NCBI GenBank assembly: GCA_031179305.1
Contig: JAPSHX010000004.1
Coordinates: 1-64,000 of the forward strand
Length of the DNA stretch: 64,000 nt
Direction of reading: 5' to 3'
From: Paenarthrobacter sp.
Lineage (GTDB): Bacteria; Actinomycetota; Actinomycetes; Actinomycetales; Micrococcaceae
The position numbers and the translations under genes are program-made. Position 1 is the stretch's first letter, and each line of letters starts with the position of its first letter. This document shows, one piece after another, positions 1-64,000 of the stretch. The notes beneath the pieces were generated by a model. That model had not been told where the DNA came from and made no database searches. It worked only from the letters and a program-made list of their open reading frames with translations.

Positions 1-2
1 AA

Positions 3-473
3 GTGGTGGTGGGGACGCCGCAGGTTCATCGCGCCGAAGCGGTCCGGCTGGGCGAGTACCGGCTGGGGATGTATGCCTCGCGCGCTTATCTGGCGGACAA
101 CGGCACGCCTTCCAGCATTGAGGAACTCACACAGCACCAACTGGTCTATTTTGTGGACTCCATGCTGCAGGTGGATGACCTGGATGCTCCCCGCAGGCTG
201 GTCCCTACCATGCGTGATGGCCTGAGTTCCACCAACGTTTTTGTGCATGTGGAAGCTACCAGAGCCGGTGCCGGCGTGGGCTTCCTGCCCTGCTTCATGG
301 CCGACCGGCACGCTGACCTGGTGCGCCTCCTGCCGTCCGACTTCGCGGAGCTTCTCCCCTATTGGATGGTCCTCCGCCCGGACTCCATGCGCCGCCCTGC
401 GGTAGCCGCCGTCGTGCAGGCTTTGCGGGAGGAGACGGAGCAGCGGCGGGAGGAGCTGCTCGGCGCTGAGTAG
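3..473 (+). CDS. LysR-family regulator, C-terminal part (gene cut by window edge)
   Basis: The reading frame is open from the window edge, so only the last ~156 codons are visible. The segment YRLGMYASRAYLADNG followed by an 'EEL..H.LV' stretch is typical of the LysR effector-binding domain (type 2 periplasmic-binding fold), and 'ATRAGAGVGFLPCFMADR' matches the late part of that domain. The N-terminal helix-turn-helix is outside the window. The product should bind DNA and a small effector; the regulated genes are not visible. The GTG at position 3 is not a real start. Family assignment is fairly safe; target and effector are unknown. Confidence 0.8.
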   Translation: MVVGTPQVHRAEAVRLGEYRLGMYASRAYLADNGTPSSIEELTQHQLVYFVDSMLQVDDLDAPRRLVPTMRDGLSSTNVFVHVEATRAGAGVGFLPCFMADRHADLVRLLPSDFAELLPYWMVLRPDSMRRPAVAAVVQALREETEQRREELLGAE

Positions 474-724
474 CGCGCCGAGGTGGCAGTTCGCCCGGTG
501 ACATCTGGGGGGTTCCATTCCGTCAGACAACGTGTAGCATCCGTCTACGGGCAATGACGCTCGTGACGCTTTTGGGGGGGAAGTGATCACGTTTCCAGCA
601 AACAATCGGTGCAGGTTTCTTGCGCTTGCGATCAATGCCGCCTCCTCATCAGGCGTCCTATCACCACACCCACTCCGCGCGCTTCGCAGCACACGTCGGT
701 CAGGTGTCCTATGAAGGGACTCTC

Positions 725-1621
725 ATGAGCCAAAGCCCCTACCCCACCGCATACCCTCCATCCCAGGCCCACGGACAACCACCGCAAAGCAACAAGTCAT
801 TCCTTGTGACATGGTTGCTGTCCCTTCTCCTCGGTGTCTTTGGCGTAGACCGGTTCTATCTGGGCAAGGTCGGAACCGGCCTGCTCAAACTGTTTACCAT
901 CGGAGGTTTGGGCATATGGGCCCTCATTGATCTCATCCTGGTGCTAGCGAACCAAACCCGCGACAAGCAAGGTCGGCCGCTCGAGGGGTACCAGCAGCAC
1001 AAGAAAGTGGCTTTGATCGTCACGGGCGCTTTCGTCCTCTTGAGCATTATTTTCAATGCCACCCGCGTTGGATCGGCGACTACATCAGCGCCCGCCGTTT
1101 CCACAGCGAAGGAATCAGCGGCAGCCCCCGTAGCTTCTTCACAGACACAGGACCCAGCTGCCGCGTCTGCGTCCGCTAAAGCTAAAGCCGACGCCGATGC
1201 TTCGAAGGCTGCAGCGGATGCTGAGGCAGCGGTGAAAGCCAAAGCCGACGCCGACGCAGCCGCGAAAGCAAAGGCGGACGCCGACGCAGCCGCGAAGGTT
1301 GCGGCCGACGCAGCGGCGAAGGCTGCAGCCGGGACCATCAGCCAACAGAACGCACTCCGGAAGGCCAATGATTACCTCGATTTCAGCGCCTTCTCACTCA
1401 CGGGCCTCATCAAACAACTCGAGTTCGAGAAGTACTCGACCGAGGATGCCACGTGGGCCGCGGAAAGGGTGAAGGTCGACTGGAATGAGCAAGCAGCCAA
1501 AAAAGCCAAGAACTACTTGGACTTCAGCTCATTTTCACATTCCGGGCTGGTCGACCAATTGCTCTTTGAAGGTTTCACACCCGAGCAGGCGGAGTATGGA
1601 GTGAGCCAGACGGGTCTGTAG
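725..1621 (+). CDS. TM2-domain membrane protein with Ala/Lys/Asp linker and two Ltp-type repeats
   Basis: 298 residues from ATG 725, chosen because AAGGGA lies 6-11 bases upstream; an in-frame earlier start at 620 has no such site. A short Pro/Gln-rich N-terminus precedes a TM2 domain (about residues 20-90: two membrane helices with the GVFGVDRFYLG turn). Another hydrophobic helix is followed by a low-complexity linker built of AKADADAAAK-like units (about residues 150-205). The C-terminus holds two copies of a ~45-residue module (ALRKANDYLDFSAFS and AAKKAKNYLDFSSFS) that matches the Ltp/'host cell surface-exposed lipoprotein' repeat known from prophage superinfection-exclusion proteins and many actinobacterial surface proteins. 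Likely membrane-anchored with an exposed C-terminus. Function unknown. Confidence 0.8.
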   Translation: MSQSPYPTAYPPSQAHGQPPQSNKSFLVTWLLSLLLGVFGVDRFYLGKVGTGLLKLFTIGGLGIWALIDLILVLANQTRDKQGRPLEGYQQHKKVALIVTGAFVLLSIIFNATRVGSATTSAPAVSTAKESAAAPVASSQTQDPAAASASAKAKADADASKAAADAEAAVKAKADADAAAKAKADADAAAKVAADAAAKAAAGTISQQNALRKANDYLDFSAFSLTGLIKQLEFEKYSTEDATWAAERVKVDWNEQAAKKAKNYLDFSSFSHSGLVDQLLFEGFTPEQAEYGVSQTGL

Positions 1622-1708
1622 CGACCCGGGGCGGGCTACAGGCTTGCCGCCCACCCGGGGAGACATCCTGTGTTCGCCGAGGTGGCGGGTCATATGGCCT
1701 TCTTGAAG

Positions 1709-1727
1709 TTAGGTGAGCCTTACTATG
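1709..1727. promoter_or_regulatory. DtxR/IdeR-like iron box overlapping the ABC exporter start
   Basis: TTAGGTGAGCCTTACTATG matches 15 of 19 positions of the actinobacterial iron-repressor consensus TWAGGTTAGSCTWACCTWA, with the left half almost perfect. It overlaps the ribosome binding site (AGGTGAG) and the ATG at 1725 of the first ABC gene. If used, iron-loaded DtxR/IdeR would block expression. Predicted by eye only. Confidence 0.55.
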
Positions 1728-3503
1728 GTAAGCATGCCCTCCAGTCCTGCCCTTCCGCCCAGCCCGCCCGGGCGAAATAGACAAGCACCCTGGAAGGTCT
1801 CCCGGCTCTTCAGCTTCACGTTGTTCGCCAACGGTCGCTGGAAGCTGCTGTTGGCGGGCTGCGCCGGACTCTCCCTGCATCAGGTCAGCGAGGCTTTGGT
1901 GCCGGCAACCATTGGTGCCGCGGTGGACAACGCCATTGAACCGAACGACGCCGGCGCCCTCCTGGGGTGGCTCGGCGCCTTGGCTGTGGTGTTCGTTGTA
2001 CTGGCTCTCTCGTGGCGCTTCGGCACCTTGGCCACCGAGCGCTCCTTCAACTACGGCTCGCATGATCTCCGCCAACTAGTAGTGGAGCGAACACTTCACC
2101 CCCGCGGCATGGCGGCCCGACGAGCCCCAGGCGAAATCGTGGCCATCGCTTCTTCCGACGCCGACAGGGTTGCCGGGCTGTCCTGGCTGATCAGCGGCGG
2201 CCTTGCTGCAGCGGCTGGTGTGATTACCTCAGCCGTCACCCTCCTCCTCATCTCGGTTCCTTTGGGCCTTGCCGTTCTCCTCGCAACCCCGCTCATGCTG
2301 CTGGTGATGCACCGGCTCACCAAACCGCTCGAAAACCGGAGCGACGTGGAGCAGTCCACGGCAGCTCGCGCCGGCGCTTTGGCCACGGATTTCGTCACCG
2401 GCTCCCGCCCCCTGAAAGGGCTCGGTGCAGAGGACGCTGCCATCGCGCGCTATCGCGCCGAAAGCCGGGTATCACTGACGTCCGCCCTGAAGGCCATTCG
2501 CGCCAAGTCCGCTTACACTGGCGCGAGCACAGCCCTGTCCGCAGCGTTCCTGGCCGGAATCGCCTTCTTCGCAGCGTGGTTCGCACTCCAAGGCAGCATC
2601 ACGGTGGGGCAGCTGGTGGCCGTTGTTGGAGTGGCACAATTCGTTCAGGGACCCATGACCGGGCTCGGATTCGTCAGCGTGGAACTCGCCCGCAAACGCG
2701 CCTCCGCCGCACGCATCGCAGTGTTGCTGGAAGAACCCGAGGCAGTGCCGGCACCGGGAGCTGAGGAACGCTCGACGACGGCAATGGACTCAGTTTCGAC
2801 AGCCACTTCACCGGGCGAACCGGCACCGCTGCTGGAGCTCCGGCCGGGTGCTTTGGGCATTGATTTCCCGCCCTTCACAGCCTCCGCCGGAGAAATCGTG
2901 GGTGTCGTCCTTCCAGACAGCACACAAGCACGGCAGTTGGTGGACACGTTGGGCTTCCGCATCCCCGCACCTCGCGGCCTCGTGTCCATCGATGGCCACG
3001 ACGTCGCAGACCTGGACCCCCTTCACGTCCGTTCAAGGGTCTTCGCTGACAACCACGATGGGGTCCTCTTCAGCGGTAGCGTCCGCGAAAATATGGCAGT
3101 ATCCGACGCCGAACTGACGGAACGGGCCATGGCGGCTGCCGCCGTCGAGGATTTCGTGTCGCAACTTCCGGAAGGCACCGAGACCGTCCTGACCGGGCAC
3201 GGCCAAAGCCTCTCAGGTGGCCAGCGCCAGCGGCTGGTTCTTGGCCGCTCGCTGCACCAGCAGCAACCCGTGTTGGTCCTGCATGACCCGACCACCGCCG
3301 TCGACACTGCCACCGAAGCCGTCATCGCGGACGGTCTGCGGAACTTCCCGGACAAGGCTCTAGTGCTCGTCACCACGAGCCCCACGCTGCTGGCCATCTG
3401 CGATCGGGTGGTTATGGGCGGACCCGAAGGGCCACCGGAAACCGGCACGCACCGGGAACTTCTCGCCACGTCGGCCGGCTACCGAGAGGTGGTGGGATCG
3501 TGA
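1725..3503 (+). CDS. ABC exporter half-transporter with degenerate nucleotide-binding domain
   Basis: 592 residues from ATG 1725 (AGGTGAG upstream; GTG 1713 is also in frame). The N-terminal ~310 residues form a type IV exporter membrane domain with about six helices; the rest is an ATPase domain. The Walker A loop is lost: the expected GxxGxGKS reads VVLPDSTQAR near residue 393. The Q-loop Gln is absent (FADNHDGVLFSG), the Walker B Glu is Pro (VLVLHDPT) and the switch His is Thr/Ser (VLVTTSP). Only the signature LSGGQRQRL (near residue 496) is intact. This half therefore probably cannot hydrolyse ATP itself but supplies the signature to its partner. It overlaps the next gene by 4 bases, and the iron box suggests siderophore or haem-related transport (inference). 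Confidence 0.85.
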   Translation: MVSMPSSPALPPSPPGRNRQAPWKVSRLFSFTLFANGRWKLLLAGCAGLSLHQVSEALVPATIGAAVDNAIEPNDAGALLGWLGALAVVFVVLALSWRFGTLATERSFNYGSHDLRQLVVERTLHPRGMAARRAPGEIVAIASSDADRVAGLSWLISGGLAAAAGVITSAVTLLLISVPLGLAVLLATPLMLLVMHRLTKPLENRSDVEQSTAARAGALATDFVTGSRPLKGLGAEDAAIARYRAESRVSLTSALKAIRAKSAYTGASTALSAAFLAGIAFFAAWFALQGSITVGQLVAVVGVAQFVQGPMTGLGFVSVELARKRASAARIAVLLEEPEAVPAPGAEERSTTAMDSVSTATSPGEPAPLLELRPGALGIDFPPFTASAGEIVGVVLPDSTQARQLVDTLGFRIPAPRGLVSIDGHDVADLDPLHVRSRVFADNHDGVLFSGSVRENMAVSDAELTERAMAAAAVEDFVSQLPEGTETVLTGHGQSLSGGQRQRLVLGRSLHQQQPVLVLHDPTTAVDTATEAVIADGLRNFPDKALVLVTTSPTLLAICDRVVMGGPEGPPETGTHRELLATSAGYREVVGS

Positions 3504-5254
3504 CCTCGGAAATCCTGCCCATTGCCACCCCTCGCGAAACCAGGAAAGCAATGTGGCGCCTGCTGGCGCAACGCCCCGGCAGGCTCACCCTGACCATCTT
3601 GGTTTTGCTGGCGGCATCCTGCTGCGGCTTGGCTGCCCCGGCACTTCTGGGCATCATGGTCAACATCGCAGCATCGGGAGGGGACGTCATGTCCCTGCTG
3701 TGGCTGGCAATCGGGTTGTTGGTGGCCGGCGGCCTAGGTGCCCTGCTGGGCATCCTGGGGCAGAACCTCTTGGCCCGGATCTGCGAGGAAGCGCTCGCCG
3801 GGCTGCGCGAGGAGGTGTTCGCGGCAGCCGTCCGGAAGCCTCTGGCACAGCTGGAAAAGGCGGGCATCGGCGACGTCGTGGCCCGGGTGTCCGGGGATGT
3901 TGAAGCAGTCAGTGAGGCAATCTCCGGGGTGCTGCCAGCGTTCACCAGCGCAGCTTTCACCATCGGGGTGACCTTGCTGGGCTTGGGCGTCATCGACTGG
4001 CGCTTCGCGGTGGCCGTGCTGGTTGCTGCCCCGTTGCAGATCTTTACCCTTCGCTGGTTCCTCAAGCGAACAGCGCCCATTTATCGGACGGTCAGGATCA
4101 CCGAGGCTAATCGAACCGAGCAGATCATCGAGACCGTCCATGGCTCGCGCTCTGTTGTGGCCTTGGGCCTCGGGTCACGCCATGCGGATCTTGTGGCAGC
4201 AGGCTCGCACGAGAACATCAGCCATTCGCTGCGCGGGGTGGGTTATCTGACCCGGTTCTACAACCGCCTCAACCTTGCGGAACTGATCGGACTGTCCGCG
4301 GTTCTGGTGGTGGGTTTCTGGCTCCATGCCGAAGGCGTCGTCACCATCGGCGCGGCCACGGCAGCGGCACTGTACTTCTACCGGCTGTTCGATCCCATCG
4401 GGCTGGTTCTGGGGCAGTTCGATGAGCTCCAGAAAGCCGCAGCCGGGTTGGGGCGCATGTTCGGCCTGACGATGTCCGCGGGGCCAAATATTGCCTCGGC
4501 CTCGCCTGCTGCCTCTGATGCCGGCATCGTCCTGGACAATGTCACCTTTGCTTACCCGGGCCAGCGGCCAGCCCTCAAGGGAGTCTCCCTCACGGTCGGC
4601 TCGGGCGAGAGGGTGGCGATTGTTGGTACTTCCGGCGCGGGCAAGACCACGTTGGCCAAAATCATCATGGGTTTGGAGCACCCCGGCAGCGGGACACCCT
4701 GGGTGGGCGGGCTGGACTCGGCCGCCGCTTCCCCGACGGACCTGCATCAGCGCATTGCCATGGTCAGCCAGGAAGTGCACGTTTTCTCGGGCACCCTCGC
4801 CGAGGACCTCAGGCTCGCCAAGCCCGGCGCTTCTGCCGGGGAACTCATACGCGCCCTGCAGGCTGTAGGGGCTGCTTGGGTTGAAACGCTCGACGACGGC
4901 TTGGAGACTTCCGTAGGCGCCGGCGGGCATCAGCTCACACCTGAGCAGGCGCAACAGCTGGCCTTGGCTCGGCTGATGCTCAAGGACCCGCCCATTGCAG
5001 TGCTCGACGAAGCCACTGCAGAAGCAGGAACCGGGTCCGCCGCCATGCTCGACCAAGCTGCGGAAGCTGCCTTGGCCGGCCGAACCTCCGTGGTAATCGC
5101 GCACCGGTTGTCCCAGGCAGCAGCGGCGGACACCGTGGTGGTCATGGAGCACGGGCGGATTGTCGAGTCGGGTGCGCACCAGGAACTGCTGTCCGACGGC
5201 GGCCGCTACGCACGCCTGTGGGAAGCCTGGAACAGTTCACTGAGCCGGAACTGA
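3500..5254 (+). CDS. ABC exporter half-transporter with intact Walker motifs but degenerate signature
   Basis: 584 residues, starting at a GTG inside the GTGA overlap with the preceding half-transporter, so the two are translationally coupled and should form a heterodimer. Membrane domain about residues 20-310; ATPase domain from about 335. Walker A is intact (VGTSGAGKTTL, near 375), the Q-loop is present (AMVSQEVHVFSG), Walker B carries the catalytic Glu (IAVLDEAT, near 502) and the switch His is present (VIAHRLS). The signature is LTPEQAQQL instead of LSGGQ. The features complement the partner: one good ATP site would form from this Walker A/B and the partner's LSGGQ. Substrate unknown; iron-linked by context. 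The end overlaps the convergent downstream gene by 18 bases. Confidence 0.88.
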   Translation: MTSEILPIATPRETRKAMWRLLAQRPGRLTLTILVLLAASCCGLAAPALLGIMVNIAASGGDVMSLLWLAIGLLVAGGLGALLGILGQNLLARICEEALAGLREEVFAAAVRKPLAQLEKAGIGDVVARVSGDVEAVSEAISGVLPAFTSAAFTIGVTLLGLGVIDWRFAVAVLVAAPLQIFTLRWFLKRTAPIYRTVRITEANRTEQIIETVHGSRSVVALGLGSRHADLVAAGSHENISHSLRGVGYLTRFYNRLNLAELIGLSAVLVVGFWLHAEGVVTIGAATAAALYFYRLFDPIGLVLGQFDELQKAAAGLGRMFGLTMSAGPNIASASPAASDAGIVLDNVTFAYPGQRPALKGVSLTVGSGERVAIVGTSGAGKTTLAKIIMGLEHPGSGTPWVGGLDSAAASPTDLHQRIAMVSQEVHVFSGTLAEDLRLAKPGASAGELIRALQAVGAAWVETLDDGLETSVGAGGHQLTPEQAQQLALARLMLKDPPIAVLDEATAEAGTGSAAMLDQAAEAALAGRTSVVIAHRLSQAAAADTVVVMEHGRIVESGAHQELLSDGGRYARLWEAWNSSLSRN

Positions 5255-6157
5255 AGCTTCAACCAAGGGCTCGGCCGGCGGGTCATGCCGTACCGGGATT
5301 CCCTTGGCGAATGCCCGCACTTTGGCGTCATCCCAAATATGCGCAGGAACGCCTCCACCCAGTAGTTTGCGGGCCAACGTGGGGTCATCGCCGAAGGGCG
5401 CATGACTGCCTGCCATGATCATGTTGCCGTAGCGGCGCCCCTTCAACATGGCGGGATCGGCAATGATCATGGTGTGCTCGAAGGTATCTGCGATGGTGGC
5501 GGCGTCAGCCCGGGCGTTTTTGAGGTCCGGAGCATCGCCCGAGTTCACCACATACAGTCCGTCAGGGGCGAGAACCGAATCTGCGTGCGCTGTGAACTGC
5601 CGCGTGGTCAGCGCACGGGGCGTGAAGGCTCCGGCGAAGACGTCGCGGATGATGAGGTCGCGGCTGTCCGGAGTAAGGGATTCAGTGACTTGCCGGGCTT
5701 CGCCGACGCGGATCCGCAGCAAGGGCGCCTTGGGTAGATCGAACCAGCCGCGCACGTAGTCCGCCAGCTTGCCGTCGAGTTCAACAACTACCTGCCGCGC
5801 TTCAGGGTAGGCCGCGTGGAAGTAGCGGGCCATTGAGCAAGCTCCCCCACCAAGATGAAGGCCACGCAGCTTCGGCTTCTGCTCCCGCGGCCAGCGCGAT
5901 TCCACCAAGGCAGCGATCCACCGCATGTACTCAAAATCCAGGAACAGCGGGTCAGCCAGGTCAATGTGCGAGCTCATAACGCCGTTGATTCTGAGAAGCC
6001 AGCCATTGGAGTTGTCTTGGTCCTGCAGCAGCTCGCAGTCGCCGGTATCGATGTAGTAAACCCCCGCGACCGGACCATCAGGGCGGGTGCCGGTTGGCAC
6101 CTCGACGACCCCCGCCGTCGACCTCTGGGACCTGTTGGCCTTGCCGCGTTTTGCCAC
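5237..6157 (-). CDS. Spermidine synthase-like protein (class I SAM-dependent fold)
   Basis: 306 residues. The central region has the Rossmann-type glycine loop LHLGGGACSMARYFHA (about residues 98-113), then an acidic strand end VVVELDGKLADYVRGWF and RDLIIRDVFAGAF, which is how polyamine-synthase-like proteins bind decarboxylated SAM or SAM. The N-terminal ~35 residues are basic and low complexity. Many actinobacteria carry such 'fused/spermidine synthase-like' proteins whose substrate is unknown; no partner polyamine gene lies nearby. Its 3' end overlaps the convergent ABC gene by 18 bases, so the two cannot share an ordinary intergenic terminator. Confidence 0.75.
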   Translation of the reverse strand: MAKRGKANRSQRSTAGVVEVPTGTRPDGPVAGVYYIDTGDCELLQDQDNSNGWLLRINGVMSSHIDLADPLFLDFEYMRWIAALVESRWPREQKPKLRGLHLGGGACSMARYFHAAYPEARQVVVELDGKLADYVRGWFDLPKAPLLRIRVGEARQVTESLTPDSRDLIIRDVFAGAFTPRALTTRQFTAHADSVLAPDGLYVVNSGDAPDLKNARADAATIADTFEHTMIIADPAMLKGRRYGNMIMAGSHAPFGDDPTLARKLLGGGVPAHIWDDAKVRAFAKGIPVRHDPPAEPLVEASVPAQ

Positions 6158-6229
6158 TACTTCCGCCCTGCCTGAGTCATGCCTTAAGCCTAGTGGAGCG
6201 CCACATTACTCCGAACGGTCACATCAAAA

Positions 6230-6243
6230 GTAAGGCTACTTAC
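6230..6243. promoter_or_regulatory. Inverted repeat GTAAG-N4-CTTAC
   Basis: GTAAGGCTACTTAC has perfect 5-base arms around a 4-base spacer. It lies between the divergent start of the spermidine-synthase-like gene (6157) and the small membrane protein (6276), where an operator is expected. A similar dyad is found at 24110-24123. Confidence 0.35.
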
Positions 6244-6275
6244 CGTTTTGCCCTCAAGGGCAATATGATCTCTAC

Positions 6276-6461
6276 ATGGAACTCGGAGCATCGGTTTGGG
6301 CGGAGGTTTTGACGGTCGCAGTCGCATGGCTGACGGTGGTCTGCCTGCTACTCGCTCGCGTCCCCAAGCCACCGGGTCTCCTCGATTCACCGCTGGAAGG
6401 TTCACCGCTGGATGTTTCGCCGCTGGAAATGGATCAACCTGAAGATCCAGAGCCGCGCTAA
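6276..6461 (+). CDS. Small single-span membrane protein with SPLE repeats
   Basis: 61 residues from ATG 6276. Residues about 7-27 are a hydrophobic helix, followed by a proline- and acid-rich tail in which SPLEGSPLDVSPLEMD repeats; the repeat is visible in DNA as recurring TTCACCGCTGG. No strong ribosome binding site (AAGGG 16 bases upstream is distant), so the gene could be spurious. It sits in its own divergent promoter region, which supports it modestly. Function unknown. Confidence 0.4.
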   Translation: MELGASVWAEVLTVAVAWLTVVCLLLARVPKPPGLLDSPLEGSPLDVSPLEMDQPEDPEPR

Positions 6462-6482
6462 GGCTCGGCAGCTCGTGCTGCG

Positions 6483-6508
6483 GTCCGCAGATGTCAGGTT
6501 CTGCGGAC
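6483..6508. terminator. Hairpin between convergent genes
   Basis: GTCCGCAGA and TCTGCGGAC form a perfect 9-bp stem with an 8-base loop. It lies downstream of the small membrane gene and overlaps the 3' end of the convergent sucrase/ferredoxin-like gene, so it could terminate both directions. There is no clear T-run. Confidence 0.45.
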
Positions 6509-7417
6509 GGAAGTGGGTTCGTACACTATCACCGAGCCCTCCGTAGGCGCCCGGCAGGTTAGTTGACGCAGTGGCGTGCGGCGGGCCCGCAATTCCACAT
6601 CGATATGCGCCGGGTGGGGCGGCTTGCCGGTGATGTGAATCCGCCAGTACTCGCCCTCACGCAGGGTCTCCGTGACCACATAATCATGCCGACCGGCAGG
6701 GCCGAACCGTTCAAGCACGGCCACGACGGCGGCCTGCTGTGGTGGGAGGAGATCTGTATATCCGCGCAAATATTCTGCCCGGATGCTGTCCGCGAGGTGA
6801 TCCTCAACAGTGGTGACGGAGGACCCGGCGTCGAGTCCTCCGTAATAGACGCCGTCGGGAGCGATGACGGCGTTGGCCGCGAACCTGTCACCGCCGATGT
6901 GGGAGCACTCCCACACCAACTCCGGCCATCGCTCACTGAGCGCACGCCCCACGGGCCGTCCCCGCACTGCGCAGCAGGCGTCATGCTGACCATGAGCGCA
7001 GACCAGGATAACGGGTGGAAAACCCGACTCTCCGGGAGATTCCAGTGCTGAGGCGATCTTCGCAAGGTCCTCATCTCGCTCCCATATTCCCCATAGCTGT
7101 TGATAGGCGCCGGAGCTTTGGTGGCGGAGAACGGCCCAATTGGCCGGACCATGGCGTCGGCGGGCACCGAGCCGCCGGGGGCCAGGACGCCGCACAAGGA
7201 GGATCCGTGCATTCGCCGTCTGCGCGGCAGAGATGACCAGGGCCTTCGTCCCGGCGTCAAGATCAAGGCCCTCGAAGCCGTTGGGCGGCCAGGCGCCCGG
7301 ATACTCTATGAGAACCCAAACCAAGCCCGGTGACGCCGTACCTGCCATCGAGTCACCCCGCACCCGGGCACTTTCGGCGCAGAAGAAGCGCTCCGTTGCG
7401 GCAATTGGGGACGTCAC
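6494..7417 (-). CDS. Sucrase/ferredoxin-like (Suc_Fer) thioredoxin-fold redox protein
   Basis: 307 residues from a GTG at 7417; an ATG 23 codons later is possible, but the upstream part (RFFCAESARVRGD) includes a Cys that I believe is conserved in the family. The core VILVCAHGQHDACCAVRG with a following ECSHIGGDRFAANAV is the diagnostic region of the sucrase/ferredoxin-like family, whose cysteines and histidines are thought to hold a [2Fe-2S] cluster in a thioredoxin-like fold. It is the third gene of a minus-strand set behind a JmjC-like cupin oxygenase and a repeat protein, so a role as electron donor or redox partner of that oxygenase is plausible (inference). Confidence 0.85.
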   Translation of the reverse strand: MTSPIAATERFFCAESARVRGDSMAGTASPGLVWVLIEYPGAWPPNGFEGLDLDAGTKALVISAAQTANARILLVRRPGPRRLGARRRHGPANWAVLRHQSSGAYQQLWGIWERDEDLAKIASALESPGESGFPPVILVCAHGQHDACCAVRGRPVGRALSERWPELVWECSHIGGDRFAANAVIAPDGVYYGGLDAGSSVTTVEDHLADSIRAEYLRGYTDLLPPQQAAVVAVLERFGPAGRHDYVVTETLREGEYWRIHITGKPPHPAHIDVELRARRTPLRQLTCRAPTEGSVIVYEPTSVRRT

Positions 7418-7425
7418 GGTTCAGG

Positions 7426-7456
7426 GTCGCAGTTCACGTCAGTGTCGCAGTTCACG
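7426..7456. repeat. Two copies of a 13-base direct repeat
   Basis: GTCGCAGTTCACG occurs at 7426-7438 and 7444-7456, an 18-base period, in the 45-base gap between the cupin gene and the sucrase/ferredoxin-like gene. It may only be short slippage, or a spacing element that affects coupling of the two genes. Confidence 0.5.
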
Positions 7457-7462
7457 CCGACA

Positions 7463-8668
7463 TCACTGTTCAACGGGGACGAGAACTCCTGCGCGCAACA
7501 GCCTTTCCACAAGTTCAACGCCGAGATCACCGGCGAGGTGAGCCTCGCCGTCGAGTAGGCGCCGCACGGACGGCAGATCCAGCTCCGGGAAGTCGAGCCA
7601 ACCGACGCGGGTAGTCAAGCGTGAACCCTCAAACCGGGCTTCAAGTGCATCCCGAAGCCGCACCAGCGACCCCGGGCCAAGGTCCTCGACGGCGGCGAGC
7701 TGGGCCACCGGGCCAAGCGGTGCCGGGCGTCCCTGTCCCCGCCGTGCGCGCTGGAAAAGGGAAGTGGTATCAGCCTCCATGATGGCGGCGGCGAGACGTT
7801 CACGGACCGCGGCGATCTCCCCTTCGGGACCATCCACGCCCATTGGCAAGGACCGTCGCATCCCGGGATCGTCGCATAGTGCCGCAAGTGCGGCCTGCGC
7901 GAGGTGCTCGGCCAGCGCATGGTGGGTCCAGCTGTGTATTCCCAAAGTGAGATGAATCGAGACCTTCCCCTGAGCCTGGGCTGCATGCAACCAACCACGT
8001 GGCAGGTAGAGGACATCGCCGGGCTCCAGGACGGTGTCAATATAAGGCTCACCCTGAGCGGCCTCGGCGACGGCGGAGCGGCGATCCGTCCAAGGCTGGC
8101 TACGCAGTGGGTCCACGTGGACCGGCTCATGGATGATCCAGCGCTTGGTCCCCTCGATCTGCAGGACGAAGACGTCGTGGACATCGTAGTGATCGTCGAA
8201 ACCGCGGTTTTGGGGCGGGGTGATGTAAGCGTTGGCCTGCACAGGATGTCCGAGCTCGGTGGTTAACTTTGTGCTGAAGTTACGCACGGGCTCCCACGTG
8301 CGATGCAGCGCCTGCAGCACGAGGGTGGCTCCGTCACCGAACCTGCGCCAAAGCTGAGTGTCGTCCAGCTGGTCAGAGATGGTGGCACCAACGCCTGCCG
8401 GAGAGGTGTAGGAGGATTCGGGAAGAGTGGCGCCACCCTTGGCCATGCGCAGGAAGGGTGTCCGCAGACCCCGGCGCGAAATCAGCTCGTCAACCGCGTT
8501 GGCCGAGAATAGATCGGAGAAATCGCTGGCACCACGCGTGAGTAGCGCAGTGCGCCCCCAGACCTCGCTGGCGAATCTCTCTTGGCCGATGTCGATCAGG
8601 CGTCTTTCCAAGACCCCGGCTTCCTTCACCGTGCCGGGGTCCTGGAAATCAGTACTGGTAGTGCTCAA
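7463..8668 (-). CDS. JmjC-like cupin (Cupin_4/ROXA-type) 2-oxoglutarate oxygenase
   Basis: 401 residues from TTG 8668 (AAGG about 12 bases upstream), beginning only two bases after the stop of the repeat-protein gene. The cupin/JmjC barrel spans about residues 130-240: the iron ligands are likely H160 and D162 in DDHYDVHDVF and the His in RGWLHAAQ about 68 residues later; 'EGTKRWIIHEP' and 'EPGDVLYLPRGW' are typical of Cupin_4 proteins. Characterised relatives (YcfD/ROXA, MINA53, NO66) hydroxylate Arg or His in ribosomal proteins. A C-terminal winged-helix-like part follows (about 300-401). Because it is coupled to a repetitive Asp/His-containing protein, that protein may be its substrate (inference). 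Confidence 0.85.
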   Translation of the reverse strand: MSTTSTDFQDPGTVKEAGVLERRLIDIGQERFASEVWGRTALLTRGASDFSDLFSANAVDELISRRGLRTPFLRMAKGGATLPESSYTSPAGVGATISDQLDDTQLWRRFGDGATLVLQALHRTWEPVRNFSTKLTTELGHPVQANAYITPPQNRGFDDHYDVHDVFVLQIEGTKRWIIHEPVHVDPLRSQPWTDRRSAVAEAAQGEPYIDTVLEPGDVLYLPRGWLHAAQAQGKVSIHLTLGIHSWTHHALAEHLAQAALAALCDDPGMRRSLPMGVDGPEGEIAAVRERLAAAIMEADTTSLFQRARRGQGRPAPLGPVAQLAAVEDLGPGSLVRLRDALEARFEGSRLTTRVGWLDFPELDLPSVRRLLDGEAHLAGDLGVELVERLLRAGVLVPVEQ

Positions 8669-8670
8669 AC

Positions 8671-9024
8671 TTAGCTACCTTGTTGCCCGGCGCCACCATC
8701 AGCACCGCCGTCGGCGCCACCATCAGCACCGCCGTCGGCACCACCATCAGCGCCGCCGTCGTGGGCTCCCGGGACGCCTGCCGCGCCACCGTCGGCAGGG
8801 CCTTCAGCACCGCCGTCGGCGCCACCATCAGCGCCACCATCAGCGCCGCCGTCGTGGGCTCCCGGGACGCCTGCCGCGCCACCGTCGGCAGGGCCTTCAG
8901 CACCGCCGTCGGCACCACCATCAGCGCCACCATCAGCGCCGCCGTCGTGGGCTCCCGGGACGCCCGCGGCGCCACCGTCTGCCGGGCCTTCCTGCTCGCT
9001 TGGATCCTGCTCTGGAATGGTCAT
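8671..9024 (-). CDS. Asp-Gly-Gly repeat protein, candidate substrate or precursor of the cupin oxygenase
   Basis: 117 residues from ATG 9024 with a near-perfect GGGAGG site 4-5 bases upstream. A 12-residue N-terminus (MTIPEQDPSEQE) is followed by three units. Units 1 and 2 are 31 residues: GPADGGAAGVPGAHDGG, then three ADGG, then AE. Unit 3 has five ADGG and ends AGQQGS. Each unit has one His (GAHDGG) and many Asp, no Cys, Lys, aromatic or hydrophobic core, and no signal peptide, so it is probably disordered and cytosolic. It ends two bases before the cupin oxygenase start. The opposite strand is also open but is Arg/His-rich nonsense. I do not recognise a named family. Confidence 0.8.
   Translation of the reverse strand: MTIPEQDPSEQEGPADGGAAGVPGAHDGGADGGADGGADGGAEGPADGGAAGVPGAHDGGADGGADGGADGGAEGPADGGAAGVPGAHDGGADGGADGGADGGADGGADGGAGQQGS
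8692..8988. repeat. 93-bp tandem repeat array encoding the Asp-Gly-Gly units
   Basis: Three in-frame copies of a 93-base unit, each itself containing 12-base sub-repeats encoding ADGG. Copies 1 and 2 (high coordinates) are nearly identical in DNA; copy 3 carries extra sub-repeats and several silent changes, showing expansion by unequal crossing-over or slippage while the frame was kept. Confidence 0.85.
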
Positions 9025-9169
9025 GCTTCCTCCCGAGAATCAAATGGCGTACTCAGGCTCCGGATATCGGAACCTGATTCCAAACCGGACGATCTTCATC
9101 GACACGGTTCGTGATCACCATATCGACATGAGTCAGCTGTGGGAACAGCTCGCGAGCGTTGGGATTCCG

Positions 9170-9673
9170 CTAAGGCCCGACGGCAGGGCGCACCATTCTG
9201 TGTTCCGGCAGCGAGTACCAGGATGGGTCGCAGAGCTGTCGTTTGCCGTCCGGCACAAAACCGTTGCGACGATAAAAAGCCCGGGCCCGGGGATTGTCGT
9301 CAAGAACCCACAAGTACGCTGGCCCATCGCCGATCAGGGCCTCCACCAAGGCCTGGCCCACTCCCCTGCCATGGATGCGTTCCAGGGTGTAGAGCATGAA
9401 CAACTCAACGTCGCAGGGACCGTCCTCGTCCTGTCCGCGACCAGCTGCGCCGAGGCCCACCAGATAACCGTCGGGATCGTGGGCCAACATCCGGGTGTGG
9501 CCCGCGGCGATGAAGGACCGGTACCGCTCGATGCGGTCGGGCAGCGCCGCTTCCTGTTTCTCGAAGAACGCCGGAGGCAGCAGATGCCCGTAACTCTCCT
9601 TCCACGACTGAACATGCATGAGGGCCATGGCCTCGGCATCATCCACCGTTGCCGGACGAATCGTGAAATCCAC
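9170..9673 (-). CDS. GNAT-family N-acetyltransferase
   Basis: 167 residues from GTG 9673, immediately after the stop of the O-methyltransferase gene, so the two are an operon. The N-terminus FTIRPATVDDAEAMALMHVQSW is a standard GNAT start; the acetyl-CoA pyrophosphate-loop motif is about residues 100-115 (GRGVGQALVEALI), and the 'YRRNGFVPDG' near the end is the typical fourth motif. The acetyl acceptor cannot be read from sequence. It is upstream of the repeat/cupin cassette with a 145-base gap, so may or may not be transcribed with it. Confidence 0.85.
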   Translation of the reverse strand: MDFTIRPATVDDAEAMALMHVQSWKESYGHLLPPAFFEKQEAALPDRIERYRSFIAAGHTRMLAHDPDGYLVGLGAAGRGQDEDGPCDVELFMLYTLERIHGRGVGQALVEALIGDGPAYLWVLDDNPRARAFYRRNGFVPDGKRQLCDPSWYSLPEHRMVRPAVGP

Positions 9674-10345
9674 TTATCGCACCCTCGCTATCGCAAAACC
9701 GTCCCAACCCTTACTGCCCACAGTTTGGATGGCGGTGGCATCGAGCCGTGAATCCTGCCCCATATTTTCCAGCATGGCCACAATGCCTGGTGCGTTGACC
9801 TCATCCCGCCCGGGCTCCAGGATGGCCCCATCCCAAATGACGTTATCCACCACGATCACCGTTCCCGGGTGGCCGAGTCGAATAGCCCAGTCGAGGTAGT
9901 TCGCGTCATTTTCCTTGTCGGCGTCGATGAATACGAAGTCGAATGATTCCTGGCCAGCCAAGGTCGGCAGGGTGTCCAGCGCAGCACCAACACGAATGTC
10001 CACCTTGTGCCCCACTCCGGCAGCATCCAAATTGGCGCGCGCCACGTCGGCATGCTTTTGGAGGAATTCGCACGTAACTATCCTGCCGTCGTCGGGCAGT
10101 CCCTGGGCCATCCATATGCTGCTGACTCCCGCAAGCGTTCCAATTTCGAGGACTCGCCTGGCCCCCGACATTTGAACCAGCATCCGTAGCAACTTGCCGG
10201 CGTTGGGGGCTACTTCTATGGCAGGCATCCCCGCTTCAGCGGCGGAAGTCACGGCGCGCTTATGGACCGGATCAGGACGCACGACGACGTCAGTCAGGTA
10301 ATGCTCGACGTCGACCCAACCAGGCTCGGTCACGTGTTCAATCAT
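9674..10345 (-). CDS. SAM-dependent O-methyltransferase (family 3 / caffeoyl-CoA OMT-like)
   Basis: 223 residues, the family's usual length. Motif I is VLEIGTLAGVSSIWMAQGL (about residues 64-82), motif II-like CEFLQKHADVARANLD, and the metal-binding/catalytic segment FDFVFIDADKENDANYLDWA with a following IVVDNVIWDGAI, as in Mg-dependent catechol-type O-methyltransferases. The likely reaction is methyl transfer from SAM to a small hydroxylated molecule; the acceptor is unknown. Operon with the GNAT gene downstream. Confidence 0.88.
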   Translation of the reverse strand: MIEHVTEPGWVDVEHYLTDVVVRPDPVHKRAVTSAAEAGMPAIEVAPNAGKLLRMLVQMSGARRVLEIGTLAGVSSIWMAQGLPDDGRIVTCEFLQKHADVARANLDAAGVGHKVDIRVGAALDTLPTLAGQESFDFVFIDADKENDANYLDWAIRLGHPGTVIVVDNVIWDGAILEPGRDEVNAPGIVAMLENMGQDSRLDATAIQTVGSKGWDGFAIARVR

Positions 10346-10384
10346 TGCCCCAGTCTGGCACTCGCTGCACCTCCGGGGAAAGAT

Positions 10385-10717
10385 CTAGTCCGTGGCGGAA
10401 ATGGCTTCTTCCAAGCGCTCCACCTTGCCGGTCAGCTCACCCCTGTATCCGGGACGGATGTCAGCCTTGATCACCAGCGAGACGCGGCTGCCGTACCGGC
10501 CGACAGCCTCAGTGGCGCGTTTGACGACGTCGAAAACCTCATCCCATTCGCCTTCGATGGTGGTGAACATTGAATCCGTCTGGTTCGGCAGTCCGGACTC
10601 GCGGACGACCTTCACGGCGGCAGCGACGGCGTCGTGAACAGAGGCATCGGGGGTAGGTCCCCCGTTGGTGGCGGAAGCGGGCTGGCCCGAAGGGGCGACT
10701 GAGAATGCAAGCAACAT
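10385..10717 (-). CDS. Thiamine-binding MTH1187/YkoF-like protein (UPF0045)
   Basis: 110 residues from ATG 10717 (MLLAFSVAPSG); an upstream in-frame extension is not family-like. The pattern MLLAFSVAP near the N-terminus and TDSMFTTIEGEWDEVF in the middle matches the MTH1187/YqgV family, small ferredoxin-like-fold proteins that bind thiamine-like ligands and form tetramers. A ~15-residue Ala/Gly/Pro insert follows the first strand. Faces a TetR gene divergently across 92 bases. Confidence 0.8.
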   Translation of the reverse strand: MLLAFSVAPSGQPASATNGGPTPDASVHDAVAAAVKVVRESGLPNQTDSMFTTIEGEWDEVFDVVKRATEAVGRYGSRVSLVIKADIRPGYRGELTGKVERLEEAISATD

Positions 10718-10809
10718 GAAATCCAGTGTTTCACGTGCCGGTTTGTCACATAACAACCTACTCCCGCGTAACAAGGGACCGGGAGGGCTCCATTGCTACC
10801 CTGACAAGC

Positions 10810-11439
10810 ATGGAACAGCCCTCTGAACGCAAGCCCCTCAGGGCAGACGCCGCACGTAATGTGGACAAAATCATCACCGCCGCCCGGCAGTGCTTCCGGG
10901 AACACGGCCCCGAAGTACCCCTTCAGACCATCGCCGCCACCGCTGGAGTTGGCCCCGCAACGCTGTTCCGCAACTTCTCGGACAAAGAACAGTTGGTGCT
11001 TGCGGCACTGTCGCGGCAGCTACGCCTCCATGTGGACCCGGTTGCCGCCGCCGCGGCTGACGGCATGGACGCCGCGGAGGGCCTCATCAACGTCATCGAC
11101 GCAGTGATGAAGGTTGCCAGCGATGACGCGAACCTCCTCGACGCGGTCGCGGGCCGGCGCGGCCTCCTCATGGGCATCACCGGCGGCCTCATCGGATCCA
11201 TGGAGTTCCTGCTCAAGCGCGGGCAAAGCCAAGGCACTCTGCGGCGCGATATCACCATCGAGGACATGGTCAGGCTGCTGGCCATGCTGATCGGCGCGGT
11301 GGACACCATGGAACCTGGATCCGAGGCCTGGAAGCGTCCCGTGGCGTTGATTGAGGATGCCATCCGGTCCGAGCGCCCCTCGCGGCCGCTCCCCGATCAG
11401 TCGGGCATCCCGGGCGTGACGTTCACCGAGGCTGTCTAG
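10810..11439 (+). CDS. TetR-family transcriptional regulator
   Basis: 209 residues from ATG 10810. Residues about 8-60 form the TetR DNA-binding domain (RADAARNVDKIITAARQCF ... LQTIAATAGVGPATLFRNF). The C-terminal part matches the broad effector-binding domain of this family. It is divergent from the MTH1187-like gene, which it may regulate, and its stop overlaps the convergent azlD gene by 4 bases. Ligand unknown. Confidence 0.88.
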   Translation: MEQPSERKPLRADAARNVDKIITAARQCFREHGPEVPLQTIAATAGVGPATLFRNFSDKEQLVLAALSRQLRLHVDPVAAAAADGMDAAEGLINVIDAVMKVASDDANLLDAVAGRRGLLMGITGGLIGSMEFLLKRGQSQGTLRRDITIEDMVRLLAMLIGAVDTMEPGSEAWKRPVALIEDAIRSERPSRPLPDQSGIPGVTFTEAV

Positions 11440-11747
11440 CCCCAGCCCAGGAGCCGCAGCAATGCTGCGGCTCCTGCACCCGAAATCACTACCACGAGGA
11501 ACGGCGCGCGAAGCCAAAGCGCGACGGCGGCGGCCACCAAGGCGCCGATGCGGGCATCGAGAACCAGGCCTTGCCCGGAAGCCACGGCATTCACAACCGT
11601 CAAGGATGCCAGCAGTCCAATGGTCATGGTTCCTGCGATATGCATGATGCGCGGGTTTTCCAGCAGTTTGGCGGGGACGAAGTAGCCCACCAGCTTGGTC
11701 AAATACGCCAGCGCACAGGCGATGAGGATCCAAACCCAGAGGTTCAT
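11436..11747 (-). CDS. azlD: AzlD family branched-chain amino acid exporter subunit
   Basis: 103 residues with about three to four hydrophobic helices, the usual size for AzlD. It partners the large AzlC subunit in exporting branched-chain amino acids. Its ATG overlaps the azlC stop by 4 bases (ATGA), showing translational coupling. The 3' end contains a hairpin shared with the tetR end. Confidence 0.88.
   Translation of the reverse strand: MNLWVWILIACALAYLTKLVGYFVPAKLLENPRIMHIAGTMTIGLLASLTVVNAVASGQGLVLDARIGALVAAAVALWLRAPFLVVVISGAGAAALLRLLGWG
11448..11476. terminator. Perfect 13-bp hairpin between convergent tetR and azlD
   Basis: CAGGAGCCGCAGC and GCTGCGGCTCCTG pair perfectly around an AAT loop. 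It lies inside the last codons of azlD, just past the tetR stop, and is placed to terminate tetR transcription. No T-run follows, as is common in high-GC actinobacteria. Confidence 0.55.
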
Positions 11748-12502
11748 TTCTTGCCTCCGTGTTCACGCTGGTGCTTCTCTGCATACGGATCCACGTCCGG
11801 TTCCAGTCCTTCGTCCAGGCGCGCATGGCTGAACCAGCCGATGACGCCCGCCACGACTGCCGCCACGAGGATGGGAACACCAGAGGCAACGAACGGCACG
11901 GCCAGGATGGTGGCCAGCGCACAGGCTGCGGCGATTGCCCAAGGTTCGCGGCCTTTCAATCTCGGCCACAGCAGGGCCAGGAAAGCTGCTACCGCAGCGC
12001 CGTCCAAGCCCCATTGCTTGGGATCGCCCATTGCGTCGCCAGCTAGAGCACCAATGGCCGTGAAGATATTCCACAGAATGAATATGCCAATGCCGGCTGT
12101 CCAGAACCCGCGGCGCTGCTCGTCGGGATCGGACTGACCGGACGCCGTCGCGGTTGATTCATCGATGGTTACGTGCGCCGATACGTACCGCTTCCAACCT
12201 CCAGGGCGAAGCATGGCGTTGATCTGCATGCCATAGATGCCATTACGCAAACCCAGTAATGCACTGGCCGTCATGGCTGCCACTCCCGAACCGCCGCCAG
12301 CGACTACGCCGATGAAGGCAAACTGCGAACCTCCGCTGAACAGCAGCAAGCTCAACACCATCGTCTGCCAGAAATCGAACCCGGACGCCACGGCCAACGC
12401 ACCGAATGACACGCCGTAAAGTCCCGTTGCAATGCTGAGGGACAGGGCGATCTTGAACGCCGGAGACTCTCTGAGTTTCATCGGGGCAGAACTGGTGCTC
12501 AT
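11744..12502 (-). CDS. azlC: AzlC family branched-chain amino acid permease
   Basis: 252 residues from ATG 12502, which overlaps the stop of the upstream DoxX-like gene (ATGA). The segments SFGALAVASGFDFWQTMVLS, FSGGSQFAFIGV and LLGLRNGIYGMQIN are characteristic of AzlC, a multi-pass membrane protein that with AzlD exports leucine, isoleucine, valine and some analogues. No Lrp/AsnC-type regulator lies beside it. Confidence 0.9.
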   Translation of the reverse strand: MSTSSAPMKLRESPAFKIALSLSIATGLYGVSFGALAVASGFDFWQTMVLSLLLFSGGSQFAFIGVVAGGGSGVAAMTASALLGLRNGIYGMQINAMLRPGGWKRYVSAHVTIDESTATASGQSDPDEQRRGFWTAGIGIFILWNIFTAIGALAGDAMGDPKQWGLDGAAVAAFLALLWPRLKGREPWAIAAACALATILAVPFVASGVPILVAAVVAGVIGWFSHARLDEGLEPDVDPYAEKHQREHGGKK

Positions 12503-12945
12503 TTCCTGAGGCTCCAGGACCACAGGATGAGCGGAGCCTGAAGAGGCAGGCGAACCGTGTAAATGCGGCGTTCCGCCACTGTGCCCTTGGGACCGTAGGC
12601 ACGTCGGATAGCATCTATATGCCCCGCAAGGAATGCAGTAAACATTGCCGTAGTAGCGTCCGCGGCAACCCTACGGGTGGCAGGGATCAAAAGTCCGACG
12701 GCGGCAGCCACCTCGAGCAGGCCCGATGATGCAACCCATTCCTCTCGGGACATAACTGCCAAGGGACCGTTCGGACGGCTCCCGGGCTCATCCTTGCGGC
12801 ACAGGTAGTCCGGAACAACCGGGTAATAGAACTTGGGAGTGCGGAAGTGCTTGGCGGCGCTGGCCAGGAGCAGTGCGCTCAAAGCTACTGCGGAAGCGGT
12901 TTGGGTTGCGTGTGCTGACCAGCGAAAAGACATGAGACCACTCAA
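12499..12945 (-). CDS. DoxX-like integral membrane protein
   Basis: 148 residues (or 144 from a second ATG at 12933). Four hydrophobic stretches, with 'AAKHFRTPKFY' after the first helix and 'GLLEVAAAVGLLIPATRR' in the middle, as in DoxX-like proteins. First gene of a three-gene set with azlC and azlD, joined by 4-base overlaps. Role in the operon unknown. Confidence 0.75.
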   Translation of the reverse strand: MSGLMSFRWSAHATQTASAVALSALLLASAAKHFRTPKFYYPVVPDYLCRKDEPGSRPNGPLAVMSREEWVASSGLLEVAAAVGLLIPATRRVAADATTAMFTAFLAGHIDAIRRAYGPKGTVAERRIYTVRLPLQAPLILWSWSLRK

Positions 12946-13031
12946 TCACAAGCGAGGTTGCCCCCAAAGCGAGTCCCAAGTAAGTCGCAGATCAGGCCGT
13001 TATGAGCGCTGAGAACGACCTGATCTGTTAC

Positions 13032-13919
13032 TTAGTTGGATACCATCAACTGCGCGAGCACCTGGGCTGGCTTGTTGGTGGTGATTTCGTGGATGCCCAG
13101 TCCTTGGCACAGTGCGACGTCCTTCTCCGAGTCAACGGTCCACACCCGGAAGATGCGGCCAGACTCCAACCAACGCTGAACGTTGCGCGCGTGCTCCCTC
13201 ACGTAGTCGATACCGGGGCCGGCGATAGTTACTTCGCCTGCATCGAGGACGCGTTCGGCCTCCAGCTGAGTCGCCCGCATCACGTTCGCCACCGCGCCGC
13301 CCGTCAGGAAACCGAGGCCGAGCTCCTGCCGGATCTCTTTCACGGTGAAGTCGTCCACCAATTGGCAGATGTACTCCTTGGGAACGGTCTGCAGCAAACG
13401 CTGAACGGAGTCAGTGTCAAAGCTCATAAAGGAGATCTGGATGTTTTCCAGTCGGGATTCCCCAGGCGTCCAGCCCTCCTCTTCCAGCAGGGCAAGGACA
13501 CGGTCCTCCAATTTCAGTCCGTACGGGCTGGGGTGCTTGAGCTCGATGGCCAGCCCAACGTCGCGCCCGGCTGCGCGGAGAATATCCAGCAACTCCGGCA
13601 AGGTAAGGAACTGGTCAGCTACTCCCCCGTAGTCATCCGGTATGCGGGCGCCCTTCCACGATGAGAAGTCCAAGGCCCGGAGCTGTTCCAGGGTGTGCTC
13701 ACCAACCGGGCCAGTGCCCGTGGATGTCCGGTCCAGGTTCGCATCGTGCAGCAGCACCACATGCTGGTCCCGGGTCAGGTGGACATCGCATTCAACACCG
13801 TCGGCGCCATCGGCAAGGGCCTTTAGATAGGCAGCGCGGGTGTGCTCGGCGAAGGCGGCACTGGCGCCGCGGTGGGCGTAGACCTTGGGTCGGCTCGGGG
13901 CGAAGTCGTCGCTAGTCAT
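13032..13919 (-). CDS. Glycerophosphodiester phosphodiesterase (GlpQ/UgpQ type)
   Basis: 295 residues. The active-site start is KVYAHRGASAAFAEHTRAAY (catalytic His and Arg), followed by DGVECDVHLTRDQHVVLLHD with the metal-binding Glu and Asp and the second His. Substrates are glycerophosphodiesters, giving sn-glycerol 3-phosphate plus alcohol. No signal peptide, so cytosolic. The usual 'ENT' after the first motif reads EHT. Divergent from the DUF445 gene, 50 bases apart. Confidence 0.92.
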   Translation of the reverse strand: MTSDDFAPSRPKVYAHRGASAAFAEHTRAAYLKALADGADGVECDVHLTRDQHVVLLHDANLDRTSTGTGPVGEHTLEQLRALDFSSWKGARIPDDYGGVADQFLTLPELLDILRAAGRDVGLAIELKHPSPYGLKLEDRVLALLEEEGWTPGESRLENIQISFMSFDTDSVQRLLQTVPKEYICQLVDDFTVKEIRQELGLGFLTGGAVANVMRATQLEAERVLDAGEVTIAGPGIDYVREHARNVQRWLESGRIFRVWTVDSEKDVALCQGLGIHEITTNKPAQVLAQLMVSN

Positions 13920-13969
13920 GCAGACACGTTAGCCCACCCCGCTGAACGCTCGGGGGCTACGCTGGGCTA

Positions 13970-15316
13970 ATGCAGGTGAACTCTGAACAAATCCCAACCG
14001 AAGACGTCACCAACCCCGCTCCCACTGCCGGCGCCGCACCCGCACGAGGGGCATCCGCCGGCGTCGCTCCCTCCGCGGGAGATATGGAAAAAGCAGCCGC
14101 GTTGCTCCGGATGAAACGGTTGGCCTTGGCACTGCTGATCGCAATGGCGGTGATCTTCACCGTGGCGTTCGCGTTCCAAAAGCAATACCCGTGGCTCGAA
14201 TACGTCCGGGCCGCAGCCGAAGGCGGCATGGTGGGGGCGCTGGCAGACTGGTTCGCTGTCACTGCGCTGTTCAAGTACCCCATGGGCCTGAAGATCCCGC
14301 ACACGGCCATCATTCCGCGTCGCAAGGACCAGATTGGGGAATCACTCAGCGACTTCGTAGAGAGCAACTTCCTGTCCCAGGAGGTTGTGCAGGAGAAACT
14401 GGCAAGCATCGATATTGCACGCAAGGCCGGGCGCTGGTTATCAGCACCCGGCGGTGCCGAGCGCGTGGCCAAGGAAGGCGGCGCAGTGATTCGCGGCGCC
14501 TTCACAGTATTGAACGACGACGACGTTCAGGCCGTGATCGAGGGCATGGTCCGCAAGCACCTCCTCACACCACCCTGGGGGCCACCCGTGGGCAGGATGG
14601 CCGAACGGATCTTCGCCGACGGCCACCACCACACCTTGGTTGACCTACTGGTTGACCGGGCAGCCGACTGGGTGGATGCAAACCACGCAACGGTAAACAG
14701 GCTCGTCTCGGATCGCTCTCCCCTGTGGGTACCGACGTTCGTTGACGGCCTCGTGGGTGACCGCGTCTACGTAGAACTGTCCAAGTTTGTTCGCGCAGTA
14801 CAGGCGGACCAAAACCACCAGGTGCGGCAGTCGATCGACGCTTACCTGACGGACCTGGCTCAGGACTTGCAGCACGACCCCGCCATGATCGAGCGTGCGG
14901 AATCCATCAAGGCCCAGATCCTCGGTGATCCTGAGGTCCGCGAACTGGCGTCACGCACGTGGGGAACGGTCAAAACTGCGCTGCTCAACGCCGTCGACGA
15001 TCCCGACAGCGAATTGAGCCAGCGGTTCAAGAGCGCCGTCCGGGACTTCGGCACACGCCTGCTCAACGACGACGAACTGGCCGGCAAGGTCAACACTTGG
15101 ATCGGTGACGCTGCGGGCTACTTGGTGAATACGTACCGTTCGGACATCGCCGGGGTCATCTCGGACACCGTAGCCCGCTGGGATGCCGAGGAAACGTCCC
15201 AGAAGATCGAGCTTCAGGTGGGCAAAGACCTCCAGTACATCCGCATCAACGGAACAGTGGTGGGTGCATTGGCCGGGTTGGCGATCTTCACGGTGGCGCA
15301 TCTGCTGTTTGGTTAA
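13970..15316 (+). CDS. DUF445 family membrane protein
   Basis: 448 residues. An Ala/Pro-rich N-terminus precedes a membrane helix (about 45-65), then the DUF445 signature EGGMVGALADWFAVTALFKYPMG-like region (about 83-105) with the conserved ADWFAVTALF. A long soluble helical part follows, and a second membrane helix closes the protein (GALAGLAIFTVAHLLF), so both ends are membrane-anchored. Function of the family is unknown. TACGCT 8 bases upstream of the ATG could be a -10 element of a leaderless transcript. Confidence 0.85.
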   Translation: MQVNSEQIPTEDVTNPAPTAGAAPARGASAGVAPSAGDMEKAAALLRMKRLALALLIAMAVIFTVAFAFQKQYPWLEYVRAAAEGGMVGALADWFAVTALFKYPMGLKIPHTAIIPRRKDQIGESLSDFVESNFLSQEVVQEKLASIDIARKAGRWLSAPGGAERVAKEGGAVIRGAFTVLNDDDVQAVIEGMVRKHLLTPPWGPPVGRMAERIFADGHHHTLVDLLVDRAADWVDANHATVNRLVSDRSPLWVPTFVDGLVGDRVYVELSKFVRAVQADQNHQVRQSIDAYLTDLAQDLQHDPAMIERAESIKAQILGDPEVRELASRTWGTVKTALLNAVDDPDSELSQRFKSAVRDFGTRLLNDDELAGKVNTWIGDAAGYLVNTYRSDIAGVISDTVARWDAEETSQKIELQVGKDLQYIRINGTVVGALAGLAIFTVAHLLFG

Positions 15317-15361
15317 CGGGCAGCACTAGAGCTAACCGATCCGCCTTGGTAGCTTCAACGC

Positions 15362-15790
15362 ATGCCTATCAAACTTGAGAACGTCGGTATAGCGGTTCGC
15401 GATCTTGAGGAAGCAATCGCCTTCTTCACGGATCTCGGCCTCGCGGTGCTAGGCAGGGACACGGTCAGCGGCGAGTGGGCCGATACTGCCGTTGGGCTGG
15501 ACGGCAACCACGCCAAAATTGCGGTGCTCCAAACTCCTGATGGCAATGGTCAACTTGAGCTCTTCGAATACCTCCACCCTGACGCTATCGAGACGAACCC
15601 AACTCTTCCCAACGAGATCGGAATGCATCGCGTCGCCTTCTCAGTTGACGACATCGACCATGCCCTTGAGATCGCTGCAAAGCACGGTTGCCATCCGCTG
15701 CGTGGTGTGGCGAACTACCAGGACGTTTACAAGCTGACGTATCTTCGCGGCCCCAGCGGCATCCTGGTCATGCTGGCGCAGAAGCTTTAG
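15362..15790 (+). CDS. VOC-superfamily (glyoxalase-like) protein
   Basis: 142 residues with two beta-alpha-beta-beta-beta halves. The N-terminus (LENVGIAVRDLEEAIAFFTD) and the second half (MHRVAFSVDDIDHALEIAA, ending RGPSGILVMLAQKL) are standard for VOC metalloenzymes; metal ligands would be a Glu in QLELFEY and others not certain. Substrate unknown. TAGCTT 7 bases upstream of the ATG suggests a leaderless start. Followed after 11 bases by an MBL-fold gene. Confidence 0.85.
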   Translation: MPIKLENVGIAVRDLEEAIAFFTDLGLAVLGRDTVSGEWADTAVGLDGNHAKIAVLQTPDGNGQLELFEYLHPDAIETNPTLPNEIGMHRVAFSVDDIDHALEIAAKHGCHPLRGVANYQDVYKLTYLRGPSGILVMLAQKL

Positions 15791-15801
15791 GGGGCGTGTC
15801 C

Positions 15802-16611
15802 ATGCTGAAGCAAATTGCTGAAGGTGTTCTGGTTCACGAGAGCGAATTCATCCAGAGCAACTGCACTGTGGTGCAGGGCCGGGACGGTGTGTTGCTGATC
15901 GATCCCGGCATCACGGTCAAGGAAATGGCTGACACGGCACGCGACCTTCGCGAATTGGGCCAACCCGTCGTGGCAGGTTTCTCCACGCATCCTGATTGGG
16001 ACCACGTGCTGTGGCACCCGGACTTTGGCGATCCGCCGCGTCATGGCACAGCCCGTTGCGCGGCATCCGTCCGGGATGTCCTGTCCCAGGCGGATTGGAG
16101 GGAGCAAGTAGCTGAGGGTTTGCCCCCGGAGTACGCCGGGGACATCCCCATGGACCTGCTCGGACTCATCACCGGCTTACCTGCTGGCATCACGGATATT
16201 CCATGGGATGGACCCACCGTCCGCATTCTGGAGCACCAAGCCCACGCTCCAGGCCACGCAGCGCTCTTGGTTGGAGAATCCGGCGTCCTCGTCGCGGGCG
16301 ACATGCTTTCTGACATCCTCATGCCGTTCCTCGACCTGGAGGCAGCGGATCCGCTCAATGACTATCTTGAAGCCTTGGAGCAGTTGGAGACCGTGGCTGG
16401 CGAAGTTGTTGCTGTGGTCCCCGGCCATGGTTCCGTGGGTGACGGTGAGCAGTTGCGCAACCGCATTGCCATGGATCGCGCGTACGTTCAGGCACTTCAG
16501 GACGGCCGTGACCCCGAGGACCCTCGAGTCGGCCCGTCGGCTCCCTTGGACTGGCTGGCGGACGTGCATTCATGGCAACTCCAGCGGCTGGCCGAAAGAG
16601 GAACGCAGTAG
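15802..16611 (+). CDS. MBL-fold metallohydrolase
   Basis: 269 residues from ATG 15802, with AGGGGGC 7-13 bases upstream. The metal-binding motif reads FSTHPDWDHV, an HxxxDH form in which the first His of HxHxDH sits as THPDWDH; 'HAPGHAALLVGESGVLVAGDML' supplies the next His and Asp, and 'VVPGHGS' the last His. Likely a hydrolase of the glyoxalase II/beta-lactamase fold with unknown substrate. Close behind the VOC gene, suggesting an operon. Confidence 0.87.
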   Translation: MLKQIAEGVLVHESEFIQSNCTVVQGRDGVLLIDPGITVKEMADTARDLRELGQPVVAGFSTHPDWDHVLWHPDFGDPPRHGTARCAASVRDVLSQADWREQVAEGLPPEYAGDIPMDLLGLITGLPAGITDIPWDGPTVRILEHQAHAPGHAALLVGESGVLVAGDMLSDILMPFLDLEAADPLNDYLEALEQLETVAGEVVAVVPGHGSVGDGEQLRNRIAMDRAYVQALQDGRDPEDPRVGPSAPLDWLADVHSWQLQRLAERGTQ

Positions 16612-16612
16612 T

Positions 16613-17047
16613 TCAGGCCCGGATACGGGTGTACACCATGTCAAAGTCGTGTTCCAAGGGACCACCAGGGTAGCTTCCCCGTTCCAAGCGTGCATGGATG
16701 ACGTTGCCGTCCGTACTGAAGCGGCCAACAAAGCGCTGTGGCCAGTCGGGCCCATCGCGAAAAAGGGTCCACACGTTGTCCTTAAGCGTCATGTCGTAGA
16801 TCCGTGCGACGCCGCGGGAGTCGAAGTAGTGCTGCTGGAAGGCACCATCCGAGCCGGTGGCACCTATGATGCTGACCGCATTGGGATACTCGGGCCGCTC
16901 CACCATGGAGCGCTGGATCAGGAAGCCCCCGCTTTCCAGCCATTCAAAAGTGGTCCGGCCGGGGACATCCAATCCCGGGACGGACGTTTCCCATTCGCCG
17001 ATGAGGATGTTCAGTTGCTCTAACTGGGGTTTTGGATCCTGTGCCAT
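16613..17047 (-). CDS. DUF1579-like small beta-barrel protein
   Basis: 144 residues. LNILIGEWET near the N-terminus, FEWLESGGFLIQRS and 'FDSRGVARIYDMTL' resemble DUF1579 / nitrobindin-like beta-barrel proteins (lipocalin-like fold). Binding partner unknown. Its stop lies one base from the stop of the convergent MBL gene, so there is no room for a separate terminator. Confidence 0.65.
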   Translation of the reverse strand: MAQDPKPQLEQLNILIGEWETSVPGLDVPGRTTFEWLESGGFLIQRSMVERPEYPNAVSIIGATGSDGAFQQHYFDSRGVARIYDMTLKDNVWTLFRDGPDWPQRFVGRFSTDGNVIHARLERGSYPGGPLEHDFDMVYTRIRA

Positions 17048-17099
17048 GGCAGCCTCTCTTCGAGGTGTGAACAGGTACAGCGTAGAACTCTTCTCCCGT

Positions 17100-17894
17100 T
17101 CAGCCCAGCAGGTGCACCATCTGGCCAGGCCTTGCTTGACCGATGAGGTCCAGGTCCTCGTCCCGGACCACTGCGATCACCGGCGAAACGGCCGTATCCG
17201 GATGACCGGCCAACGCGATAACCGGAAGGCCCGACGTCGGCAACAGGACGGAGCCTGAAACCAGCGGCTGGGGCCGGGGTGCTTCACCACCGGCACCCTC
17301 AGGGGCCGCTGCAACATTAAGCGGCCTGCCCTCCAAACGCGCACCTATCCGGTCCGACTCGGGCGAGAGAATCCACGGTTCGCTGGTCAGCCGAAGCCAC
17401 GTGCCGGCGTCGTAATTCAGGGCCTGCGGACCGCGCGAAACCCTGGCAACCATGGGACGTTCCGGGTCCGGAGCACGCCGGGCAGGGCTCGTCATCTCAG
17501 GGAAACCGTGCCCGTGCGCTCGCCCAAATGTCAGCGCCATACCAGCGCGCAATGGTTCTGTTCGTGCCGAAACTCCACCTTGGACACCCACGTAGTATCG
17601 GAGACCAAAGAGGGCCGGGCCGAACTCAAGCACAGCGCCGGGCGCCACCCGTACAGCCTTATTGAAGGGCAGTTCGTTGCCGTTGAGGGTCACCATGCCT
17701 TCGGCACCGGTGACCGCCACGGCCGACCCCGTGACGAACCGCAGTTTCAGCCCACCCAACAGCACCTCGAGTCCGGCCGCGGAGTCCGGGTTACCCAGCA
17801 GGGCGTTGGCCATGTGCATGGACGCACGGTCCAGTACTTGATCAGGGCCGAGAACCAGCGTCGTTGATCCCGGCTCCACTACTACCGCACCCAT
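17100..17894 (-). CDS. pxpC: 5-oxoprolinase subunit C (KipA-like carboxyltransferase domain), N-terminally shortened
   Basis: 264 residues from ATG 17894 with GGGGAGG 5 bases upstream. The family core is clear: YYVGVQGGVSA, then RVSRGPQALNYDAGTWLRLT and 'PESDRIGARLEG', then 'PTSGLPVIALAGHPDTA'. PxpC proteins usually have about 290-310 residues and begin with a TLVQDxGRxGxxxxGVxxxGAxD segment; here the N-terminus goes from PGSTTLVL directly to GPDQVLDRASMHMANALLGN, so roughly 15 conserved residues are missing. It lies 21 bases downstream of pxpA. The third subunit, PxpB, is not present in the window. Confidence 0.85.
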   Translation of the reverse strand: MGAVVVEPGSTTLVLGPDQVLDRASMHMANALLGNPDSAAGLEVLLGGLKLRFVTGSAVAVTGAEGMVTLNGNELPFNKAVRVAPGAVLEFGPALFGLRYYVGVQGGVSARTEPLRAGMALTFGRAHGHGFPEMTSPARRAPDPERPMVARVSRGPQALNYDAGTWLRLTSEPWILSPESDRIGARLEGRPLNVAAAPEGAGGEAPRPQPLVSGSVLLPTSGLPVIALAGHPDTAVSPVIAVVRDEDLDLIGQARPGQMVHLLG

Positions 17895-17915
17895 CGGGCC
17901 TCCCCGCCGACTAAG

Positions 17916-18665
17916 TTATGCGAACGCTTCAATCTGAACACCGGCCTGTTCAAGGCCCTCCCGAACGGCAGCAGCCATGTTCACCGCACCGGGCGTATCG
18001 CCGTGGATGCACAATGAATCTGCTTGCACTGGCACCACGGTTCCGTCGATGGCCAGCACTTCCTTGCGCGTTGCAAGACGCACGGCCTGGGCCACAACGG
18101 CCTCCGGGTCATGCAGCACGGCGCCTTCCTGGGCGCGTGGTACCAGTGTTCCGTCGGCCAGGTAGGCGCGGTCCACGAAAGCTTCCCGGAACACAGGGTG
18201 CCCGGATTCCTCAGCAAGCGTCAGCCACGCCGAGCCGGGCAAACCCAAGACCGGGAGCCCGGGATCGTAAGCGTGGACGGCAGCCACCACGGCTTCTGCC
18301 TGCTCAGCGTCCCGGACGATCCTGTTGTAGAGCGCACCGTGGGGCTTCACGTAGTCCACCGAAGCTCCCACCGCATGGGCCATGCCGTCGAGGGCTCCAA
18401 GCTGGTAGAGAACGTCGCCGAACAACTCGTCAAAGGACATGTCCAGGGAGCGCCGGCCGAAGCCCGCCAGGTCCCTGTAACCAACATGGGCGCCGACGCG
18501 GACATCCAGTTCGAACGCGGCACGGCAGCTGTCCAGCATTGTGAGGGGATCACCGGCGTGGAAGCCGCAGGCCACGTTGGCGCTGCTCACTATGCGGAAC
18601 ATCGAGGCGTCGTCTCCCATGGACCAGGAGCCGAAAGACTCCCCCAAGTCAGCGTTCAGATCCAC
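17916..18665 (-). CDS. pxpA: 5-oxoprolinase subunit A (LamB/YcsF family)
   Basis: 249 residues beginning MDLNADLGESFGSWSMGDD, the diagnostic start of the LamB/YcsF family. ANVACGFHAGDP and VKPHGALYNRI are further conserved blocks. PxpA works with PxpB and PxpC in ATP-dependent opening of 5-oxoproline to glutamate in bacteria. The ATG lies inside the end of the preceding membrane-protein gene (17-base overlap), suggesting coupling. Confidence 0.92.
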   Translation of the reverse strand: MDLNADLGESFGSWSMGDDASMFRIVSSANVACGFHAGDPLTMLDSCRAAFELDVRVGAHVGYRDLAGFGRRSLDMSFDELFGDVLYQLGALDGMAHAVGASVDYVKPHGALYNRIVRDAEQAEAVVAAVHAYDPGLPVLGLPGSAWLTLAEESGHPVFREAFVDRAYLADGTLVPRAQEGAVLHDPEAVVAQAVRLATRKEVLAIDGTVVPVQADSLCIHGDTPGAVNMAAAVREGLEQAGVQIEAFA

Positions 18666-19467
18666 CGTTACCGCCTTCCAGCGTCGTGTTGTTCAAGACG
18701 TTCTTCGGTGCGTTCGCGAGCAGTTCGCCCGGGATAGTGTCCGGCAGCGGGCCGAAAGCTTCCTTTGCGGTAAACACCACGGCACGGCCCATCATCAGGT
18801 TGCCCGCACCACCTACCACGGCGCCCACTCCGAACGGCAGGGCACGGCCAAGAAACGCGGTACCTTGGCGTTTGAGGAGGTTTTTCAGGAAAGCACGCTG
18901 GATGGAGTCGCGAATGACCCCGAATCCACTCCCGGGAATCTTTTTTGTAAGCGTCCGGCCCCATGCGTTGGTCACGCCCTTACCGCGTCCCAGCGATTGC
19001 CCGCTCAGCGCGCCCAACATGGAGGTGCCTTCCTCTCCCAGCATGATGGCCATGACCATGGTTTGTGCACGCACAGGGTCAGTCAGCCGGATGCCGTGGA
19101 GCTCAGCCAGGGACGAAGCATAAAGTGCGGTGGTCTCGAGGAAGCCCACGGTTGCGAGCGCGGAAAGTCCCAGCGATGCCGCGGTTCCAATTCCAGGCAC
19201 GACGGCGGTAGCGCCCACTGCTGCACCCCCACCGGAAATGGCCAGTAGGTAGTGGCGCTCGAGTTTGGCGGCAAGCTGCGCCGGTGAATCGTTGGGGTGC
19301 CTGCGTTGGAGCCTGCGAAGGTTGGCCAGGACCAGGGGTCGCTGGACTTCGACAGCCTTGAGCAGCACGTTGTGCACGCCGGGCTTGGCGTTGCCTTCGG
19401 CGTCAAACACTGCGTTGTGGGCTGTTTCCTGGGCGATCTTCACCGCCGGGTTGGGGCGCTTGGGCAT
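18649..19467 (-). CDS. Glycine-rich membrane-associated protein, unknown function
   Basis: 272 residues from ATG 19467, chosen for the strong AAGGAGAGG site upstream; a longer frame continues to 19917 but is not protein-like. After a basic helical N-terminus comes a hydrophobic Gly/Ala-rich stretch (about 85-135, 'GGGAAVGATAVVPGIGTAASLGL'-type sequence broken into helices) and a second one near 215-245. The pattern resembles EcsC-like proteins but I cannot confirm it. It overlaps pxpA by 17 bases. Confidence 0.7.
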   Translation of the reverse strand: MPKRPNPAVKIAQETAHNAVFDAEGNAKPGVHNVLLKAVEVQRPLVLANLRRLQRRHPNDSPAQLAAKLERHYLLAISGGGAAVGATAVVPGIGTAASLGLSALATVGFLETTALYASSLAELHGIRLTDPVRAQTMVMAIMLGEEGTSMLGALSGQSLGRGKGVTNAWGRTLTKKIPGSGFGVIRDSIQRAFLKNLLKRQGTAFLGRALPFGVGAVVGGAGNLMMGRAVVFTAKEAFGPLPDTIPGELLANAPKNVLNNTTLEGGNGGSER

Positions 19468-19666
19468 CTTCACCTCTCCTTGGCAGTTAGTCGTTTCACG
19501 GGGAACTGCTGGCTTCAGCCTATGCCACGCCCCCGCCTTGCCAGACCCGCTTAATGCCTTATGTGGACAGTTTTCCGCGCAGAGCTGACCCCAAAACGGG
19601 AGTCCTGCGGCGTAGACTGGGATGCATTCACGGAAGCAGTCCAAGCCAGGACAGGGAGTATCCGTA

Positions 19667-19831
19667 ATGAAGGCGACAGACAAGACTGAGCATGCCATCC
19701 GGCACCACACCGACGCTCCGGCGGAGGGCGCAACGGAAGGCTGGGTCTCGCACGATACCGGCATCCACAGCCAGGACGCTGCGGAAGGTCCGGACATCGA
19801 CGACGACGCCCCGCCGTCGGGCGCTTCATGA
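19667..19831 (+). CDS. Small acidic hydrophilic protein, hypothetical
   Basis: 54 residues from ATG 19667 (AGGGAG about 12 bases upstream). Sequence is acidic and His-containing (MKATDKTEHAIRHHTD ... DIDDDAPPSG), no hydrophobic core, likely disordered. Divergent from the membrane-protein gene. Not recognised. Confidence 0.45.
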   Translation: MKATDKTEHAIRHHTDAPAEGATEGWVSHDTGIHSQDAAEGPDIDDDAPPSGAS

Positions 19832-19840
19832 CTTAGCTTC

Positions 19841-19882
19841 CTCCCGGACTTCGTTCCGGACTTCCTCCCGGACTTCGTTCCG
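19841..19882. repeat. 24-bp direct repeat downstream of the small acidic gene
   Basis: CTCCCGGACTTCGTTCCG occurs at 19841-19858 and 19865-19882, a 24-base period; CCGGACTTC recurs between. It lies between the small gene stop (19831) and the MFS start. It could be slippage or a binding array; no clean hairpin. Confidence 0.6.
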
Positions 19883-19967
19883 TTCACCGGAATCCCCGCC
19901 AACGGGATGCCAGCCACAGTTCCAACGCGCCTTCCACAGCGTCATTGCGCAGGTCTAGGCTAGTGGG

Positions 19968-21272
19968 ATGGCCGCGTTGAGAGCGCTGCGTCCCTTTGCG
20001 CACCGGGAATTCCGGGTCTTGATCTCTGCGCTGTCCATCTCCATCTTCGGATCCGGCATGTGGGCAGTGGCGATGGTCTACGAGGTGATCCACCTTGGTG
20101 GCGGCCCGTTGGAATTGTCCTTGGTTGCCACCGCAGCCAGCATCGGACTCGTGGGTTTCGTACTGGCGGGCGGCATCGCGGCAGACAGGCTCCCGCAGAG
20201 GCTCCTGATCATCGCTGTGGAGGGCGCTAACCTGGCAGTCATCGCCACCATCACAGGGCTTGCCATGTTCAATGTCCTTCAACTGTGGCACCTCGCCATC
20301 GGCGCGTTCACTCTTGGTGTGGGGCAAGCCTTCTTCTTCCCTGCATACTCGGCTATCCTGCCGCGAATCCTGCCTGCGGACGATCTCCTGGCAGCGAATG
20401 GCTTGGAAGGCACAGTGCGACCGGTTTTGCAGCAGGCAGCAGGCCCTGCCCTCGCAGGGATCCTTGTAGCAGCGCTGTCCCCGGCGCATGCTGTCGCCGG
20501 TGTGGCCGTTTGTCATCTGCTGGCGTTCGGGATCGTGAACTTCCTTAGCCGCCAGACGCTCGGTTCAACCATTCCCGGGACGGGTGAGCCGCCGGCAAAG
20601 GCCTCCCTCTTTAAGGACCTCCGGGAAGGATTCAGCTACACCATCCGCACACCATGGCTTCTCTGGACCCTGATCTGGGCTTGCCTGTCAGTGCTGTTCC
20701 TCATCGGACCCATTGAGGTATTGCTTCCCTTCGTTGTCCAGGACCAATTGGGCGGCGACTCGAGAATGTTCGGCTTCCTCCTGGCCATCATGGGCGTCGG
20801 TAGTGCAATAGCTGCACTGGCAACGGCGTCTTTGCGCCTTCCCCGCCGCTATCTGACCGTGATGGTAGTGACATGGGGTTTGGGGAGCCTCCCGGTTGCC
20901 GCCATTGGTTTCATGGACAGCTTCTGGATGCTCGGCGTCGCTATGCTCATCTTCGGGGTCACAGAGGGGATCGGAACTGTCATCTGGGGAACGTTGCTGC
21001 AACGACGGGTGCCACGGCATATGTTGGGGCGGATCTCCAGTTTGGACTTCTTCGTTTCGCTGGCCCTGATGCCGGTGTCCATGGCTCTCGCCGGCCCGAT
21101 CGCCGAGGTTGTCCCCATCTGGGTCATATTTTTCGTTGGCGGCTTGGCGTGCCCCGTCATGGCATTCGTGGCGCTGTTCGCGGCACGCATGATGACCGAT
21201 GAGATCGAGAACCCCCTGGCCTCCGGCACTGTGAATACGGAATCTGCAGACACGCAGCCTGACTCTGTGTAG
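19968..21272 (+). CDS. MFS transporter (drug/metabolite efflux type)
   Basis: 434 residues, about 12 hydrophobic helices with a central loop near 190-215. The N-terminal RPFAHREFRVLISALSISIF and 'GGIAADRLPQRLLIIAVEG' (motif A-like GxxADRxxRR) place it in the MFS group that includes MDR and enterobactin-exporter-like (MFS_3) proteins. Substrate unknown. TAGGCT sits close upstream of the ATG, compatible with a leaderless transcript. Confidence 0.88.
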   Translation: MAALRALRPFAHREFRVLISALSISIFGSGMWAVAMVYEVIHLGGGPLELSLVATAASIGLVGFVLAGGIAADRLPQRLLIIAVEGANLAVIATITGLAMFNVLQLWHLAIGAFTLGVGQAFFFPAYSAILPRILPADDLLAANGLEGTVRPVLQQAAGPALAGILVAALSPAHAVAGVAVCHLLAFGIVNFLSRQTLGSTIPGTGEPPAKASLFKDLREGFSYTIRTPWLLWTLIWACLSVLFLIGPIEVLLPFVVQDQLGGDSRMFGFLLAIMGVGSAIAALATASLRLPRRYLTVMVVTWGLGSLPVAAIGFMDSFWMLGVAMLIFGVTEGIGTVIWGTLLQRRVPRHMLGRISSLDFFVSLALMPVSMALAGPIAEVVPIWVIFFVGGLACPVMAFVALFAARMMTDEIENPLASGTVNTESADTQPDSV

Positions 21273-21302
21273 CGTGTGCACTATCTCAGGAAGGACTTAC
21301 CC

Positions 21303-21710
21303 ATGGCCGCTGGCACCAAAGACGATCCCTGGCAGCTCACCACTCCCCCAGGCTCGTCCGACTACACAATGTACAAGGACGAGGCCGCCGATCCCCCTGC
21401 CCTTGTTTGCCAGGTAGGTTCCACCAAGCTGCTGTACCAGCTGCGTGCCATTGAGGACCTGCACGCATGGCTCGTGGAGCAGGGCGATTGGGTATCCCTC
21501 GGTGCCGCCGACGAAGGCAAGGACGCTTCTCCTGGGACCGTAGAGGCTTGGGGTCGCAGCGAGGACAACCCCGTAGGCGGTTGGTACGGACTGCGTAAGG
21601 GCTACCGTGGCCGGTTTGGCATGTACATGCCGCCGTTGCTTGAGGCGTTGGGTTTGGCTGAGCTCACCCACGAAAAGCGAAACAACACCATGCGGGCAAT
21701 CACGAAGTAG
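21303..21710 (+). CDS. Conserved hypothetical protein (DUF6855-like)
   Basis: 135 residues from ATG 21303. Begins MAAGTKDDPWQLTTPPGSSD and continues with 'KLLYQLRAIEDLHAWLVEQGDW' and 'RKGYRGRFGMYMPPLLEALGLAE'; I believe this is the small actinobacterial family DUF6855, but I am not certain. Cytosolic, no membrane segment. Function unknown. 30 bases after the MFS stop. Confidence 0.7.
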   Translation: MAAGTKDDPWQLTTPPGSSDYTMYKDEAADPPALVCQVGSTKLLYQLRAIEDLHAWLVEQGDWVSLGAADEGKDASPGTVEAWGRSEDNPVGGWYGLRKGYRGRFGMYMPPLLEALGLAELTHEKRNNTMRAITK

Positions 21711-22091
21711 CTACCTGCCGGCAGCGAGCGTACCGATCTCATCCCCGCTTTGACCGAATACCGCTAACTTCCCGTCTTCCTGAATTCTTGCCGTGGATGC
21801 GTTGGCCAGCCACGTGTCGACGCCTTCGCAGGCCATGCGGGTGGAAGCAAGCCCCCCGAAAGCGATGGTCTTGCCGTCCTCTTTCCAAGAACCCGTGAGC
21901 CTGTTACAGCCATCAGTTCCGGTCGCGTTACCATCCGATTTCAGCTCCAGGGACGGTTGCTTGGGGTCGCTGGTGTCGCCCCAGACACCGACGAAAGGAC
22001 TGGTGCCGCTTCCCATGCAGCCTGCCAACAGGGCGGCCCCAACGAATGCAAGGGAAATAACGCGGACGGTGCGAGTCTGGGTCTGCGCTAT
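21711..22091 (-). CDS. META/HslJ-like lipoprotein whose frame begins at ATA, no standard start codon
   Basis: The frame encodes a lipoprotein signal: a basic start (TRTVR), the hydrophobic stretch VISLAFVGAALLAGC with a clear lipobox (LAGC), then a ~100-residue domain with LKSDGNATGTDGCNRLTGSW and RMACEG, typical of META/HslJ-like proteins. The frame is closed by TAG at 22101-22103, and between it and the lipobox there is no ATG, GTG or TTG. The best-placed codon is ATA at 22091, which would give MAQTQTRTVRVISLAFV. Either the start is non-standard, has mutated, or the base is a sequencing error. Confidence 0.6.
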   Translation of the reverse strand: MAQTQTRTVRVISLAFVGAALLAGCMGSGTSPFVGVWGDTSDPKQPSLELKSDGNATGTDGCNRLTGSWKEDGKTIAFGGLASTRMACEGVDTWLANASTARIQEDGKLAVFGQSGDEIGTLAAGR

Positions 22092-22431
22092 GCGGTCAGT
22101 CTAGGTTCACTCCTCCGGAATCCACCAGAGTTCGGACGAACTGCCCGCAAACGTCTGATGGCGCCCATCCCCCCGGGTCGTGCGGTCGGTCGCGACTCAG
22201 ACGACCGACCGCACTAGCCCGGTTTACGCAGTGATGGCGCCCCGGGCGGGCCCCAGAACCCGCCACACCCATCACTGCTAACTCCGTCGATGAATCGCAA
22301 CGCGGCCGAAAAGGGCAACGGCGCAGTACGCGTTTCAAACGACATGGGCACTGGATATGTGCTTTGACCTGCAGAAACGTGACGCGAGGTTTTGAGAATT
22401 ATTGCGTTGCAACAGAAGGAGCCCGAAAAGC
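22092..22431. other. Non-coding stretch with one strong hairpin
   Basis: About 340 bases without a convincing gene. It holds the 13-bp hairpin at 22180-22214 and a GATGGCGCC motif repeated on both sides of it (22158-22166 and 22231-22239). Nothing else recognised. Confidence 0.5.
22180..22214. terminator. Perfect 13-bp GC-rich hairpin
   Basis: GTGCGGTCGGTCG and CGACCGACCGCAC pair perfectly with a 9-base loop (CGACTCAGA). It lies between two minus-strand genes, downstream of the GAF-ANTAR gene (ends 22432) and upstream of the lipoprotein. It could terminate the GAF-ANTAR transcript about 220 bases beyond its stop. No T-run. Confidence 0.45.
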
Positions 22432-23169
22432 TCAGTCGTCAAAGCGCAGCTGGTTGTCACTGCTGCCACTAAGGTTGGCAATGATCTCTGACGCGACCGC
22501 ATGGAGTTTTTGGTTTCGATGGCTTGAAGCTTTGGTCAACACATTGAATGCCTCGTCCTGGCTGCAACGATTCTGGGCCATGATGACGCCGCAGGCAAGG
22601 TCAATGACCGTTCTGGATGACATCGCCGTTTTCAGGTCCGCATTGAGCTGCTCTACGGTTTCGATCCTGATGGCCAAGCGCAACGTACTGCCGGCCACAT
22701 CGGCGAAAGCTGCAGCTTCAGCAACGACCGCATCCGTGAAGGTTCCCGCTGTGGGGGCGAAAAAGTTGATGACTGCTTCAGATGTCTCTCCCAGGTCCAT
22801 GGGCACGCCCAAGGCGCTGTGGACTCCTTCGGCCGCCAAGGCCTTGCTGTATAACGGCCAGTTGGTGTCAGTGGCAACATCTGCCAACAGCACCATTCGG
22901 CCAAGGTCCAAAGCTTCAAGGCAGGGGCCCTGTCTGAGTTCCTGTTCAATTTTGTCCAGATACACGGCCCTCTCACTGCTGCCTGCAACAGTGGCGGTTC
23001 GTTTGCGACGGCGCAACGTCAGGGCGCAGTCGATGTTTTCACCGGCTACCTTGCTCATCGCGTCGCAAGCAAAGCTGGTAACGCCGTTAAGAATTCCGTG
23101 GATGTCGGAGCTACCGACCACCAGCTCGTGCAGGGTTCTGATGTGTTCGGCATTTCCGGTGGGTTCCAT
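22432..23169 (-). CDS. GAF-ANTAR regulatory protein (first of two in the window)
   Basis: 245 residues from ATG 23169. A GAF sensor domain (about 25-165, with 'QGPCLEALDLGRMVLLADV') is followed by an ANTAR domain (about 180-240: SRTVIDLACGVIMAQNRCSQDEAFNVL), an RNA-binding antiterminator module related to AmiR and NasR. Such proteins act on hairpin pairs in mRNA leaders. It is clearly paralogous to the protein at 56705-57478. Ligand and target RNAs unknown. Confidence 0.88.
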   Translation of the reverse strand: MEPTGNAEHIRTLHELVVGSSDIHGILNGVTSFACDAMSKVAGENIDCALTLRRRKRTATVAGSSERAVYLDKIEQELRQGPCLEALDLGRMVLLADVATDTNWPLYSKALAAEGVHSALGVPMDLGETSEAVINFFAPTAGTFTDAVVAEAAAFADVAGSTLRLAIRIETVEQLNADLKTAMSSRTVIDLACGVIMAQNRCSQDEAFNVLTKASSHRNQKLHAVASEIIANLSGSSDNQLRFDD

Positions 23170-23304
23170 GAGCCTAATCGTAGGAACACTTCGGCTTCCC
23201 GTCACCCATTGCCCAGGAAGCCGAGCAGAGGGTACAGTTCAACCGTAAGTAACCTGATTAGTTCACTTCGAGAGCGACCCGCCGCTTGCAACGGGATACC
23301 CACC

Positions 23305-23514
23305 ATGGAAGATCCACGTCGAACAGCGCGAAACCTCATACGGCACCGGACCATCGATCTCGAAGACCTCTGGATCAGGTACTGGGCTCATGGCGGAAAT
23401 GCGCCCATATTTGAACTCGATGCCTACATCTTTGAAGTCCAGGAACGGCATCCCTTCGATCTTCGGATCCTGTCATGGGCCCTCGAGGATCTGGGCGTCG
23501 ACGCCGCACTTTGA
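23305..23514 (+). CDS. Small acidic hypothetical protein
   Basis: 69 residues from ATG 23305. Mixed charge, with DLEDLWIRYWAHGGNAPIFE and 'FDLRILSWALEDLGV', predicted helical and cytosolic. Weak ribosome binding site. The size and composition fit a small conserved actinobacterial protein but I do not recognise it. Divergent from the GAF-ANTAR gene. Confidence 0.55.
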   Translation: MEDPRRTARNLIRHRTIDLEDLWIRYWAHGGNAPIFELDAYIFEVQERHPFDLRILSWALEDLGVDAAL

Positions 23515-23579
23515 GCAAACAGCACCAACGGCCCCGGTAAACCTTCCACGCACCACCACGGCTTGGCTACCCTGAGCCC

Positions 23580-24077
23580 ATGGAATCCGGATTGGAATCG
23601 TGGGCCGAGTTCAATGTGGCGATCGCCGGTGCCGGCGCAGCCCTTGGCGGGCTGCTTATCGTCGCATTATCCGTGAATATCAAACAGATCGCCGAGTCGC
23701 GGGGCCTTGCTGCACGGGCCGGCGCTGCCATCTCCGCACTCATCCTCGGCGTGGTCCTGGCATGCGCGGCACTCATTCCCGGCCAAGACCTCTGGGCTTT
23801 CGGCGTCGAGGTTTTGCTCGGAACGCTCGCAGGCGGGGTGATCGCTTTCCTGGCCGCCCGCGCCATCCTGGACGATGACACCCCCGGCCACCCGCACCGC
23901 TGGGACGGACAGCACATTGCGTCGTTCGTTTTCCCTCTGGTCATTTATGCAGTGGGTGGCGTGCTCACCGTATTGTCACTGCCGGCGGGCTTGGTGATTG
24001 TGGCGGTTGGAACGATCATCGCCCTGATCGGCGCAGTGGTTTTTTCGTGGGTGGCGTTAGTGGAGATATTGCGCTGA
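23580..24077 (+). CDS. Four-helix integral membrane protein, unknown
   Basis: 165 residues with four hydrophobic helices (about 12-32, 48-66, 74-92, 115-160 as a pair). Starts MESGLESWAEFNVAIAGAGA. No catalytic motif visible. Similar short membrane proteins are common in Actinobacteria. Downstream is the TPP-dependent enzyme after an 88-base gap with a palindrome. Confidence 0.7.
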   Translation: MESGLESWAEFNVAIAGAGAALGGLLIVALSVNIKQIAESRGLAARAGAAISALILGVVLACAALIPGQDLWAFGVEVLLGTLAGGVIAFLAARAILDDDTPGHPHRWDGQHIASFVFPLVIYAVGGVLTVLSLPAGLVIVAVGTIIALIGAVVFSWVALVEILR

Positions 24078-24109
24078 AGCAGAACAGAAAGCGCCCGCGT
24101 GCCGCATAG

Positions 24110-24123
24110 CTAAGCATGCTTAC
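24110..24123. promoter_or_regulatory. Palindrome TAAGCATGCTTA upstream of the TPP enzyme
   Basis: A perfect 12-base palindrome at 24111-24122 lying 44 bases before the ATG of the pyruvate oxidase-like gene. It is followed by CTTACTATGG, a 10-mer also present over the start of the ABC exporter (1719-1728). Likely an operator or part of a stress promoter; the regulator is unknown. Confidence 0.45.
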
Positions 24124-24165
24124 TATGGTCGCAGGCAGTGATTCGACTACTGACAGGAGCCAAGC

Positions 24166-25974
24166 ATGACGCAGCGGACGGTTTCAGACCTCATAGTGGA
24201 ACGACTCCAAGCCTGGGGCGTGGACAGGGTTTTCGGATATAGCGGCGATGGCATCAACGGCTTTATGGGCGCCCTCCGTCGCTCCCAGGACCAGATCGGA
24301 TTTGTCCAGGCGAGGCACGAAGAAGCAGCGGCCTTCATGGCCGTAGGACATAGCAAGTACACGGGCGGCGTCGGAGTCGTGACGTCCACTCAAGGCCCCG
24401 GCGCCGTCCATCTTTTGAACGGTCTCTACGACGCCAAGATGGACAGCGTCCCGGTGGTGGCGATCATCGGGCAGCAGAGCACCACAGTTCTGGGCTCGGC
24501 CTACATGCAGGAAATTGATCTGCTGACGCTCTTCAAAGACGTCGCCGCCCAGTTCGACCAGCTGGCCAGTTCACCCGAGCAAGTCCCCATGCTGATCGAC
24601 CGCGCATTCCGCACTGCCCTCGAGACGAGATCGCCCTGCGTCGTGATCGTCCCCCACGACATCCAGGCAGCTGAAGCCCCCGAGCTTGAGCACGAACACG
24701 GAATCGTGGTCACTGCTCCGATCTGGCATCCGGCACGCGTCATGCCCCGGGACGAAGAACTCGACGCCGCCGCGGACATCCTCTCCAAGGGTGAACGGAT
24801 CGCGTTATTCGTTGGGCAGGGTGCCAAGGGAGCCCCAGAAGAGGTTGTGGCAATCGCCGAAAAACTCGACGCCGGCATCACCACCAGCTTGCTCGGCAAG
24901 CCTTACGTTGACGAGACACTCCCCTATGCCGTGGGCACCATGGGCCACCTTGGCACCACTTCCAGCGCATTTCTCCTCGAGAACTGTGACACCCTGCTCA
25001 TCATCGGATCCAACGACCCTTGGACCGAGTTCTATCCAAAGCCGGGCACCGCCAAAGCTGTGCAAATCGACATCGACGGCCGGAAAATCGCCAACCGCTA
25101 CCCCGTTGAGGTGGGCCTCGTGGGCGACGCGGCCGAAACCCTAAGCGAGCTGATTAAACGCCTTGACGGTAAACACCAGCCATCGCGCTCAGCGTGGCGT
25201 GCCGACGTCGAAGAGCAGGTCCGCGCGTGGCGGCAGCTTTCAGAAGAACGTGCCAACATTCCCGCCGAACCTGTGAATCCGGAACTCGTGGTCCGCGAGC
25301 TCAACGGCAGGCTCCCGGACAACGCTCAATTGAGTATCGACGTCGGCAGTTGCGTTTACTGGTACGCGCGCCAACTGATCCTTCCGCCCGGAGTGCCCGC
25401 CCACCTGAGCGGCACGCTCGCCAGCATGGGGTGCGCCATCCCGTACGGATTAGCGGCGAAACTGGCCCGCCCGGACCAGCCGTTGGTGGCACTTGCCGGA
25501 GACGGTGGCATGCAAATGCTCGGTGTCGCCGAGCTGATCACGGTGGCGCACCGGTGGCGAGACTGGGCGGATCCTCGGTTTGTGGTGTGCGTTTTCAACA
25601 ACCGAGACCTCGCCGAGGTCTCCTGGGAGCAGCGCGAAACAGAGGCAGAGCCGAGGTTCCCCGCCAGCCAGGAAATCCCCGATTTCCCTTACGCGGCCTA
25701 TGCGGAGCTCCTGGGCTTGGCGGGAATTCGGGTGGAAGACCCCGCCAAGCTCGGCGATGCGTGGGACTACGCACTCTCCGTGGACCGCCCCGCCGTCATC
25801 GAAGTCCTGACGGATCCGAACATCCCGCTGCTCCCACCCTTCCCTGCCGGAGCAGAGAAGCTAGAAGGCATGCGCTCGGCTCTGGCGGAAGAAGGCTCGG
25901 AAGGTGAGCATGCACGAAGCCTGCTGGACATGTACGCGGAGGGTGAGTCCCAACTCCGCCGCAATGCGCCCTAG
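24166..25974 (+). CDS. Thiamine pyrophosphate enzyme, pyruvate oxidase / pyruvate:quinone dehydrogenase-like
   Basis: 602 residues with the three-domain layout of acetolactate synthase/PoxB enzymes. The N-terminal Pyr domain has the conserved catalytic Glu region [18 protein letters not shown]; the middle domain follows (about 190-340); the TPP-binding motif is [21 protein letters not shown] continuing to FNNRDLAEV (about 444-485). The family decarboxylates pyruvate, passing electrons to quinone or oxygen. The C-terminal membrane-binding peptide of E. coli PoxB is not obvious. It overlaps convergent ilvD by 4 bases. Exact substrate is not certain. Confidence 0.85.
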
Positions 25975-27833
25975 AGGTTTTCCACCAACGAGACGTCGCG
26001 GACGGCGCCCTTGTCCGCGGACAGTGCCATGGCGGCATAGGCGCGCAACGCGGGCGAAACGTGGCGTTCGCGGTCCTTCGGCTTGTACCCGCCGTTCACT
26101 TCAAGCTTTTCGCGGCGTTCGGCGAGGATCTCGTCCGAGACCTGCAACTGGAGCGAGCGCTGGGTGATGTCGATGCTGATAATGTCGCCGTTCTCCACCA
26201 GGGCGATAGCTCCGCCGGAGGCTGCCTCAGGCGAAATGTGCCCGATCGACAGGCCTGAGGTACCGCCGGAGAAGCGGCCGTCCGTGATGAGGGCGCACTT
26301 CTTGCCCAGGCCGCGACCCTTGAGGAACGAGGTCGGGTACAGCATTTCCTGCATGCCCGGGCCGCCCCTGGGGCCTTCGTAGCGGATGACCACCACGTCG
26401 CCTTCCTTGATGGTCTTGTTCAGGATCTTTTCCACGGCCTCATCCTGCGACTCGCACACAACTGCGGGGCCTTCGAAGGTCCAGATGGACTCGTCCACGC
26501 CTGCGGTCTTCACCACGGCGCCGTCCACTGCGACGTTGCCGCGCAGCACAGCCAGGCCGCCGTCCTTGGAGAAGGCATGCTCCACGGAACGGATGCAGCC
26601 GCCCGCAGCGTCGGTATCCAGGGAGGTCCACTGGTTCGACTGCGAGAAAGCGGTGGAGGAACGGACTCCACCTGGGGCTGCGTGCCACAGTTCTTTTGCC
26701 TCGTCGGTTGCCTTGCCGCCACGGATGTCCCAGTCGTCCAGCCAACCGTCCAGGTCATTGGAGTGCACCGAGTGGACGTTCTTGTGCAGGAGGCCGCCGC
26801 GGTTCAGCTCACCCAGCAGGGCGGGGATGCCACCGGCGCGATGCACGTCCTCCATGTAGTACGTCTTGTCTCCGGCGACGTTCGGAGCCACCTTGGCCAG
26901 GCAGGGCACCTGGCGGGACTTGGCGTCCATCTCGGCCAAGCCGTACTCCACGCCCGCCTCCTGGGCTGCGGCCAACAGGTGCAGGATGGTGTTGGTGGAG
27001 CCGCCCATGGAGATGTCCAGGGCCATGGCGTTGTCAAAGGCCTCGGCGGTGGCGATGGAGCGCGGCAGGACGGAGTCGTCGTCGCCGTCGTAGTAGCGCT
27101 TCACGAGCTCGACGACGGTGGCGCCGGCTTTCTCGTACAGCGCCTTGCGGGCGGTGTGGGTCGCGAGCACGGAGCCGTTGCCCGGCAGGGCCAGGCCGAT
27201 TGCTTCGGCGAGGCAGTTCATGGAGTTGGCGGTGAACATGCCCGAGCAGGAGCCGCAGGTGGGGCAGGCGTTCTCTTCGATGAGGTTGATGTCTTCATCG
27301 GAGATGGATTCGTCCACCGCGTCGGCAATAGCGTTCACCAAGTCCAGGGAGCGCACAGAGCCGTCCGTCAGGGTCACGCGTCCGGCCTCCATCGGGCCTC
27401 CGGAGACAAACACCACGGGGATGTTCAGGCGCAGCGCGGCCATGAGCATGCCGGGCGTGATCTTGTCGCAGTTGGAGATGCAGACCAGGGCGTCAGCGCA
27501 GTGTGCGTTGACCATGTACTCAACGGAATCGGCAATCAGGTCGCGGGACGGCAATGAGTAGAGCATGCCGGAGTGACCCATGGCGATACCGTCGTCCACG
27601 GCGATGGTGTTGAATTCGCGCGGAACAGCGCCGGCGGCGAGGATGGCGTCGGAGACGATCCGGCCCACGGGAGCCAAATGGGTGTGGCCGGGAACAAATT
27701 CAGTGAAGGAGTTGGCCACAGCGATGATCGGCTTGCCGATGTCGGTGTTGGCGACGCCGGAGGCGCGCAGCAGTGCGCGGGCTCCGGCCATGTTGCGGCC
27801 GTGGGTGACTGTTCTGGAGCGAAGTGCAGGCAT
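25971..27833 (-). CDS. ilvD: Dihydroxy-acid dehydratase
   Basis: 620 residues from ATG 27833 ([20 protein letters not shown]); AGCAGG about 10 bases upstream favours this over ATG 27842. Iron-sulfur ligands are in [10 protein letters not shown] and [20 protein letters not shown]. Catalyses dehydration of 2,3-dihydroxy-isovalerate and -methylvalerate to 2-oxo acids in valine/isoleucine synthesis. Stands alone, away from other ilv genes. A minus-strand promoter should lie in the 86-base gap shared with the divergent regulator gene. Confidence 0.96.
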
Positions 27834-27919
27834 GTGTACCATCCTGCTGTTGTTCTACAGCTGGCGGAAGACGGTGCTGCTACTAGTAGTGAAAGTACCA
27901 GAGTAATAGTGTTGAGTCC

Positions 27920-28747
27920 GTGAAAGATGAGAGACGCAAGGAACTGGGACTCTTCCTCAGGACCCGCCGCACCCAAGCGCTGCGGTCGGACTACGGCCTG
28001 CCCCCGGTGGGACGTTCCCGCGAGCGCGGCCTCCGAAGGGAAGAGATAGCATTCCTCTCCGGGGTCAGCGTTACTTGGTACACCTGGCTTGAGCAGGGCC
28101 GGGACATCAGTCCGTCCCGCCAGGTGTTGGAAGCCGTAGCCCGCACCCTGCATCTTTCGGACACCGGGCTGAGCTACGTGCTGTCTCTGGGTGGCTATTC
28201 GTCCGCACCGCCCAAGGGACCCGTAGCGGCCGATGCTCCCGCCCATGTTCAGCGACTCCTGGACGCGTTGGACCCCAACCCCTCCTACGCATTGTCCCCG
28301 GACTGGGGCATCGCCGGGTGGAATCGCGCCTACGAGGCGCTGTACCCAAACATTGGAACGTTCGACGCCGCCGATAGGAACCTTTTGTGGCTGGTCTTCA
28401 CTGATCCCTACATCCGCGACCTGCTCCCCGACTGGGACGTCACCAGCAAGCGCTTTTTGGCCGAGTTCCGGGCCGAAACCGGGCAGCGCCTGGGAGACCC
28501 GGATGTGGAGTACCAAGTAGGACGGCTCAAGGAAGCCAGCCCTGAATTCCAGGAAAGCTGGGACCGATACGACATCCTCGGCTTCGAATCCCGCGAGCGG
28601 CAGTTCCAACACCCCGCAGTCGGCGTCCTGCACATGGAACACCATCAGGTTTCGCCCTCGGACCGGCCGGACCTCCATATTGTGGTCTACACGCCTGCCC
28701 CGGGCAGCGACGCCGGGGAGCAGATGCGGAGGTTGATGGGGATCTGA
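27920..28747 (+). CDS. Helix-turn-helix regulator with MmyB-type ligand domain
   Basis: 275 residues from GTG 27920. The N-terminus (RRKELGLFLRTRRTQAL ... RGLRREEIAFLSGVSVTWYT) is the XRE helix-turn-helix typical of MmyB-like regulators, with 'EQGRDISPSRQVLEAVARTL'. The C-terminal ~170 residues (NPSYALSPDWGIAGWNRAYEAL) form the MmyB-like PAS-related domain that binds fatty-acid-like ligands in known members. Divergent from ilvD; what it controls is unknown. Confidence 0.88.
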   Translation: MKDERRKELGLFLRTRRTQALRSDYGLPPVGRSRERGLRREEIAFLSGVSVTWYTWLEQGRDISPSRQVLEAVARTLHLSDTGLSYVLSLGGYSSAPPKGPVAADAPAHVQRLLDALDPNPSYALSPDWGIAGWNRAYEALYPNIGTFDAADRNLLWLVFTDPYIRDLLPDWDVTSKRFLAEFRAETGQRLGDPDVEYQVGRLKEASPEFQESWDRYDILGFESRERQFQHPAVGVLHMEHHQVSPSDRPDLHIVVYTPAPGSDAGEQMRRLMGI

Positions 28748-28778
28748 TGTACATCCGGGGACCCGGCGGGGCTTGCCT

Positions 28779-29888
28779 TTAGCTGGGCTCCCTCTTGTTC
28801 AGGACGAAGTTCGCCGGCACCGACGCGAGACCGTTTGCCTGGACTACTACGTAGTGCTGCCCTGGGTAATAAGACCGGGTTGTGATTGGGCGGAAAGAAT
28901 GTGTCTTTGTGACAGTGACGGCCTCACCTGGCGCAAGCTGTCGGGACGTGAGCTTGAAAGTCTTAGCCGTTACCGTGCCGTTGGCCCGCTGGAAACCGAT
29001 GGAATAATCAATAGCTGCTTTAGCGGGCTGGGGGCCTTCATTCACCACCTCGGCGGAAAATTCCACGGTTCCGTCCCATGCCACTGAAGTGTGGAGGATT
29101 CGAGGCTCCCTGACCACGAGTTTGCCACCCGAGTAACCCAGGAGGGCGAGTGCTTCCGGATTGCCCTGTTTGACCAGTGTCCTGAGTCCATGGCGGATCA
29201 CCTTGGGAGTGGTGTCATCAGGTTTCTTTGACCAACGGAGCGCAGTGGCTATCACCAGCTGCGGATCGATCCGGCTCAGGTCGTTAAGATGGTTCGCTGC
29301 GGATCGTCGAACATATTCGGTGGGATCCCGGTAGGTGGCCTCCAGGATCCCCTGCGTTGCTGTTGGATTAGCCACCAGCCAAGGAACCCTTTTGGCCCAC
29401 GGCAGGTAGGCACGAGAGCCTTCGGTGGCAAGACGGCGGACGTTTTCGTCGTCGTGATTGGTCCAGGTTTGCATGGTCGCGATAGCTCGTTCCGGCCGCG
29501 CAGCTATAAGGTCACGGACAGCAAACTCTCCCGTGAGCCTCTCGGTCAGGCGGGACAAGACCGTGAGAGCGGCGTCGAAGTCGGCGAGCGACCCCGATTG
29601 CAGTGCCCTGCCGGTCACGACTTCGGTGGCCGGCCAGACCATCCATCCCGTAAAACGAGGGTCATCGAGAGCATCAAGCATGATCCTGTGAACGGCCGAG
29701 TAGCCGGCCGGCATGTCCTCAAGGAGCGCGTCCCTGACAATATCAACCCGCTGCCGGAGGCGTTGCCCGGCGAGAGAGCTACGTGAGCGCTCCAATGTCG
29801 GCAGTTCAACTCCGGGCTCGGCGCCCATGAGGATGGATCGCAGTTCGGTTACAACACTGGAATTGATCAGCTCATCCATCGCGCCCAT
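28779..29888 (-). CDS. AlkD-like HEAT-repeat DNA alkylation repair protein with added beta domain
   Basis: 369 residues from ATG 29888, 8 bases after AAGGAG. About residues 10-250 are helical HEAT-like repeats with 'DDENVRRLATEGSRAYLPWAK' and 'DPTEYVRRSAANHLNDLSR', as in AlkC/AlkD-type 3-methyladenine glycosylases. The last ~105 residues ('SVAWDGTVEFSAEVVNEG ... YYPGQHYVVVQANG') look like an immunoglobulin-like beta domain, a layout seen in some AlkC-type proteins. It probably recognises alkylated bases; activity is inferred from family only. Confidence 0.8.
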   Translation of the reverse strand: MGAMDELINSSVVTELRSILMGAEPGVELPTLERSRSSLAGQRLRQRVDIVRDALLEDMPAGYSAVHRIMLDALDDPRFTGWMVWPATEVVTGRALQSGSLADFDAALTVLSRLTERLTGEFAVRDLIAARPERAIATMQTWTNHDDENVRRLATEGSRAYLPWAKRVPWLVANPTATQGILEATYRDPTEYVRRSAANHLNDLSRIDPQLVIATALRWSKKPDDTTPKVIRHGLRTLVKQGNPEALALLGYSGGKLVVREPRILHTSVAWDGTVEFSAEVVNEGPQPAKAAIDYSIGFQRANGTVTAKTFKLTSRQLAPGEAVTVTKTHSFRPITTRSYYPGQHYVVVQANGLASVPANFVLNKREPS

Positions 29889-29962
29889 GTATTTTCTCCT
29901 TCGCCAGTGTTGCCATGGTAGGCGATTGGAGTGACAACGAGAGCGGTCTGGCCACCCTTGTA

Positions 29963-31237
29963 CTAGCCCGCAGGCGGGGACGTAAGGGGTTGTTTGTCGA
30001 GCTGGGATGGTTCGGGAGCTGTAGCCTTTCCGGCTGTAATCCGCCCTAGGATCAGCACCAAAACCAGAGCCACGATCACCGGTATACACACTGCGAGAAC
30101 TATGGTGCCGGTGTCCACGCTAAGGCCGATGAGAATGCCACCGAATACCGGGCCCACTATCGATCCGAGTCGCCCCAGTGAAGCTGCCCACCCCACCCCG
30201 GCGGTCACAGTTGCTTGAGGGTACAGGGTTACGGCAACAGCCGCCTGGCCGATCATGCCAGCTTGGAGCCCAAGACCAACGCCACCGAAGACAATCAGCA
30301 ACATAGCCTTGTCTGGACCGAGGAATGCGGAAATGACGAGGAACGCGACTGCTGCTGCTGAAGTCGCGGCCAAGACTGACGTCATCCGGCGTCGGCGTGA
30401 TCCCAGAATCAGCACACCGGCGCCAACGATGCTTCCTATGCCCAACGCCGCTGATCCCAAGGGCGCCAGACCAAGGCCGAAACCGTAGCTCGTAAGCAGG
30501 GTGGGCAGCCACGAGGAGAACACGTAGTAAACGGCGAAAATAAGGAATGAGAAAGACCACAGCAGAAGCGTTCTGCTCCGTACAGGGCCATCAAAAAGAC
30601 GGGCTACCGAGGCGTGGTGCTTGGCCTCTGACGGATCGATGGGAGTGATCGACGCGTGTTTGCCCGATAGGCCGATCCACAGGAACGGCAGCAGTACTCC
30701 TGAGGCGATGGCGCCGAAAATGAAAACCCATCCCCACCCGAGCGTATTAGTAACAACACCGCCGGCGAGTCCAGCAATGAGGGCCCCAAATGAAATCCCT
30801 GTCATCACGACCACCGCAATCGATTGGCGAAAACGCGAAGGATTGACGGCGGTCGCATGTGAGACAGCCGCAGGCAACACGGCCCCCAAACCCAACCCTG
30901 TCACGAAACGAAAGATCGTCAGCTCCACTATTGAACCCGTCCACGCTGTCAGCAGTGAACCAATCGTGAAGAGCACGACGGCGAAAAAGATGACATTCCG
31001 AGTGCCCATTTTTGCTACTAAGCGTCCTACCGCCATGTAACCGAGAGCCACCCCGGCACTGGTAAATGCGAGGGCCGGGGTGAAATGGGCGGGCTCAACT
31101 CCCCATTCCTTGGACATCGACGGAATGGACACTCCTAGTGCCACTGTGTCGTATCCATCGAGCACTACAGCGGCAAATGCCAGGCAAAGTACCCACCAGT
31201 TCGGTTTGATTTCATCCTGCATCTTGGGTTCGCTCAT
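29963..31237 (-). CDS. MFS transporter, aromatic acid:H+ symporter type
   Basis: 424 residues from ATG 31237 (MSEPKMQDEI), whose ATGA overlaps the stop of a 30-codon upstream frame; ATG 31246 is also possible. The motif LDGYDTVALGVSIPSM in helix 1 is diagnostic for the aromatic acid symporter group (PcaK, BenK, MhpT). Twelve helices, with 'GRLVAKMGTRNVIFF' as motif A. Probable import of an aromatic carboxylate; no catabolic genes are beside it. Confidence 0.88.
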   Translation of the reverse strand: MSEPKMQDEIKPNWWVLCLAFAAVVLDGYDTVALGVSIPSMSKEWGVEPAHFTPALAFTSAGVALGYMAVGRLVAKMGTRNVIFFAVVLFTIGSLLTAWTGSIVELTIFRFVTGLGLGAVLPAAVSHATAVNPSRFRQSIAVVVMTGISFGALIAGLAGGVVTNTLGWGWVFIFGAIASGVLLPFLWIGLSGKHASITPIDPSEAKHHASVARLFDGPVRSRTLLLWSFSFLIFAVYYVFSSWLPTLLTSYGFGLGLAPLGSAALGIGSIVGAGVLILGSRRRRMTSVLAATSAAAVAFLVISAFLGPDKAMLLIVFGGVGLGLQAGMIGQAAVAVTLYPQATVTAGVGWAASLGRLGSIVGPVFGGILIGLSVDTGTIVLAVCIPVIVALVLVLILGRITAGKATAPEPSQLDKQPLTSPPAG

Positions 31238-31326
31238 CGTGTCCATCGGACATCCTTAGTTGTGAGGGCTTCGAAGTCGAAGCGGGGTATGCCATCGGGG
31301 AACCATCGAGGTGCATAAGTGCTCAT
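31234..31326 (-). CDS. Possible 30-codon upstream ORF coupled to the MFS gene
   Basis: ATG 31326 opens a 30-residue frame (MSTYAPRWFPDGIPRFDFEA and ten more) that ends TGA overlapping the MFS ATG. It has no good ribosome binding site and could be a leader peptide, a remnant of a lost gene, or chance. Aromatic-rich (W, F, Y). Confidence 0.3.
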   Translation of the reverse strand: MSTYAPRWFPDGIPRFDFEALTTKDVRWTR

Positions 31327-31352
31327 TTTCTTGATGCGAAGTATCTTAGCAT

Positions 31353-31373
31353 TGTGGTTCTTCAAATTGATAT
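31353..31373. promoter_or_regulatory. AT-rich dyad upstream of the MFS transporter
   Basis: ATTGATATATTCAAT forms a 5-base inverted repeat (ATTGA/TCAAT) about a TATAT centre in an unusually AT-rich 120-base stretch (31310-31430). Well placed as an operator for the aromatic-acid transporter or the divergent SGNH hydrolase. Coordinates approximate to a few bases. Confidence 0.35.
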
Positions 31374-31464
31374 ATTCAATCTGCGGGCCGCTTTCGCATA
31401 AGGAAGTACCCTCCATAGGGCAGCCGCTGTACAAAAAATCCACAATTCGGCGCACTATGGAGGC

Positions 31465-32352
31465 ATGAACGCTCCCGGTGCCAGCGGTTTGGCGCAGGGT
31501 GGTTCCGGTAGCTTCGGGGCTGGCCTGCACCCCTGGAGCCGCTATGTGGCTTTGGGCGACTCGTTCACGGAAGGTTTGGGGGATCCTGAAGCGAGGAGTC
31601 CCGGCGGCCTCCGCGGCTGGGCGGACCGGGTTGCGGAAGAATTGAGCACCGATCATGAGGATTTCGCCTACGCGAACCTGGCCATCAGCGGACGGCTGCT
31701 CCACCAGATTCTTGAAGAGCAGCTGGGACCGGCAATCGAGCTTCAACCTGACCTCGTTACCCTCAACGCCGGCGGCAATGACCTGCTCTTCCATAGGAGC
31801 GATCCGGACAAGCTTGCCCTCGAGTTGGACGCAGGCGTCGAAAGGCTGGCCCCGACCGGTGCCACAATCGTGCTCTTTACCGGCCCGGACTGGGGCGCGA
31901 CGCCTGTGCTGGGCCGGACCCGCGGCAAGGTAGCTATCTATAACGAGAACATCCGGGTGGTCGCCGCCCGCCATGATGCCGTGATCGCCGATCTCTGGGC
32001 ACTGCGCCAACTTACGGATCACCGGATGTGGGATCCGGACAGGCTACATTTCTCCCCACTCGGTCAACACACCATTGCCATCATGGTGCTCGATACCCTC
32101 AACATTCCGCACTCCCTGGAGCCTTTGACGCCCAAACCCCTACCCGAGCGCAGCTGGCGTGAGGCGCGGGTGGGAGACATCGTCTGGGCTCGCGAACATC
32201 TCTTTCCATGGGTGGTTCGTCGCCTGACGCAGCGAAACGGGGGCGACGGACACCAACCGAAACGACCGGAGCCCGGCCCTGTCTTCGGAGCTGGCATGCT
32301 TCCCGGAGCATATATCGCCCACGACCCGCGGCACATCCCGGATCAGGCATGA
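31465..32352 (+). CDS. SGNH/GDSL-family hydrolase
   Basis: 295 residues. Block I RYVALGDSFTEGLGD carries the nucleophile Ser (about residue 33), block III reads LNAGGNDLLF, and block V is DPDRLHFSPLGQH with the catalytic Asp and His. No signal peptide, so probably a cytosolic esterase/acyl hydrolase. After the catalytic domain there is a ~70-residue tail (about 225-295) without recognised fold. Substrate unknown. Confidence 0.88.
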   Translation: MNAPGASGLAQGGSGSFGAGLHPWSRYVALGDSFTEGLGDPEARSPGGLRGWADRVAEELSTDHEDFAYANLAISGRLLHQILEEQLGPAIELQPDLVTLNAGGNDLLFHRSDPDKLALELDAGVERLAPTGATIVLFTGPDWGATPVLGRTRGKVAIYNENIRVVAARHDAVIADLWALRQLTDHRMWDPDRLHFSPLGQHTIAIMVLDTLNIPHSLEPLTPKPLPERSWREARVGDIVWAREHLFPWVVRRLTQRNGGDGHQPKRPEPGPVFGAGMLPGAYIAHDPRHIPDQA

Positions 32353-32504
32353 ACGCGGCGACCACCCCGTGGCGTCGCTATGGAGTCCGTCACCCTTTGC
32401 CGCGCCTGTGGTGGTGTTGGCTCGATCGACGCTAAAATTTCACTTGCCGCAAGTACAAGCCCTTCGGCATCAATCCGCGTTTTATTTTTTAGGAGCGCCA
32501 TACC

Positions 32505-32531
32505 GTGAGTGGGGGAACCGACCAGTCATGA
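32505..32531 (+). CDS. 8-codon upstream ORF overlapping the mannosyltransferase start
   Basis: GTG 32505 follows AGGAG with 9-base spacing and encodes MSGGTDQS before TGA, which overlaps the next ATG (32528). The strong ribosome binding site belongs to this mini-frame, not directly to the large gene. It is either a coupling leader or the true N-terminus separated by a frameshift. Confidence 0.4.
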   Translation: MSGGTDQS

Positions 32532-34126
32532 CGGCAGGCAGTACCCCCGGCCCGCATCCCGGGACTCCAGCAATCACGAACCCCATCACTACAAAGGCCC
32601 CGAAGGCAGCAGTTCCCGAGACGAAGCCAGTAGCGTATCCCGCCATCCTGCAGGGCTTCCTCGGATCCCTGTTCATGTTCGCAGGTTCCATTGGGATCGG
32701 ATGGATTGCCAACGGATCCCCCATGATCCGCCACCCCATAGTCATCGCACTCCGCACTGAAGGCTGGGGCGTGACTATCTCCGCTGTCCTCCTGACCGTG
32801 GGGGCCATGTTGCTGGTTCGGTCCTGGCTGAGGTTGGGCCAACGAATGGGCAGCTGGGAAGGGAATTCGCTCAAACCGATAGTTGCGGCGATCGGCGCGT
32901 GGTCCCTTCCTTTGCTGTTCGCTGTGCCCGTGTATTCGCGTGACGTCTATGCGTATATAGGCCAGGGCCGCCTGATGATGGAAGGGCAAGACCCTTACGA
33001 CGTCGGCATCTCGGCTTTGAACAACTGGTTCGCCTTGGGCGCGGACCCGGCTTGGGCGGAAGCGCGTACTCCTTATGGGCCTTACTTCTTGTGGATGGCC
33101 CACGCAGTGGTTGCCATTACGGGCGCCCAGCCGGACGTGTCAGTCTTGCTCTTCCGGCTCTTGGCCGCTGGCGGGGTGCTGCTGTGCGTTGTCTATGTTC
33201 CCAAGCTCGCCGAGCTTCACGGGATCAATGGTGCCCGGGCGCTCTGGATTGCCGTGGCCAACCCACTCTTCCTCATCAGTTTCGTCGCCAGCGCCCACAA
33301 CGACGCCATCATGGTGGGCTTCGCCGTCGCGGGAACCTATTTTGCGGCCACTAAGCGGCCGTTACTGGGCATCCTGCTGGTCACACTTTCCATTGGAATC
33401 AAACCGGCCACCGTCTTGTTGCTGCCCTTCATTGGACTGATGTGGGCCGGTGCCGGGGCGTCTTGGCCGCGCAAGTTTGGTATTTGGGCCGCGACCGCGA
33501 GCATCAGTTTCGCCATCCTGGTGATCAGCGGCATCCCTTATGGCTTGGGCCTGGGTTGGGCATGGGCCATCACGGACCCCACTCCCGGGTTCACGGGCTA
33601 CTCACCGTCTGGATTCCTGGGCCAACAAATTGAGTTCCTCGGCAACGCCCTGGGCCTGCCCGGCAATGCGATGGCGGACGTCCTGCGAGCGGCCATGAAG
33701 TGGGGCGCAGTGGTCCTGGTCCTCGTGCTGATGTTCCGCGGAGACCATTCCCGCGTTGTACGGCGCATGGCCCTTGCCTTCGCAGCGATCGTGCTCCTCT
33801 CCCCCATCATTCAGCCCTGGTACATTCTCTGGTTCGTGCCCTTCCTGGCCGTGACGGGGATCAGGGACGACTGGCAGATGCGGTGCCTCTACGTCGGCGT
33901 CACATTCTTTGTGGTGTTCGGTGCGCAAGACCAGTTGTCAGTGTGGTCTTTCGTGGAGGTCTCCGTGGACTTGTCCTCGTTGGCCTTCGCCATCGCGCTT
34001 CTGTTCGCCTTCTACCTGGTGTTTCTGGACATCCACACCCGCAGGCTCCTGGTCCAGGGCAAGCTTTCACGCTGGGTGGGGCAGACTGACCGTCGCCTGC
34101 TCCACCGCCCTCCGAATATTCGCTGA
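32528..34126 (+). CDS. MptB-like polyprenol-phosphomannose-dependent mannosyltransferase (GT-C)
   Basis: 532 residues from ATG 32528. After a Pro/Thr-rich cytosolic N-terminus there are about 12-13 membrane helices. The first outer loop carries YSRDVYAYIGQGRLMMEGQ with the Asp expected of GT-C catalysis, then DPYDVGISAL and 'ARTPYGPYFLWMAHAV', as in MptA/MptB alpha-1,6-mannosyltransferases that extend lipomannan in Actinobacteria. The donor would be polyprenyl-phosphomannose. Start choice is affected by the upstream mini-ORF. Confidence 0.85.
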   Translation: MTAGSTPGPHPGTPAITNPITTKAPKAAVPETKPVAYPAILQGFLGSLFMFAGSIGIGWIANGSPMIRHPIVIALRTEGWGVTISAVLLTVGAMLLVRSWLRLGQRMGSWEGNSLKPIVAAIGAWSLPLLFAVPVYSRDVYAYIGQGRLMMEGQDPYDVGISALNNWFALGADPAWAEARTPYGPYFLWMAHAVVAITGAQPDVSVLLFRLLAAGGVLLCVVYVPKLAELHGINGARALWIAVANPLFLISFVASAHNDAIMVGFAVAGTYFAATKRPLLGILLVTLSIGIKPATVLLLPFIGLMWAGAGASWPRKFGIWAATASISFAILVISGIPYGLGLGWAWAITDPTPGFTGYSPSGFLGQQIEFLGNALGLPGNAMADVLRAAMKWGAVVLVLVLMFRGDHSRVVRRMALAFAAIVLLSPIIQPWYILWFVPFLAVTGIRDDWQMRCLYVGVTFFVVFGAQDQLSVWSFVEVSVDLSSLAFAIALLFAFYLVFLDIHTRRLLVQGKLSRWVGQTDRRLLHRPPNIR

Positions 34127-34152
34127 AGCGCTGGACTGGACTCTAAAGCGCT
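34125..34152. terminator. Weak hairpin between convergent glycosyltransferase genes
   Basis: GAAGCGCT and AGCGCTTTC nearly pair (one base bulge) around a 14-base loop in the 16-base gap and gene ends between the MptB-like gene and the convergent GT87-like gene. Weak candidate. Confidence 0.3.
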
Positions 34153-35438
34153 TTCGGAACCGCCGGAGCGCCGTCCCGGTTCACGCGCCGCCCCAGTTCA
34201 ACCGTCCGCTGCACGGACCACCACAGCAGTACCACCAGCAGGACATTCCGGGTGGTGAGCACAGCAGCCATGATCGGGTGTGCGTGGATGAGCGGGGTGT
34301 AAAACAGCGGATAGATCACGAACGTGGTCATGGCGATCCCCATCAGCAGGGCGGCCGGCACCTTCCACCGGTTCCAGTCGTGCGTCAGGCCGGCAATGAT
34401 CACAGGAGCCAGCCAGATGATGAACTGCGGCGAGCCTACCTTGTTGAACACGATGAACGCCGTAGTCATCATCAACGCGCCTTCGAGGAACAGCTCCTCG
34501 CGCTCCGCTCCGCGATTCAGCGCACGGACCAGGAGGATGGCGGCCGCGATCGCTGCAACGATCAGCAGCGGCTGCATCAGGAACGCCGCGACCTCGGCAC
34601 CGGGTCCGTAGACCTCCGTGGAGTTAATGGCTGTGTTGTCGGCCATTTTGGATCCGGCAATGTTGAAGACACTCAGCCACACCCAGGGCGTGGAGAAGGT
34701 GGCTTCCAGTTGCATGCCGCGCTCGCCCTGGTTGATCAGGAAATCCAGGATGTGGCTGAAGCCCCCAGCGAGGTAGGTTCCAAGACCTACGACGGCGGTG
34801 ACGCCCACCCCGGCAGCGATCATCTGGAGCCGGTTACGGGAAGCGATGATGATGGGTACCAGCACCGCTGCGGGCCACACTTTGATCCACGTTGCGATGC
34901 TCAACAATACGGACGCAACAACGGGTCTTTGGGCGGCGCAGATCAAGGCAATCAAAACGATGGAGGTGGTGATGCCTTCAACACGGGCAAAGCTGAGGTA
35001 CCCCATGAATACCGTGAAGAACAGCCACCACCATGCTGGCGCGATCCCGGTGACCCGCCGTGGGCCACGCGTCAGGTACCAGAGACCCAGGGCGTTGAGG
35101 GCCGTGATCAGCAAGGTCCACATCAGCAAGTAGAGGTCCGGACCGGCTATCCCCGCCAGGAAAATGGGAATCTGGGCCAGCACGGGATAAACCCAGGGGC
35201 TGATCTTCCCGTCGAGGTTCTCCGGGTTGTAGCCATCCATGGCCCACTGACGGTACTGCTCAGTGTCGCTGAAAGTGTTGCCGCTGAGGAAGAAGGATGC
35301 CATCCAGCACAGGAAGTAGAAATGCACCACGGCGAATCCCCACCATACGCTGGAGGGACGGGCGAACCACGCTATAACTGCCGGAGGCAGGACACGGCTG
35401 CGGATACGGACCAGTTGGTCGAAGAACGTCGCGGAAAT
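34143..35438 (-). CDS. GT87-like (DUF2029) membrane glycosyltransferase, apparent AUU start
   Basis: 431 residues if started at ATT 35438. The first conventional start is GTG at 35330, which would cut off ~36 residues. Those residues (ISATFFDQLVRIRSRVLPP and on to VWWGFAVVHFYF) align without gaps to residues 1-42 of the adjacent upstream paralog, and AAGGAG lies 7 bases before the ATT inside the end of that gene. About ten helices; the first outer loop has TFSDTEQYRQWAMDG with the GT-C type acidic motif. Likely adds a sugar from a polyprenyl-phosphate donor to a cell-envelope glycan. Confidence 0.8.
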   Translation of the reverse strand: MSATFFDQLVRIRSRVLPPAVIAWFARPSSVWWGFAVVHFYFLCWMASFFLSGNTFSDTEQYRQWAMDGYNPENLDGKISPWVYPVLAQIPIFLAGIAGPDLYLLMWTLLITALNALGLWYLTRGPRRVTGIAPAWWWLFFTVFMGYLSFARVEGITTSIVLIALICAAQRPVVASVLLSIATWIKVWPAAVLVPIIIASRNRLQMIAAGVGVTAVVGLGTYLAGGFSHILDFLINQGERGMQLEATFSTPWVWLSVFNIAGSKMADNTAINSTEVYGPGAEVAAFLMQPLLIVAAIAAAILLVRALNRGAEREELFLEGALMMTTAFIVFNKVGSPQFIIWLAPVIIAGLTHDWNRWKVPAALLMGIAMTTFVIYPLFYTPLIHAHPIMAAVLTTRNVLLVVLLWWSVQRTVELGRRVNRDGAPAVPKAL

Positions 35439-35439
35439 C

Positions 35440-36747
35440 TTAGAGCTCCTTGCCAGCTGGTGCGCCGACCACGGAGGGCTTACGTCCTAGTGAATACAAG
35501 CGACGCGCCGACCAGAAGAAGAGAACCACCAGCAGGACGTTGCGGATAGTGAGGACCAGGGCCATCCAAGGATTGTTGTGGCTCAACGCATCGTAGAAGA
35601 GCGGGTAGATGAAGTAGGTGGCAACTGCGATCACTATCAGCATGGTGGCCGGAACGCGCCACTCTTTCCAGTTGTGCGCCAGCCCCACGGCTACAGCCGG
35701 TGCGAGCCACACCATGAACTGCGGTGAACCCACTTTGTTGAAAACTATGAAGGCGGTCACCAGTGTGAGCGACCCGGAAAGCAGGAGTTCTGTCCGGTCC
35801 ACTCCGCCGTTGAGCTTGCCTTGGTGCAGGGCCCAGAAGGTCAAACCGGCGACGGCGGCCGCTGCCAGCAGCAGGAGCGGCTGCATCAGCACTGACATGA
35901 ACGCAGTGCCGGGCCCGTCCACCTGCATGGAGTTGATGTCAGTGTTCATGTACATCCGGGAGTCCCCGACGCCGAGGACAGACAACCACAACCATGGGGT
36001 GGTGAAGGTCGCTTCCAGCTGCATGCCGCGATCTCCCTGTTGTGTCAGGAAGTTCAGCAACTTGGGAACGGCACCAACTGCCGCGGCCAGCGCAACCACA
36101 ACCGCCGTCGTCGCAATTCCTGCTGCCACAACGTGCAGGCGTTTCCTGACCACTGCGAACAGCGCCAACATCACAGCAGCGGGCCACACCTTCACCCAAG
36201 TGGCGACACTAAGGAGGACCGACGCGACGAAGGGCCGCGTGACTCCGTAAACAAGGGCCACAAGAACTATGGGGGCAGTTAGTCCGTCGACGCGGGCGAA
36301 GCCCAACCAACCCATGAGGAAGACGAATACCAGCCACCACCAGGCGGCCGGGATTGCTTCCTGCCGGCGGCCGCGGTCAGTGAGTTTGAGCACTGCCCAA
36401 CCGTTCAGCAGTGTGGTGAGCAGGACCCACAGGAAGAAGAAAGGGCCCGGACCGGCAACTGCTGCCAAACCCATGGGAATCAACGCCAGGATGGGGTAAA
36501 CCCAAGGGCTTGGTCCCCCGGTCAAGTTTGCGTCGTCGAACCCTGCCAGCGCCCAGTCGCGGTAAATAAAGGTGTCGCTGAAGGCTTCGCCACGCGACGA
36601 GAGCACTGCCGCGAAGACCAGAAACACCAGGTGAATCACCACGAAGCCCCACAGAAGGCCCCGCGGGGAGTTCATGCGTGCCGCCAACCTCGCTGGGATT
36701 GTTTTACCGCGAATTTCCGCGAGCATACTGAAAAAACTGTCCATCAA
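35440..36747 (-). CDS. GT87-like (DUF2029) membrane glycosyltransferase, paralog of the next gene
   Basis: 435 residues (or 434 from the second ATG at 36744). About ten to eleven helices; AFSDTFIYRDWALAGFDD in the first outer loop has the acidic residues expected of a GT-C enzyme, and 'NKVGSPQFMVWLAPAVAVGL' recurs in both paralogs. One base separates its stop from the ATT start of the downstream copy, so the pair probably arose by tandem duplication and is co-translated. Acceptor unknown, probably a mannose- or arabinose-containing envelope polymer. Confidence 0.82.
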   Translation of the reverse strand: MMDSFFSMLAEIRGKTIPARLAARMNSPRGLLWGFVVIHLVFLVFAAVLSSRGEAFSDTFIYRDWALAGFDDANLTGGPSPWVYPILALIPMGLAAVAGPGPFFFLWVLLTTLLNGWAVLKLTDRGRRQEAIPAAWWWLVFVFLMGWLGFARVDGLTAPIVLVALVYGVTRPFVASVLLSVATWVKVWPAAVMLALFAVVRKRLHVVAAGIATTAVVVALAAAVGAVPKLLNFLTQQGDRGMQLEATFTTPWLWLSVLGVGDSRMYMNTDINSMQVDGPGTAFMSVLMQPLLLLAAAAVAGLTFWALHQGKLNGGVDRTELLLSGSLTLVTAFIVFNKVGSPQFMVWLAPAVAVGLAHNWKEWRVPATMLIVIAVATYFIYPLFYDALSHNNPWMALVLTIRNVLLVVLFFWSARRLYSLGRKPSVVGAPAGKEL

Positions 36748-36859
36748 CGAAGAACTTCCTGGCTAGGTGGGTCCTTGCCTCAGCAATCCCCAATTTTCAT
36801 GGGACCGAAAAACCCCCGCATGCTACTTTACGCGAGTCACCCAAATGCCCGGCAGTTGC

Positions 36860-37978
36860 TTAGCCCGTGGGCTGGGCTTCCGTCTGTGCCCGTATGCTCC
36901 ATGCGGACCAATCCAACGGGTGAACTGAGGGGCGGCCCAAGAGGTAACCTTGCGCTGCTGTGACCTTGAGCGCGGTGACTTCATCAAGTTCGGCGGCGGT
37001 TTCGATGCCTTCTGCAATGATGTCCGCCCCGATCTCCCGCGCAAGTTCCACGATTGCCCTGGCTCGGATTTTCTGACCGTCACTGTTTTCGATTCCCTCA
37101 ATCAAGTGGCGGTCCAGCTTGATGATGTCGGGGCGCAGCTGTTCGATCCGTTCCATGGAGACCAAAGCCGCTCCGGATGCACTGATGGCCAGCCGAAGGC
37201 CCAGCGTTCGCAGCGGACCCAGGCCGTCGTCCCCTGTCTGCCCTTCCACGGATTCCAGGCTGCCCGTCAATTCAACAATGATCCTGTCCGGGGCGAGTGC
37301 TGCTGCAGCCAGAAGGTTCCGCACCCGGGGATCGCTGGACGTTGCAGGGGTGAGGTTCAGCGCCACGGACATGTTGTTCGGGACATCGTGCGCGGCCGTC
37401 AGGGCGCAGTGCAGCGCGGCAATTTCGAGTTCCGTGCCCAGACCGGCTGCAGCAGCCTCGCTGAACCACACATCTGCTCCGGCTCCATCCTCGCCGACGA
37501 ACCTGGTCAGCGCCTCCACGCCCACCACCTCGCCGCCAGGCAGTGCATGGACCGGCTGGAAAGCTGTCAGCAAGAGCTTGTCCGCCAGGATCGACTGGAT
37601 GCCTTCGCGGACTTCGTGGCTGACGGGAACCGATACAGTCCGGGCTGTGTCCGCGGACTCCAAGTGCAGGCTTGCAGGCTCACGCCGGACCGGGACCTTG
37701 GCCGCTGAGCCGGGCGTCTTGCGGGTCTCGAGCAAGTGCTCCAGCAGGGCACGCTCAGGGTCGTCGGGACGCGCCTCAATCAACGCGCGAAGGTTGTTCC
37801 TCGCGCCTTCGCTCCGGGCATCACTGTCGGCAAGGATGGATTCGATGATGTCCAGCACTTGTTCGCGCATGGTCATGTCTTCGCTTGCCGGCGCCGCAAC
37901 AGCGTCATCGGCCGCAGCGGCGTCACCCTTCGGTGAGCTGCCGCTTTCCGGTTTGAAAGAGCCCGCGTCTTGAGCCAT
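36860..37978 (-). CDS. EAL-domain protein lacking catalytic DDFG motif
   Basis: 372 residues. The N-terminal ~130 are low complexity and helical. The EAL domain runs from about 135: VVGVEALTRF (motif present), LNLTPATSS (Asn), IIVELTGS (Glu), IIKLDRHLI, DIIAEGIET and AAQGYLLGRP are all recognisable. But where active phosphodiesterases have DDFGTGYSSL this protein has ISASGAALVSM, so both metal-binding Asp of that loop are lost. It probably binds c-di-GMP or a protein partner rather than hydrolysing c-di-GMP. No GGDEF domain. Confidence 0.88.
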   Translation of the reverse strand: MAQDAGSFKPESGSSPKGDAAAADDAVAAPASEDMTMREQVLDIIESILADSDARSEGARNNLRALIEARPDDPERALLEHLLETRKTPGSAAKVPVRREPASLHLESADTARTVSVPVSHEVREGIQSILADKLLLTAFQPVHALPGGEVVGVEALTRFVGEDGAGADVWFSEAAAAGLGTELEIAALHCALTAAHDVPNNMSVALNLTPATSSDPRVRNLLAAAALAPDRIIVELTGSLESVEGQTGDDGLGPLRTLGLRLAISASGAALVSMERIEQLRPDIIKLDRHLIEGIENSDGQKIRARAIVELAREIGADIIAEGIETAAELDEVTALKVTAAQGYLLGRPSVHPLDWSAWSIRAQTEAQPTG

Positions 37979-38152
37979 TAATTATTCCTTTGTGTGTCCC
38001 CCACTGGCTAAGCCAGCCATGCCTTGGCTCCACCAAAAACATGTGGGCCTTGTCACGAATCTTACAGAGGAATCGGAGTGCTTGAGACACCGCGATGACT
38101 CCTGACGAGGGAAAACGTGTTATCTGACGGCAAGCCCTGACATGCTGGAGGG

Positions 38153-38971
38153 GTGACATCCATTTCAACGGAATCACCGCGCACTGCACTCAGTTGGAAG
38201 CTGCTGCCGGCGGCGTTGCTTTCCTTGTCCGGCGTGCCGCTCTTTGCGATAGGCAATGAGCTGCTCGGCTATGGCCTGCTGGTGGCGAGCGTGGCCACCG
38301 CGGCTTTCATCGACCACCGACTGATGCGACACCTCGCGTTGATCGCGGCAGGTATGACCATCTTCAGCTTGGTACCGCTGAACGCCGACCTGAGCACAGA
38401 GCACATGGCCCTCATGGGCGGCGCCCTGGCACTGGCTGTGCTGGTGCCATGGCTGGTGTCGCGATTCGTATACCGCGAAGACATCATCAAATTTCCCGTG
38501 AACACCGGCCGCAAGTGGCCCTTGGCGGCGAAGCTGTATCTGATAGGCGTGGTCGCGCTGGGATATTTCATCCTGCCGGTGTACCTGATCAGAACCGGTG
38601 TTTACCAAAATTGGCCGGACGCTTCCGATCCCGATATCTTCTGGCGGCTCTTCCTTGGCGTCAACGCCGTGGGCATCTGGGATGAACTGTTTTTCATCTG
38701 CACCACATTCACGCTGCTCAGGCAACATTTTCCGGACTGGCTGGCCAACCTCCTGCAGGCGGTGGTGTTCTCGTCATTCCTGTGGGAGATCGGCTACCAG
38801 TCATGGGGGCCGCTCTTGACGTTCCCGTTCGCTTTGCTGCAGGGCTACACGTTCAAGCTCACCAAGTCATTCACGTACGTGGTGTCGGTGCACCTGCTCT
38901 TCGACCTCGTCTTGTTCCTGGCTTTGGTCCACGCGCACAACCGGGACTGGCTGCCGATCTTCCTGTATTAG
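38153..38971 (+). CDS. CPBP-like (Abi/Rce1) integral membrane protein with weakened motif
   Basis: 272 residues from GTG 38153; GGAGG directly abuts the GTG, so the start is uncertain. About eight helices. The pattern GIWDELFFICTTF would be motif 1, where active CPBP proteases have EExxxR; here it reads DE with no Arg at the expected place. SVHLLFDLVLF matches the later HxxxD/N motif. It may be a non-proteolytic member. Lies beside the carotenoid regulator, convergent with it. Confidence 0.6.
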   Translation: MTSISTESPRTALSWKLLPAALLSLSGVPLFAIGNELLGYGLLVASVATAAFIDHRLMRHLALIAAGMTIFSLVPLNADLSTEHMALMGGALALAVLVPWLVSRFVYREDIIKFPVNTGRKWPLAAKLYLIGVVALGYFILPVYLIRTGVYQNWPDASDPDIFWRLFLGVNAVGIWDELFFICTTFTLLRQHFPDWLANLLQAVVFSSFLWEIGYQSWGPLLTFPFALLQGYTFKLTKSFTYVVSVHLLFDLVLFLALVHAHNRDWLPIFLY

Positions 38972-38993
38972 TCGCATCCCACTGCCTGCAGGC

Positions 38994-39581
38994 CTAAGCT
39001 CCCGAACCGGCCCACGCTTCATCTGCAACTTCGATCTCCTGCGCCATGTCATCAAGGAACCGAATCACCGATTCCCGCTCGGGAGGGCTCAGCCTGGCCG
39101 CCGCTAGGAACCGTTTGGCCTGCTGCCGCCCCACGGTCCTCATTGCGGCCTCGTGCGTTTCAGGTGTGATCGCGATGGCGAGCGCACGGCGGTCGGAGGG
39201 GTGGGCGCCTCGAGTGACGTGGCCTGCGCGCTCCAACCGGTCGAGCAGCTTGGTGGTTGACGCCGTCGAAATATTGAGCCGGGAGGCTATCGCACCGGGC
39301 GTGGCAATCACTCCATGGTTGGCGCAGACAATCAGATAGTGCAGGGCGCTCATGTCCGACCGGTTGAGTTTCATGTACCGAAGCGAGGCGTCGGAGAGAC
39401 GTTGTTCGGCCTCGCGCAATCTTCCCAGCGCGGCCATGAGGTTACTTATTTGCTGGATATCCGCTTCGGAGAGGTCGGAGCGATCCACCAGTTCCTGGTG
39501 AGGATCGTTGGCGTCCAAGTCATAGATTCCAGCGGAAACCGGGGTCCCGGCTTCTTCGGGTATCTCTTCAGGACTGGACAT
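38994..39581 (-). CDS. MarR-family regulator divergent from the carotenoid operon (CrtR-like by position)
   Basis: 195 residues. The winged helix-turn-helix is about residues 95-150: TPGAIASRLNISTASTTKLL then RAGHVTRGAHPSDRRALAIA (the DxR wing). In Corynebacterium glutamicum a MarR protein, CrtR, encoded divergently from crtE represses the carotenoid operon and responds to GGPP; the same arrangement here suggests the same role, although sequence alone does not prove orthology. The gene's start overlaps a dyad at 39583-39601. Confidence 0.88.
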   Translation of the reverse strand: MSSPEEIPEEAGTPVSAGIYDLDANDPHQELVDRSDLSEADIQQISNLMAALGRLREAEQRLSDASLRYMKLNRSDMSALHYLIVCANHGVIATPGAIASRLNISTASTTKLLDRLERAGHVTRGAHPSDRRALAIAITPETHEAAMRTVGRQQAKRFLAAARLSPPERESVIRFLDDMAQEIEVADEAWAGSGA

Positions 39582-39582
39582 G

Positions 39583-39601
39583 TTTGGTATGTTACACCTA
39601 A
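39583..39601. promoter_or_regulatory. Dyad in the marR-idi divergent promoter region
   Basis: TTTGGTATGTTACACCTAA has arms TTTGGT/ACCTAA that pair at five of six positions around 7 bases. It starts one base from the marR ATG, so binding could repress marR itself and block the region upstream of idi. A second element, TTGTCTAGCAA (about 39628-39638), lies nearer idi. Either may be the MarR operator; both are predictions. Confidence 0.4.
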
Positions 39602-39684
39602 CTTCCTACATGGTAGCCTTTCTTCTAGCTTGTCTAGCAATATTCAGGTTTCCGGCAGAAACAGGGTGTGGAGGAAGGCGCAAC

Positions 39685-40239
39685 ATGAACGCGACAGAGA
39701 TGGTGGTCCTCCTTGATGACTCCGGGGCGCCCATTGGCGAGGCTCCCAAGGCCGGAGTCCACACACTGGACACACCCCTCCACCTCGCCTTTTCCTGCTA
39801 CCTGCTCAACGACGACGGAGAAGTTCTCCTGACCCGGCGTTCACCCGAGAAGAAAACGTGGCCCGGAGTGTGGACCAACAGCTTCTGCGGACACCCGGGC
39901 CCCGGTGAAGAGTCCGAGGATGCGGTCCTGAGACGCGCCCAGTTCGAACTCGGGGTGGACGCCAACAGAGTCGAACTGGTCCTTCCCCACTTCCGATACA
40001 GGGCGGTAGACCCGTCGGGAATAGTGGAAAACGAAATCTGCCCAGTGTATATAGCCCGCATTACCGGGGTATTGAGGCCGAATCCCGCAGAGGTTGCAGA
40101 CTGGGCGTGGATCTCACCCGCACTGCTGGCCGACGCTCTGGAACACACGCCTTCCGCCTTCAGCCCTTGGCTCGGGCTTCAATTCCCGGAACTCCTCGAG
40201 GCAAAAGTGTTGCCACTCCAAGCTGGAGCCGAAGCATGA
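39685..40239 (+). CDS. idi: Isopentenyl-diphosphate delta-isomerase, type I
   Basis: 184 residues from ATG 39685, with GAGGAAGG 8 bases upstream. It is a Nudix-fold enzyme: active-site Cys in NSFCGHPGPGEESEDAVLRR and the metal/catalytic Glu in GIVENEICPVY. It interconverts IPP and DMAPP, feeding the following GGPP synthase. First gene of the carotenoid operon; its TGA overlaps the crtE ATG by 4 bases. Confidence 0.95.
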   Translation: MNATEMVVLLDDSGAPIGEAPKAGVHTLDTPLHLAFSCYLLNDDGEVLLTRRSPEKKTWPGVWTNSFCGHPGPGEESEDAVLRRAQFELGVDANRVELVLPHFRYRAVDPSGIVENEICPVYIARITGVLRPNPAEVADWAWISPALLADALEHTPSAFSPWLGLQFPELLEAKVLPLQAGAEA

Positions 40240-41375
40240 CCATCACCTCAAGCGCCATACGTGGCCGCACTGATCTCTGCACCGCGATCGAAAACGAACT
40301 GAGCGGACTGATCGGCAAGCGGGCCAGCGCAGCGACCGCCTATGGCCCGGACTTCGCCAGGCTGTGGGCGCTCGCCGGCCAGAACGTCCTCGGTGGCAAG
40401 TTCGTCCGGCCACTGCTGCTCATGGAAACGTACGACGCACTCTGCCAGCAGCATCAACAGTACGGCTCTGCAGACTCACGACAGCGCGAGAACGCTATCA
40501 GTATCGCCGCCGCCGTTGAGCTCCTGCACTACGCCTTCCTGCTGCACGATGACGTGATCGACGGCGACCTCGTCCGACGCGGGCACCCCAACCTGATCGG
40601 CTCCCTCCTCGCGGAAGCCTCCACAAGCGCCCGTACGGACGGACGTGACGGCGCTGACGGCGCTCATGGAATTCACGCCGGGAGCCCCCTCCACTGGGCC
40701 CAAACCTGCGGAATACTCATGGGCGACATGCTCCTCGCGGCTACGCACCAGTCCTTTGCCCGGGCGAACCTCCCTCACGAGCTTCGCCTGCGGCTCCTCG
40801 ATCTCCTGGAACACACCATCAACGAGACAGTGGCCGGCGAACAACTGGATGTGGGCCTCGGTGACGGCGTCATTGCCCCGGACCTCCAGACCATCCTGGT
40901 GATGTGCGGCTACAAAACAGCCACTTACACCTTCGAGCTTCCGCTGCGTGCCGCCGCCACGCTGGCTGGTGCCGACTTCGCCGTCGAGAATTCGCTCGCA
41001 ACGGCCGGCCGGCACCTGGGGCTCGCCTTCCAACTTCAAGACGACCTCCTGTCAACTTTCGGGGATCCTCGCCGCCACGGCAAGGATCCCTTTTCTGACC
41101 TCCGCGAGGGCAAGGAGACGGCCATCATCGCCCATGCTCGGACTACGCACGCTTGGCCGGACATCGAGCCCTTCTTCGGAATGCCTGAGCTCAGCGTCGG
41201 CGACGGCGAGCATGTCCGCCGGCATCTCAGCGATTGCGGGGCCGAGGCATTCGTCCAAGGCCTTATCGAGGAACAAATGCAGGCATTCAACAGCCAGCTG
41301 ACCACCACCATCCCGGCAAGCGTACGCAACGTCCTGCTTGACCTCGCGGGACAGCTTGAAGGACGGCAATCATGA
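40236..41375 (+). CDS. crtE: Geranylgeranyl diphosphate synthase
   Basis: 379 residues from ATG 40236, in the ATGA overlap with idi. First aspartate-rich motif LLHDDVIDGDLVRRG (about 103-117), second QLQDDLLSTFGDPRRHGKDP (about 267-286). A Gly/Asp/His-rich insert (about 128-150, ARTDGRDGADGAHGIHAG) sits between the first motif and the next helix and is likely a surface loop. Condenses IPP with allylic diphosphates, supplying C20 units and perhaps the C5 chemistry for the elongase step. Overlaps crtB by 4 bases. Confidence 0.93.
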   Translation: MTITSSAIRGRTDLCTAIENELSGLIGKRASAATAYGPDFARLWALAGQNVLGGKFVRPLLLMETYDALCQQHQQYGSADSRQRENAISIAAAVELLHYAFLLHDDVIDGDLVRRGHPNLIGSLLAEASTSARTDGRDGADGAHGIHAGSPLHWAQTCGILMGDMLLAATHQSFARANLPHELRLRLLDLLEHTINETVAGEQLDVGLGDGVIAPDLQTILVMCGYKTATYTFELPLRAAATLAGADFAVENSLATAGRHLGLAFQLQDDLLSTFGDPRRHGKDPFSDLREGKETAIIAHARTTHAWPDIEPFFGMPELSVGDGEHVRRHLSDCGAEAFVQGLIEEQMQAFNSQLTTTIPASVRNVLLDLAGQLEGRQS

Positions 41376-42307
41376 GCGTCACAACTGACACCTCGTTTAC
41401 GCATTTCACCCGGACGGCCGAGCGAGCCGCCAACCAGGTCATCTCCGCATACTCCACGTCGTTCGGCTTGGCATGCAGGCTGCTGGGATCCAGACACCGC
41501 CAGCACGTCCGCAACATCTACGCCCTGGTACGGGTTGCCGACGAACTCGTGGACGGCGTAACGGCGGAGGCCGGCCTGAGCTACCAGGAACAGTGCGACG
41601 CCCTCACCCACTTCATTGACGAGACGCACAGGGCCGTCAAACTCGGCTACAGCAGCGACCTCATCATCCACGCATTCGCCCAGACGGCCCGAACCGCCGG
41701 CATCGACGACTCGCTCATCGACCCGTTCTTTGACTCCATGCGCATGGACCTCGGCGAGCGCACTTACTTTCTTGAGCGAAATGCGTCGTCGGTCCCAACA
41801 CAGCCGACGCCCCTCCGTTTCGACGCCGATGCCCACGACGGCTACGTCCACGGTTCCGCCGAAGTGGTGGGGCTGATGTGCCTGCGCGTCTTCATGCGGG
41901 ATGAGAACATCGACGACGGCGACGCTGCGGCTTTGGAGCACGGCGCAAGCAGGTTGGGCGCTGCTTTCCAGAACATCAATTTCCTCCGGGATCTTGCGGA
42001 CGACACCACCCGGCTGGGCCGCAGCTACCTTGGCACCTCAGATCATCTCGAGGACCGCGACCGCATGGGCTGGGTCAGCACCATTCGGGCGCAGCTAGCC
42101 GACGCCAACGCCGTCATCCCCATGCTTCCGCACGACGCCAGGGCCGCTGTCCGGAGCGCGCTGGCACTGTTCCAAGCTCTCACGGACAGAATCGAACAGA
42201 CCACGGTGGACGAGCTCTATCGCTCCCGGGTCCGTGTACCGGATGCCGTGAAAGCCGGGCTCGCCGCCCGCGCTGTCGCCTCTACTTGGATGGAGTTGCA
42301 CCGATGA
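41372..42307 (+). CDS. crtB: Phytoene synthase
   Basis: 311 residues from ATG 41372. Squalene/phytoene synthase family: YSTSFGLACRLL near residue 28, first Asp motif VRVADELVDG (about 50-59), second NFLRDLADDTTRLGRSYL (about 205-222). Joins two GGPP to phytoene. Overlaps crtE and crtI by 4 bases each. Confidence 0.95.
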   Translation: MSVTTDTSFTHFTRTAERAANQVISAYSTSFGLACRLLGSRHRQHVRNIYALVRVADELVDGVTAEAGLSYQEQCDALTHFIDETHRAVKLGYSSDLIIHAFAQTARTAGIDDSLIDPFFDSMRMDLGERTYFLERNASSVPTQPTPLRFDADAHDGYVHGSAEVVGLMCLRVFMRDENIDDGDAAALEHGASRLGAAFQNINFLRDLADDTTRLGRSYLGTSDHLEDRDRMGWVSTIRAQLADANAVIPMLPHDARAAVRSALALFQALTDRIEQTTVDELYRSRVRVPDAVKAGLAARAVASTWMELHR

Positions 42308-43956
42308 CCCGGACAGTAGTGATCGGCGGTGGTATCGCCGGGCTTGCCACTGCGGCACTCCTCGCCCACGAAGGACACGAGGTCCAGCTCCTCGAACAGC
42401 GTGATCGGGTGGGCGGCCGTGCCGGGAGCCTCGAGCGGGACGGGTTCCGCTGGGATACCGGCCCTTCCTGGTACCTGATGCCCGGCGTCTTCGACCACTT
42501 CTTCAATCTGCTTGGCACCAGCACCGCCGAACAGTTGGACCTTCGCACGCTCAGCCCTGCGTACCGCATCTTCAGCGAACCAAACCACGACGGCGTGCGG
42601 CCGGAGCCGCTGACCGTCCCGTTTGGCAGCGACCAGGTTTTGGAGACTTTCGAGCGAGTTGAGCCCGGCAGCTCCAAGCAGCTCAGGTCCTACCTCGCTT
42701 CGGCGCGCCACACTACGGAAATGGCTGAAAGGTTCTTCCTCTACAACCCGTTCACCAAGCTCCAGGCGCTGCTTCAACCGCAGGTTGTGCGCAGCCTTCC
42801 CAAGCTCGCGCAGCTGCTTCTGACACCCCTTGATAAATACGTTTCCCAGCGATTCCGGCATCCGGTGCTCCGACAGGTTCTTGGCTACCCGGCGGTTTTC
42901 CTGGGTACCAGCCCTTCTTCGGCTCCAGCGATGTACCACTTGATGAGCGCCCTGGACTTAGGTGACGGCGTGCAGTACCCAATGGGCGGCTTTTGGGCCC
43001 TCGTGGAGCGCCTCGAAGCACTGGCGCTCGACGCCGGGGTCAGGATCCACACGGGCGCGGAAGCCCTCAAGATCACCACCCGCGAAGCCACGCACACCAA
43101 GAAACTGGGGCGCTTTGACGGCCTGAACCTTCCCGCTGGCCTCACCGGCAAGGACAGCCGGGAAGTCACCGGCGTTAAGTGGCGCGACAACTCCGGGGCA
43201 GAGCACTACAGCGTTGCCGACCAAGTGGTCTCCGGCGCCGACCTGTACCACACCGAAACCCAGCTCTTGGGCGTTAGGGACCGGAGCTACAACAAAAAAT
43301 ACTGGCAGAGCCGCACCAGTGGGCCCGGAGCTGTGCTGGTGATGTTGGGGGTGAAGGGTTCGCTGCCGGACCTCCCTCACCACTCCTTGTTCTTCACCCG
43401 GGATTGGGAGGCAAACTTCACCTCAATCTTCGGTGAAGAACCCAGCATTCCTGATCCCGCGTCCATTTACGTTTGCAAACCCAGTGCTACCGACGCCAGT
43501 GTCGCACCACAGCACCACGAGAACCTTTTCGTCCTGGTTCCCATCCCCGCCGACCCATCCCTGGGAGCGGGTGGACCCGATGGCAGCGGCGATGTGCTGA
43601 TCGAGCGGACTGCCGACGCCGCAATCGACCAGATCGCCCAGTGGGCCAACATTCCGGATCTCCGCGAACGCGTGGTGGTCCGGCACACCATCGGACCGGC
43701 CGACTTCGCACGAGACTACAACTCTTGGCGGGGCGGCATGCTTGGCCCCGCACACACCCTCCGGCAAAGCGCGATGTTCCGGGCCCAGAACTCGTCCAAA
43801 CGTGTTCGCGGCCTCTACTACGCGGGCGCCACCACTGCACCGGGCGTTGGTGTGCCCATGTGCCTCATCAGTGCCGAGCTGGTGTTGAAGCGAATCCGCG
43901 GCGATCACAGCACCGGCCCTACCACTGTGAGGCCTGTAGCTAGCAGGATTGGCTGA
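42304..43956 (+). CDS. crtI: Phytoene desaturase
   Basis: 550 residues from ATG 42304, in the ATGA overlap with crtB. N-terminal FAD-binding Rossmann motif VVIGGGIAGLATAALLAHEG and 'DRVGGRAGSLERDGFRWDTG', plus the C-terminal CrtI block GLYYAGATTAPGVGVPM. Introduces four double bonds to give lycopene. The TGA overlaps the crtYe ATG by one base (TGATG). Confidence 0.96.
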   Translation: MTRTVVIGGGIAGLATAALLAHEGHEVQLLEQRDRVGGRAGSLERDGFRWDTGPSWYLMPGVFDHFFNLLGTSTAEQLDLRTLSPAYRIFSEPNHDGVRPEPLTVPFGSDQVLETFERVEPGSSKQLRSYLASARHTTEMAERFFLYNPFTKLQALLQPQVVRSLPKLAQLLLTPLDKYVSQRFRHPVLRQVLGYPAVFLGTSPSSAPAMYHLMSALDLGDGVQYPMGGFWALVERLEALALDAGVRIHTGAEALKITTREATHTKKLGRFDGLNLPAGLTGKDSREVTGVKWRDNSGAEHYSVADQVVSGADLYHTETQLLGVRDRSYNKKYWQSRTSGPGAVLVMLGVKGSLPDLPHHSLFFTRDWEANFTSIFGEEPSIPDPASIYVCKPSATDASVAPQHHENLFVLVPIPADPSLGAGGPDGSGDVLIERTADAAIDQIAQWANIPDLRERVVVRHTIGPADFARDYNSWRGGMLGPAHTLRQSAMFRAQNSSKRVRGLYYAGATTAPGVGVPMCLISAELVLKRIRGDHSTGPTTVRPVASRIG

Positions 43957-44306
43957 TGGGCGTTCTCTACTTGGTCTCGTTGCTGCTGGGCATCACCTGC
44001 ATGCTCCTGCTCGACCACCGCTTCCGCCTGTTCTTCTGGCGGGATGCCAAAGCAGCGGCAATCGTGACCGCCGTCGGGCTCGTGTTCCTTCTCGCGTGGG
44101 ACCTGGCCGGAATCCGGTTGGGGATCTTCCTGCGCGGGGAAGGCACCATCGCCACCGGGTTGTTGCTCGCACCGGAGCTGCCCATCGAAGAACCCGTGTT
44201 CCTGATTTTCCTGGTGCTGTGCACGATGGTCCTGTACACAGGTGCGCGGCGGCTGCTTGATCGGATCTCCCTGAGGCTGGCAGAGCGGGAGCGTGAGAAC
44301 GTATGA
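43956..44306 (+). CDS. crtYe: Lycopene cyclase subunit, CrtYe type
   Basis: 116 residues with three hydrophobic helices and the lycopene-cyclase-domain motif ELPIEEPVFLIF (PxEE). Heterodimeric cyclases of this kind (CrtYe/Yf in Corynebacterium, CrtYg/Yh in Micrococcus) act after the C50 elongation step to make epsilon- or gamma-rings. The partner domain is the N-terminal part of the next protein. Overlaps that gene by 4 bases. Confidence 0.92.
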   Translation: MGVLYLVSLLLGITCMLLLDHRFRLFFWRDAKAAAIVTAVGLVFLLAWDLAGIRLGIFLRGEGTIATGLLLAPELPIEEPVFLIFLVLCTMVLYTGARRLLDRISLRLAERERENV

Positions 44307-45502
44307 CGTATCTATGGCTCGCGCTCGCCTTCATCGCCGCGGCAGCCGTTGCCGGCGTGCTCTTCGCTCGTCATGGCGCCTGGCGCGGAGAGGCTGGCAA
44401 GCATTGGAAAGCCGTAGGACTCGCGTTCGCGGCCCTGGCCGTCCTCACAGCTGTTTTCGATTCCGTCATGATCGGCATGGAACTCTTCCACTACGACGCT
44501 TCGCACATCCTCGGCGTCAAAATTGGCTTGGCCCCCATCGAGGATTTCGCTTATCCGCTGGCGGGTGTCGTGGCGTTGCCTGGCCTGTGGATGTGGCTGA
44601 CGCGCAAGCGTAAAGACTCCAGTTCATCCAACCTCAAAGGCCTCGTCCCCCAGGCCCTGCTGGCGTCACGTCCGGTCAGTTGGATCAACACTGCCTACCC
44701 CTTTGCCGCGGCCATGCTCTTGACCACCCGCGAAGTCGACTGGGTGTTGATCGTGGGGACCTTTTACTTCCTGATCCCGTACAACCTGGCCATGTACGGC
44801 ATCAATGACGTCTTTGATTATGAATCGGATCTCAAGAATCCACGCAAGGGCGGCATCGAAGGCGCGCTCCTCCAGCCTCATCTTCACCGGCCCATGCTGT
44901 GGCTCGCGGCGATCACCAACATTCCGTTCCTACTGGTACTGGCGTTCGCAGGTGGGCCTGCCGCATGGCTCAGCCTGGCCGTAAGTTCATTCGCAGTGGT
45001 GGCTTACTCGGTCGCCGGACTTCGCTTCAAGGAACGCCCCGTCTTGGACTCGCTGACGTCGAGCACGCACTTCGTCAGCCCCGCCGTCGTCGGCTTGGCC
45101 TTAGCCGGTGCCAACGTGACGTCCGGACTGGTCATCCTGCTTGCTGCTTTCTTCCTGTGGGGAATGGCCGCACACGCCTTCGGCGCCGTCCAGGACATCG
45201 AACCCGACCGGCAAGCCGGCATTGGCTCCATAGCAACCGTCATCGGTGGCCGCCGGACGGTGAGGCTCGCCGTCGGACTTTGGCTTGTTGCCGGCGCCGC
45301 GATGCTCGCTACGCCCTGGCCCGGGCCGCTCGCGGCTGTCATAGCCATCCCGTACATCGTCAACTGCGCCCCTTACTGGAACGTCACGGATACGACGGCG
45401 GCACGCACCAATGTGGCATGGCGACGGTTCATCTGGCTCAACTACGGTTCAGGATTCCTGGTGACGCTCATTTTTATCCTGCAGTGGAGCCTCACGTCAT
45501 GA
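44303..45502 (+). CDS. crtYf-crtEb: Fusion of lycopene cyclase subunit (CrtYf type) and lycopene elongase (CrtEb type)
   Basis: 399 residues in one uninterrupted frame. Residues about 1-105 are a second cyclase domain with three helices and the motif LAPIEDFAYPLAG. A linker RKRKDSSSSNLKGL (about 100-113) leads to a UbiA-type prenyltransferase (about 118-399) with the two Asp motifs NDVFDYESDLKNPRKGG (about 168-184) and QDIEPDRQAGIGS (about 297-309). CrtEb homologs add two C5 units to lycopene giving flavuxanthin; the cyclase then gives decaprenoxanthin. In Corynebacterium and Micrococcus these are separate proteins. The 3' end overlaps the convergent marR gene by 6 bases. Confidence 0.9.
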   Translation: MTYLWLALAFIAAAAVAGVLFARHGAWRGEAGKHWKAVGLAFAALAVLTAVFDSVMIGMELFHYDASHILGVKIGLAPIEDFAYPLAGVVALPGLWMWLTRKRKDSSSSNLKGLVPQALLASRPVSWINTAYPFAAAMLLTTREVDWVLIVGTFYFLIPYNLAMYGINDVFDYESDLKNPRKGGIEGALLQPHLHRPMLWLAAITNIPFLLVLAFAGGPAAWLSLAVSSFAVVAYSVAGLRFKERPVLDSLTSSTHFVSPAVVGLALAGANVTSGLVILLAAFFLWGMAAHAFGAVQDIEPDRQAGIGSIATVIGGRRTVRLAVGLWLVAGAAMLATPWPGPLAAVIAIPYIVNCAPYWNVTDTTAARTNVAWRRFIWLNYGSGFLVTLIFILQWSLTS

Positions 45503-46036
45503 AGGCGGTGTCTGTTCGGGGGCCTCAGGTTTTGCAGGATCTTCATCGATCGTGTCCAGTGCTTCGCGCATGTGCTGCAGGAAGTTCACCACCACCTGCG
45601 ACTCGTCAGGGCTCAAGGCGCACGCTGCGTCCAGCATCCGGCGGTGCATTCCGCCCAAGGTGTGCCGCACTTCCTGGTCCGAACCCGGAGTGGCCTTCAG
45701 GATCAACGCCCGACGATCGGTGGGGTGGGGTTCGCGGCGTATGTGGCCGGACTCCACCAAACGGTCGATCAGGGTGGTCATGGACGCCGACGTTATACCG
45801 AGTTTGTCGCCCAAATCCTTCGGCTTCATCACTTTGCCCGCGGCCTCGGCTTCGAAGAGGTAGCGCAGAGCCAGCAGATCCTTCTCGCCCATTCCCATGG
45901 ACGAGCGGGTCCTGCGCCGCATCGCTTGCTCGGAGGCGCGGTAATCCCGCAAGGCGTTCAGGACATCAATGGCTATGGCCTTCTGGCCTGGGTCTTTCCC
46001 GTACCAATAGCCTTTTGCGTGGCCTTCCGAGTCCAT
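45497..46036 (-). CDS. Second MarR-family regulator at the end of the carotenoid locus
   Basis: 179 residues from ATG 46036 (MDSEGHAKGYWYG), with AAGGAA 8-13 bases upstream; a further in-frame start at 46078 is less supported. Winged helix about residues 65-125: KPKDLGDKLGITSASMTTLI and GHIRREPHPTDRRALILKAT. It resembles the regulator at 38994-39581 in layout. Convergent with and overlapping crtYf-crtEb, divergent from the TspO-like gene, which it probably controls together with itself through the dyad at 46072-46089. Confidence 0.88.
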   Translation of the reverse strand: MDSEGHAKGYWYGKDPGQKAIAIDVLNALRDYRASEQAMRRRTRSSMGMGEKDLLALRYLFEAEAAGKVMKPKDLGDKLGITSASMTTLIDRLVESGHIRREPHPTDRRALILKATPGSDQEVRHTLGGMHRRMLDAACALSPDESQVVVNFLQHMREALDTIDEDPAKPEAPEQTPPS

Positions 46037-46071
46037 CCCATATTCCTTCGATAAGCGTAAAGCTCGTTTCA

Positions 46072-46089
46072 CTAGCATTTTGATACTAG
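46072..46089. promoter_or_regulatory. MarR-type dyad between marR and the TspO-like gene
   Basis: CTAGCATTTTGATACTAG: on the other strand TAGTAT-CAAA-ATGCTA, arms pairing at five of six positions (or outer CTAG/CTAG perfectly). This length and AT-rich core are typical of MarR operators. It lies in the 111-base divergent promoter region. A further dyad CACG-TACCT-CGTG follows at 46092-46104. Confidence 0.5.
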
Positions 46090-46147
46090 GTCACGTACCT
46101 CGTGAATGCATGACACCGCACATCCCACAAGGAAAGAGGCTCAGCAT

Positions 46148-46939
46148 ATGGCGAACAAAAGCTCAGACCTTATCCGGCAGATCACGGTCACCGTGAGCTT
46201 GGCGGTCTGCATCGTTGGCTCGATGATCGGCGTTGGCGTCTTCGGCGGGACGCCTATCGCGCAGGCGGCTGGCGGCGCTTTGGCCGCCGATTCGACCCTT
46301 TTGGCTCCCGCGACCCCGGCTTTCTCCATCTGGTCTGTGGTTTACACCGGACTTGCCGCGTTCACAGTATGGCAATGGTTACCGTCCCAGCGTTCCAGTA
46401 TCCGGCAGCGGTCGCTGGGCTGGATAGTTGCCACATCCATGATCCTTAATGCGGCATGGATCTTGTCCGTGCAGGCTGGCTGGCTCTTGCTTAGCGTCCT
46501 GGTGATCCTGGCGTTGCTGATGACCCTTGTGCTGGCTTTCCTGCGCTACAGCCAGAGCCCGGCCGGCTCATGGGTTGAGGCTGTTGTTGTTGATGGAACC
46601 CTGGGGTTGTACTTGGGCTGGACCAGCGTGGCCGTGTGCGCCAACATCGCTGCTGCCTTGAAAGCCTCTGGGTTTGGGGGGTTCGGGCTCCGTCCCGAAA
46701 TCTGGTCCGTCGCCGTTCTGGTGGTGGTTGCCGTCGTGGGCGTTGCCTTGGCAATCAAGGGCCACGGGCGCCTCGCCCTGGCAGCCGCCATCGCGTGGGG
46801 CCTCGTGTGGATTACGGTCGGCCGCAGCGTCGACGCACCCGAGTCATTCCCGACGGCGATCGCAGCGGCTGTCGCTGCTGCCCTGGTGCTTGGTGCTGCA
46901 ATCACAGTGCGGACGCGGGCGGTGCTGGCGGGTCGCTAG
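46148..46939 (+). CDS. TspO/MBR-like tryptophan-rich membrane protein
   Basis: 263 residues from ATG 46148 (GAGG about 10 bases upstream). Seven to eight hydrophobic helices. TPAFSIWSVVYTGLAAFTVW matches the conserved N-terminal TspO block and Trp residues recur in helices, but the protein is longer than bacterial TspO (~160). TspO proteins bind porphyrins and, in Rhodobacter, the homologous gene (crtK) lies in a carotenoid cluster, as here. Function inferred only from similarity and place. Confidence 0.7.
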   Translation: MANKSSDLIRQITVTVSLAVCIVGSMIGVGVFGGTPIAQAAGGALAADSTLLAPATPAFSIWSVVYTGLAAFTVWQWLPSQRSSIRQRSLGWIVATSMILNAAWILSVQAGWLLLSVLVILALLMTLVLAFLRYSQSPAGSWVEAVVVDGTLGLYLGWTSVAVCANIAAALKASGFGGFGLRPEIWSVAVLVVVAVVGVALAIKGHGRLALAAAIAWGLVWITVGRSVDAPESFPTAIAAAVAAALVLGAAITVRTRAVLAGR

Positions 46940-47029
46940 CGCTTGTCCGCTGGATTCAGGGCTGGTTGGTTTTCCACATAGGAGGATTGCGGTCTTATTG
47001 CGCTCTCTGCTGCCTGGAAGAGTGGGGGC

Positions 47030-48412
47030 ATGGAGCAAATGCGGGAGGGCGAGGCAATTGATGCAGTCGTGCTTCGTCGCGCTCCGGTGGGCTTTCCGGA
47101 TGGGCCCCGGGTTTCGGATGTCCTCTCGCTCCTGAGCGCTGTCCGCTTGGCCGCCGATAGTGCCGGGCTGATCGACCAAATCCGCGGGCTGGAGAACCTG
47201 AAATCGGCGATTGTGGCCCTGCAGGCCCGGGCGGCTGTTGCTTTCGATCTCGCCCAGTGCCGGGAGCAGGAAGCAGCCGGCCTTCCTGCGTCCGAGCGTG
47301 GCAGCGGGTCGGGTGCCCAGGTCGCGTTGGCCCGGCGGGAATCACCCAACCGTGGTTCGCGCTTGCTCGGACTCGCGCAGGCGTTGGTGACGGAGATGCC
47401 ACACACCATGGCTGCGTTGGAATCGGGCCAGTTGAACGAATGGCGGGCCACGCTGCTGGTGAAAGAGACCGCGTGCCTCTCTGTTGAGGACCGCTGTGCA
47501 GTGGATGAGGAGCTCGCCGCAGATACCGGAACGTTCGACGGGGCAGGTGATCGGGCAATCACTGCCGCCGCCAAAGCCGCCGCCTACCGCCGGGATCCCC
47601 GGTCGGTGGCCGGGCGTGCCAGCCGTGCCGCAGCCGAGCGGACCGTGAGCCTGCGCCCTGCTCCTGACGCGATGACGTACCTGACCGCCCTGCTTCCCGT
47701 GGCCCAAGGCGTGGCTGTTTACGCGGCTCTCTGCCGGACTGCTGATTCGGCCCGTTCCAGAGGGGACGCAGAATCCCGCGGTCAGGTCATGGCCGACACC
47801 CTGGTCGAACGCATCACCGGCACGCCCGGCGGGATTTCAGGGATCAACCTGGACCTCGTCATGACCGACCGCACCCTCTTCCAAGGCGACAGCGAACCAG
47901 TCCGGCTTCAGGGCTACGGAATCGTCCCCGCAGAATGGGCCAGAGAACTCCTTAGTGAAGACCAAACCGGCCCGGATCACTCGACAACACCGGATACAGA
48001 GCTCGCTGTGTGGCTTCGCCGGCTCTACACCGCACCCGCCACGGGCGAGCTCCTGAGCATGGACTCTAAAGCCCGGCTCTTCCCACCACGACTCAGACGC
48101 TTTATAGAGATCCGCGACGACATCTGCCGCACCCCTTACTGCGACGCGCCCATCAGGCACATCGATCACATCGTCCCGTGGCACTCAGGCGGAACCACCA
48201 CCCTGAATAACGCAGCAGGGCTGTGCGAAGCCTGCAACCACACCAAAGAAAACCCCGGCTGGAAGAGTAAGCCGCTTGCCGAAGATGTGCACACCATTGA
48301 AGTCCGCACTCCCAGCGGTCACCGCTACCGGTCCAGACCCCCGCCCCTACCAGGACATCAGGCTGGACCAACAAAAGGCCCCAGCGAAGCCATCGGCCGG
48401 AGAAGCGATTGA
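47030..48412 (+). CDS. DUF222 / 13E12-type protein with HNH endonuclease domain
   Basis: 460 residues from ATG 47030. The N-terminal ~300 residues are DUF222 (helical, '[20 protein letters not shown]', '[20 protein letters not shown]'). The HNH domain is about 360-405: [20 protein letters not shown], then '[15 protein letters not shown]', with the zinc-binding Cys and the His pair intact. Such genes are multicopy in Actinobacteria and may be mobile or repeat-like; actual nuclease activity is unproven. Confidence 0.92.
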
Positions 48413-48508
48413 GCTTGTTGAGAGTAGCTTGGATTCGTAGGAAATGCCGGCATTGATTCTGGGTATCGTTGCCGCCGAAGTGCTCTTCACGACATACACC
48501 CGGCCCCG

Positions 48509-48844
48509 CTACTGTGCGCAGGCGTCCTTGAGGGCCTGAACCGACTCGGCCGGGACCTCGTCTCCGGCTTCCGCGATCCGGTTCAACGGGGTCGTGATTT
48601 CAGCGGGAACGCCTGCAGCACCGGCGGCCGAGACCAAGCCCGCAAGCAGTTGCTTGTCCTGAACGCTGACCAAGCCGTCCTGGACTACAGCGCAGGCTTG
48701 CTTGGTCACTTCATCGGCGGCGGCCGTCGCCACCTTCGACGCGGCGTCGCTGGCTGCACTTGTAGCTGTTTCCTCCACGGCTCCGCAGCCAACGAGCAGC
48801 AACAATAGGGGGACGGCGGTCAGGGCGGCAAGGCGGCGGGTCAT
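48509..48844 (-). CDS. Small lipoprotein
   Basis: 111 residues. Signal peptide MTRRLAALTAVPLLLLLVGC with a lipobox (LVGC, Cys20), then an Ala-rich helical region and an acidic C-terminus with two Cys (QACAVVQDG and KDACAQ) that may form a disulfide. Exported and lipid-anchored. No family recognised. Confidence 0.72.
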   Translation of the reverse strand: MTRRLAALTAVPLLLLLVGCGAVEETATSAASDAASKVATAAADEVTKQACAVVQDGLVSVQDKQLLAGLVSAAGAAGVPAEITTPLNRIAEAGDEVPAESVQALKDACAQ

Positions 48845-48916
48845 GACTCCAGCCTAGCAATCCGGGTTAGTCAGCAATCTGCGCACGCCGACGACGGCGG
48901 TTAACTCGCGTAACGA

Positions 48917-48945
48917 TTGACATGACATAACTCACATTCTGTAAG
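48917..48945 (+). promoter_or_regulatory. Sigma-70-type promoter
   Basis: TTGACA at 48917-48922, a perfect -35, is followed after 17 bases by TGTAAG at 48940-48945. It points at the TTG-started gene at 49000, leaving a ~45-base leader that contains the ribosome binding site. Confidence 0.5.
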
Positions 48946-48999
48946 CTAGTTTCATAGTCACGCAGTCGGCTTCCTTCGCACTCTTCAGGGAGGTCCGCT

Positions 49000-49386
49000 T
49001 TGGCCCCCAATTCCCTCAAGTCAGAGATTCTTCTGGCCCATGGGGTCGCACCTTCAGCGGCCAGCGTTGCTCGACGAAGAGCAGCCGCAAACCATGGAAG
49101 CCATGGCGTGTCCAACAAACCCGATGCCCTTCTTGGAGCAATAGCCGTCAGGCAGTTGTTTCACCGCTGGCCTTTAGTGCCATCACGCGAACTGGAACGG
49201 ATCCGCCACGTGCTCCTGCACTGCGACCAGCTGGGCTCCCCCGACACGCACCACCTGTCAGAGCCGGCGCAAGCGCTGTTGGAACTGATCAACTGCGAGT
49301 TGGAACGGCGTCAAAACGCCGCAGCTCCGCAAGGGACACCCGGGGCAAAGGCACCCGCAGGCGTCCCGGAACGGGGCGCCGCATAG
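49000..49386 (+). CDS. Conserved-looking hypothetical protein, TTG start
   Basis: 128 residues from TTG 49000; AGGGAGG lies 6 bases upstream and decides the start. Ser/Ala-rich N-terminus, then a helical core (DALLGAIAVRQLFHRWPLVP ... RIRHVLLHC) and a Pro/Ala-rich tail. Not recognised. The next gene starts directly after its stop, so the two are an operon. Confidence 0.6.
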   Translation: MAPNSLKSEILLAHGVAPSAASVARRRAAANHGSHGVSNKPDALLGAIAVRQLFHRWPLVPSRELERIRHVLLHCDQLGSPDTHHLSEPAQALLELINCELERRQNAAAPQGTPGAKAPAGVPERGAA

Positions 49387-49578
49387 ATGGCTGGCCACTT
49401 TGAGTTGTTCGAAGAATCCGGAGGTGATTGCCGGGTTCGACTCGTCGATGGCGACGGGACGGAACTCGCTCTCTCCATCTGTTTCAACGACAAGGACTCG
49501 GCAGCCAAGGCCATCTACTCGTTACGGGAGATCGCGGCGAGTGGCCTGATAGAGGACCACACGTCGCGGGCATCCTGA
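49387..49578 (+). CDS. DUF1508 (YegP-like) small protein
   Basis: 63 residues. MAGHFELFEESGGDCRVRLV followed by 'SICFNDKDSAAKAIYSLREI' fits the DUF1508 repeat found twice in E. coli YegP; here a single copy. It begins at the base after the preceding stop. Function of the family is unknown. Confidence 0.7.
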   Translation: MAGHFELFEESGGDCRVRLVDGDGTELALSICFNDKDSAAKAIYSLREIAASGLIEDHTSRAS

Positions 49579-49600
49579 GCAGCGCCGCGGCACCGGCGAC

Positions 49601-51955
49601 TTAGCGGATGATCGGAAGGCCCGCCGTCGGGAAGACGCTGGGGAAGATCGACGGCGGCGGGACGGGTACGGTGTCCAGCGGCAGAGTCACGGATTCCGCG
49701 CCAACAGTGACGTCGTAACCCCGCACATCAATCCGCAGCGGCTCGTCACTGTAATCCGGCCCGGATACGAGCGTCAGGGCAATGGAACCCTGTGACAGAT
49801 CCACGGCCAGCAGGCGTCCCTGCACTTTGAGCCGGAAGGACAGGCCGTCCCACTCCGAGGGCAGGCGAGGATCAAAGCGCAGCACCTCGCCCTGGTCCCG
49901 CATTCCTGCGAAACCGCACACCAAGGAGCTCCAGATGCCGCCAGTGGAGGCGATGTGGACGCCGTCGATGGTGTTGCCATGGGAGTTGTCGAGGTCAATG
50001 AACAGTGCCTCGGTGAAGTGCTTCAGTGCAACGTCTCCGTACCCAACCTCGGCCGCCATGATGCCCTGCACACAGGCGGATAGGGTGGAGTCGCCGGTGG
50101 TGATGGGATCGTAGAAGTCGAAAGCGCGCTGCTTTTCCTCGGCCGTGAAATCCTGCCACTGCAGGAACATGGCCAGCACGGTGTCAGCCTGCTTGAGGAC
50201 CTGGTGCCGGTAGATCACCAAAGGGTGGAAGTTCAGCAGCAACGGGTACTTGGACTTGGGTGTGTTCCAGTCCCACGGCTCCAGCGTCATGAAGTCGTTG
50301 TCCTGGCTGAAGACCTCCAGGTGAGGGTCGTAGGGTAGCGACATCCGCTCGGCCGCCTGCCGCCACACCATGCGCTCGGTTTCGGCAATCCCTTCATGCT
50401 CCAGCGCGGCGGCTGCCCGCAGATTGAAGCGCGCCATGACGTTGGTGTACAAGTTGTCGTTAACCACCGCCGTGTACTCATCCGGGCCGGTGACGCCGTG
50501 GATGTGGAACATTCCGTCCTTGCCGAAGAAGCCCAGCGAGGCCCACATTCGTGCTGTCTCAATCAGCAGGTCGGCACCGAGTTCGCCGCTGAAGGTGTCA
50601 TCGCCGCTGGCCCACTGGTATCGGTTGGCTGCGAAGGCGATGGCCGCGGCAATGTGGAACTGGGCAGTACCGGCTGCGTAGTAGGCGCTGGCTTCGAGGC
50701 CGTTGATGGTCCGCCACGGGAAAAGAGCACCGTCCACGCTGAGTTCCTTGGCTCGGACGCGCGCATCCGGCAGCATCGCATGCCGGGACTCCAGCACCTT
50801 CCGTGCACCGCAAGGATTGGTGTAGGTCAGGTATGGCAGGAGGTAGACCTCCTGGTCCCAGAAGTAGTGGCCCTCGTAGCCGGAACCACTTACCCCCTTT
50901 GCCGGAATACCCGCAACTCCCGCCCGGGCAGTGGCCTGCGCCAGCTGGAACAACCCCCACCGCACGGCCTGCTGCATCTCTGGCTGACCTCCGATTGAGA
51001 TGTCCGCCGTGGTCCAGTATTCGTCGTAGTGGGCCTTGCTCTGGGCCAGGATGTCTGAGAAGGACACCAGGTTCGCTTCGGCTTCGGCCGTAAGGCTTTC
51101 ACCACGGTCTTCAGCGTCGGAGGAGCCGGCAACCACGTAACTGACCGACTTCTCCAAACGGAAAGTGTCGCCGTCGTGAATGGCCAAAACGTAGCGGACG
51201 GACGATTCGTCCTCCGCCACCAAGGTCTCGAACGGCTGGCCTTCAGCCGAAATCCAATGGTCCACGGCCATGGCGACGCGCTGGCGGGACTCGGACGTTT
51301 CCCATGCCAGCCGAAGCGAGCCGTCCGCGCCTTGGAGGTGCAGCGGCAGCAGGACCCGGCCAGCGTGCCGGCCCGAGCGACGGGGGTCGTGGACCGAGTG
51401 GTCCTCAACAGGTTGGTCCTGGCGGTTGACGACGCCGGAGGTGATGTCCGCGGATACGTCGCGGTCAGCTGTCAGCGACAGTTCCAGGCCCAGACACCCG
51501 CGGGAGTCGAAGCCTACAGCGCGACGCTCCACCGTGGTGACGGTAGCGCCCGAACGGCAGGCCCAGGTGATGCTTTCCTCGTAGACGCCTGTGGAAAAGT
51601 CCACGCTTCGGCGATAGTCCAGCACCGTGGATTCGGCCAGGCTCAGGGCCTCGCCGTCAATAGAGACGGTGAAGTTGTTCGCGTCCGGCACATAGACAAT
51701 CCGCTGGCCGGTCCGGGCAAAACCATAAGCATTCTCGGCGTGCTTGATGTCCCAAATCTCATGGAAGCCGTTGACGAACGTGCCAGGAAGTTCGCCGTCC
51801 CCGGCCGTTGAATGCGAGCCACGAATACCAAGGTGGCCGTTGCCAAGCGCGAACAGCGTCTCCAGCGTTCCCTCGTCACCGGGGACGTGGATATTCTCCA
51901 CGAGCTTCCAGGGCTCGCAGGGGAAGCGAAGCCGATCGGAGCTGATGAGTGCCAT
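49601..51955 (-). CDS. Glycoside hydrolase family 65 disaccharide phosphorylase
   Basis: 784 residues, the normal size. N-terminal beta-sandwich with LETLFALGNGHLGIRGSHS, linker, then the (alpha/alpha)6 barrel: FWDQEVYLLPYLTYTNP (about 366-382) and HGVTGPDEYTAVVNDNLYTN with the general-acid Glu near residue 490, close to the Glu known in maltose phosphorylase. The reaction is phosphorolysis of an alpha-glucosyl disaccharide (maltose, trehalose, kojibiose or nigerose) to beta-glucose 1-phosphate and glucose; which sugar cannot be told. The upstream phosphoglucomutase supports the beta-G1P product. Confidence 0.93.
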   Translation of the reverse strand: MALISSDRLRFPCEPWKLVENIHVPGDEGTLETLFALGNGHLGIRGSHSTAGDGELPGTFVNGFHEIWDIKHAENAYGFARTGQRIVYVPDANNFTVSIDGEALSLAESTVLDYRRSVDFSTGVYEESITWACRSGATVTTVERRAVGFDSRGCLGLELSLTADRDVSADITSGVVNRQDQPVEDHSVHDPRRSGRHAGRVLLPLHLQGADGSLRLAWETSESRQRVAMAVDHWISAEGQPFETLVAEDESSVRYVLAIHDGDTFRLEKSVSYVVAGSSDAEDRGESLTAEAEANLVSFSDILAQSKAHYDEYWTTADISIGGQPEMQQAVRWGLFQLAQATARAGVAGIPAKGVSGSGYEGHYFWDQEVYLLPYLTYTNPCGARKVLESRHAMLPDARVRAKELSVDGALFPWRTINGLEASAYYAAGTAQFHIAAAIAFAANRYQWASGDDTFSGELGADLLIETARMWASLGFFGKDGMFHIHGVTGPDEYTAVVNDNLYTNVMARFNLRAAAALEHEGIAETERMVWRQAAERMSLPYDPHLEVFSQDNDFMTLEPWDWNTPKSKYPLLLNFHPLVIYRHQVLKQADTVLAMFLQWQDFTAEEKQRAFDFYDPITTGDSTLSACVQGIMAAEVGYGDVALKHFTEALFIDLDNSHGNTIDGVHIASTGGIWSSLVCGFAGMRDQGEVLRFDPRLPSEWDGLSFRLKVQGRLLAVDLSQGSIALTLVSGPDYSDEPLRIDVRGYDVTVGAESVTLPLDTVPVPPPSIFPSVFPTAGLPIIR

Positions 51956-51985
51956 GGGCTGTTGAAGTCCTTCGAAAAAGTAGGG

Positions 51986-52717
51986 TCAGAGAAGATCGTT
52001 GAGGTCGTCCACCACCAGCGTGGCGCCGGCGTCGAGCAAGGTTTTTCGGCCTGCCCCGCGGTCCACGCCGATTACGGCGTAAAAGGGTGCACCCGCGCCG
52101 GCCTGGACGCCTGACACTGCGTCCTCAACCACGATGCATTCCTCCACAGGCACGCCCAGCAGGCTTGCTCCATAGACGTAGGTGGCCGGGTCCGGCTTGC
52201 CGGGAAGTCCGACGCCGGCAGCAACCTGACCGTCGACGACCACCTCAAAGTGGTGGTCGAGCCCGGCGGCCTTCAGAACCGCAGGCGCGTTTCTCGAGGA
52301 GGACACCACCGCCACCTTGAGACCCAGTTCCACTGCGGCGTTGATGAACTTGACCGAGCCCTCATACGGCTCAACGCCGCGGGAGTTCACGATCTCGTTG
52401 AAAATCGCGTTCTTGCGGTTGCCCAGGCCCTGCACGGTCTCGTTGTCCGGGTGGTCATGAACCGGGCCTTCGGGCAGCGTAATGCCGCGGGATGTCAGGA
52501 AATCACGGACGCCGTCGAAGCGAGGCTTGCCATCGATGTGATCGAAGTAGTCGCTCTCCTGGTAGCCCTGGGGGTGGCCCGTTGCGGCCAGGTAGCCGTC
52601 GAAAAGTTCCTGCCACGCCTGCTCATGCACCACGGCAGTGGGCGTCAGCACGCCGTCGAGGTCGAACAACATCGCTGAGGCGCCAGTCCAGGCGTTACGA
52701 AGATCAGTCATGTGCAT
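51986..52717 (-). CDS. Beta-phosphoglucomutase family HAD hydrolase
   Basis: 243 residues (241 from a second ATG at 52711). HAD motif I is MLFDLDGVLTPTAVVHEQAW with the nucleophile Asp and the +2 Asp; the cap contains the expected 'FDHIDGKPRFDGVRDFL'; motif II VAVVSSSRNA and motif III/IV GKPDPATYVYGA and CIVVEDAVSGVQAG follow. It should convert beta-glucose 1-phosphate to glucose 6-phosphate, completing use of the disaccharide cleaved by the GH65 enzyme 30 bases downstream. Starts 8 bases after the decayed lacI gene. Confidence 0.92.
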   Translation of the reverse strand: MHMTDLRNAWTGASAMLFDLDGVLTPTAVVHEQAWQELFDGYLAATGHPQGYQESDYFDHIDGKPRFDGVRDFLTSRGITLPEGPVHDHPDNETVQGLGNRKNAIFNEIVNSRGVEPYEGSVKFINAAVELGLKVAVVSSSRNAPAVLKAAGLDHHFEVVVDGQVAAGVGLPGKPDPATYVYGASLLGVPVEECIVVEDAVSGVQAGAGAPFYAVIGVDRGAGRKTLLDAGATLVVDDLNDLL

Positions 52718-52725
52718 TGTTCCGT

Positions 52726-53157
52726 TCAGCGCTTGTGGCGCGTGGTCTTGCGTTCGATGAGCTTGGTATCGAGCAGGTGGTTGGAGGGTTGATGGGGGTT
52801 TTCAGTATTCAGCGGGCGTTCACACAACAGATTCGCTGCGAAGGCACGTTGGTCGGCGACGGTTGCGCCACGGTGCTCAGGCCAAGGAACCAGCTCATGG
52901 GGGATCGCCCAGGCCGATCACGGACAGGTTCTTGGAGGTGATCATCCAGCGCACGCTTGAAGCCACGGAACCGTGGAGTCTCGGTCACAACGGAGTGTTC
53001 ATTGCTCGAGAGGACGGCCAAGTCCCAATGGCCCAGCCCCAGCAGGTGTTGGGTAGCCTGCCAGGCTGCGTGTTCGTCATCGATACCTATATTGTCCCAC
53101 GGAACATTTCGCATGCCCACGCTGGACTTGGTGCGGAGGTTCTGAGTCCTAACCATG
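52726..53157 (-). pseudogene. Decayed LacI-family repressor
   Basis: Pieces of a LacI repressor lie in different frames. NIGIDDEHAAWQATQHLLGL with 'FRGFKRALDDH' is the first part of the sugar-binding domain. In the next frame come KNLSVIGLGDPP, then PMSWFLGLSTVAQP in the previous frame after a CCCCC run, and finally DQRAFAANLLCERPLN with 'HLLDTKLIERKTTRHKR' ending at TGA 52726-52728. The helix-turn-helix is missing, and about 70 residues are gone between RALDDH and NLSVIG. The gene is therefore dead. It once led the operon with the phosphoglucomutase and GH65 genes. Confidence 0.88.
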
Positions 53158-53229
53158 AAAGACGGCCTTAACCCTTTCCATCCTCGTCTGACGCCTTGTC
53201 GTGAGCCCGGACGGGGACACAGCCAAAAG

Positions 53230-53243
53230 TGTAAGCGCTTACA
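53230..53243. promoter_or_regulatory. Perfect LacI/GalR-type operator
   Basis: TGTAAGCGCTTACA is a perfect 14-base palindrome of the LacI-family type with the central CG. It lies upstream of the decayed lacI gene and so upstream of the whole lacI-phosphoglucomutase-GH65 operon. It could now be bound only by another LacI-family protein from elsewhere. Confidence 0.8.
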
Positions 53244-53342
53244 ATTTTGTCATTCAATAGAGTGCAGTCGAATCCGATATTGTGACGCGAATCTCGCGGA
53301 ATGCTTGATTCCGAGGCCTGGATGCCTTCTAATCCTTGGGGC

Positions 53343-53960
53343 TTAACCCAGGACGTAGTACTTCAGGAACGCGCTCACATCCACCAATTCGGGAGGTTCG
53401 ATCCTATGTCCCATCCCCGGATAGGTCCGCGCCGTCAGTGCCACGTTGGCGTTCAACCACTCCTCGGTGTGGGCTATGGCGTATTCATTGATCACGGGAT
53501 CAGCCTTGTCCCGCCCCCAGAAGAAGGGTGGCGGAGCATCGAAGGACTCACTCAGTGCCAGGAGATCGTTGTCCAGGACGAACCCGGACAGGCCGACGGT
53601 TGCCTTAAAGACGTTGGGCCGCAGACGGAGGAGCGTGCTGGCCATGGCCATACCCTGCGAATAGCCCAGCAAGCTGACGCTGCTGTGGTGGTCCTTGACG
53701 GAGTTGATCCAGTTGAACACGGAGTTGGTGGACGCAATGACGTCGGCGAAGTCGTTGGTCAGGAAGTAATCCAGCAGGAACCAGCCGTAGTGGTCACCAA
53801 TGATCTTGGGGCCGCGAAGTGCCGCGCAAGTGAACTCGCCGGGAAGGTGCGGAAATAGGTCAACCATACGCTGCTCGCTGGTGCCATACCCGTGCATCAT
53901 CACCAGCAACGGCGTGCCCTTGCGCTGGTTTTCGGGCTTCGACCACACCACTGATTCCAT
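53343..53960 (-). CDS. Alpha/beta hydrolase, carboxylesterase/phospholipase type
   Basis: 205 residues. PLLVMMHGYGTSEQRMVDLF gives the oxyanion region, SLLGYSQGMAMASTLL the nucleophile Ser (GxSxG), an Asp in KADPVINEYA and the His in YPGMGHRIEPPEL, as in the small carboxylesterase (EstB/YpfH-like) family. No signal peptide. Divergent from the AraC gene, 26 bases apart, so they share a promoter region. Substrate unknown. Confidence 0.88.
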   Translation of the reverse strand: MESVVWSKPENQRKGTPLLVMMHGYGTSEQRMVDLFPHLPGEFTCAALRGPKIIGDHYGWFLLDYFLTNDFADVIASTNSVFNWINSVKDHHSSVSLLGYSQGMAMASTLLRLRPNVFKATVGLSGFVLDNDLLALSESFDAPPPFFWGRDKADPVINEYAIAHTEEWLNANVALTARTYPGMGHRIEPPELVDVSAFLKYYVLG

Positions 53961-53986
53961 GGGGACGAGCCTAGTAGACTGTGCCC

Positions 53987-54427
53987 ATGACTCCGCAGGA
54001 CCTGGCCAACCTGGCCCATCTGCGGCGCGCCCGCGACTTCATCGATCGCGAATACGCGCGTCCCCTGGACGTGCCCACCATGGCAGCCGGCGCACTGATG
54101 TCCCCCGCGCATTTCTCCCGCCAATTCAAGGCCGCCTACGGCGAATCACCTTACAACTACCTCATGACAAGACGGATCGAACGCGCCATGGCCCTGCTCC
54201 GGGCGGGAGCAAGCGTTACCGACGCCTGCATGGAGGTGGGCTGTACCTCCCTGGGGTCGTTCAGTAGCCGCTTCACGGAGGTCGTGGGCATCAACCCCAG
54301 CGAATACCGCGCCCGGGAGCACCACGCGGTGAAGGCCATGCCCAACTGCATCGCGAAGCAGCACACACGTCCTGAAAGAACCGGGAATAAAAATCTGAGC
54401 AGGATTGAAGAAGCATCAGCGTCATAA
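53987..54427 (+). CDS. AraC-family regulator, DNA-binding domain only
   Basis: 146 residues from ATG 53987 (MTPQDLANLA). Two helix-turn-helix units fill residues about 10-110: VPTMAAGALMSPAHFSRQFK and VTDACMEVGCTSLGSFSSRF, ending at 'INPSEYRAR'. No sensor domain; a ~35-residue basic tail follows. Twenty bases before a VOC-family gene, as in other AraC-glyoxalase pairs in Actinobacteria. Confidence 0.9.
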   Translation: MTPQDLANLAHLRRARDFIDREYARPLDVPTMAAGALMSPAHFSRQFKAAYGESPYNYLMTRRIERAMALLRAGASVTDACMEVGCTSLGSFSSRFTEVVGINPSEYRAREHHAVKAMPNCIAKQHTRPERTGNKNLSRIEEASAS

Positions 54428-54446
54428 CGGCAATAGCGTGTGATTC

Positions 54447-54848
54447 ATGAACATTTCATTGAAGTACGCACACGTCACAGTCAACGATGTTGATGAGTCG
54501 CTCGCCTTCTACCGGGACGCCTTGGGTTTTGACGTTCGGAACGACGTAGGCTCCGACGGACAGCGCTGGGTAACCATCGGCAGCGACGCCCAACCTGATC
54601 TTGAGCTGGTCCTTTCGCCGCCGCACGCCGGCCGCTCACAGGCAGACGGCGACGCCATCCAGGAACTCCTCACCAAGGGCGTCATGCCCATGCTTGTGTT
54701 CACCACGGATGATCTCGACGCCACTTTCGAAAAGCTACGCGCATCCGGCGCGGAGGTACTCCAGGAACCCATCGACCAGCCGTGGGGCCCGCGCGACTGC
54801 GCCTTCCGCGACCCCTCGGGCAACATGATCCGTATCAATCAGGGCTAA
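54447..54848 (+). CDS. VOC-family glyoxalase-like protein
   Basis: 133 residues. YAHVTVNDVDESLAFYRDAL and 'LVFTTDDLDATFEKLRASGA' mark the two VOC halves, and 'PWGPRDCAFRDPSGNMIRIN' the typical C-terminus. Possible roles are glyoxalase, bleomycin-type resistance or dioxygenase; no metal ligands are certain. Operon with the AraC gene. Confidence 0.9.
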   Translation: MNISLKYAHVTVNDVDESLAFYRDALGFDVRNDVGSDGQRWVTIGSDAQPDLELVLSPPHAGRSQADGDAIQELLTKGVMPMLVFTTDDLDATFEKLRASGAEVLQEPIDQPWGPRDCAFRDPSGNMIRINQG

Positions 54849-54851
54849 CTG

Positions 54852-55988
54852 TCAGAGACTAATCAAGCCGGCATCCGACCGTTCGCCGTCCTGATGCGTG
54901 GAGGTGATTGCGGCTGTTACGACGTCGGACAGCCGCAACCGCCGGCTATATGCTTGCCGCTGCAGTCGCTCGCCCGTTCCGCGCCGAAGGATGTTCGCCA
55001 CTCCGGACCGCGCGAGAGCGAGGTCCCCTGACTCGGTCAGGGCACGGCGGATGTGCCGGAGCAGGGCGCCGGCCACATCAGCGGCAGCAAATGGCGCCTG
55101 CTCCAGCGGGTGCAGCAACTGGTCGTTGACGCCGAAACGGCTTGCTTTCCAGTTGGCCATGCGGATCACCGGCGTCAAAGTGCTCGACGGCGGTTCCCCC
55201 TTGCGCCATTCGCTTGCCGACGTTTCCACAAGGGCACGTGCGAGGACCGCAATGGTGAGGGCGTCTTCGGCGTAGAGACAGACGTCGGCAATCCGAAGTT
55301 CCACCGTCGGGTGTCCCCTGGACAGGCGGGCGTCGAAGTAGATCATGCCCTCGTCCAGCGGTACTCCGGTGCCGAGCAGCTCTGAAAGCACTGCCCGGTA
55401 GCCGTCCGCCGTGCCGAAAACATCCATGGGACCCGCGGTGGGCCATCTGTTCCAAATCTGCGTGCGGTAACTGGCGAACCCTGTGTCAGCGCCCATCCAG
55501 TACGGGGAGTTGGCGCTGAGCGCCAAGAGGACCGGCAACCAATGGCGCATCCGGTCCAGGACTGCAACGCCCTCCTCCGGCGACTCAATGGACACGTGGA
55601 CGTGGAAGCCGCAGGTGAGTTGCTCACGGGAAATCAAGCCAAATTCCGTGCCCATGGTTGCGTAGCGCTGATTGCCCGTGGTGGGTGTGGCATGGAAGAC
55701 CGGCGGGGTGGCCAGCGCGGCAACCCGCGCCCCGACAACCCGGGCAGCGGAGTCGGCCAACGCCCGACCGGCCCGGATCTCGGTCCCAAGTTCCCTGGCG
55801 GTCCGGCAGGGCTGCGAGTTGACTTCGATCTGTTCCTGTTTGAACTCCGACTTCAGCGAGGGTTCGTTGGGGTTTGGGTCCTGCCCCTCTGCGGAGGCCA
55901 CATCCAGGATGTCGGCTGCCAATGCCAAGGGCATGCCGTCCACGGGATCGGCAATCAGGAGTTCCTCCTCCACACCAAACGTGCGCAT
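54852..55988 (-). CDS. YbdK-type carboxylate-amine ligase (glutamate-cysteine ligase-like)
   Basis: 378 residues from ATG 55988, 7 bases after GGGGAGGG. MRTFGVEEELLIADPVDGMP is the conserved start (GVEEE, metal and ATP binding), followed by LKSEFKQEQIEVNSQPC, CGFHVHVSIES and 'TVELRIADVC'. The family (YbdK, GCS2) makes gamma-glutamyl-type amide bonds weakly in vitro; the true acceptor is often unknown. In Actinobacteria some members serve mycothiol- or ergothioneine-related routes, but nothing nearby supports this. Convergent with the VOC gene, 3 bases apart. Confidence 0.9.
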   Translation of the reverse strand: MRTFGVEEELLIADPVDGMPLALAADILDVASAEGQDPNPNEPSLKSEFKQEQIEVNSQPCRTARELGTEIRAGRALADSAARVVGARVAALATPPVFHATPTTGNQRYATMGTEFGLISREQLTCGFHVHVSIESPEEGVAVLDRMRHWLPVLLALSANSPYWMGADTGFASYRTQIWNRWPTAGPMDVFGTADGYRAVLSELLGTGVPLDEGMIYFDARLSRGHPTVELRIADVCLYAEDALTIAVLARALVETSASEWRKGEPPSSTLTPVIRMANWKASRFGVNDQLLHPLEQAPFAAADVAGALLRHIRRALTESGDLALARSGVANILRRGTGERLQRQAYSRRLRLSDVVTAAITSTHQDGERSDAGLISL

Positions 55989-56026
55989 AGCCACCCTCCC
56001 CATGATGAGTTATTTAAAGGCGGCGG

Positions 56027-56485
56027 TTATCCAACGTGGCGGGGGACCTCCATTTGGAAACCGCAGCGGCAGTGGAGCACCTGCGTCTGCAGGTACACCT
56101 CAAGGAGGCTGGGACTCTCCGAATCGTCAGTGGTCCGGGGTGCCTCGATGACGCGTTCCGTGGGGCGTCCCAAGGTCATGGGATCACCGCAATGGGTGCA
56201 GCTGAACCAAAGACCCGCTGCGGAAGTGGAAAGAAATTCACTCTGGATGGCGGGTACCAAGGCGTCCAGACGGACTGCGTGGGCGTAAAACGTATCGCAT
56301 TCGCTACAGGTGTAGCTGACTTCGACGATCTCCGACTGGGTCGGTGTTGCTTCCACAACCGTCTCTACGAATATGTATGAATCAGTATTGCAAACGGTGC
56401 ACCACGGACGTACTCCAGTATCAACAGTTGCAGGCGCCCGCCCCTGTGCAGGCTTAGGGGCGGGAATCGGGGATCCAAGCGTCAT
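56027..56485 (-). CDS. Zinc-ribbon-type protein, paralog A
   Basis: 152 residues from ATG 56485 (AGGAG 7 bases upstream). Cysteine pairs: PWCTVCNTDSYIFVE, YTCSECDTFYAHA, SCTHCGDPM and HCRCGFQMEV, so two four-Cys zinc sites are likely. Between them are helical and acidic stretches. It is clearly related to the protein at 57656-58087 (same order of Cys pairs, same CGFxMEx ending). No known family name. Function may be nucleic-acid or protein binding. Lies behind the second GAF-ANTAR gene on the same strand. Confidence 0.7.
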   Translation of the reverse strand: MTLGSPIPAPKPAQGRAPATVDTGVRPWCTVCNTDSYIFVETVVEATPTQSEIVEVSYTCSECDTFYAHAVRLDALVPAIQSEFLSTSAAGLWFSCTHCGDPMTLGRPTERVIEAPRTTDDSESPSLLEVYLQTQVLHCRCGFQMEVPRHVG

Positions 56486-56704
56486 TGCCATTCTCCTTTT
56501 GTTCCTTCACGGAGCCTGCATGGAGACACGCTGTGAGCCGGCCGAAAGGGGCCACGGCTAAAAGGTGCAGTTTTTGGACCATACGGGATGGCTCCAACTC
56601 ATGAGGCTCCAAGGGCTATCTGCTTAACCCATGTATGAATGTAGTTCACTAGTGGCGCCCGTCACAAGTGAGGGGGTTGCCGCCTACCCTTTGTGCGCGG
56701 GCTT

Positions 56705-57478
56705 TTATGCTTCGAAGTGGGCCACGGGAGCTTCCTTGGCCACGCTCTTGACGAGGGTCTCCGCGACATCCCGCAGTTTCTGGTTTCGGGTACTCGATGC
56801 CTTCTTGAGGATTTGAAACGCTTCTTCCTGCGTACAGCGGTTTTGACCCATGATGATTCCACTGGCCAGGTCGATCACCGTACGAGTCTGCATGGCTTCC
56901 TGCAGATCGTCAGCGTGCTGCTGCTTCACACCAATCCGTACAGCAAGCCGCAGCGAGCGCTCGGCCTGGCTTGCGTACAGTTCGCAATTACGGATGGTGG
57001 CGTCATCAAATGCGTGGGCTTGCGGCGCGAAGAAGTTCAGGGCTGCCGTGGCTCCTTCATCCAGTTCCAGAGGCACGCAGAGCGCCGAAAGATGCCCTCG
57101 CTCGGCGATGACGCTGCAGTATTCCGACCACCTTTCCTCGATTGAGGTGTCAGGAACATGCTGGGTCCCATGGCTGCGCATCGCCTCCAGGCAAGGACCA
57201 TCACCGTACGCCTGCTGAACTTCATCGATCAGCCTGGCTTCATGGGTGTTTCCAGCTACCGTGGCAGTGCGGCGGCGCCGGCTGAGAGTGATGCCGCAGA
57301 GCACATCCATGCCAACAGCCTGGGACACGGCAGAAGCCGAAAAAACCGCGAGCTCATGCAGAAACCCGCCCACATCTTCGCTGTCTATCACCAGGTCCTG
57401 CAACTGCTCGGGCACCGAAACATCGTCGGGCGCGGAGACAGCATCCGGCGCCGCGAAATCAACGTTTATTTCGTCCAT
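56705..57478 (-). CDS. GAF-ANTAR regulatory protein (second in the window)
   Basis: 257 residues. GAF domain about 35-175 (YGDGPCLEAMRSHGTQHVPD), ANTAR domain about 190-245 (RTVIDLASGIIMGQNRCTQEE, then AFQILKKASSTRNQKL). Collinear with the protein at 22432-23169, with about half the residues alike by eye in the ANTAR part. It is flanked by two paralogous zinc-ribbon genes, one downstream on the same strand and one divergent. ANTAR proteins bind paired hexaloop RNA hairpins to prevent termination; possible targets are the leaders of these neighbours (inference). Confidence 0.9.
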   Translation of the reverse strand: MDEINVDFAAPDAVSAPDDVSVPEQLQDLVIDSEDVGGFLHELAVFSASAVSQAVGMDVLCGITLSRRRRTATVAGNTHEARLIDEVQQAYGDGPCLEAMRSHGTQHVPDTSIEERWSEYCSVIAERGHLSALCVPLELDEGATAALNFFAPQAHAFDDATIRNCELYASQAERSLRLAVRIGVKQQHADDLQEAMQTRTVIDLASGIIMGQNRCTQEEAFQILKKASSTRNQKLRDVAETLVKSVAKEAPVAHFEA

Positions 57479-57655
57479 GCCTCATTTTACTGTCGCCCAA
57501 GCCCAACTCGTCACCCGCCCGGCAATGGAAACAGAATCCTTGCATCTGGCGTGCACCTATGTGCACAATCGACCTATAGTCCACATCACAGGACTCAGGC
57601 TTTCCAGCTCATGCAGACGGGCGCCCCGCATTTTTTGATGCAGAGGTACAGACCC

Positions 57656-58087
57656 ATGCCGGCTCAGCCAGCGTCCAGAGTCCCGGACGAAGCACATCAA
57701 CCACCAGATGAACCGCTTTGGTGCTCTCGCTGCAATACGGACCAGCACCTTCTGGTGAACTCGATTCAGTCGCACTACCCACCCGCGCCCAACATGGTGG
57801 AAGTGGTCTACGAGTGCAACGTTTGCAGGTACTCCTACCAACATGTCGCGTCCGTGCGACGCGTGGCCGCGGTCCTGAACCGCCCCGGCATTCCCCAAGG
57901 CGTGCTGCAGTTCGGCGGTCAGTACCTCCACTGCGGTGAACCGATGAAAACCAAGAGCTGCGAACTTCGCAGGGTCCAGGCACCTCTGGTGCTGACTCCC
58001 GGAGCGCAGCTGCGGATGTACGAGGTACTTATCAATACACGCATCCTCGGGTGCCACTGCGGCTTCCGCATGGAAATCCCGGATTGA
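57656..58087 (+). CDS. Zinc-ribbon-type protein, paralog B
   Basis: 143 residues from ATG 57656 (CAGAGG about 9 bases upstream); ATG 57638 is an alternative. Cys pairs: LWCSRCNTDQH, YECNVCRYSYQHV, a single LHCGEPM, and GCHCGFRMEIPD. It matches paralog A in order and spacing except that the third pair (SCTHC in A) is reduced to YLHC, so the second zinc site may differ. Divergent from the GAF-ANTAR gene across 177 bases. Function unknown. Confidence 0.72.
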   Translation: MPAQPASRVPDEAHQPPDEPLWCSRCNTDQHLLVNSIQSHYPPAPNMVEVVYECNVCRYSYQHVASVRRVAAVLNRPGIPQGVLQFGGQYLHCGEPMKTKSCELRRVQAPLVLTPGAQLRMYEVLINTRILGCHCGFRMEIPD

Positions 58088-58143
58088 GGTTGGGGTCAAT
58101 GATGAACTACACCAACAATTCCGGAGCTACCGGGAGGGATAGC

Positions 58144-58347
58144 ATGCACGCAGAATCGCAACGAAAAGATCCTTCGACCACAGGTGGAAAGCTGGTGCAA
58201 GCCAGCAAGCGCCGCCTTCCGGATCCGCCGGATCCGGACAACCTCCCCATCGACTACCCGGGCTCGGGATGGGATTCCAGCAGGTATCCCTCTACCGTTC
58301 CGGGAAACCTTCGGCCGCAGCACTCCACCCGCCGGCAAAGCGCGTGA
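58144..58347 (+). CDS. Small Pro/Asp-rich hypothetical protein
   Basis: 67 residues from ATG 58144, 5 bases after GGGAGGG; an in-frame ATG at 58099 is less likely. Basic and Pro/Asp-rich (RRLPDPPDPDNLPIDYPG, GWDSSRYPSTVPG), likely disordered. 57 bases after paralog B and 2 bases before the next small gene, so these are probably co-transcribed. Not recognised. Confidence 0.5.
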   Translation: MHAESQRKDPSTTGGKLVQASKRRLPDPPDPDNLPIDYPGSGWDSSRYPSTVPGNLRPQHSTRRQSA

Positions 58348-58349
58348 TC

Positions 58350-58523
58350 ATGAGTGAATTCCCGCCGGACCCATCACATCCTGATCCCACCCGCGAGCCA
58401 GGGCCCACTCCTGAGCCCGTTCCGTTGCCGGAACCAGGGCCGGCACCCGTGCCGGATCCCACACCCGGGCCTGCCGTGCCTTCGCCACCAAGGCCGGGAG
58501 AACCTCCCGCGCCTTTGACGTAG
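58350..58523 (+). CDS. Small proline-rich hypothetical protein
   Basis: 57 residues from ATG 58350, starting 2 bases after the previous stop. About 40 percent proline in PEP/PDP-type repeats (EPVPLPEPGPAPVPDPTPGP), no hydrophobic segment, disordered. It could be a short linker-like or interaction protein, or a chance frame in GC-rich DNA; coupling to the previous gene favours reality. Confidence 0.45.
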   Translation: MSEFPPDPSHPDPTREPGPTPEPVPLPEPGPAPVPDPTPGPAVPSPPRPGEPPAPLT

Positions 58524-58564
58524 CCCACGCAGGCCGGGCACCCAGGCAGGTTCACTCCACAGAC

Positions 58565-58595
58565 CGGATCCCATATATCCCCCAGTTGGGATCCG
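58565..58595. terminator. 9-bp perfect hairpin (upstream of the main terminator)
   Basis: CGGATCCCA and TGGGATCCG pair perfectly around a 13-base loop. Immediately followed by the stronger terminator at 58601, forming a tandem pair of hairpins. Confidence 0.4.
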
Positions 58596-58600
58596 AACGA

Positions 58601-58638
58601 GGGCATGCCGCGCTACAGGGAGCGCGGCATGCCCTTTT
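58601..58638 (+). terminator. Rho-independent terminator
   Basis: GGGCATGCCGCGCT and AGCGCGGCATGCCC form a perfect 14-bp stem with loop ACAGGG, directly followed by TTTT. A textbook terminator for the zinc-ribbon/small-gene transcript, isolating it from the fru operon. Confidence 0.9.
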
Positions 58639-58687
58639 CGTATGCCTGGAGGTCTTCCGTCGTCCGCTTTCTCCACCTCATCATCTG

Positions 58688-58735
58688 TGTTTATGTTGAT
58701 TTCTATTGACTTACCAACACAAACAAAGATAGAGT
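58688..58735 (+). promoter_or_regulatory. fru operon promoter with inverted-repeat operator
   Basis: TTGACT (58706-58711) and TAGAGT (58730-58735) with 18-base spacing form a promoter. TGTTTATGTTG (58688-58698) and CAACACAAACA (58715-58725) are an inverted repeat, 10 of 11 bases pairing, that brackets the -35. This is a good candidate binding site for the DeoR-type regulator encoded just downstream. The rest of 58524-58812 has only the two terminator hairpins. Confidence 0.6.
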
Positions 58736-58812
58736 CAAGCAATTCCACATCGTTGTGACAGCAGTCACTGATGTGGCTGCAACATAAGCAGCTTGACCGC
58801 AATGGAGGGTAA

Positions 58813-59604
58813 GTGTTCGCCGAAGAACGCCAGCAACTGATCTCCGCACTCGTCGCAGAGCGCGGACGGGTGAGCGTCACTGACCTTGCCGACCGTTTCA
58901 GCATCACCACTGAGACAATCCGCCGCGACCTCGCGGCCCTCGAGGTTTCCGGGAACCTGAGGCGCGTTCATGGCGGCGCCGTTCCCTCTGACCTCCTGAG
59001 CACACGCGAGGAGAGCATCCTCGAGCGCGCCATCCAGCGGCAGGTGGAAAAACTGCGCATCGCCAACGCAGCACTTGCCCTGATCCCGCAACTCACCACG
59101 GGAAGTATCCTGTTGGACGCGGGTTCCACTACGGAAACCCTCGCCGACCTACTGGCCCAGCGCACGCCACCGGCCAACGGAAGTGATGAGCTCGTGGTCA
59201 TCACGCACGCCATTCCCATCGCCGGCAAGCTCTCCTCCACGCAAGGCATAGCACTCCAAATCCTGGGCGGGCGTGTCCGCGGACTGACGCAGGCCGCCGT
59301 CGGGCAGTCAACGGTGGAGGCAGCTCACAAACTTCGCCCGGATATTGCCTTCGTTGGCGCCAACGGCATCCACGCAACTTTCGGGCTCAGCACCCCGGAT
59401 CCCGAAGAAGCCGCGGTGAAAGCCGCTTTCGTCACGTCAGCCCGCCGCGTGGTGGCCCTGGCCGACTCATCCAAGCTGGACGCCGAAACCCTGGTCCAGT
59501 TCGCCACCCTGAAGGATGTTGACACTTTGATTACAGACAGCGAACCGTCCGCGGAACTCACAGCAGCCTTGGCCGACGCCGGGGTCGACGTGGTGATCGC
59601 ATGA
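58813..59604 (+). CDS. fruR: DeoR-family regulator of the fructose operon
   Basis: 263 residues from GTG 58813 (GGAGGG upstream). N-terminal helix-turn-helix: RVSVTDLADRFSITTETIRR, followed by DLAALEVSGNLRRVHGGAV, the DeoR signature. The C-terminal DeoRC domain has ILLDAGSTTETLADLL and 'DIAFVGANGIHATFGLST' for binding a sugar phosphate, probably fructose 1-phosphate. First gene of fruR-fruK-fruA; ends in an ATGA overlap with fruK. Likely represses its own operon via the inverted repeat upstream. Confidence 0.9.
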   Translation: MFAEERQQLISALVAERGRVSVTDLADRFSITTETIRRDLAALEVSGNLRRVHGGAVPSDLLSTREESILERAIQRQVEKLRIANAALALIPQLTTGSILLDAGSTTETLADLLAQRTPPANGSDELVVITHAIPIAGKLSSTQGIALQILGGRVRGLTQAAVGQSTVEAAHKLRPDIAFVGANGIHATFGLSTPDPEEAAVKAAFVTSARRVVALADSSKLDAETLVQFATLKDVDTLITDSEPSAELTAALADAGVDVVIA

Positions 59605-60593
59605 TCATCACTTTGACCGCCAACCCCAGCCTGGACCGCACGGTAGAGCTTCCCGGCGCCTTGGCCCGCGGTGAAGTTCAACGTGCGGTGGCCGTCCACC
59701 AGGAATCCGGCGGAAAGGGCGTCAACGTCTCACGTGCGCTGGTTGCCTCTGGCCTGGACACCCTGGCAGTCCTTCCGGGCGCCGATTCGGATCCTGTACT
59801 TTCAGGGCTGCACGACGGCGGCGTACCGTTCGCGGCGCTGCCCATCGGCCAGGCGTTGCGCAGCAACGTCACGCTCACCGAACCGGACGGTGTCACCACC
59901 AAGATCAACGAACCCGGCCCGGAGTTGAGCGGTGAACAGCAGGAAGCCCTGATCGGGCTGCTTCTGGAACGCTCCCGTGGCGCCAGCTGGGTGGTTCTCG
60001 CAGGTTCACTCCCACCAGGAGTGCCCGCGGATTTCTACGCCACCATCACTCGTCGACTCCGGTCGAACGCGGACGGAACGGCCGCCCCAAACATCGCCAT
60101 TGACTCCTCCGGGGCGCCGCTCGCGGCCGCCTTGGTGGGCGATGCCGCAGGAAAGCCGGACCTCCTCAAGCCGAACGCGGAAGAGCTCGCAGAGCTTGCC
60201 GCCGCCGCCGGCTTTACCAACGTCTCCACTGCAGACGAACTGGAAGCGGATCCGGCCAAAGCCGCTGAAGCTGCAGCCGCCGTCGTCGCCAGCGGTGTAG
60301 GTGCCGTTCTTGCAACACTCGGGTCCAAGGGAGCAGTCCTGGTGACGGCTGAGGGAGCATGGTTCGCCACGCATCCGCCCATCAAAGCCGTCAGCACGGT
60401 GGGCGCCGGGGACTCTTCATTGGCCGGCTATTTGTTGGCTGCAACCCAAGGCGGCTCTTCGCAGGACTGCCTTCGTCAAGCCGTGGCACATGGTGCCGCT
60501 GCTGCTTCGCTGCCGGGCTCCACTGTCCCGGCAGTCCACCAGACAACCCCCAATGCCGTAACCATCACGGCCCTCCAGAAGGACTCACAGTGA
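59601..60593 (+). CDS. fruK: 1-phosphofructokinase
   Basis: 330 residues. PfkB family: GGKGVNVSRALVASG near the N-terminus, KPNAEELAELAAAAG-like middle motif, and the ATP/catalytic motif VGAGDSSLAGYLLAA with the catalytic Asp. Phosphorylates fructose 1-phosphate to fructose 1,6-bisphosphate. Overlaps fruR and fruA by 4 bases each. Confidence 0.95.
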   Translation: MIITLTANPSLDRTVELPGALARGEVQRAVAVHQESGGKGVNVSRALVASGLDTLAVLPGADSDPVLSGLHDGGVPFAALPIGQALRSNVTLTEPDGVTTKINEPGPELSGEQQEALIGLLLERSRGASWVVLAGSLPPGVPADFYATITRRLRSNADGTAAPNIAIDSSGAPLAAALVGDAAGKPDLLKPNAEELAELAAAAGFTNVSTADELEADPAKAAEAAAAVVASGVGAVLATLGSKGAVLVTAEGAWFATHPPIKAVSTVGAGDSSLAGYLLAATQGGSSQDCLRQAVAHGAAAASLPGSTVPAVHQTTPNAVTITALQKDSQ

Positions 60594-62617
60594 CCCAGCT
60601 GATCACACCCCAATTGGTCACCCTCGACCAGAACCTGGGCGACTCCCCTGCCGACGTCATCCGCGTCCTGGCTGGCAAAGTTGCAGCCACCGGCCGCGCT
60701 TCCGAGGTTGAAGGCCTCTTCGCCGATGCCTACGCCCGCGAGCAAAAGACCGCAACCGGCGTTCCCGGCGGCATCGCTATTCCGCACTGCCGCTCCGCTG
60801 CCGTCCAGGAGCCTGCCCTGGCCATGGCGCGCCTGTCCCACAAAGTGGATTTCGGTGCCAAGGACGGCCCCGCTGACCTCATCTTCTTCATCGCAGCCCC
60901 GGACGGCGCGGACCAGGAGCACTTGAAGCTGCTCTCCAAGCTGGCCCGTTCGCTGATCAAAAAGGACTTCACGGCGGCCCTGCGTGCGGCAGCCACGGAG
61001 CAGGACATTGTGGACCTTGTCGACGGTGCACTGGCCGACAAGCCGGCTGCAGCACCTGCAGGCAGTTTCGCTGCCCCTGCCGAAGCACCCGCTCCCATCG
61101 GATCCGGCGCATCGGCTGGACCCAAGCGCATCGTGGCCGTGACCGCTTGCCCCACTGGAATTGCGCACACCTACATGGCTGCCGACTCGTTGGTTGCCGC
61201 TGCCAAGGAAATGGGTGTGGACCTTCAGGTCGAAACCCAGGGTTCCTCTGGTGCAAAGCCCCTGGACCCGGCAGTGATCGCAGCAGCTGACGCAGTGATC
61301 TTTGCCGTCGACGTGGATGTCCGGGGCAAGGAACGTTTCGCGGGCAAGCCGGTTATCAACGCACCGGTCAAGCGTGGCATTGACGAACCCACCAAGATGG
61401 TCCAGGAAGCACTTGCGGCCGCCGACGACCCCCGGGCCCGCCGCGTTCCCCACGCCGGCGCTGAAGAGCAGGCTGAGCGTGCGGAGGAGGAGAAGGGCGA
61501 GCACATCGGCCAGAAGCTGAAGCGCGCACTCCTGACCGGCGTCAGCTACATGATTCCTTTCGTAGCCGGTGGCGGCCTGTTGATTGCCTTGGGCTTCCTG
61601 CTGGGCGGTTACGACATCACTGAGGTGGCCGACAGGGTGGTGCTGGAGAACAACTTCGGCAACCTGCCTGAAGGTGGGCTTGCCATTTACCTCGGTGCAG
61701 TCTTGTTCAAGATTGGGGCCCTGTCCATGGGCTTCCTGGTCCCTGCCTTGGCTGGCTACATCGCCTACGCCATCGCCGACCGCCCAGGTATCGCACCGGG
61801 CTTCGTTGCCGGCGCCGTATCAGGGTTCATGGGTGCCGGATTCCTCGGCGGCATCGTAGGCGGTCTCTTGGCCGGCTACGTCGCGCACCTGATCGGGACG
61901 TGGCAGGTACCGCGCTGGCTTCGTGGCCTGATGCCTGTTGTCATCATCCCGCTGCTTGCCTCCATCGTCGCCTCGGGCCTGATGTTCCTGGTTCTCGGCG
62001 GTCCCATTGCCGGCCTTACCGTAGCTCTGAACAACTGGCTGACCGGCATGAGCGGCGCTTCCGCAGTGGTTCTCGGCATCATCCTCGGCCTCATGATGTG
62101 CTTCGACCTTGGCGGCCCCGTCAACAAGGTTGCCTACGCCTTCGCAGTGGCCGGTCTGAGCGCCGGCAGCGCCGACAACCAGGCACCCTGGCTGATCATG
62201 GGCACCGTGATGGCTGCGGGTATGGTTCCGCCGCTGGCCATGGCTCTTGCAACAGTCCTGAATAAGAAGCTCTTCAGCCTTGCGGAACGCGAAAACGGCA
62301 AGGCCGCCTGGCTGCTGGGCGCATCCTTCATTTCCGAAGGCGCTATCCCCTTTGCCGCAGCAGACCCCCTGCGCGTCATCCCGGCCAGCATGGCGGGTGG
62401 CGCCCTGACAGGCGCCCTCTGCATGGCTACCGGGGTCACCTCGCAGGCTCCCCACGGCGGCCTGTTCGTGTTCTTCGCCATCGGTAACCTGCCGATGTTC
62501 ATCATCGCCATCGTCGCCGGCATGGTGGTCAGCGCCCTGGCCGTTATCGCCCTCAAGCGCTTTGCAGTCAAGAAGCCGGTCGAAACGGAAGCCGTTCCTG
62601 CTACTGCCAGCGTCTAG
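60590..62617 (+). CDS. fruA: Fructose-specific PTS enzyme IIABC
   Basis: 675 residues from GTG 60590 in the GTGA overlap with fruK. IIA domain about 1-150 with the phosphorylated His66 in GIAIPHCRS; Ala/Pro linker; IIB about 170-270 with the Cys near 186 in VTACPTGIAHTYMAADSL; IIC about 305-660 with about nine helices (TGVSYMIPFVAGGGLLIALG; GGPVNKVAYAFAVAG; EGAIPFAAADPLRVIP). It imports fructose as fructose 1-phosphate, using the HPr encoded next. Confidence 0.95.
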   Translation: MTQLITPQLVTLDQNLGDSPADVIRVLAGKVAATGRASEVEGLFADAYAREQKTATGVPGGIAIPHCRSAAVQEPALAMARLSHKVDFGAKDGPADLIFFIAAPDGADQEHLKLLSKLARSLIKKDFTAALRAAATEQDIVDLVDGALADKPAAAPAGSFAAPAEAPAPIGSGASAGPKRIVAVTACPTGIAHTYMAADSLVAAAKEMGVDLQVETQGSSGAKPLDPAVIAAADAVIFAVDVDVRGKERFAGKPVINAPVKRGIDEPTKMVQEALAAADDPRARRVPHAGAEEQAERAEEEKGEHIGQKLKRALLTGVSYMIPFVAGGGLLIALGFLLGGYDITEVADRVVLENNFGNLPEGGLAIYLGAVLFKIGALSMGFLVPALAGYIAYAIADRPGIAPGFVAGAVSGFMGAGFLGGIVGGLLAGYVAHLIGTWQVPRWLRGLMPVVIIPLLASIVASGLMFLVLGGPIAGLTVALNNWLTGMSGASAVVLGIILGLMMCFDLGGPVNKVAYAFAVAGLSAGSADNQAPWLIMGTVMAAGMVPPLAMALATVLNKKLFSLAERENGKAAWLLGASFISEGAIPFAAADPLRVIPASMAGGALTGALCMATGVTSQAPHGGLFVFFAIGNLPMFIIAIVAGMVVSALAVIALKRFAVKKPVETEAVPATASV

Positions 62618-62635
62618 AGCCACCACGGTCTAGAC
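62612..62635. terminator. 7-bp hairpin between fruA and ptsH
   Basis: GTCTAGA and TCTAGAC pair perfectly around a 10-base loop, overlapping the fruA stop. Too weak to be a full terminator; it may attenuate read-through into ptsH or stabilise the upstream message. Confidence 0.35.
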
Positions 62636-62687
62636 TTCCCACAAAGCAACCCCTCACCACAGCCACCCTTCACAAAGAGGAGTACCA

Positions 62688-62963
62688 ATGCCAGAACGTA
62701 CAGCCACCATTGCAAGCCGTGTCGGCCTCCACGCCCGCCCGGCAGCGATTTTCGCCGAAGCAGCCGGAGACCTGGATCTCGACGTCACCATCGCACGCCA
62801 GGGCGAGCCGGCGGACGACGCCATGGACGCCGCCAGCATTCTGTCCCTGATGAGTCTGGGCGCCTCGCACGGCGACGTTGTGGTGCTGCGTGCCGAAGGT
62901 GAAGGTGCAGATGCGGCCCTGGACAGCCTGGTGAAAATCCTCGAAACGGACCACGACGCGTAA
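62688..62963 (+). CDS. ptsH: Phosphocarrier protein HPr
   Basis: 91 residues from ATG 62688 (AGAGGAG 6-9 bases upstream). The phospho-His is His15 in ASRVGLHARPAAIFAEAAG. The regulatory-Ser region of Gram-positive HPr reads DAASILSLMSLG, with a Ser at 50 after a short insertion, so HPr-kinase regulation cannot be excluded. Carries phosphate from enzyme I to FruA. 70 bases after fruA. Confidence 0.94.
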   Translation: MPERTATIASRVGLHARPAAIFAEAAGDLDLDVTIARQGEPADDAMDAASILSLMSLGASHGDVVVLRAEGEGADAALDSLVKILETDHDA

Positions 62964-62986
62964 CAGGGATACGCAAACCCCTCAGC

Positions 62987-63044
62987 GACACAGATAGAGC
63001 CTGCCGACACCCGGATAAGGGTGTCGGCAGGCTCTATCTGTGTC
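62987..63044. terminator. Perfect 26-bp hairpin, bidirectional terminator
   Basis: 62987-63012 and 63019-63044 are perfectly complementary over 26 bases, with loop GGATAA. The stem covers the sequence from GACACAGATAGAG to CCGACACCC and its complement. It sits 23 bases past the ptsH stop and runs through the stop codon and last codons of the convergent topoisomerase. No strong T-run. Confidence 0.8.
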
Positions 63045-63993
63045 TGTCGCCGTTCAGGAAGGCAGCAACGGCTGCTTCCGTGGGCTTCACTTCCTCCAGT
63101 TTGCCCGCTAGGTAGGCCTCGATGATCCTCGGATCGACGTAGGAAGAACGGGCCACGGACGGTGTGTTGCCCAGCAACTCCGAAGCTTCCTTGATGGCCC
63201 GCACAATCGCTTGGCGGGGAGTGCCCTTATGGCCTGACTTAATCAGGCAAAGCGCCGCAGCAGCAGTGCCCTTCCACGTTCGGAAATCCTTGGATGTGTA
63301 GGCTTCGCCGGCGATACCACGCAAGTACTCATTGATCATGGATGCGTCCACGGACACCCAGGAGCCGTTGGCTTGGTATGCCAACAACCGCTCTTTGCCG
63401 GGCCGCTGCGCGAGGGGCTCAAGGAAGGCTGCCAGCCCGGGGTCGTGGATGGATGTGTCCCACAACTGGCCGCTCTTCCCGGGGAACTTCAGGAAGACGT
63501 CCTGCCCTTCCACCCTGGCGTGGCGGCATCGAAGCGTGGTGAGCCCGTAAGAGCCGTTCTGCTTCATGTAGACCTCGGAGCCAACGCGAAGCGCACCCAG
63601 GTCCACGAGTCGCACTGCAGCAGCGAGGGTCTGTTGCCGGGGGTTGTCTGTGTCCTGCAGGTGGACGGTGACGTTTCGTCGGATTGCCGGCAGGACCAGG
63701 CCCAGTTTGGCCGCTCGAAGGAACTTCTCGGTGTCCTTCCGTTCGCGCCACCGAGGATGGTAGATGTACTGGCTGCGCCCTGCGCCATCAACACCGGTGG
63801 CCAAAATATGGCCGTGCTCGTAGGGGCTGATCCACACATCGGTCCACGCAGGCGGGATCGCCAGCGCATTAATGCGCTGGCGATCCTCTTTGCTGACCAG
63901 GCTCCCGTCGGGATGCCTGTAACTGAACCCTTTTCCTACCTTGCGACGGACGATGCCTGGCTTGGACAGGTCACTGCGCTTAAGCCTGGGCAC
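63034..63993 (-). CDS. DNA topoisomerase IB (poxvirus/bacterial type)
   Basis: 319 residues, apparently complete, starting 7 bases from the window edge. N-terminal domain: GKGFSYRHPDGSLVSKEDRQ and 'ALAIPPAWTDVWISPYEHGH'. Catalytic domain: LVDLGALRVGSEVYMKQNGS, YTSKDFRTWKGTAAAALCL and 'PSVARSSYVDPRIIEAYL', where the Tyr of SSYVDPR is the likely nucleophile. Relaxes supercoils through a 3'-phosphotyrosine intermediate. The final codons lie inside a 26-bp hairpin. Confidence 0.93.
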   Translation of the reverse strand: MPRLKRSDLSKPGIVRRKVGKGFSYRHPDGSLVSKEDRQRINALAIPPAWTDVWISPYEHGHILATGVDGAGRSQYIYHPRWRERKDTEKFLRAAKLGLVLPAIRRNVTVHLQDTDNPRQQTLAAAVRLVDLGALRVGSEVYMKQNGSYGLTTLRCRHARVEGQDVFLKFPGKSGQLWDTSIHDPGLAAFLEPLAQRPGKERLLAYQANGSWVSVDASMINEYLRGIAGEAYTSKDFRTWKGTAAAALCLIKSGHKGTPRQAIVRAIKEASELLGNTPSVARSSYVDPRIIEAYLAGKLEEVKPTEAAVAAFLNGDRHR

Positions 63994-64000
63994 GGTTCTT

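Follow-up and report, generated by a model that had tools for sequence, protein, structure and literature searches.

Organization of the locus

The analyzed stretch of Paenarthrobacter sp. DNA (hereafter the window; 64,000 nucleotides) carries three adjacent genes on its minus strand, coding for a small Asp-rich repeat protein, a JmjC-type oxygenase and a Suc_Fer-like protein. The features of the locus are:

8671..9024, minus strand: precursor-like Asp-Gly-Gly repeat ORF, 117 aa; homologous ORFs lie upstream of the oxygenase orthologues
9025..9034, minus strand: putative ribosome-binding site GGGAGGAAGC, read from the sequence just 5' of the precursor ATG
8690..8991, minus strand: tandem array (TRF), 93-bp unit in 3.2 copies, encoding the Asp-Gly-Gly core
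7463..8668, minus strand: oxygenase ORF of the JmjC_2 (PF08007) 2OG/Fe(II) type, 401 aa, TTG start
8183..8191, minus strand: iron site H160-x-D162 (H160 codon 8189-8191, D162 codon 8183-8185; HYD), invariant in relatives
8144..8146, minus strand: K175, matching a Lys in the alignment to NO66, invariant in relatives
7985..7987, minus strand: H228, third iron ligand, invariant in relatives
6494..7417, minus strand: Suc_Fer-like ORF (thioredoxin-like ferredoxin type; PF06999), 307 aa, a frequent partner in relatives
6971..7000, minus strand: CX8C (C140...C149), putative [2Fe-2S] ligands, from codons and conservation
6887..6901, minus strand: H173-X3-D177 in place of the described HX3H, from codons and conservation

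The spacers measure 2 bases between the repeat and oxygenase ORFs (8669-8670) and 45 bases between the oxygenase and Suc_Fer-like ORFs (7418-7462). The one-strand trio singled out in the initial annotation thus stands in all its parts, viz., the ORFs, the spacers and the PF08007 and PF06999 matches. Genes overlap in many of the loci, and GGAGG-like stretches precede the precursor ORF in most relatives whose upstream regions were inspected. An iron-responsive promoter was considered and set aside, as inspection of upstream regions by eye found no IdeR/DtxR-type box.

The precursor opens with a short N-terminal 'leader' (MTIPEQDPSEQ) followed by units of the form (E)GPADGGA-AGVPGAHDGG-(ADGG)n, with GAHDGG occurring once per unit, just as had been claimed for units of 31 or more residues in this 117-aa protein. 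The copies of the array match each other at 90% (TRF score 471). No family model in Pfam, NCBIfam or PHROGs covers the window precursor, so that annotation pipelines will probably label it a 'hypothetical protein'; its relatives likewise belong to no known family in Pfam or NCBIfam. Sdr/Clf adhesins were rejected as a family for the precursor, the matches being weak (E 0.02-10) and attributable to low-complexity noise. Across 763 adjacent D[GS]GA unit pairs from the relatives (3052 codons), differences number 1646 at codon position 3, 164 at position 1 and 8 at position 2; since the count is conditioned on the protein motif D[GS]GA, its information lies solely in the high synonymous divergence. 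By this measure the units did not arise by recent duplication, yet their protein sequence has been kept, which suggests that the repeat is not due to chance.

Linkage of the repeat peptide and the oxygenase across actinobacteria

The repeat ORF adjoins the oxygenase in all 19 same-genus orthologues and in 11/11 further orthologues from a family sample. Of the 80 named loci, 79 have it immediately upstream of the oxygenase and the remaining one is cut by a contig end; 57/59 family members (60 loci fetched, mostly class-wide) have it there as well. Streptomyces albidoflavus NRRL B-1271 (L163) is among the carriers of the cassette. Two orthologues (L097 and L099) lack the repeat peptide and have an acidic ORF only, and one locus (L217) has a different repeat beside the oxygenase. 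Paralogous JmjC genes show no such repeat ORF beside them (0/20), nor do the paralogues L310, L313 and L314 (0/3). Conversely, when genomes with HDGGADG clusters (at least two pattern matches) were compared by eye with the list of oxygenase-bearing genomes, the clusters were found beside the oxygenase in 33/33 among the genomes listed (394 class genomes). Because an ORF passed the precursor filters only with D[GSH]GA-type motifs or an Asp content of 20% or more, it is partly built into the method that all counted peptides contain Asp; the informative part of these linkage counts is the few loci without an Asp-rich ORF. The initial annotation had asked whether a repeat ORF lies close upstream of this cupin elsewhere, and had named restriction to very close relatives as evidence against its idea: the pairing in fact turns up in different families and classes of the phylum. 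At the level of the gene pair, a ribosomal precursor gene adjoins that of a putative modifying enzyme, the arrangement expected of a RiPP.

The only genes recurring in most neighborhoods are those for the precursor, the oxygenase and the Suc_Fer protein. The remark that no protease or exporter is adjacent in the window extends to the relatives, for the neighborhood family listing has none conserved near their loci, and classical RiPP maturation by neighboring genes is accordingly not supported; unlinked genes might still supply these functions. The next widest neighbor family is an ABC-type one (11 loci, at scattered positions), and one group of six loci has common flanking genes. The oxygenase is patchy between related genomes (19/101 in the genus sample). 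In a plasmid search, the best matches were about 31% identical and were taken as paralogs; one plasmid record stands at 60-80% identity.

The precursors fall into two core types, (ADGG)n in type I and the almost His-free (DGDATD/DADGTD)n in type II, the latter being found upstream of the oxygenase in other classes of the phylum. Asp is spaced every four residues in type I and every two to three in type II, and its density is the constant feature common to both. The core type follows the oxygenase clade: in the oxygenase tree one clade (support 0.97) unites 65 type I enzymes with the two from loci lacking a repeat, a separate clade (0.97) holds 31 type II loci, and 10 paralogs lie apart. Type II peptides keep an acidic leader, 'DEDI/DDDM', with [DE][DEAS][DEQ][IMV] present in 30 of the 32 found. 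Weighing against the RiPP-like reading proposed below, a DEDI-type motif passes the strict test in 13/131 type I peptides, and the leader of the window precursor (PEQDP) is not of this type.

The oxygenase and its Suc_Fer-like partner

The oxygenase matches PF08007 well above threshold (E 9.9e-30, 103.1 bits against a cut-off of 22), with further matches to Cupin_8 and, weakly, Cupin_1. It has no match to the MNIO family and is hence not of the MNIO (DUF692) metallophore/bufferin type. Structure comparison places it nearest NO66 (Z 29.4 over 369 residues), followed by MINA53 (Z 26.9) and YcfD (Z 19.3), at no more than 27% identity in the structural alignments; the predicted structure has the complete NO66-type fold, a JmjC domain with a C-terminal winged helix. 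JmjC phage proteins from a viral fold library covered it only in part. An alignment of 85 family members and 10 paralogs shows no change in the HxD...H iron triad, and K175 presumably has a role in 2OG binding. In the C-terminal domain, predicted strands (335-359) precede helices (362-392), an order that fits the bbb-aaa winged helix of RiPP recognition elements (RREs) and agrees with the one required of them in the available text of a 2025 study (PMC12710340). No PqqD/RRE model in Pfam matches the window oxygenase, and in an AlphaFold2 one-chain model of precursor plus oxygenase the precursor came out disordered (pLDDT about 30) and did not dock.

The Suc_Fer-like protein matches PF06999 (E 8.9e-16, 59 bits against a cut-off of 34.9) and has no PDB relative by sequence. 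C140, C148 and C149 are invariant in 120 Suc_Fer sequences, with H173 conserved at 1.00 and D177 at 0.99. The bis-His motif CX8CXnHX3H described for the Apd1/Aim32 thioredoxin-like ferredoxins (PMC8482512) lacks its second His here: 118/120 linked copies have HX3D, none has HX3H and two are unmatched. The idea that HX3D strictly marks the system was dropped, since the motif also occurs in 3/30 motif-bearing Suc_Fer copies from genomes without the oxygenase. No Suc_Fer gene was found beside the oxygenase in 11/59 family members.

A proposed cassette for Asp oxidation

We propose, with a probability of roughly 0.65, that these genes form a RiPP-like cassette, in which many Asp residues of a dedicated repeat peptide are oxidized by the adjacent NO66-fold oxygenase with the Suc_Fer protein as redox partner. 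The small Asp-rich protein would be the dedicated substrate of its neighbor, which would probably recognize the N-terminal leader and, with Fe(II), O2 and 2-oxoglutarate, oxidize many Asp of the disordered repeat. The simplest such oxidation would be hydroxylation of the Asp side chains, presumably at the beta position. The HX3D-type Suc_Fer protein might keep the iron of the enzyme or product reduced, or act on the modified peptide. Against this proposal, the nearest structures are those of His and Arg hydroxylases, and we know of no NO66/MINA53/YcfD-type relative acting on Asp.

Many or most of the peptides lack His, Arg, Lys or Cys, and such absences rule out His, Arg or Lys as a universal target. 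The initial annotation had offered His, once per DGG-type unit, as one option, in keeping with NO66/MINA53 chemistry. That the nearest structures are histidyl hydroxylases and that His precedes Asp in 275/1530 DxG motifs speak for this; it is nevertheless improbable, because His is missing from 15/120 distinct DGG-type (type I) precursors and from the core of 27/30 type II precursors despite an invariant iron site. Backbone Gly or Ala deserves still less credence as the hydroxylated position: both are abundant in the two core types, but Gly almost disappears from the core of L213 and both residues are sparse in that of L211, while Asp stays dense in both cores, and we know of no JmjC protein hydroxylase acting on these residues. 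As Gly, Ala and Thr are present in 30/30 type II cores, what counts against Gly, Ala and type II Thr is their pattern and chemistry rather than any absence.

Two further readings concern the product and the role of the peptide. The repeat protein might be an acidic regulator, decoy or scaffold, with the true substrate elsewhere, e.g., a ribosomal protein. NO66 and YcfD relatives do modify ribosomal proteins, and an acidic peptide that is disordered in the model, with genes overlapping in many loci, would suit such a role. Ribosome modification is a housekeeping function and not patchy between related genomes, unlike this oxygenase; moreover, a repeat that switches type with the enzyme clade resembles a multi-site substrate, and the linked peptide itself would argue against a ribosomal protein, so that we hold this account to be a poor prospect. 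It is less implausible, though still unlikely, that Asp is the target and the product goes beyond plain beta-hydroxy-Asp (by further oxidation, aminomalonate formation, cyclization or a metal adduct) with involvement of the Suc_Fer protein. JmjC enzymes usually need no partner protein, and the absence of Suc_Fer beside 11/59 family members also speaks against it. In its favor are the altered motif of the partner (HX3D in 118/120 linked copies) and the graspetide route via SmaO/SmaX, leading from Asp through beta-hydroxy-Asp to aminomalonate (PMC13097080).

For the proposed Asp-oxidizing cassette, a more specific function can be put forward only tentatively: a gene-encoded poly-(beta-hydroxyaspartyl) peptide might serve as a repetitive hard-metal ligand, i.e., a chelator or buffer of iron (or Ca/Mn), with Suc_Fer as redox partner. 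If so, modified peptides of a new class would be distributed across the actinobacterial phylum.

The literature searched, mostly without subscription papers, held no description of the trio, in line with the earlier remark that no published function was known for it, and the four repeat motifs searched as text led to no paper (with subscription papers again mostly outside the search). The system apparently represents a class of modified peptides not described before. In this minimal cassette a well-studied oxygenase fold, known from ribosome hydroxylation by NO66/MINA53/YcfD, is paired with what is probably its natural substrate. Should many Asp be hydroxylated, the product would be a new kind of gene-encoded poly-hydroxyacid and the enzyme, to our knowledge, the first PF08007 Asp hydroxylase. 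The HX3D Suc_Fer subgroup, in turn, is a candidate for a Cys2-His-Asp cluster.

Comparison with known systems

The window-type oxygenase resembles NO66, MINA53 and YcfD (PF08007) in its entire fold, C-terminal winged helix included, in HxD...H and in the Lys after the HxD strand; it differs in being encoded beside its own repeat peptide, in which His or Arg is not consistently present. A short remark in PMC12710340 concerns members of PF08007 that carry RRE-like domains and occur in 'RiPP-like genomic contexts', and these share with our oxygenase the Pfam family and the strands-then-helices order of the extra domain; the remark, in the available text, leaves the bacterial homologs unnamed and gives no precursor, partner, taxa or chemistry. 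A JmjC/cupin-like hydroxylase in a RiPP pathway is also a feature of the biphenomycin-type systems (BipG/BpmG, PbsQ), but their target is ornithine, the cluster is larger and the accounts available make no mention of a repeat precursor.

For the proposed chemistry the closest parallels come from other peptide-hydroxylating pathways. The MNIO enzymes PesHI and PflD beta-hydroxylate Asp in RiPPs (PMC13060819), a modification of a gene-encoded peptide that would be common to both, although the oxygenase family differs and PesHI, as described there, acts on one Asp in a cluster with peptidase and transporter genes. SmaO of a graspetide pathway likewise beta-hydroxylates Asp in a gene-encoded peptide, as is putative here, and the corallotide graspetide has a large precursor with five repeats in each of which a 2OG oxygenase acts; there, Lys is hydroxylated after macrocyclization and a graspetide synthetase is required (PMC13097080, available text). 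Finally, the Suc_Fer-like partner is akin to Apd1/Aim32 in its PF06999 match and CX8C...H spacing, and is set apart from them, as far as the available description goes, by an Asp instead of a His as the fourth residue of the motif.

Genomic organization and phyletic spread of the cassette

The three ORFs of the trio lie exactly where the initial annotation had placed them, all on the minus strand, and a single copy of each was found in the genome that holds the window, which is 82.8% complete:

8671–9024, minus strand: precursor, an Asp-Gly-Gly repeat protein (117 aa) with a 93-bp tandem unit in 3.2 copies (90% matches)
7463–8668, minus strand: oxygenase, a PF08007 JmjC protein (401 aa); the repeat ORF stops two bases ahead of it
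6494–7417, minus strand: Suc_Fer-like PF06999 protein (307 aa), 45 bases after the oxygenase
5237–6157: spermidine-synthase-like gene
9170–9673: GNAT gene
9674–10345: O-methyltransferase gene

The last three genes are placed outside the cassette because their conservation, like that of the remaining neighbors of the trio, is limited to the closest relatives, where these genes recur as a group. Neighborhood clustering of 70 loci recovered no further gene family in most of them, apart from shadow ORFs antisense to the trio. An imperfect dyad around CAGGTTCCGATATCCGGAGCCTG (window 9045–9120) and, in Arthrobacter relatives, a GGGCG...CGCCC-like stem upstream of the precursor, both seen by eye, are possible operators or 5′ leader structures.

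With the oxygenase as query, orthologs of at least 81% identity were found in 19 of 101 same-genus genomes (its own included), all 19 with the repeat ORF directly upstream. A family sample of 245 genomes yielded 13 matches, namely the window, 11 new orthologs, each with the repeat ORF, and a copy in genome G140 with 28% identity and no repeat. Sixty loci (L numbers) were fetched, mostly from the class sample, and one (L127, 33% identity) was set aside as a paralog; an Asp-rich repeat ORF is present at 57 of the 59 family members, 53 recognized by regular expression, L118–L120 by inspection, and L126 by a second type of core (type II, below). The other two, L097 and L099, have an acidic non-repeat ORF only. 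Their oxygenases show 48–49% identity and have no adjacent Suc_Fer; the acidic ORF, which overlaps the oxygenase or lies just upstream and ends in DDPELxGADLxEDQ...GPTxEPGA, may be a precursor that has degenerated or diverged.

A scan of named genomes gave 80 oxygenase loci, 79 of them with an adjacent repeat ORF, including Arthrobacter, Pseudarthrobacter, Paenarthrobacter, Kocuria, Streptomyces, Brevibacterium, Brachybacterium, Leucobacter, Flexivirga, Nocardioides, Microlunatus, Pedococcus, Phycicoccus, Knoellia, and Serinicoccus, which bears out the co-occurrence beyond close relatives raised in the initial annotation. The sole exception, Rhodococcus L157, lies at a contig end, its sequence starting 40 bases upstream of the match. 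Suc_Fer adjoins the oxygenase in 78 of the 80, the others being L195, whose contig stops inside the oxygenase, and L198, with none in the flank. The precursor stop and oxygenase start overlap by about four bases in the ATGA manner in 42 of the 79 loci and are 2 or 3 bases apart in a further 18. The association of precursor and oxygenase genes is, for practical purposes, certain. At L204 (Streptomyces) the oxygenase is split across two reading frames beside an intact precursor repeat, through either a sequencing error or a broken gene.

The association is also specific. The neighborhoods of 20 paralogous JmjC_2 genes (29–34% identity), and likewise those of L310, L313, and L314, contain no dense D/G ORF and no Suc_Fer. 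A DNA pattern for HDGGADG hit 95 of 394 class genomes; the listed genomes with at least two hits within 500 bp all have the cluster beside the oxygenase (33/33, compared by eye), the remaining hits being scattered singles, and a reversed-pattern control gave 5 scattered hits.

Two core types follow two oxygenase lineages

The window's precursor belongs to the DGG type (type I), with an (ADGG)n core. Among 20 oxygenase relatives (34–43% identity) from same-phylum genomes outside the class, 17 have an upstream peptide with an 'LTDEDIETV'-like start and a core such as DGDATDGTDGDATD or DADAADADASD, i.e., type II, (DGDATD/DADGTD)n, and 16 have a nearby Suc_Fer. L220 and L225 are cut by contig ends, and L217, with no nearby Suc_Fer, has a long frame of SADGTDQGVxGGTYGPRDA repeats that stops 18 bases short of the oxygenase start and may represent a third core type. 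Of 16 further class-sample loci, 13 have a linked Suc_Fer (34–41% identity); all 13 have a type II core, and 12 have the leader motif, L311 being cut by a contig end.

The leader motif, [DE][DEAS][DEQ][IMV], occurs in 30 of the 32 type II peptides found; by a strict test it is kept in 13 of 131 type I peptides, the window's leader reading PEQDP in its place. The two types are tied together by several DGG-type peptides with a type II-like start (MALDDDDITT, MALNDDDIQT, MTINDDDITL). The L304 precursor, upstream of its oxygenase, mixes type I EGPAD with type II DGDATD and is a possible evolutionary link. In a FastTree phylogeny rooted on 10 paralogs (also built without the last 13 loci), one clade (0.97) unites 65 type I oxygenases with those of L097 and L099, and a second (0.97) holds 31 type II loci; peptide type thus follows enzyme lineage.

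The oxygenase and its candidate target residue

H160, D162, H228, and K175 (residue numbers of the window's oxygenase) are invariant in 59 oxygenases and in a larger set of 85 family members and 10 paralogs; T150, P151, and A230 are invariant and R69 nearly so within the family, and all four differ in 10/10 paralogs. The AlphaFold2 model (pLDDT 87.8, pTM 0.83) aligns with NO66 across 369 residues (Z 29.4, rmsd 4.5), followed by MINA53 (Z 26.9), YcfD (19.3), YxbC (19.2), JMJD7 (14.0), JMJD5 (13.8), and FIH (13.1). In a one-chain model of precursor and enzyme, residues 1–104 are disordered, with no sign of docking in that model.

Either His or the repeated Asp had been suggested as the target. 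His is absent from 15 of 120 distinct type I precursors and 27 of 30 type II cores, as are Arg (60 and 16), Lys (106 and 20), and Cys (118 and all 30), with Trp missing from every type I precursor; Gly and Ala occur throughout both sets and Thr in all type II cores. Asp is dense in both types: the type I precursors hold 1530 DxG motifs, with 1483 of 1672 Asp after residue 15 lying within DxG, and Asp makes up 30% of type II cores. As the filters selected Asp-rich ORFs, its presence in every counted peptide is partly by construction, and the informative point is that nearly every ortholog has such an ORF. These sequence patterns disfavor His and make Asp the likely target.

The Suc_Fer partner

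In the aligned Suc_Fer sequences C140, C148, C149, H173, and C288 are invariant and D177 reaches 0.99; the family motif described in PMC8482512 is CX8CXnHX3H. HX3D is found in 118 of 120 linked copies (two unmatched by the regular expression) and in 16/16 motif-bearing loci outside the class. In a clade of four loci (L092, L094, L096, and L102, in genomes G399, G414, G381, and G428) precursor and oxygenase are paired, and the Suc_Fer copy encoded elsewhere is again HX3D; the copy of G395 (L284), likewise unlinked in a genome with the DGG system, yielded no motif. A second copy is present in G363 (HX3D) and in G383 (HX3H); G416, the genome of L099, whose oxygenase lacks a repeat peptide, also carries HX3H. 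Where the genome has no oxygenase, HX3H accounts for 27 of 30 motif-bearing copies and HX3D for three, all from one family (G351, G390, G422); L285 yielded no motif. The HX3D-type loci L292, L293, and L297 come from three genomes of one family with no oxygenase listed. The HX3D form is associated with the cassette, since linked copies have it, yet is not exclusive to it, as those 3 of 30 copies have it too. Because Suc_Fer is absent beside 11 of the 59 family members (L100 and L124 being near contig ends), its presence in cis is not a strict requirement.

Predicted function and relation to known systems

The precursor is very likely the substrate of the oxygenase, and its probable modification is oxidation of Asp. 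In the simplest model, the oxygenase, guided by the precursor's leader, would β-hydroxylate Asp at many sites by 2OG chemistry, and Suc_Fer might rescue the Fe(III) enzyme, reduce a product-bound metal, or perform a second step. As the cassette has no protease or exporter (neighborhood clustering, 70 loci), its product may be a modified small protein that is retained intracellularly. Hard metals are bound well by hydroxy-aspartates lying close together, as in siderophore chemistry, and by this analogy the modified peptide might act as a metal buffer. The cassette may have spread by horizontal transfer, as suggested by its patchy distribution and by identities of ~70% in Streptomyces versus ~50% in families belonging to the same order or class.

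The C-terminal domain of the oxygenase model has strands (335–359) followed by helices (362–392), the order by which RiPP recognition elements are defined in a 2025 paper (PMC12710340). Section 6 of that paper places the closest bacterial homologs of eukaryotic PF08007 proteins with such folds in 'RiPP-like genomic contexts', the sole printed hint in the literature searched, and names no system. Within that literature the cassette appears undescribed, and there is a real chance that this RiPP-like system with a PF08007 hydroxylase represents a new class.
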